DNA of 14,477 nucleotides, from assembly GCA_947487095.1 (NCBI GenBank), contig CANKVI010000013.1:1-14477 (forward strand), written 5' to 3'. The notes under the pieces were generated by a model. That model was not told the DNA's origin. It did not search any database and saw only the letters and a list, made by a program, of their open reading frames with translations. Made by a program: the position numbers and the translations under genes. Numbering within the stretch: the stretch's first letter is position 1; every line of letters begins with the position of its first letter. This DNA is from Acidimicrobiaceae bacterium (GTDB taxonomy: Bacteria > Actinomycetota > Acidimicrobiia > Acidimicrobiales > Ilumatobacteraceae). Below, piece by piece: positions 1 to 14,477 of this stretch.

Positions 1-481
1 CGCCTGACAATGTGTCTGCACGCTGATACGCCTGATCGGCTAAGCCAACGCGATCTAAATGATCAAAGGCAAGCCGGCGAAGTTGCTTGGGATACGAGCG
101 CACACCGTATCGTGGCCAATTCAGTCGGCCCAGCGCACCCGAGAGCACGTTTTCTAAACATGTTGCACGGTTGATTAACCCAAATTGTTGGAACACGAAC
201 CCAACGTGTCGGCGAACTTCACGAAGCTCTTTATTCGATGCTTCGCTTACACGCATGCCCATAACATCAACAGAACCCGATGTTGGTTTGTGCAGGCCGT
301 TTACGTGACGAAGCAGTGTTGATTTACCCGATCCGGACAAACCAATAAGGCACAGTAATTGCCCTCTCGGAATGTCCAGACTGACCTGGTCCAATGCCAG
401 TGTTCCGTTAGGAAACCTTTTTGAAATGTCGCTCAACCGAACAATCGGATCAGCTTGTTGGTTAAATCGGTTGAGCGACAT
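1..481 (-). CDS. phnC: Phosphonate ABC transporter ATP-binding protein PhnC (3' end cut by window edge)
   Basis: This is the ATPase of a phosphonate (or phosphite) importer that works with PhnD and an inner-membrane permease. The visible 160 residues start at an ATG at 481. They contain a Walker A motif GLSGSGKST at about residues 47-55 and a Q-loop in VFQQFGLINR at about 97-104. The segment ENVLSGALGR at about 110-119 is typical of the PhnC branch of ABC ATPases. The gene runs off the left edge inside the ABC signature, of which only LSG remains, so Walker B is not visible. It lies 25 bp downstream of phnD on the same strand and is probably cotranscribed with it. The ribosome-binding site is weak (GAG, 7 nt before the ATG). 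A perfect inverted repeat covers the start codon and is listed separately. The family assignment is firm; the exact substrate is not known. Confidence 0.93.
   Translation of the reverse strand, partial: MSLNRFNQQADPIVRLSDISKRFPNGTLALDQVSLDIPRGQLLCLIGLSGSGKSTLLRHVNGLHKPTSGSVDVMGMRVSEASNKELREVRRHVGFVFQQFGLINRATCLENVLSGALGRLNWPRYGVRSYPKQLRRLAFDHLDRVGLADQAYQRADTLSG
426..481. repeat. 15-bp perfect inverted repeat spanning the phnC start codon
   Basis: The arms ATGTCGCTCAACCGA (426-440) and TCGGTTGAGCGACAT (467-481) are exact reverse complements, separated by 26 bp. On the coding (minus) strand the first arm begins with the phnC ATG and encodes MSLNR. The second arm encodes RLSDI about 13 codons downstream. 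In mRNA this could form a strong hairpin that hides the start codon. In DNA it could be an operator. The repeat is seen directly; its function is an inference. Confidence 0.6.
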
Positions 482-506
482 GTTCAAACTCGTGTTTCTT
501 TTCTAA

Positions 507-1610
507 TTATCTGCACTTCGAGGACTTGGTGGCTTCGCACACTTGACGTACTCCGTCGTATTCCTTATCTGAATAAGGAACAAAGCCCCATGACTTATCT
601 TCAATCACTTGGCAGGTTGCTTCGTCTTTGCAAATTCCCATTGCCACGAAACCGGTCTTGTTTGCCTTCTTGATAACAAAGGTCTTGACCGTGTCTATCA
701 ATGACTTTGGCATGTCAACACGAATGGCCATTGGCGAGCCAGCAATTTCGCCGCTCTTCCATACCACTTTCAACTCTCCAGCCTTCAAGTCGCCCTTTTC
801 AATCAACTGGGAATCAACCATGGTGTCGTATGCAAATCCAACGTCACATGTTCCGCGGTTAACCGACAAAGCAGCAGAGTCATGACCACCGGCGTAAACG
901 GTGCTTTCCTTCGTCGCATCGATACCTACCGAGAGAAGGCCAGCATTTGGATAGAGGTAACCAGAGGTTGAGGATGGGTCAACGAAACAAATCTTCTTAC
1001 CCTTGAAGTCTGCAAGCTTGGTAACGTCTGCGCGGCTTGACTTGGTGATTCCGTAAGAGAAATATCCAGGCTTTGCAGTCGGTGAGGCTACTGCTGATCC
1101 AACTACGTCAATTTTTGCACCGCGTGCCTTCGCAAGTACGTAGGAGAAAGGACCGTAGAACGCAAGGTCAACACGTCCGGCAACTTGTGCCTCAATGATT
1201 CCTGCGTAGTCAGTTGCAGCGTAGAACTCAACTGGCATGCCGATTTCCTTCGACAATGCATCTACGAAGTTCTTGTACTTCAAGGTCATCGATGCTGCGT
1301 TCTCCGAAGGTACCGCACCAACGATGAACTTCTTTGGCCACTTTGACTTATCAACTTTTGCCGATGCAGCAGTTGCTGCCTTCAGCGAAGTGAGCCAAAT
1401 GTATTTCTTGGACAACGGAAGGTACGTGCACTTCAGTGTTCCCTCAACCTTATTGAGTTGAGCCTTGGTGCATGCCTGGCCATTCTTTGCAGCCGGTGCC
1501 GACTTGGCTTGAATTGTTGATACTCCGGAAGCCACGGACAACACTGTGGTCAAAGCAATCACTGTTGAAAGTTTGCGAGCAAAACCTGCTCGCTTTTTGA
1601 TCATGTTCAT
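507..1610 (-). CDS. phnD: Phosphonate ABC transporter substrate-binding protein PhnD
   Basis: This is the extracytoplasmic binding protein that delivers phosphonate to the PhnCE transporter. It has 367 residues. A Lys/Arg-rich N-terminus and hydrophobic stretch (about 1-30) form a Sec signal peptide, with a likely cut near residues 35-40. There is no lipobox Cys. Family motifs include YAGIIEAQVAGRVDLAFYGP (135-154), DPSSTSGYLYP (211-221) and AGGHDSAALSVNRGTCDVG (240-258). Between the signal and the fold is a short extra module, GQACTK...LKCTY...YIW, with C47, C61 and W72. The protein holds eight cysteines (47, 61, 208, 255, 327, 333, 358, 366), suggesting disulfides after export. A clear Shine-Dalgarno AAGGA lies at 1616-1620, 5 nt before the ATG. 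It sits between the anchor-I gene and phnC. PhnD relatives can also bind phosphite, so the ligand is not fixed by sequence. Confidence 0.93.
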   Translation of the reverse strand: MNMIKKRAGFARKLSTVIALTTVLSVASGVSTIQAKSAPAAKNGQACTKAQLNKVEGTLKCTYLPLSKKYIWLTSLKAATAASAKVDKSKWPKKFIVGAVPSENAASMTLKYKNFVDALSKEIGMPVEFYAATDYAGIIEAQVAGRVDLAFYGPFSYVLAKARGAKIDVVGSAVASPTAKPGYFSYGITKSSRADVTKLADFKGKKICFVDPSSTSGYLYPNAGLLSVGIDATKESTVYAGGHDSAALSVNRGTCDVGFAYDTMVDSQLIEKGDLKAGELKVVWKSGEIAGSPMAIRVDMPKSLIDTVKTFVIKKANKTGFVAMGICKDEATCQVIEDKSWGFVPYSDKEYDGVRQVCEATKSSKCR

Positions 1611-1648
1611 TTTGTTCCTTTCGAGAATGTGTGTAGTTAACGGGTTGC

Positions 1649-3349
1649 TTATTTTGAGAATTGATAGATGCCAACGGTTCCCGACAATTCGTAGGAAACG
1701 ATGACCATTGCCTTACCGGTTGGGCTTTCCTTGTCACTGACGAAAACGATTCCTTCTGGCGAAACGTCTCCCGCAGCAGCAGTCTTCTTCGTACTTTGCA
1801 ACAGGTTTCCAGCAGGATTAGATGTGTTGATGTACGACTTGAACATTGGCTCAACTGGGTTTGTTACGTCGTAGAGCATCAAACCACCATCGCGCTCCAA
1901 ACCGAGCACCATCCACATGCGACCATAAGCGCGACCAATTGCCAAACCTTCTGGCTCTGGACCCTTCGACGCACTGCGTGCATCAACTGCGTTGGTCAAA
2001 CCTGTGGTGGTATTCCAGTCTGCGTTAAAAGAACCCGCACGAGTTTTTGACAAATACTCCTCAATCGAAGAACCCGAGTCGTAAACACGGGTGAGCGGGA
2101 AGACACCTTCATTATTCGATGCTTGCCATACCGAGAATGAACGAGCACCGTAGCTGTAAGCCGCAGATACAGACGTTGAGCCAGTAACCGGTGCACCAGC
2201 AACTGAGGCAGGTGTAAATGGTGTTACTTTCAAGCGACCTGCAACTGCATCGGACTTCAATGTTGCATCAACTGATGAAGCAGCGTTCTTGCCGAAACGG
2301 ACGTCTTCTGCCTCGAGCGTTGTTGTTGAAGTGCCGCCCATCAAACACGGCCATTCACGAGCATCGCCTTCGTTAGCGGTGAACAAGTAGGTGGTTTCTC
2401 CACGAGTGACTTGTGCAATCGCATCTGGCTGATACATACCAAACACGTTTGCAGGAGCAATCTTTACTGCCGAATCCTTGTCGCTTGCATCGAGACCAAT
2501 TGATGCAAAGCTCTTGAATCCAAGGCCGTTAACTCCGACAACTTTCTTCGTAGTCAGATCGATTGTCGCGATTGCGTTGTTCTCCTGCAATGTGACATAT
2601 GCATATTCGCTGTCATTCGAGATGGTGATGTATTCAGGCTCTAGGTCTTGGGCAACGGTTGCGTTTGGACCAAACACTCGAGCACCTGCATAGATCAATG
2701 CGTTCTTGCGCTCGTTGAATGCACTGAAGTCAACAACGGTGGCCTTCAGTTTTGGAGCCGAAAGATCGATGATTGAAACCGAACCGTTTGGATCAGTTGT
2801 GGTTGGCAAGGCGCCATTGGTGAGGCAATATGAGGTTGGCTCTGCTTCATCAGCCGAAACAATGTATTGACCATTAGGTGAAAAATGAACTGAGTCAGGA
2901 AGCGACCCAACAACGATTCCGTTCGGAGCTGCTGAGCTCAACTTGCCGTTCACATCCGCGAGGAATATTTTGCCAGGAGCAGCTTTGTCTGCGCTTACCT
3001 GAGTGGCTATCGCAACCAAACCATCTTTTGTTGCGACGCTCTGAATTCCGGTGACGCCCTTCTTCGCAAGATTAATACGACCGAAAAGAACTGGTTTCTT
3101 TGGGTCTTTAATGCTGACGATGTCAATCTGGTTTGTTGCGCCATTCGTGACGAATATGCGCTTCGACTTGGCGTCGAATGCAGAAATTTCTGCTCCGCCC
3201 AAACCAGAACCACTTACCCAACGTCCTACAGAGATGAGTTCAGCCGAACTTCCCTCTGCAGAAACATTCTGCACAGGAAGTGCAGCGGTGAAAAGGGTTG
3301 ATATTGCTACCGATGTTGTGAGAATTGCCAATTTGTGAATTTTTCGCAT
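1649..3349 (-). CDS. Secreted choice-of-anchor I family beta-propeller-like protein
   Basis: This is an exported protein of 566 residues (from the ATG at 3349) of the family named choice-of-anchor I, which has repeated LVIVD-like propeller blades. Members are often labelled alkaline-phosphatase-like or surface glycoprotein, but their biochemical role is unsettled. Visible family motifs are GGAEISAFDA (51-60), SADEAEP (165-171), DLEPEYI (235-241), TANEGDAREW (324-333), GPEPEGLAIG (463-472), LERDGGLMLYDVTNP (484-498) and the C-terminal ELSGTVGIYQF. Residues 1-31 look like a signal peptide ending in VSA. The protein ends right after the last motif, with no LPXTG, helix or other anchor, so it may be released. 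An in-frame GTG at 3382 would add 11 residues in front of the signal; neither start has a good Shine-Dalgarno. As the first gene before phnD-phnC, it may act in external organophosphorus capture. That role is an inference. Confidence 0.85.
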   Translation of the reverse strand: MRKIHKLAILTTSVAISTLFTAALPVQNVSAEGSSAELISVGRWVSGSGLGGAEISAFDAKSKRIFVTNGATNQIDIVSIKDPKKPVLFGRINLAKKGVTGIQSVATKDGLVAIATQVSADKAAPGKIFLADVNGKLSSAAPNGIVVGSLPDSVHFSPNGQYIVSADEAEPTSYCLTNGALPTTTDPNGSVSIIDLSAPKLKATVVDFSAFNERKNALIYAGARVFGPNATVAQDLEPEYITISNDSEYAYVTLQENNAIATIDLTTKKVVGVNGLGFKSFASIGLDASDKDSAVKIAPANVFGMYQPDAIAQVTRGETTYLFTANEGDAREWPCLMGGTSTTTLEAEDVRFGKNAASSVDATLKSDAVAGRLKVTPFTPASVAGAPVTGSTSVSAAYSYGARSFSVWQASNNEGVFPLTRVYDSGSSIEEYLSKTRAGSFNADWNTTTGLTNAVDARSASKGPEPEGLAIGRAYGRMWMVLGLERDGGLMLYDVTNPVEPMFKSYINTSNPAGNLLQSTKKTAAAGDVSPEGIVFVSDKESPTGKAMVIVSYELSGTVGIYQFSK

Positions 3350-3410
3350 TGCCGAACAATAAACGGCAGTGCTGAACTTCACGTCTCATGTAGGTAACTT
3401 TGTGACAATC

Positions 3411-3432
3411 TTTATATGAACATTGCGTAACC
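3411..3432 (-). promoter_or_regulatory. Candidate Pho-box-like direct repeat facing the anchor-I/phnDC operon
   Basis: Read on the minus strand this is GGTTACGCAAT followed by GTTCATATAAA, two roughly 11-nt units that both begin with GTT. Streptomyces PhoP boxes are 11-nt direct repeats of a GTTCACC-like unit, and RegX3-type sites also use GTTCA. The match is partial and judged by eye. The position just upstream of the phosphonate-uptake genes fits phosphate-starvation control. Confidence 0.35.
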
Positions 3433-3442
3433 AAATATTTGG
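3431..3442. promoter_or_regulatory. 12-bp perfect palindrome, candidate operator
   Basis: CCAAATATTTGG is a perfect 12-bp palindrome near the middle of the divergent control region. It lies between the two mirrored Pho-box-like elements, a typical place for a dimeric regulator that controls both directions. No regulator is encoded nearby, so the binding protein is unknown. It could also be a chance AT-rich palindrome. Confidence 0.35.
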
Positions 3443-3466
3443 CGAAAATATTCAGGCAAACGTTGT

Positions 3467-3488
3467 GTTCATTTTTTGTTTGCGTAAA
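3467..3488 (+). promoter_or_regulatory. Candidate Pho-box-like direct repeat facing phnG
   Basis: GTTCATTTTTT followed by GTTTGCGTAAA gives two 11-nt units starting with GTT. Together with the minus-strand copy at 3411-3432 it makes a mirrored layout: GTTCAT and TGCGTAA occur once in each half. The perfect TTGACA at 3499-3504 lies just downstream. The resemblance to actinobacterial PhoP/RegX3 sites is by eye only. Confidence 0.35.
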
Positions 3489-3539
3489 TCACTACGTTTT
3501 GACATTTTCTTGTAATCACACTGGCTTACTGTGCCGATC

Positions 3540-4004
3540 ATGACAGTTGCCCCAATAGACATTTCTCGAGAACAACGAACCGAACTTCTTGCCAGCGCCG
3601 ACACTGATGCAGTCCAACGACTTGCTGAAAGAGCATTGAGCTACACACTGGTTTCTGAAACTCTGGTTGTTACCAAGAAACCGGAAACCGGACTCGTCAT
3701 GATGCAAGTTCGTGAGCCGGTGTGCAAGGAGCGTTTCTACTTAGGAGAAATTGCAGCAACACGAGCAGAGGTTTTAGTAGGTAATGAAAAAGGTTGGGCC
3801 ATTCGTTTGGGGACCGACAAAGCCGCTGTCCTAGGTGCGGCAATTCTGGATGCAATTTGCGAAATCGTCCAAGATGATCTTTTGGAATTGCAAAAAGATG
3901 TGTTAGCGCTATGCGTTGAGACTGCGCGAATCGAGTCAATTTCTGCGGTCCATGAGTGGAACGAAATTTCACCAACAATTGTGAACTTTGAAGAGTTGGA
4001 TTGA
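3540..4004 (+). CDS. phnG: C-P lyase core subunit PhnG
   Basis: This is a small subunit of the PhnGHIJ carbon-phosphorus lyase core. With PhnH, PhnI and PhnL it is needed to swap the adenine of ATP for phosphonate, giving alkylphosphonate ribose triphosphate. The protein has 154 residues from the ATG at 3540, close to the 150 of E. coli PhnG. Typical segments are ETGLVMMQVREPV (about 46-58), FYLGEIAATRAEVLV (63-77) and GWAIRLGTDKAAVLGAAILDA (about 82-102). An in-frame GTG at 3531 would add MPI only. Neither start has a Shine-Dalgarno, and a leaderless start is possible. It is the first gene of the operon; its stop TGA (4002-4004) is one base away from the phnH ATG. Confidence 0.92.
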   Translation: MTVAPIDISREQRTELLASADTDAVQRLAERALSYTLVSETLVVTKKPETGLVMMQVREPVCKERFYLGEIAATRAEVLVGNEKGWAIRLGTDKAAVLGAAILDAICEIVQDDLLELQKDVLALCVETARIESISAVHEWNEISPTIVNFEELD

Positions 4005-4005
4005 T

Positions 4006-4641
4006 ATGAACTTTGTCAGTCTTTCCCCAATTGATTCCAACGACGTGTTTCGAGCAATGTTGCAAACCCTCGGACAACCAGGAACTATTGAATCACTCAC
4101 ACTCTCCAATAATTCTCAATGCCCCACAGAGGTTGCACTATTGCTCTCGCTCATTGATGTCGAGACAAAGTTTGCTGTAGTTTCCTCAATCCCTGAGGCA
4201 GATCAGCAGCACTGGACCTCACTCATTCACGCTGCATCTGGTGCGCCCTCCGCGCCAGAAACAAAGTCTGAATGGGTGCTTTCATTTGGTGAGCCAACCA
4301 TTGACATTCTGGAAAGTATTCCGCGCGGCACGCCTCACCGCCCAGAAATGGGATGTCGGCTCATCATTGCATGTAGTGAAGTAAGAAGCACTCCACAATT
4401 TGAATCCTTGGAGACCGAGGAAAACTTAACGACTATTTCACTACGTGGACCGGGAATTGAAATTGAAAACATTTTGCACGTCGTCGGAATTAGCCAACGA
4501 TTCTTTGAAGTGCTACACGACATAAACAGTTCATTCCCAGCGGGCGTAGACGTTTGGCTGTGCGACAAATTTGGAAATGTTTCTGCAATTAGCCGAAGTA
4601 CCGAAGTGAACGTCGTAACGACGCGAATTGGAGCAAAATAA
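4006..4641 (+). CDS. phnH: C-P lyase core subunit PhnH
   Basis: This is a subunit of the PhnGHIJ core complex, structurally a PLP-enzyme-like fold without the cofactor. It has 211 residues from the ATG at 4006; E. coli PhnH has 194. The N-terminus SNDVFRAMLQTLGQPG (11-26) matches the family start region. Other family-like segments are SIPRGTPHRPEMGCRLII (104-121), SLRGPGIE (145-152) and SSFPAGVDVWLCDKFG (165-180). A TTG at 3988 would give a longer protein overlapping phnG, but the ATG fits the family start better. AAGAG at 3991-3995 may serve as a weak ribosome-binding site. The sequence is diverged from E. coli but the neighbourhood fixes the assignment. Confidence 0.9.
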   Translation: MNFVSLSPIDSNDVFRAMLQTLGQPGTIESLTLSNNSQCPTEVALLLSLIDVETKFAVVSSIPEADQQHWTSLIHAASGAPSAPETKSEWVLSFGEPTIDILESIPRGTPHRPEMGCRLIIACSEVRSTPQFESLETEENLTTISLRGPGIEIENILHVVGISQRFFEVLHDINSSFPAGVDVWLCDKFGNVSAISRSTEVNVVTTRIGAK

Positions 4642-5750
4642 TGGGCTACGCAGCCGCACGCGGTGGTTTAGACGCAATTGAAGCAGCAGAGAATCTCGTT
4701 CGAAGAAAGCGTCTGAATGCAGATTGCGACTGGGTTACTCCTGATCAAATTGTTGGACGTTTTAGACTTGCCGTTGATCGCGTAATGGGGGAAGCCGGAT
4801 TATGGGAAGAGGAATTAGCGGCAATCGCGATTCGTCAGGCTGAAGGCGACCTAATTGAGGCAGTGCACCTCCTTCGCTCATATCGATCTACGCTTCCCCG
4901 CTTCGCGTATAGCGAAGTAACTGACGCTGATGAACTTCGTGTCATTCGACGAATTGTTCCCGCCTTCCGAAATCCGCCTGGGCCACAACTCCTTGGACGT
5001 ACGAGTGACTACACCGGTCGTTTGCTTGAACTGAGTTCGGAAATTGCGGGACAGGAGGAAGCCCAACTCCTTGCTTCGTTAGCACTCACTCAAGAACAAC
5101 ACCCGTCGCAACCATCTGGTGATCAACAACAACAGCAACCTCGCAGGCTGTTGGAAACACTGCGCGACATGGATCTCATGGTGGACCGCCGACGGCACGA
5201 TGACCCAGAACCATTTGACATCACACGCACACCAGCTCGTCCACCTGCATCACGTTCCGCCCGACTGTCCTCCATGTCGCGCGCCGAAACCGGAGCATTG
5301 GTAAACCAGTGGTACCGAAACATTCTTGGGCCTGATGGATACCTTCACGAAGTCACGCTCGGTGAAGTACGACATGGTTACCTCCCATTGCGCATTGTTC
5401 ACCCCATCACTGGCAACCCAGTTGCAATTGGCAGTATTCGCGTGACCGAAGTTGAAGCGATCGAAGATCTCAACGGAATTGAAGAGGAACGCGATCGTTT
5501 CGATGTGGGCTATGGAATTTGCCTGGGGCATAACGAGAAAAAAGCCATCGCTATGGCAAACCTCGACATTGCATGCCACCGCGACAATGGCAGGTCTCAA
5601 ATTGAACAGTCACTTTTATTGACAACAGATGGTCTTGACTCATCGGGGTTTCTTGAACACTTGAAGCTTCCCCATTACGTCACATTTCGTTCAATGATGG
5701 AACGCAAGAATGCTGTTCGACAAGCACGAAAGAATGGTCAGCCAAAATGA
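4641..5750 (+). CDS. phnI: C-P lyase core subunit PhnI
   Basis: PhnI is the catalytic nucleosidase-like subunit that, with PhnG, PhnH and PhnL, forms alpha-D-ribose 1-phosphonate 5-triphosphate from phosphonate and MgATP. The protein has 369 residues against 354 in E. coli. Conserved stretches include FRLAVDRVMGEAGLWEEELA (41-60), LLRSYRSTLPRFAYSE (77-92), LLGRTSDYTGRLLE (117-130), DITRTPARPP (193-202) and YGICLGHNEKKAIAMA (291-306). EHLKLPHYV (339-347) carries the H-x4-H pair (H340, H345) that corresponds to the metal-binding histidines of the E. coli complex. A Gln-rich insert, including five Q in a row (162-166), lies in a variable region. The ATG overlaps the phnH stop in TAATG. A good Shine-Dalgarno GGAG sits at 4630-4633, 7 nt upstream. 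Confidence 0.95.
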   Translation: MGYAAARGGLDAIEAAENLVRRKRLNADCDWVTPDQIVGRFRLAVDRVMGEAGLWEEELAAIAIRQAEGDLIEAVHLLRSYRSTLPRFAYSEVTDADELRVIRRIVPAFRNPPGPQLLGRTSDYTGRLLELSSEIAGQEEAQLLASLALTQEQHPSQPSGDQQQQQPRRLLETLRDMDLMVDRRRHDDPEPFDITRTPARPPASRSARLSSMSRAETGALVNQWYRNILGPDGYLHEVTLGEVRHGYLPLRIVHPITGNPVAIGSIRVTEVEAIEDLNGIEEERDRFDVGYGICLGHNEKKAIAMANLDIACHRDNGRSQIEQSLLLTTDGLDSSGFLEHLKLPHYVTFRSMMERKNAVRQARKNGQPK

Positions 5751-6607
5751 CCACACTGCTCAACAACCTCATTGATGACAATGAAAGCGAACAATTTGGA
5801 ATCTTGGATGAATATTCCAAGCGCGAAATTCGTCGCGCTATTTTGACTGCAGTCGCTGTTCCTGGTTACCAAGTTCCGTTTGGATCACGCGAAATGCCCG
5901 TTGCTCGAGGCTGGGGGTCAGGCGGATTGCAAATAACACTCGCAGTAATTGGGCCGAAAGATGTCATTAAGGTGATTGATCAAGGAGACGATCAAGGAGT
6001 AAACGCAGTAAACCTCCGCCGACTCATTGTGCAGTCAACAAAAGTTTCCGAAACAACAACAGCGGCAAAATCTTCGATCGTGCAAAGCCGACATCGAATA
6101 CCTGAAGACGGTTTAGATCAGCGACACATTTTGGTTTTGCAAGTACCAGTGCCAGAACCGCTGCGTGGCGTAGAACGCGACATGCGCGAACTTGCTCGCA
6201 TGCACGCAGAAGCCGACTACTCAAAAATGTGGGTCAGTCTGTATGAAGACAAAGTTCGTAACGGCGTTATCACTCAAACGACGGGTTACCCGTGTTTAGT
6301 GAACGATCGATACGTGATTGCAACCACGCCAATCCCTCGCTGGGACATTCCAAAACTTGATCAATCACCATTCCTCACCCTGTTTGGTGCTGGGCGTGAA
6401 AAACGGATTTACGCAGTTCCACCATTTACGAAAGTTGAACCACTCACTTTTGAAGATGTGCCATTTGAAGTTGAAAAAACCGAGGGCGCTACCTGCTCAC
6501 AGTGTGGCAGCAGTTCGTCGTTCCTTGTTGAAATTCCAGGCGCGCAATCACGTTGGGTCTGTAGTGACACCGACTGGTGTGAACGAAATTTGGAGGGAAA
6601 CTTATGA
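5747..6607 (+). CDS. phnJ: C-P lyase PhnJ, radical SAM alpha-D-ribose 1-methylphosphonate 5-phosphate lyase
   Basis: PhnJ is the radical S-adenosylmethionine enzyme that cleaves the carbon-phosphorus bond. It yields the alkane or other organic product and ribose 1,2-cyclic phosphate 5-phosphate. The protein has 286 residues; E. coli has 281. VAVPGYQVPFGSREMPVARG (36-55) is almost identical to the family, and G40 lines up with the glycyl-radical Gly32 of E. coli. RHRIPE, LQVPVPEPLR (131-140) and LFGAGREKRIYAVPPFTKVE (212-231) are also conserved. The unusual C-terminal cluster motif is present as C250-x2-C253-x18-C272-x5-C278, ending in the conserved CSDTDWC. E. coli has 21 residues in the middle gap, so this loop is three shorter. 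The start overlaps the phnI stop (ATGA). All catalytic residues I can check are present. Confidence 0.97.
   Translation: MTTLLNNLIDDNESEQFGILDEYSKREIRRAILTAVAVPGYQVPFGSREMPVARGWGSGGLQITLAVIGPKDVIKVIDQGDDQGVNAVNLRRLIVQSTKVSETTTAAKSSIVQSRHRIPEDGLDQRHILVLQVPVPEPLRGVERDMRELARMHAEADYSKMWVSLYEDKVRNGVITQTTGYPCLVNDRYVIATTPIPRWDIPKLDQSPFLTLFGAGREKRIYAVPPFTKVEPLTFEDVPFEVEKTEGATCSQCGSSSSFLVEIPGAQSRWVCSDTDWCERNLEGNL
6592..6597 (+). promoter_or_regulatory. Strong Shine-Dalgarno for phnK inside the end of phnJ
   Basis: GGAGGG lies 6 nt before the phnK ATG (6604) and inside the last codons of phnJ. It is the strongest ribosome-binding site I see in the operon, and it fixes the phnK start. It suggests that PhnK is translated independently of coupling. 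Confidence 0.6.
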
Positions 6608-7458
6608 CGTCTGTTGTGTCACCTGAATGGGTGCTAAAGGTAAATCAACTAGGAAAGATTTTTGGGAATCTGTCTGAAAATGGACTCGCGCTAACCGGTC
6701 CCGAAAACGGATCTTCAAAAGATCCTGCCACGGGCGCCATCGTTGCCGCATGGGACGTGTCGTTTGAAGTTGCCGCGGGTGAAGCACTCGGAGTTGTCGG
6801 TGAATCTGGTTCCGGGAAATCAACCGTTATGCGTTGTATTGCTGGTGATCAATCATCGAGTGCGGGTTCTGTACAGATTCGCACGTCACCAAATGAGCAG
6901 ATCGATGTGCTTTCGCTTACACCGTCTGAACGTCGGCAACTACGGATTGACAAAATTGCTGTGGTTTATCAAGACCCCGCGGAAGGGCTCGACCTGAATG
7001 TGACCGCAGGTGGAAACATCGCTTCACCACTCACCGCGGCAGGGTGGAGAAACTTTTCTTCTATCCGTAATCGCGCAAGTGAGCTACTGCTCCGCACCGA
7101 AGTTCCGCTTAACAGAATGGACGACGTAGTGAAGTCGTTTTCGGGCGGCATGAAACAACGTGTGCAATTGGCAAAAGCACTTGCAAACCGCCCACCTATC
7201 GTGCTTCTCGACGAACCCACAACGGGACTTGATGCGAGCGTTGCTGCTGGGGTATTGGACCTGATTCGCGGTCTGCTTGAAGAGTTTGGCCTAGCAGCCG
7301 TTGTGGTTTCACACGATTTCTCGGTCATCGAAATGCTCACCAACCGTTGCATTGTCATGAACCACGGACGCGTAGTGGAAAGTGCACTCACCGACCAGCT
7401 TCTTGAGGACCCTCACCACCCATACAGCCAAAAACTTGTATCGGCTGCACGAGCATGA
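6604..7458 (+). CDS. phnK: C-P lyase ABC-type ATPase PhnK
   Basis: PhnK is an ABC-type ATPase without membrane domains that binds the PhnGHIJ core and is required for phosphonate breakdown in vivo. Here it has 284 residues, longer than the roughly 250 of E. coli. Walker A is GESGSGKST (66-74), the Q-loop is in VVYQDPAEGLDLN (120-132), the signature is SFSGGMKQRVQLAKAL (178-193), Walker B is IVLLDEP (199-205) and the switch His is H237 in VSHDFS. The tail DPHHPYSQKLVSAA (269-282) is oligopeptide-transporter-like, as is normal for PhnK. Extra length comes from an insertion at about residues 21-48, between the first strand and Walker A, containing ENGLAL and NGSSKDP. The start overlaps the phnJ stop (ATGA) and has a strong GGAGGG 6 nt upstream. 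Confidence 0.93.
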   Translation: MTSVVSPEWVLKVNQLGKIFGNLSENGLALTGPENGSSKDPATGAIVAAWDVSFEVAAGEALGVVGESGSGKSTVMRCIAGDQSSSAGSVQIRTSPNEQIDVLSLTPSERRQLRIDKIAVVYQDPAEGLDLNVTAGGNIASPLTAAGWRNFSSIRNRASELLLRTEVPLNRMDDVVKSFSGGMKQRVQLAKALANRPPIVLLDEPTTGLDASVAAGVLDLIRGLLEEFGLAAVVVSHDFSVIEMLTNRCIVMNHGRVVESALTDQLLEDPHHPYSQKLVSAARA

Positions 7459-8228
7459 GCCACATAATCAACAATGCTGATCATGCAGTTCTAGACGTTC
7501 GCAATTTACGAAAACATTTTGTACTTCACACCATAGATTCCAGAATTGTCGAAGCACTGAATGGGGTCTCGCTCAAAGTATCTGCCGGCGAACACGTTGC
7601 ACTAGCTGGAACCAGTGGCGCAGGAAAGTCATCGCTGCTCAAATCGATTTATCGCACCTATAAGCCATCTAGCGGTGAAGTGTTTTTGAAGCTTGACGAT
7701 GATTCTTTTGTCGACCTGGTTTCACTTACCGATTCAGAATTGGCCACGTTGCGTGGTACTCAAATTGGATATGTTTCACAATTCCTACGCGCTCAACCTC
7801 GCCGATCGACTTTTGAAATCGTTACAAAAGCGGGAATTCAACGCGGAATGGATTCCGATACAGCAAAGCAAGCAGCTGCCTACTCGCTCCAACGATTGAA
7901 CCTAGACGAAGCCCTATGGGATGTCAGCGCTTCCATGTTGTCGGGCGGAGAAAAGCAGCGAGTAAACCTCGCAGCTGGAACCATTTCTCCACCTCGCCTA
8001 CTTCTGCTCGATGAACCAGTTTCCGCACTTGACCCTGTGAACAGAGAATCCGCACTTGAACTGATTGGCACATTGACCGACCAAGGAGTTGCAGTACTTG
8101 CAGTGTTTCACGATATTGACGCCATGGAGAGGCTCGCATCCAGAGTCATCGTGCTTCGCAGTGGTGTTGTTGATTACGAAGGTAGCCCACAGGAAACATT
8201 GGCACGCTTAGAAGGAGTGGCACGATGA
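7455..8228 (+). CDS. phnL: C-P lyase ABC-type ATPase PhnL
   Basis: PhnL is the second soluble ABC ATPase of the pathway; it is needed with PhnGHI for the first step in vitro and can form a heterodimer with PhnK on the core complex. The protein has 257 residues; E. coli has 226. Walker A is GTSGAGKSS (52-60), the Q-loop is in GYVSQFLR (105-112), the signature is MLSGGEKQRVNLAAG (161-175), Walker B is LLLLDEP (182-188) and the switch His is H219 in FHDIDAM. The segment ISPPRLLLLDEPVSALDP is typical of PhnL. The start lies in an ATGA overlap with phnK and has no strong Shine-Dalgarno, so translation is probably coupled. It differs from PhnC, which sits with the transporter genes on the other strand. 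Confidence 0.93.
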   Translation: MSHIINNADHAVLDVRNLRKHFVLHTIDSRIVEALNGVSLKVSAGEHVALAGTSGAGKSSLLKSIYRTYKPSSGEVFLKLDDDSFVDLVSLTDSELATLRGTQIGYVSQFLRAQPRRSTFEIVTKAGIQRGMDSDTAKQAAAYSLQRLNLDEALWDVSASMLSGGEKQRVNLAAGTISPPRLLLLDEPVSALDPVNRESALELIGTLTDQGVAVLAVFHDIDAMERLASRVIVLRSGVVDYEGSPQETLARLEGVAR

Positions 8229-9430
8229 GCAACAAAACTTTTTCCATCACCAACGTGACGGCAGTTCTCCCGAATTCCTTACTTGATGATGCAACGATCA
8301 CCGTCGAGGACGGTGTCATCGTTGACATTTCCGAACGAGGAGAAGCCGCACAAGATTCACTCAATGGTGGTGGATCAATTTGTATTCCTGGAATTATTGA
8401 CACCCATAGCGATGGTTACGAACAGGAGTTGCGTCCTCGGCCAAATGCATATTTACCTAGCAATTTTGCACTTCGATCATTTGAGAGTCGTGTGCGCGCA
8501 GCAGGAATTACCACCATGTTTCACGGCATCGGCTTTGAAAACGATGCCAAGTGGGGGCGAACTGTAGAAATGGCAAACGAACTGTGCGACACCATCATTG
8601 ACTATTCAGACAGCCTTACCGCACTTATCGACCATCACATTTTGTACAGGCTTGACGCCCGCGACCCCGACGGATATCCAGCCCTGATTGCTCGTTTCTC
8701 GCAGGCTCGGAACACTGAACTTTCACGGGTGCCACTCATCTCATTTGAAGACCACACTCCAGGGCAGGGTCAATACACAGACCGCACAGCGCTAGAGCGA
8801 TACATCATCGGCAATCGCAAGGTTTCTGAGGACGAAGCTCGTCGAATTGTTGATGAAACTATTCGCGAACGCGATGCCCTAATTGGTAACCGTGAGAAAG
8901 CATTGCCTTGGCTTACGGAGCACGCATCGCTCGGCACAATTCGATTGATGGCACATGATCCAGCAACTGGTGCAGACGTTCGGGAAGCTGTTGATTGGTC
9001 AGCTTCAATTGCCGAGTTCCCAACCACTAATGAAGCGGCTCGTCTAGCAAAAGAATCCGGACTTCGAACCGTATGCGGCGGACCAAATGTATTGCGAGGT
9101 CAAAGCCATAGTGGAAATGTCAGTGCGCAGGAACTCATTGCACAGGGACTGTGTGATGGTTTAGCTTCGGACTATCTCCCAACATCATTGCTCGGCTCCG
9201 TCGCCGCTCTCGTAGAACGAAAAGTGTGTTCCCTTCCAGAGGCCATTCGACTCGTCACATCTGGCCCAGCCAAAACCGTTGGCTTGGAAGATCGTGGCGA
9301 AATCTGTGTTGGAAAACGTGCTGACTTGGCTTTGATTCGATTCCATGGAAACCTTCCTTCAGTCCTCGGCGTGCTTACAGGAGATTCTGAAAACGCAGAG
9401 CGGCTGAGCCTCATTGGTGCATCGTCATGA
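8225..9430 (+). CDS. phnM: PhnM, alpha-D-ribose 1-methylphosphonate 5-triphosphate diphosphatase
   Basis: PhnM is a metal-dependent amidohydrolase-fold enzyme that removes pyrophosphate from the ribose triphosphate intermediate, making the substrate for PhnJ. It has 401 residues against 378 in E. coli. Family signatures are CIPGIIDTHSDGYEQELRPR (53-72; H61 is a metal-ligand candidate), ISFEDHTPGQGQYTD (172-186), LMAHDPAT (241-248; H243) and GLASDYLPTSLLG (312-324; D316). The C-terminal part GEICVGKRADLALIR (358-372) is the usual amidohydrolase beta-sandwich end. The start overlaps the phnL stop (ATGA) and has AGGAG at 8213-8217, 7 nt upstream. Its own stop overlaps the next gene's ATG. Confidence 0.94.
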   Translation: MSNKTFSITNVTAVLPNSLLDDATITVEDGVIVDISERGEAAQDSLNGGGSICIPGIIDTHSDGYEQELRPRPNAYLPSNFALRSFESRVRAAGITTMFHGIGFENDAKWGRTVEMANELCDTIIDYSDSLTALIDHHILYRLDARDPDGYPALIARFSQARNTELSRVPLISFEDHTPGQGQYTDRTALERYIIGNRKVSEDEARRIVDETIRERDALIGNREKALPWLTEHASLGTIRLMAHDPATGADVREAVDWSASIAEFPTTNEAARLAKESGLRTVCGGPNVLRGQSHSGNVSAQELIAQGLCDGLASDYLPTSLLGSVAALVERKVCSLPEAIRLVTSGPAKTVGLEDRGEICVGKRADLALIRFHGNLPSVLGVLTGDSENAERLSLIGASS

Positions 9431-10215
9431 AGTTTGCATCAGGAATCCACCCTGTGCTTGTAGAAAGCGCCGAGGCTGCTCTTGTTGCATATAAATATGC
9501 AATGTCTACTTTCTCGCGAGAGGAACGACTGACGCTCATCGGTACCGGCGGTGATGGAACTCCAACATATTTCTTAGACGAATATGTTGAACGACCAGTA
9601 CTCGATGTATTCGAACGTCACAACGTGAACGTGTTGTCGGAAGAAATCGGTTGGATTGATCGTGGATCATCAGAAACGATTGTTGTCGACCCACTTGATG
9701 GAACAGCAAATGCTGCCGCTGGAGTTCCCTTGGCATGTTTCTCCGCTGCCAGAGTCGTAGACGGTTTTGCTGTGGAAGGGCTTGCAGTTTGGCTTGATGG
9801 GGATCGCTACTGGTGGTCGACTTCAGATTCACCGATTCACAACACCACTACTAGACGCACCTCATTAGATGGAGCTGCTGTTTCAATGCTTCGCCCGAGA
9901 GCTGAAACGTTTGATGCATGGACACGAGTAGCAAAAAGAATCGATCGTGTACGCGTACTCGGTTCGAGCGTTCTTGAAGGATGCCTCGTCGCCGATGGGG
10001 CAATTGATGCATTCTGCGATCCGGGCGGAGACATTCACCGCATTGTTGATTTAGCAGCATTGGACATCATCATTCGTGCTGCAGGCGGAGTGTTGATTGA
10101 TCTGCATGGCCGTGATCTGGTCTACACACCCGACTTATCATTGCGCTGGAGTGGAATTGTCGCCGCCACCCCTCAATTAGCTGATGAGTTGCGAATGGAA
10201 TTACTACGCTCGTAG
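9427..10215 (+). CDS. Inositol monophosphatase / archaeal-type FBPase family phosphatase in the phn operon
   Basis: This is a magnesium-dependent, lithium-sensitive-type phosphatase of 262 residues. GTGGDGTPTYFLDEYVE (39-55), VLSEEIG (69-75), VVDPLDGTANAAAGVP (86-101) and HRIVDLAALDIIIRAAGG (204-221) give the expected metal ligands E72/E73, D88, D91 and D208. The DGTPT and IVDLAA forms, instead of the usual WDxAAG, look closest to archaeal bifunctional inositol-monophosphatase/fructose-bisphosphatase proteins such as Archaeoglobus AF2372 (recalled from memory, not searched). The ATG overlaps the phnM stop in ATGA, so it is almost surely part of the C-P lyase operon. Since phnN and phnP are missing, I infer it may dephosphorylate a ribose bisphosphate produced after C-P cleavage. 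It has no P-loop, so it is not PhnN, and no HxHxDH, so it is not PhnP. Family is firm; substrate is unknown. Confidence 0.85.
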   Translation: MKFASGIHPVLVESAEAALVAYKYAMSTFSREERLTLIGTGGDGTPTYFLDEYVERPVLDVFERHNVNVLSEEIGWIDRGSSETIVVDPLDGTANAAAGVPLACFSAARVVDGFAVEGLAVWLDGDRYWWSTSDSPIHNTTTRRTSLDGAAVSMLRPRAETFDAWTRVAKRIDRVRVLGSSVLEGCLVADGAIDAFCDPGGDIHRIVDLAALDIIIRAAGGVLIDLHGRDLVYTPDLSLRWSGIVAATPQLADELRMELLRS

Positions 10216-10217
10216 AG

Positions 10218-11186
10218 GTGCGTTCCACACTTCATCCAGTTGCATATTCGGGTGAGCTTGGTACTTCCCCACATTCGGTCAAACTGCTTGGAGAACCACT
10301 AGTTCTCTGGCGGGACAGCGCAGGAACCGCACACGCAACGAGCGATATTTGTGTCCACCGAGGTACTGCACTCAGTGGCGGTTGCGTAAAGGGCGACGCC
10401 ATTATGTGCCCCTACCACGGGTGGCAATTCGACGAGACCGGAAAGTGCACACACATTCCCCAGTTGGAAGACCCAGCAAAGGTTCCGTCAAAAGCAAAGA
10501 TTGCCGCACATACATGCGTCGAGCAATACAACATGATCTGGGTGTCACTAGACGAACCACGACGACCACTTCCAATGATCGAAGAATTTGGTGCGAGCGA
10601 CTGGGTGTGGGTGAACTGTGGGCCATACGACTGGAATGCTCATTCCTCGCGCCAACTAGAGAACTTTACCGACTTCGGACACTTCCCTTGGGTGCACCCA
10701 GGTTTACTTGGCGACATCAACCGTCCTGTTGTGCCCGACTACGAAGTTCGCACTGAAGGACACGTGGTGAAGTACGACATCATCCGTCCAGAAGCACCAA
10801 ACACCAATGACTTCCCCGTGTTTGCCAATGCAAGTACCGAAGCACCGATGCGCACGTCGCATTACGAGATTCACACGCCATTTACTTTGCTGCTGCATCT
10901 TGGTTGGGGCGGTAAAGAAGGCATGGTGTACTTCTTCGTCTCGCAACCAATTGACGAAGAACACTCACGTGGCTTTCTCATCATTGGTCGCAATTACAAC
11001 TACGACCAACCCGCTTCAGTGCTGCAAGATTTTGAAGACATGATTTTCAATCAAGACAAAACGATCGTCGAATCACAGATTCCGAAGAAAGTTCCGTACG
11101 ACATCACCAAAGAAGTACACATGAAATTTGATGCGGTTGCTCTTGCTTACCGCAAAGCAATGACCGCGAACGGGTTCGCCAACTAA
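10218..11186 (+). CDS. Rieske [2Fe-2S] non-haem iron oxygenase, terminal gene of the phn operon
   Basis: This is an oxygenase alpha-subunit-like protein of 322 residues, related to the pheophorbide a oxygenase/vanillate O-demethylase type. The Rieske centre is C45-x-H47-x16-C64-x2-H67 (CVH...CPYH). The mononuclear iron site is NFTDFGHFPWVH (149-160), with bridging D152 and ligands H155 and H160. The third carboxylate ligand is probably in DFEDMIFNQDK (271-281). IVESQIPKKVP (283-293) is a usual C-terminal marker. It starts with GTG two bases after the phosphatase stop and without a Shine-Dalgarno, implying coupling. The start is supported by the family-typical LHPVAYSGEL directly after it. No reductase or ferredoxin gene is nearby, so electrons must come from elsewhere. 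Possible roles are N- or O-demethylation or oxidation of a phosphonate or its organic product. These are inferences; no characterised relative in a C-P lyase operon comes to mind. Confidence 0.87.
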   Translation: MRSTLHPVAYSGELGTSPHSVKLLGEPLVLWRDSAGTAHATSDICVHRGTALSGGCVKGDAIMCPYHGWQFDETGKCTHIPQLEDPAKVPSKAKIAAHTCVEQYNMIWVSLDEPRRPLPMIEEFGASDWVWVNCGPYDWNAHSSRQLENFTDFGHFPWVHPGLLGDINRPVVPDYEVRTEGHVVKYDIIRPEAPNTNDFPVFANASTEAPMRTSHYEIHTPFTLLLHLGWGGKEGMVYFFVSQPIDEEHSRGFLIIGRNYNYDQPASVLQDFEDMIFNQDKTIVESQIPKKVPYDITKEVHMKFDAVALAYRKAMTANGFAN

Positions 11187-11189
11187 GAC

Positions 11190-13103
11190 TTACGGTTCGA
11201 CTATTGCAAAGCCAGTTGCGAACGTATCAAGGTTGCCAAATATGTTCAGCAATGCAGCGGCATCGCCCTCAATAGTCACTGTTCCCGCACTGAGCTCGTC
11301 CACAAACGTGGTCACTTGAGCAATGATTTCCAGTAACAATGCTCGCGAAATAGTGATGGTCGCTTCAGCGGCAGCTTCGTGACGACCTTGAGTTGAATAC
11401 ATCGTTCGGTTTGACAAACCGAGCACCCACTGATGATCGGGTGTTCCTACCATGTCGGTAAATGTCCAGTTCACACAATGTGAAAGCCCACCAATTTTTT
11501 CCGACATCACCCGAACCGAAAGCACGTCAAACACTTGTTCAATGGTCATCGCGCGAATCAAGCTGCGCGCCCGCACGTGCGTAGACGTTGGTGGCGGAGG
11601 CCCTTTTCGCAGTTCCTGAGCTCCCATTAAGTAAGCGTTCCTAAAGGTGGATGACTCGGCCTGATAACCCAACTGTTCCAATACATCTGCTTGCAGATTT
11701 CGCGCATCTGCATTCGAAGGGTCTGCGAACACTGCATGATTCACCACTTCGGCGACCCATCGGTAATCGCCAGCTTCGAATGATTTGCGGGCCGACGCCA
11801 ACAGCGATTCAATTCCGCCAGCAAGTTCCACATACCGTTTTCCCGCTTCGGTCGGTGGAAGTTTATTGAGGTTGGCAGGGTTTCCGTCATACCAACTGAG
11901 ATATCGCTGATACACCGCTTTGACGTTGTGCACGAGGTCGCCATAGAACCCGCGAGTGTGTTCGTGGGCTTGAAACTCTTCTGGCAACTCAAGCATGTTG
12001 GCTATTTCCACTGCAGTCATCCCATGGTTTGCATGACGCATGGTTTGATCGTGCATCCACTTGTACAAGTCACGCTGCAAAATGAGGAACTCGCGAACAT
12101 CGCTAGTTCCCCACGTTGGCCAGTTGTGCGAAGTGAAAAGAATGCTTGTCGTCGCTGCAAACATTTCGATGCTTTGGTTGATGTACTTCGACCAGTTGAG
12201 CGCATTACGCACAAGTGCTCCGCGAATGGGAACCAAGTTGTGCATAGTTTGCGAACAATTCTCTGCCATGCATAACCAGCCATGGTCTGGAAAGAAGAAA
12301 TTCATTTCAGCAGGTGCTTCGGTCTCTGGCGTAAGTTGGAAAATCACTCGCACACCATCAAGTACAAGTTCTTCTCCCGTAAATGTGATGTCCGTAGTTG
12401 GCGCGAGCAATCCCGGAGGGCCCATTGGCACACCTGTGCCTAAACCACAGTCAACGTGACCGGTTGGTCCTGGCGGAAGCATCGGTCCGAATTGGTAGGT
12501 CGCGCGTCTTCCCATTGCTGGGCCAGCGATGACGTTCTCTCCAACTGTTTCATGCAAGAAACCAATTGGCGCAACAATCTGGCAGCGCCCTGCATCAACA
12601 TCTTCCTTTGTCGTTACACCAAGCACACCACCGAAGTGGTCGGCATGCGAATGCGTGAAGATCACCACAGTGGTTGGCAATTTTTCAACATGCTCGTCCA
12701 TCAGTTCAAGCGCGGCACGTGCAGTGTGCTCACTGGTTAGCGGATCTATCACAACCCAACCATTCGTTCCGCGAATAAACGTGATATTCGAAATGTCGTA
12801 GCCACGCACCTGCCATACGCCATCGGCAACTTTGAATAAACCGTGATGCGCATTAAGGGTTGCATGTCGCCACAGCTGAGGGTTAACCGTCTCAGGACAT
12901 TCCCGACCATCACGAAGGAATTCATAATTGTCGCTATTGCCTACGAAGCGACCCTTTTCGTCAGAAATCAATCCGTTTTGGCGTTTGGCTATAAACCCTT
13001 TGCGCACTCGCTCTACGTCTACAGGATCGAAGCTGCGGTTGTCGGCGTTGCGATTGTGTAACTGTGTGTGGGCAGTTGCTGGTTTCGGCTGCTCGGTAGT
13101 CAC
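11190..13103 (-). CDS. SdsA1-type alkyl sulfatase (metallo-beta-lactamase fold)
   Basis: This enzyme hydrolyses linear alkyl sulfates to alcohol and sulfate through a two-zinc site. It has 637 residues: an MBL domain (about 80-340), a helical dimerisation domain (about 370-500) and a C-terminal sterol-carrier-protein-like domain (about 515-635). THSHADHFGG (150-159) gives H151, H153, D155 and H156. E262 (TEAPAEM), E281 (AENCSQTMHNL) and H326 (LFTSHNWPTWG) keep the spacing of the zinc ligands I recall for Pseudomonas SdsA1. The residue after AENCS is Q where many relatives have H. There is no signal peptide, so it is probably cytoplasmic, unlike secreted SdsA1. The start is a GTG at 13103 with AAGG at 13111-13114, 7 nt upstream. 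Its stop lies 3 bp from the Rieske stop (convergent), and its start lies about 28 bp from the esterase start (divergent). Confidence 0.92.
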   Translation of the reverse strand: MTTEQPKPATAHTQLHNRNADNRSFDPVDVERVRKGFIAKRQNGLISDEKGRFVGNSDNYEFLRDGRECPETVNPQLWRHATLNAHHGLFKVADGVWQVRGYDISNITFIRGTNGWVVIDPLTSEHTARAALELMDEHVEKLPTTVVIFTHSHADHFGGVLGVTTKEDVDAGRCQIVAPIGFLHETVGENVIAGPAMGRRATYQFGPMLPPGPTGHVDCGLGTGVPMGPPGLLAPTTDITFTGEELVLDGVRVIFQLTPETEAPAEMNFFFPDHGWLCMAENCSQTMHNLVPIRGALVRNALNWSKYINQSIEMFAATTSILFTSHNWPTWGTSDVREFLILQRDLYKWMHDQTMRHANHGMTAVEIANMLELPEEFQAHEHTRGFYGDLVHNVKAVYQRYLSWYDGNPANLNKLPPTEAGKRYVELAGGIESLLASARKSFEAGDYRWVAEVVNHAVFADPSNADARNLQADVLEQLGYQAESSTFRNAYLMGAQELRKGPPPPTSTHVRARSLIRAMTIEQVFDVLSVRVMSEKIGGLSHCVNWTFTDMVGTPDHQWVLGLSNRTMYSTQGRHEAAAEATITISRALLLEIIAQVTTFVDELSAGTVTIEGDAAALLNIFGNLDTFATGFAIVEP

Positions 13104-13131
13104 TTTTATACCTTAGTTATTGGTCGCTATT

Positions 13132-14199
13132 ATGGAGGCAGTGAAAAAACTTTTCATCGCCATCAGCGCAGTCTTGGTGTGGACAGCCATTCCTGCGGTA
13201 TCGGCGAATGCGGTCTCGGTTGGTCAATCCTGCGCAAAGACCACCCTTGGAACACGGGTCTCTACTCGGATAAATAAAAAGCCAGTCATTGTGGTGTGCC
13301 GCGTAAGGGCGGGTCGCAAGCAGTGGATTCGCGCTGCTGTTCAGACAGTTACGACAACCACTACGTCGACAACTTCAACTACCACAACCGTTCCTCAGCC
13401 GGTGGTCAACTTCACCGTCTCCGTCGACCCGAACGACCCCACACTGCACACCATCACCATTGAAGGCATGCAACCCCGCACCTACATCCTCAAAATACCT
13501 TCGAAATATTCTGCTTCTTCCCCAACGCCTTTGCTACTGGCTTTGCACAGTCGCTCAACGAATGCGAAGGCTATTTTTGATGATTCACGAATACTTACTT
13601 GGGCTGAAGACATGAATTTCATTGTCGCCGGACTCAATGGTGCAGTTTATGAGAGTGCGTCGTCCTGGAACGCCGGAAATTGCTGCACAAATGCAACCAC
13701 ATATGAAGAGAACGACTTGTTGTTCGCATCAACTGTCATTGACTTCGTCGCTTCACAATACTCAGTAGACAAATCTCGTGTGTGGGCGATGGGGCACTCC
13801 AATGGCGGAATGATGGCCTATCGCTTGGCTTGTGATCTTTCCGAGAAGATCACTGCGATAGCAGTGGTTACTGGCGCACTAATGGACCCCACGTGCAGTC
13901 CGACAAAACCTGTTTCTATTCTCCATATCCACGGCAATCTTGATCCCACGATTTTGTTTCACGGTGGTGGAAAATTTGAAAATCCGAGTATTTTCCATTC
14001 TGTTCAAGACATGGCATATAGAAACCTTTGTGCTGGAAATCCGAAGGAGTCCTCAAATGCAATTGAGGAACGGTACATCTGGGTCTGCACAGATGGTGTT
14101 GAGACGCAGTTGGTGAACTATCAAGAACAATCACATGCTTGGGTTAATGGCTATACAGAAGAGATTTTGAGGTTCTTGTTTGCTCTCCCGCGCAAGTAA
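13132..14199 (+). CDS. Secreted CE1 / PHB-depolymerase-like (LpqC-type) esterase
   Basis: This exported alpha/beta-hydrolase of 355 residues (from the ATG at 13132) probably cleaves polyesters or acyl/feruloyl esters outside the cell. Residues 1-27 form a signal peptide ending in SANA. A short module with C34, C56 and W65 follows, then a Thr/Ser-rich linker (about 72-86) and the esterase domain (about 95-350). The catalytic triad candidates are S223 in GHSNGG, D271 in HGNLDP and H335 in QSHAW; SSWNAGNCC (177-185) is typical of this esterase group. The oxyanion HG motif is replaced by LLALHS (135-140). Eight cysteines suggest disulfides. Other starts are a TTG at 13120 (4 more residues) and a GTG at 13141, which gives the neatest signal peptide, MKKLF; its GGAGG at 13134-13138 is too close (2 nt). 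The start is therefore uncertain, but the family is clear. Confidence 0.83.
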   Translation: MEAVKKLFIAISAVLVWTAIPAVSANAVSVGQSCAKTTLGTRVSTRINKKPVIVVCRVRAGRKQWIRAAVQTVTTTTTSTTSTTTTVPQPVVNFTVSVDPNDPTLHTITIEGMQPRTYILKIPSKYSASSPTPLLLALHSRSTNAKAIFDDSRILTWAEDMNFIVAGLNGAVYESASSWNAGNCCTNATTYEENDLLFASTVIDFVASQYSVDKSRVWAMGHSNGGMMAYRLACDLSEKITAIAVVTGALMDPTCSPTKPVSILHIHGNLDPTILFHGGGKFENPSIFHSVQDMAYRNLCAGNPKESSNAIEERYIWVCTDGVETQLVNYQEQSHAWVNGYTEEILRFLFALPRK

Positions 14200-14208
14200 T
14201 GCGAGTGA

Positions 14209-14233
14209 GTAACTAGAGGCACTAGTTGTTTTT
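14209..14233 (+). terminator. Candidate Rho-independent terminator after the esterase
   Basis: AACTAG (14211-14216) and CTAGTT (14222-14227) form a 6-bp perfect stem around the loop AGGCA, extendable by G-U pairs. The sequence GTTTTTGG follows directly, giving a run of five T. It lies 12 nt after the esterase stop. The stem is short and AT-rich, so strength is doubtful. Confidence 0.4.
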
Positions 14234-14251
14234 GGTACGCCTAACAAATTT

Positions 14252-14477
14252 TTAGAATGCGAACAACACTCCACGCACCATCAGAATTCCGATAATCAAA
14301 ATGATGAGCCCAGCAATGCGTGTAAACCACGTTTGTGGCCACGCGCGGCTACTTGATCGTCCAAACCAACCAAGAACCGTGGCCACAACTCCTGGCGTGC
14401 CCATGAAGACGAAGCTGAACATGATCATTTGCGCAGGATCCGAAACCAAATCTGTAAGAACTAAGCCCCAAATACGG
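14252..14477 (-). CDS. TauE/SafE (UreH-like) membrane protein, C-terminal fragment at window edge
   Basis: Only the last 74 or so residues are visible; the reading frame is open to the right edge, so the start lies outside the window. The fragment has two hydrophobic helices joined by a basic loop: QMIMFSFVFMGTPGVVATVLG, then WFTRIAGLIILIIGILMV, ending RGVLFAF. The order (small-residue helix with a GTPG turn, Arg/Trp-containing loop, Leu/Ile/Gly helix ending in RG) fits the C-terminal part of the UreH-like or sulfite-exporter TauE/SafE transmembrane domain. Such proteins export sulfur anions or handle metals; the substrate cannot be told from this piece. An internal TTG at 14449 could be taken for a start, but the upstream residues continue the protein. 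It converges on the esterase gene, 52 bp apart. Confidence 0.6.
   Translation of the reverse strand, partial: RIWGLVLTDLVSDPAQMIMFSFVFMGTPGVVATVLGWFGRSSSRAWPQTWFTRIAGLIILIIGILMVRGVLFAF

What the first reader, a model, noticed from the sequence alone, without database searches (positions are those of the whole stretch)
9427..11186. C-P lyase operon with a phosphatase and a Rieske oxygenase in place of phnN/phnP
Seen: phnGHIJKLM continues through an ATGA overlap into an archaeal-type IMPase/FBPase-like gene and then, after 2 nt, a Rieske oxygenase. Known: in E. coli the PhnJ product, 5-phosphoribosyl 1,2-cyclic phosphate, is opened by PhnP and turned into PRPP by PhnN; Eggerthella lenta uses a different cyclic phosphodiesterase route that ends in ribose 5-phosphate. 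Inferred: this organism also ends the route by dephosphorylation, with the IMPase-like enzyme acting on a ribose bisphosphate, and the oxygenase handles the carbon part. This would be a distinct tail for the C-P lyase pathway.
Basis: partly seen in the sequence, partly recalled or inferred. Interest (0 to 1): 0.8.

Follow-up and report, generated by a model that had tools for sequence, protein, structure and literature searches.

The report
C-P lyase operon with dedicated phosphatase
A freshwater actinobacterium carries the genes that break carbon-phosphorus bonds with an extra phosphatase gene built into the operon, and the same phosphatase accompanies these genes in many other Actinomycetota that appear to lack the two textbook end-of-pathway enzymes, so it probably finishes the pathway in a different way.

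Summary
The genes are as described: phnGHIJKLM, a 4-nt overlap, an archaeal-type FBPase/IMPase-fold phosphatase (9427-10215), 2 nt, and a Rieske oxygenase (10218-11186).

The two tail genes fare differently. The phosphatase is a discrete clade that follows phnM directly in 44 of 80 phnJ loci, lies elsewhere in 13 more, and occurs in 65 of 78 phnJ genomes. In evenly drawn samples it was found only with PhnJ. No genome of 44 passed the PhnN or PhnP cut-off. It also travels with phn on a conjugative Arthrobacter plasmid.

The Rieske gene accompanies phn in 1 of 80 loci, a close relative (L002).

Best reading: a lineage-specific dephosphorylating tail ending in ribose 5-phosphate plus Pi. What opens the cyclic phosphate is unresolved. 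In three loci a 2H phosphodiesterase lies beside the phosphatase, with the fold of the plant enzyme for ADP-ribose 1'',2''-cyclic phosphate. Thirteen phnJ genomes lack the phosphatase; no assay exists. New variant of a known kind.

The parts
2..487 (-). phnC-like ABC transporter ATPase, cut by the window edge
   Evidence: open-ended ORF, named by eye; homologues lie beside phnD in relatives
507..1610 (-). phnD-type phosphonate-binding protein
   Evidence: PF12974 172.7 bits; TIGR01098 over cut-off, the PhnD equivalog TIGR03431 below
3531..4004 (+). phnG
   Evidence: PF06754 69.5 bits
3988..4641 (+). phnH
   Evidence: PF05845 98.2 bits; TIGR03292 over cut-off
4641..5750 (+). phnI
   Evidence: PF05861 330.7 bits
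5747..6607 (+). phnJ, C-P lyase; C-terminal four-Cys cluster CSQC...C...C visible in the translation
   Evidence: PF06007 402.1 bits; translation
6604..7458 (+). phnK-type ATPase
   Evidence: best NCBIfam match TIGR02323, below cut-off
7455..8228 (+). phnL-type ATPase
   Evidence: best NCBIfam match TIGR02324, below cut-off
8225..9430 (+). phnM, ribose 1-phosphonate 5-triphosphate diphosphatase
   Evidence: NF011990 and NF011984 over cut-off
9427..10215 (+). phn-linked IMPase/FBPase-fold phosphatase, overlapping phnM by 4 nt; conserved acids D51, E72, E73, D88, D91, D208 present (roles in metal binding and catalysis recalled)
10218..11186 (+). Rieske oxygenase (Rieske + VanA_C); CxH/CxxH and DxxHxxxxH motifs intact; lineage-specific neighbour, not a conserved part

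Best explanation
The gene at 9427-10215 encodes a phosphatase dedicated to the end of the C-P lyase route in many Actinomycetota. PhnJ makes 5-phosphoribosyl 1,2-cyclic phosphate (PRcP). A phosphodiesterase opens the ring to a ribose bisphosphate; in some relatives this is probably the linked 2H protein, in the window's organism it is unidentified. The IMPase-fold enzyme then removes the phosphate that came from the phosphonate, giving Pi and ribose 5-phosphate, so that neither PhnP nor the ATP-using kinase PhnN is needed. Shown: gene order, conservation, co-occurrence with PhnJ, failure of PhnN and PhnP to reach cut-off in relatives, intact catalytic residues, predicted fold. Inferred: substrate, order of steps, end products. 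The Rieske oxygenase is a lineage-specific neighbour, probably co-transcribed (2-nt gap).
For: IMPase within 150 nt after phnM on the same strand in 44 of 80 loci, elsewhere in 13 more, 12 with phnM missing or cut; a start codon at a 4-nt overlap in 34 of the 44 (counted by hand). Clade present in 65 of 78 phnJ genomes: 28 of 32, 37 of 46 (in G006 only a 117-residue piece). Best score per genome is 201-544 bits; apart from second pieces of the clade in G001, G013 and G024, other IMPases there score 68 or less. Phylum sample: 15 of 396 with PhnJ, 2 with the clade, both PhnJ-positive. Class sample: 2 of 198 with PhnJ, the same 2 with the clade, next best 86.5 bits. PhnN 0 of 44 and PhnP 0 of 44 over cut-off; one of 14 control genomes is over it in each search, E. 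coli heading the list; the two PhnN-like matches examined are guanylate kinase. Arthrobacter plasmid typed conjugative, phnDCEFGHIJKLM-IMPase with 4-nt overlap; Pseudonocardia plasmid, 120-nt gap. D51, E72, E73, D88, D91 in 60 of 60 and D208 in 59 of 60; W122, R156, P157, R205 conserved in the clade and rare in 13 paralogues. A 2H phosphodiesterase within about 200 nt of the IMPase, divergent, in L026, L030 and L032, and 7 kb away in L038, with a fold like the Appr>p cyclic phosphodiesterase 1fsi/1jh6.
Against: No assay. 13 of 78 phnJ genomes show no clade member; five of them have a phn contig that ends early, but eight (L031, L033/L056, L052, L053, L057, L059, L063, L080) have 1 kb or more after phnM, and no replacement was identified. 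13 of the 15 PhnJ-positive genomes of the phylum sample lack the clade. No ring-opening enzyme is conserved with it: 2H PF13563 gave no match in G001-G022 and an Eggerthella-type PHP protein none in 13 of 13 small genomes of close relatives. The fifth 2H locus, L035, lies in a genome (G600) without a clade member, so the 2H protein is not tied to the IMPase. One homologue, in Nonomuraea (204 bits), has no phn gene within 9 kb. A review (PMC7866108, passages) reports phnN in Arthrobacter glacialis and one Streptomyces; those strains were not examined here. Completeness of the MAGs is not given by the tool.
Confidence: 0.5

Rival explanations
1. The IMPase-fold enzyme does both steps itself: it opens PRcP and then removes the remaining phosphate, as the PHP-fold enzyme of Eggerthella lenta does (that enzyme's reaction is recalled; NCBIfam names it a 1,2-diphosphodiesterase).
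For: Among 33 gene families found in 5 or more loci, those looked at were regulator, permease, HD, 2H and spurious frames; not all were annotated. The Arthrobacter plasmid operon carries the IMPase as its only tail gene before an MFS transporter. PhnP, PF13563 2H and Eggerthella-type PHP searches found nothing over cut-off, or no match, in the small genomes examined. In another actinomycetotal lineage a PHP enzyme (NF041661 over cut-off in L085, L087, L088) stands beside the operon. Clade-specific residues suggest a changed substrate.
Against: No member of the IMPase superfamily is known to me to open cyclic phosphodiesters (recalled). Four loci with the IMPase also have a 2H phosphodiesterase, which would be superfluous. 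Generic enzymes such as RNase Z might do the opening.
Confidence: 0.15
2. The phosphatase acts elsewhere in phosphonate metabolism: clearing dead-end intermediates, for example 5-phosphoribosyl compounds, or dephosphorylating an imported phosphate ester.
For: In 13 of 80 loci it is not behind phnM but elsewhere in the stretch, in L012, L026 and L032 beside phnD and in the Rhodococcus-type loci about 2 kb behind phnC; in G029 it follows a permease-like frame (read by eye). IMPases are often promiscuous (recalled). It was not found in 13 of 78 phnJ genomes.
Against: The commonest place is directly behind phnM, often overlapping. It was not found in PhnJ-negative genomes of the 396- and 198-genome samples.
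Confidence: 0.22
3. The phosphatase and the Rieske oxygenase are chance neighbours captured behind the operon.
For: Fits the Rieske gene: 1 of 80 loci, and no phn gene in the 1.5 kb flanks of 3 of 3 homologue loci.
Against: For the phosphatase: conserved order in many genera of Actinomycetota and on two plasmids.
Confidence: 0.05

Closest known systems
E. coli-type C-P lyase operon with PhnP and PhnN
   Same: phnGHIJKLM core and phosphonate transporter genes
   Different: No PhnP or PhnN over cut-off in 44 genomes of relatives; an IMPase-fold gene at the end
Eggerthella lenta-type PRcP diphosphodiesterase tail (NF041661; KEGG 'phnPP' as named in PMC8774927, passages)
   Same: Ends in ribose 5-phosphate plus Pi without PhnN, if the inference here is right; one hydrolase gene near the operon
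   Different: PHP fold, unrelated to the IMPase fold; over cut-off in L085, L087, L088; larger IMPase genomes have only 80-99-bit PHP relatives
rcsF/DUF1045 2H-phosphodiesterase variant (PMC10574752 section 5.3, read; Variovorax L144)
   Same: A 2H protein is proposed to replace PhnP; 4 loci with the IMPase carry a 2H protein too
   Different: Variovorax keeps phnN; of the 2H proteins here, 1 of 1 scanned matched no Pfam model and 2 of 2 scanned no NCBIfam model
Archaeal dual FBPase/IMPase (MJ0109, AF2372; NF009321)
   Different: Below the family cut-off (132.3 of 264 bits); W122, R156-P157, R205 conserved in the phn clade, rare in 13 bacterial paralogues
Rieske non-haem oxygenases NdmA, SxtT, DdmC
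   Same: Rieske and catalytic domains, 155.5, 117.8 and 64.9 bits
   Different: No reductase gene seen in the window; substrate unknown

Membership tests
C-P lyase core operon | phnG to phnM present, in order | tested here: met
   (K and L below the equivalog cut-offs but best matches)
C-P lyase core operon | PhnJ C-terminal cysteine cluster | tested here: met
   CSQC, then C and C, read in the translation; its catalytic role is recalled
C-P lyase tail of E. coli type (PhnP, PhnN) | PhnN over TIGR02322 cut-off | tested here: not met
   0 of 44 relatives incl. G001, G002; none seen in the window. Own genome not held
C-P lyase tail of E. coli type (PhnP, PhnN) | PhnP over TIGR03307 cut-off | tested here: not met
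   0 of 44; the weak hit in G002 is nearest to RNase Z
E. lenta-type PRcP diphosphodiesterase | a PHP protein like that of L087 | tested here: not met
   no match at E 0.001 in G001, G002 and 11 other small genomes of relatives
IMPase/FBPase superfamily (PF00459) | score over gathering cut-off and conserved acids | tested here: met
   73.3 of 27 bits; D51, E72, E73, D88, D91 in 60 of 60 and D208 in 59 of 60
Archaeal FBPase/IMPase equivalog NF009321 | score over curated cut-off | tested here: not met
   132.3 of 264 bits
Archaeal FBPase/IMPase equivalog NF009321 | activity on fructose 1,6-bisphosphate and inositol phosphate | not testable with these tools
   needs an assay
Rieske oxygenase, VanA type | PF00355 and PF19112 domains with metal ligands | tested here: met
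   motifs read, their roles recalled
2H phosphoesterase (linked gene in relatives, A2) | two H-x-[ST] motifs and the LigT/CPDase fold | tested here: met
2H phosphoesterase (linked gene in relatives, A2) | a homologue in the window's own genome | not tested
   own genome not held; PF13563 gave no match in G001 and G002, but that model did not ring at the linked 2H genes of L026, L030, L032 and L038 either

The most novel reading that the evidence does not exclude
A single IMPase-fold enzyme hydrolyses both ester bonds of 5-phosphoribosyl 1,2-cyclic phosphate to ribose 5-phosphate and Pi. That would be a cyclic phosphodiesterase activity in the lithium-sensitive phosphatase superfamily, and a second, independently evolved one-enzyme ending of the C-P lyase pathway.
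Probability: 0.13. Interest if true: 0.82.

Novelty: new variant of a known kind. Interest (0 to 1): 0.6.

Why it matters
How organisms without PhnP and PhnN finish the C-P lyase pathway is an open point; a review states that both are replaced in some organisms and that Trichodesmium grows on methylphosphonate without PhnNOP (PMC10574752, section 5.3 read). A dedicated phosphatase shared by many Actinomycetota gives a concrete, testable candidate and, if right, changes the pathway's balance (no ATP spent on PRPP, Pi released directly). Ilumatobacteraceae are among the main phnJ carriers in an oligotrophic lake where methylphosphonate yields methane in oxic water (PMC10734540, passages), so the variant may matter for lake methane.

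Tried and rejected
Rieske oxygenase as part of the conserved tail: rejected. Beside phn in L002 only, of 80 loci; 51 of 59 phosphatase places had 900 nt or more behind the phosphatase, but some contigs, L001 among them, end too early to tell. 4 of 198 class genomes have a match at E 1e-60 or better, three of them PhnJ-negative, with no phn gene in their 1.5 kb flanks. The many 60-74% relatives listed come without genomic context and were not placed.

PhnN hidden elsewhere: matches of 64.4 bits or less in 42 of 44 genomes. Two (G002, G034) were examined and both are guanylate kinase over its cut-off; the others were not examined one by one.

PhnP hidden elsewhere: 33 of 44 genomes have matches of 38 bits or less. 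The one examined (G002) is best matched by a ribonuclease Z model, just under its cut-off (343.3 of 363 bits).

DUF1045 (PF06299): 0 of 58, but no control rang, so uninformative.

Eggerthella-type PHP protein: 449-592 bits in G099, G408 and G315 (G315 is the query's own), 131.6 in G213, 80-99 bits in larger actinomycete genomes with and without the IMPase, so not discriminating there; no match in 13 small genomes of close relatives.

The 10 loci without the IMPase but with 1 kb or more after phnM: their downstream frames were listed and only those of L053 and L080 were scanned. No replacement tail was found; L046 lies in a genome that has the clade beside another phn copy (L045). Promoter and terminator scans gave nothing beyond chance. 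A PDB sequence search with the 2H profile found nothing; only the fold comparison did. In some searches an unlisted family is not excluded.

Literature: searches brought no report of an IMPase or Rieske gene in phn operons. The only paper with C-P lyase, Rieske and phnJ (PMC9999580, passages) names Rieske in a reference only; the inositol passages of PMC10574752 and PMC7866108 do not concern phn operons; the other six papers were seen as listing only. PMC9381506 (passages) had nothing relevant. The library holds only CC-licensed papers. The review PMC3957732 and PMC2719359 are not held, so prior mention cannot be excluded.

The samples and 43/44 carry no names; calling L085-L088, L090 and L091 Coriobacteriia-like, and the small MAGs Acidimicrobiia, is inference from the Eggerthella-type enzyme and from mixed record titles.
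Full report
Observation. The window holds phnC (cut by the edge), phnD and a choice-of-anchor-I protein on the minus strand, then phnGHIJKLM, an IMPase-fold gene and a Rieske oxygenase on the plus strand, then a converging alkylsulfatase-like gene. The IMPase start overlaps the phnM stop by 4 nt (ATGA at 9427) and the Rieske GTG start follows the IMPase stop after 2 nt. The finding is accurate in its anatomy. No whole genome is held for the window. The closest held relatives are two MAGs, L001 and L002, with 98 and 97% identical PhnJ, titled Acidimicrobium and Ilumatobacteraceae.

Is the IMPase part of the system? A scan of one-genome-per-species contigs with the window's PhnJ gave 168 relatives, of which the best 80 were kept. 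In 44 of these 80 loci an IMPase of this clade starts within 150 nt after phnM on the same strand; in 13 it lies elsewhere in the stretch; in 12 phnM is missing or the contig ends (two of these, L024 and L025, have the IMPase after phnL); in 10 there is none despite 1 kb or more; L039 has less than 1 kb. All 59 loci with an IMPase hit score 202 bits or more. By record titles the 44 include Acidimicrobiia, Saccharopolyspora, Pseudonocardia, Prauserella, Amycolatopsis, Nocardia, Mycobacterium, Actinoplanes, Streptomyces, Streptantibioticus and Actinopolymorpha. In 34 of the 44 a start codon lies at the 4-nt overlap (counted by hand).

The 80 loci lie in 78 genomes. The clade was found in 28 of 32 and 37 of 46 of them, together 65 of 78 (in G006 only a 117-residue piece). 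In one search the best match per genome scores 201-544 bits; apart from second pieces of the clade in G001, G013 and G024, every other IMPase scores 68 or less, so it is a discrete group. Of the 13 genomes without it, five have a phn contig that ends early and eight have 1 kb or more behind phnM. In evenly drawn samples it was found only with PhnJ: phylum of G002, 15 of 396 with PhnJ and 2 with the clade, both PhnJ-positive; class, 2 of 198 with PhnJ and the same 2 with the clade, the next best IMPases scoring 86.5 and 86.4 bits. These samples share G002 and G029, so the co-occurrence rests on two positives and many negatives, beside the 65 of 78 above.

Among 72,556 plasmid records four hold a match and three of these are clade-like, 182-221 bits. 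The Arthrobacter sulfonylureivorans plasmid p1, typed as conjugative, carries phnDCEFGHIJKLM and then the IMPase with a 4-nt overlap. A Pseudonocardia plasmid has phnGHIJKLM and, after 120 nt, the IMPase. The third, in a Nonomuraea record, has no phn gene within 9 kb.

Are PhnN and PhnP missing? Over the curated cut-offs: PhnN 0 of 44, PhnP 0 of 44; in each search one of the 14 control genomes is over the cut-off, E. coli heading the list. Two PhnN-like matches examined are guanylate kinases; the PhnP-like match of G002 is nearest to RNase Z. Against this, PMC7866108 (passages) reports phnN in Arthrobacter glacialis and one Streptomyces.

What other tails exist? The 13 PhnJ genomes of the phylum sample without the IMPase were fetched as L081-L093. 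The Eggerthella-type diphosphodiesterase is over cut-off beside phn genes in L085, L087 and L088, a 75% identical copy is in G408 (L086), and weaker relatives are in L090 and L091. L082 has a TIM-barrel protein after phnM. On plasmids, Haloarcula has phnM, a TIM-barrel protein and a HAD hydrolase, and Variovorax has DUF1045 and phnN; the Nostoc and Thermus clusters looked at show no obvious tail. The ending of the pathway is thus the part that varies, and the IMPase lineage fits as one more solution.

The Rieske gene. It matches NdmA, NdmB, SxtT and SxtDIOX best among solved structures, DdmC further down, and has many 60-74% relatives in databases. It sits by phn only in L002 of the 80 loci. 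Some other relatives have PhnZ-like (L012, L044, L080) or PhnY-like (L021, L044) oxygenases beside phn, all below the equivalog cut-offs. The Rieske enzyme may process a particular phosphonate or may be unrelated.

Verdict. No print mention was found in searches, but the main specialist review is not held.

Noticed in passing
window 1649-3382 (-): A choice-of-anchor-I protein (PF22494, 289.6 bits) lies between phnD and phnG; homologues lie upstream of phnG in 14 of 80 phnJ loci (L001, L002, L009-L011, L013-L020, L022). It might release phosphonates from esters outside the cell (guess).
   Followed up: partly
L026:19869-20468, L030:14318-14887, L032:19991-20584, L035:1-462 (-), L038:6340-6852 (-): A 2H phosphodiesterase family near phn that matched no Pfam or NCBIfam model where scanned; the fold resembles the plant Appr>p cyclic phosphodiesterase.
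   Followed up: partly
L012, L021, L044, L080 and others: PhnZ-like HD oxygenases (L012, L044, L080) and PhnY-like hydroxylases (L021, L044), below the equivalog cut-offs, sit beside C-P lyase genes, so two phosphonate routes seem clustered.
   Followed up: partly
L141:10533-13157; L082:12064-14167: phnM followed by a TIM-barrel protein and, in Haloarcula, a HAD hydrolase: possibly yet another phosphodiesterase plus phosphatase tail.
   Followed up: no
L145 (Arthrobacter sulfonylureivorans plasmid p1): A phn operon with transporter genes and IMPase on a plasmid typed as conjugative.
   Followed up: no
L013:13669-14426: The IMPase is split over two frames, a possible pseudogene or assembly error.
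   Followed up: no
window 11190-13103 (-): An alkylsulfatase-like metallo-beta-lactamase protein converges on the Rieske gene, 3 nt apart; also in L002.
   Followed up: no
L147:8881-9756: A Nonomuraea homologue of the phn IMPase, 50% identical, without phn neighbours; perhaps a sister clade.
   Followed up: partly
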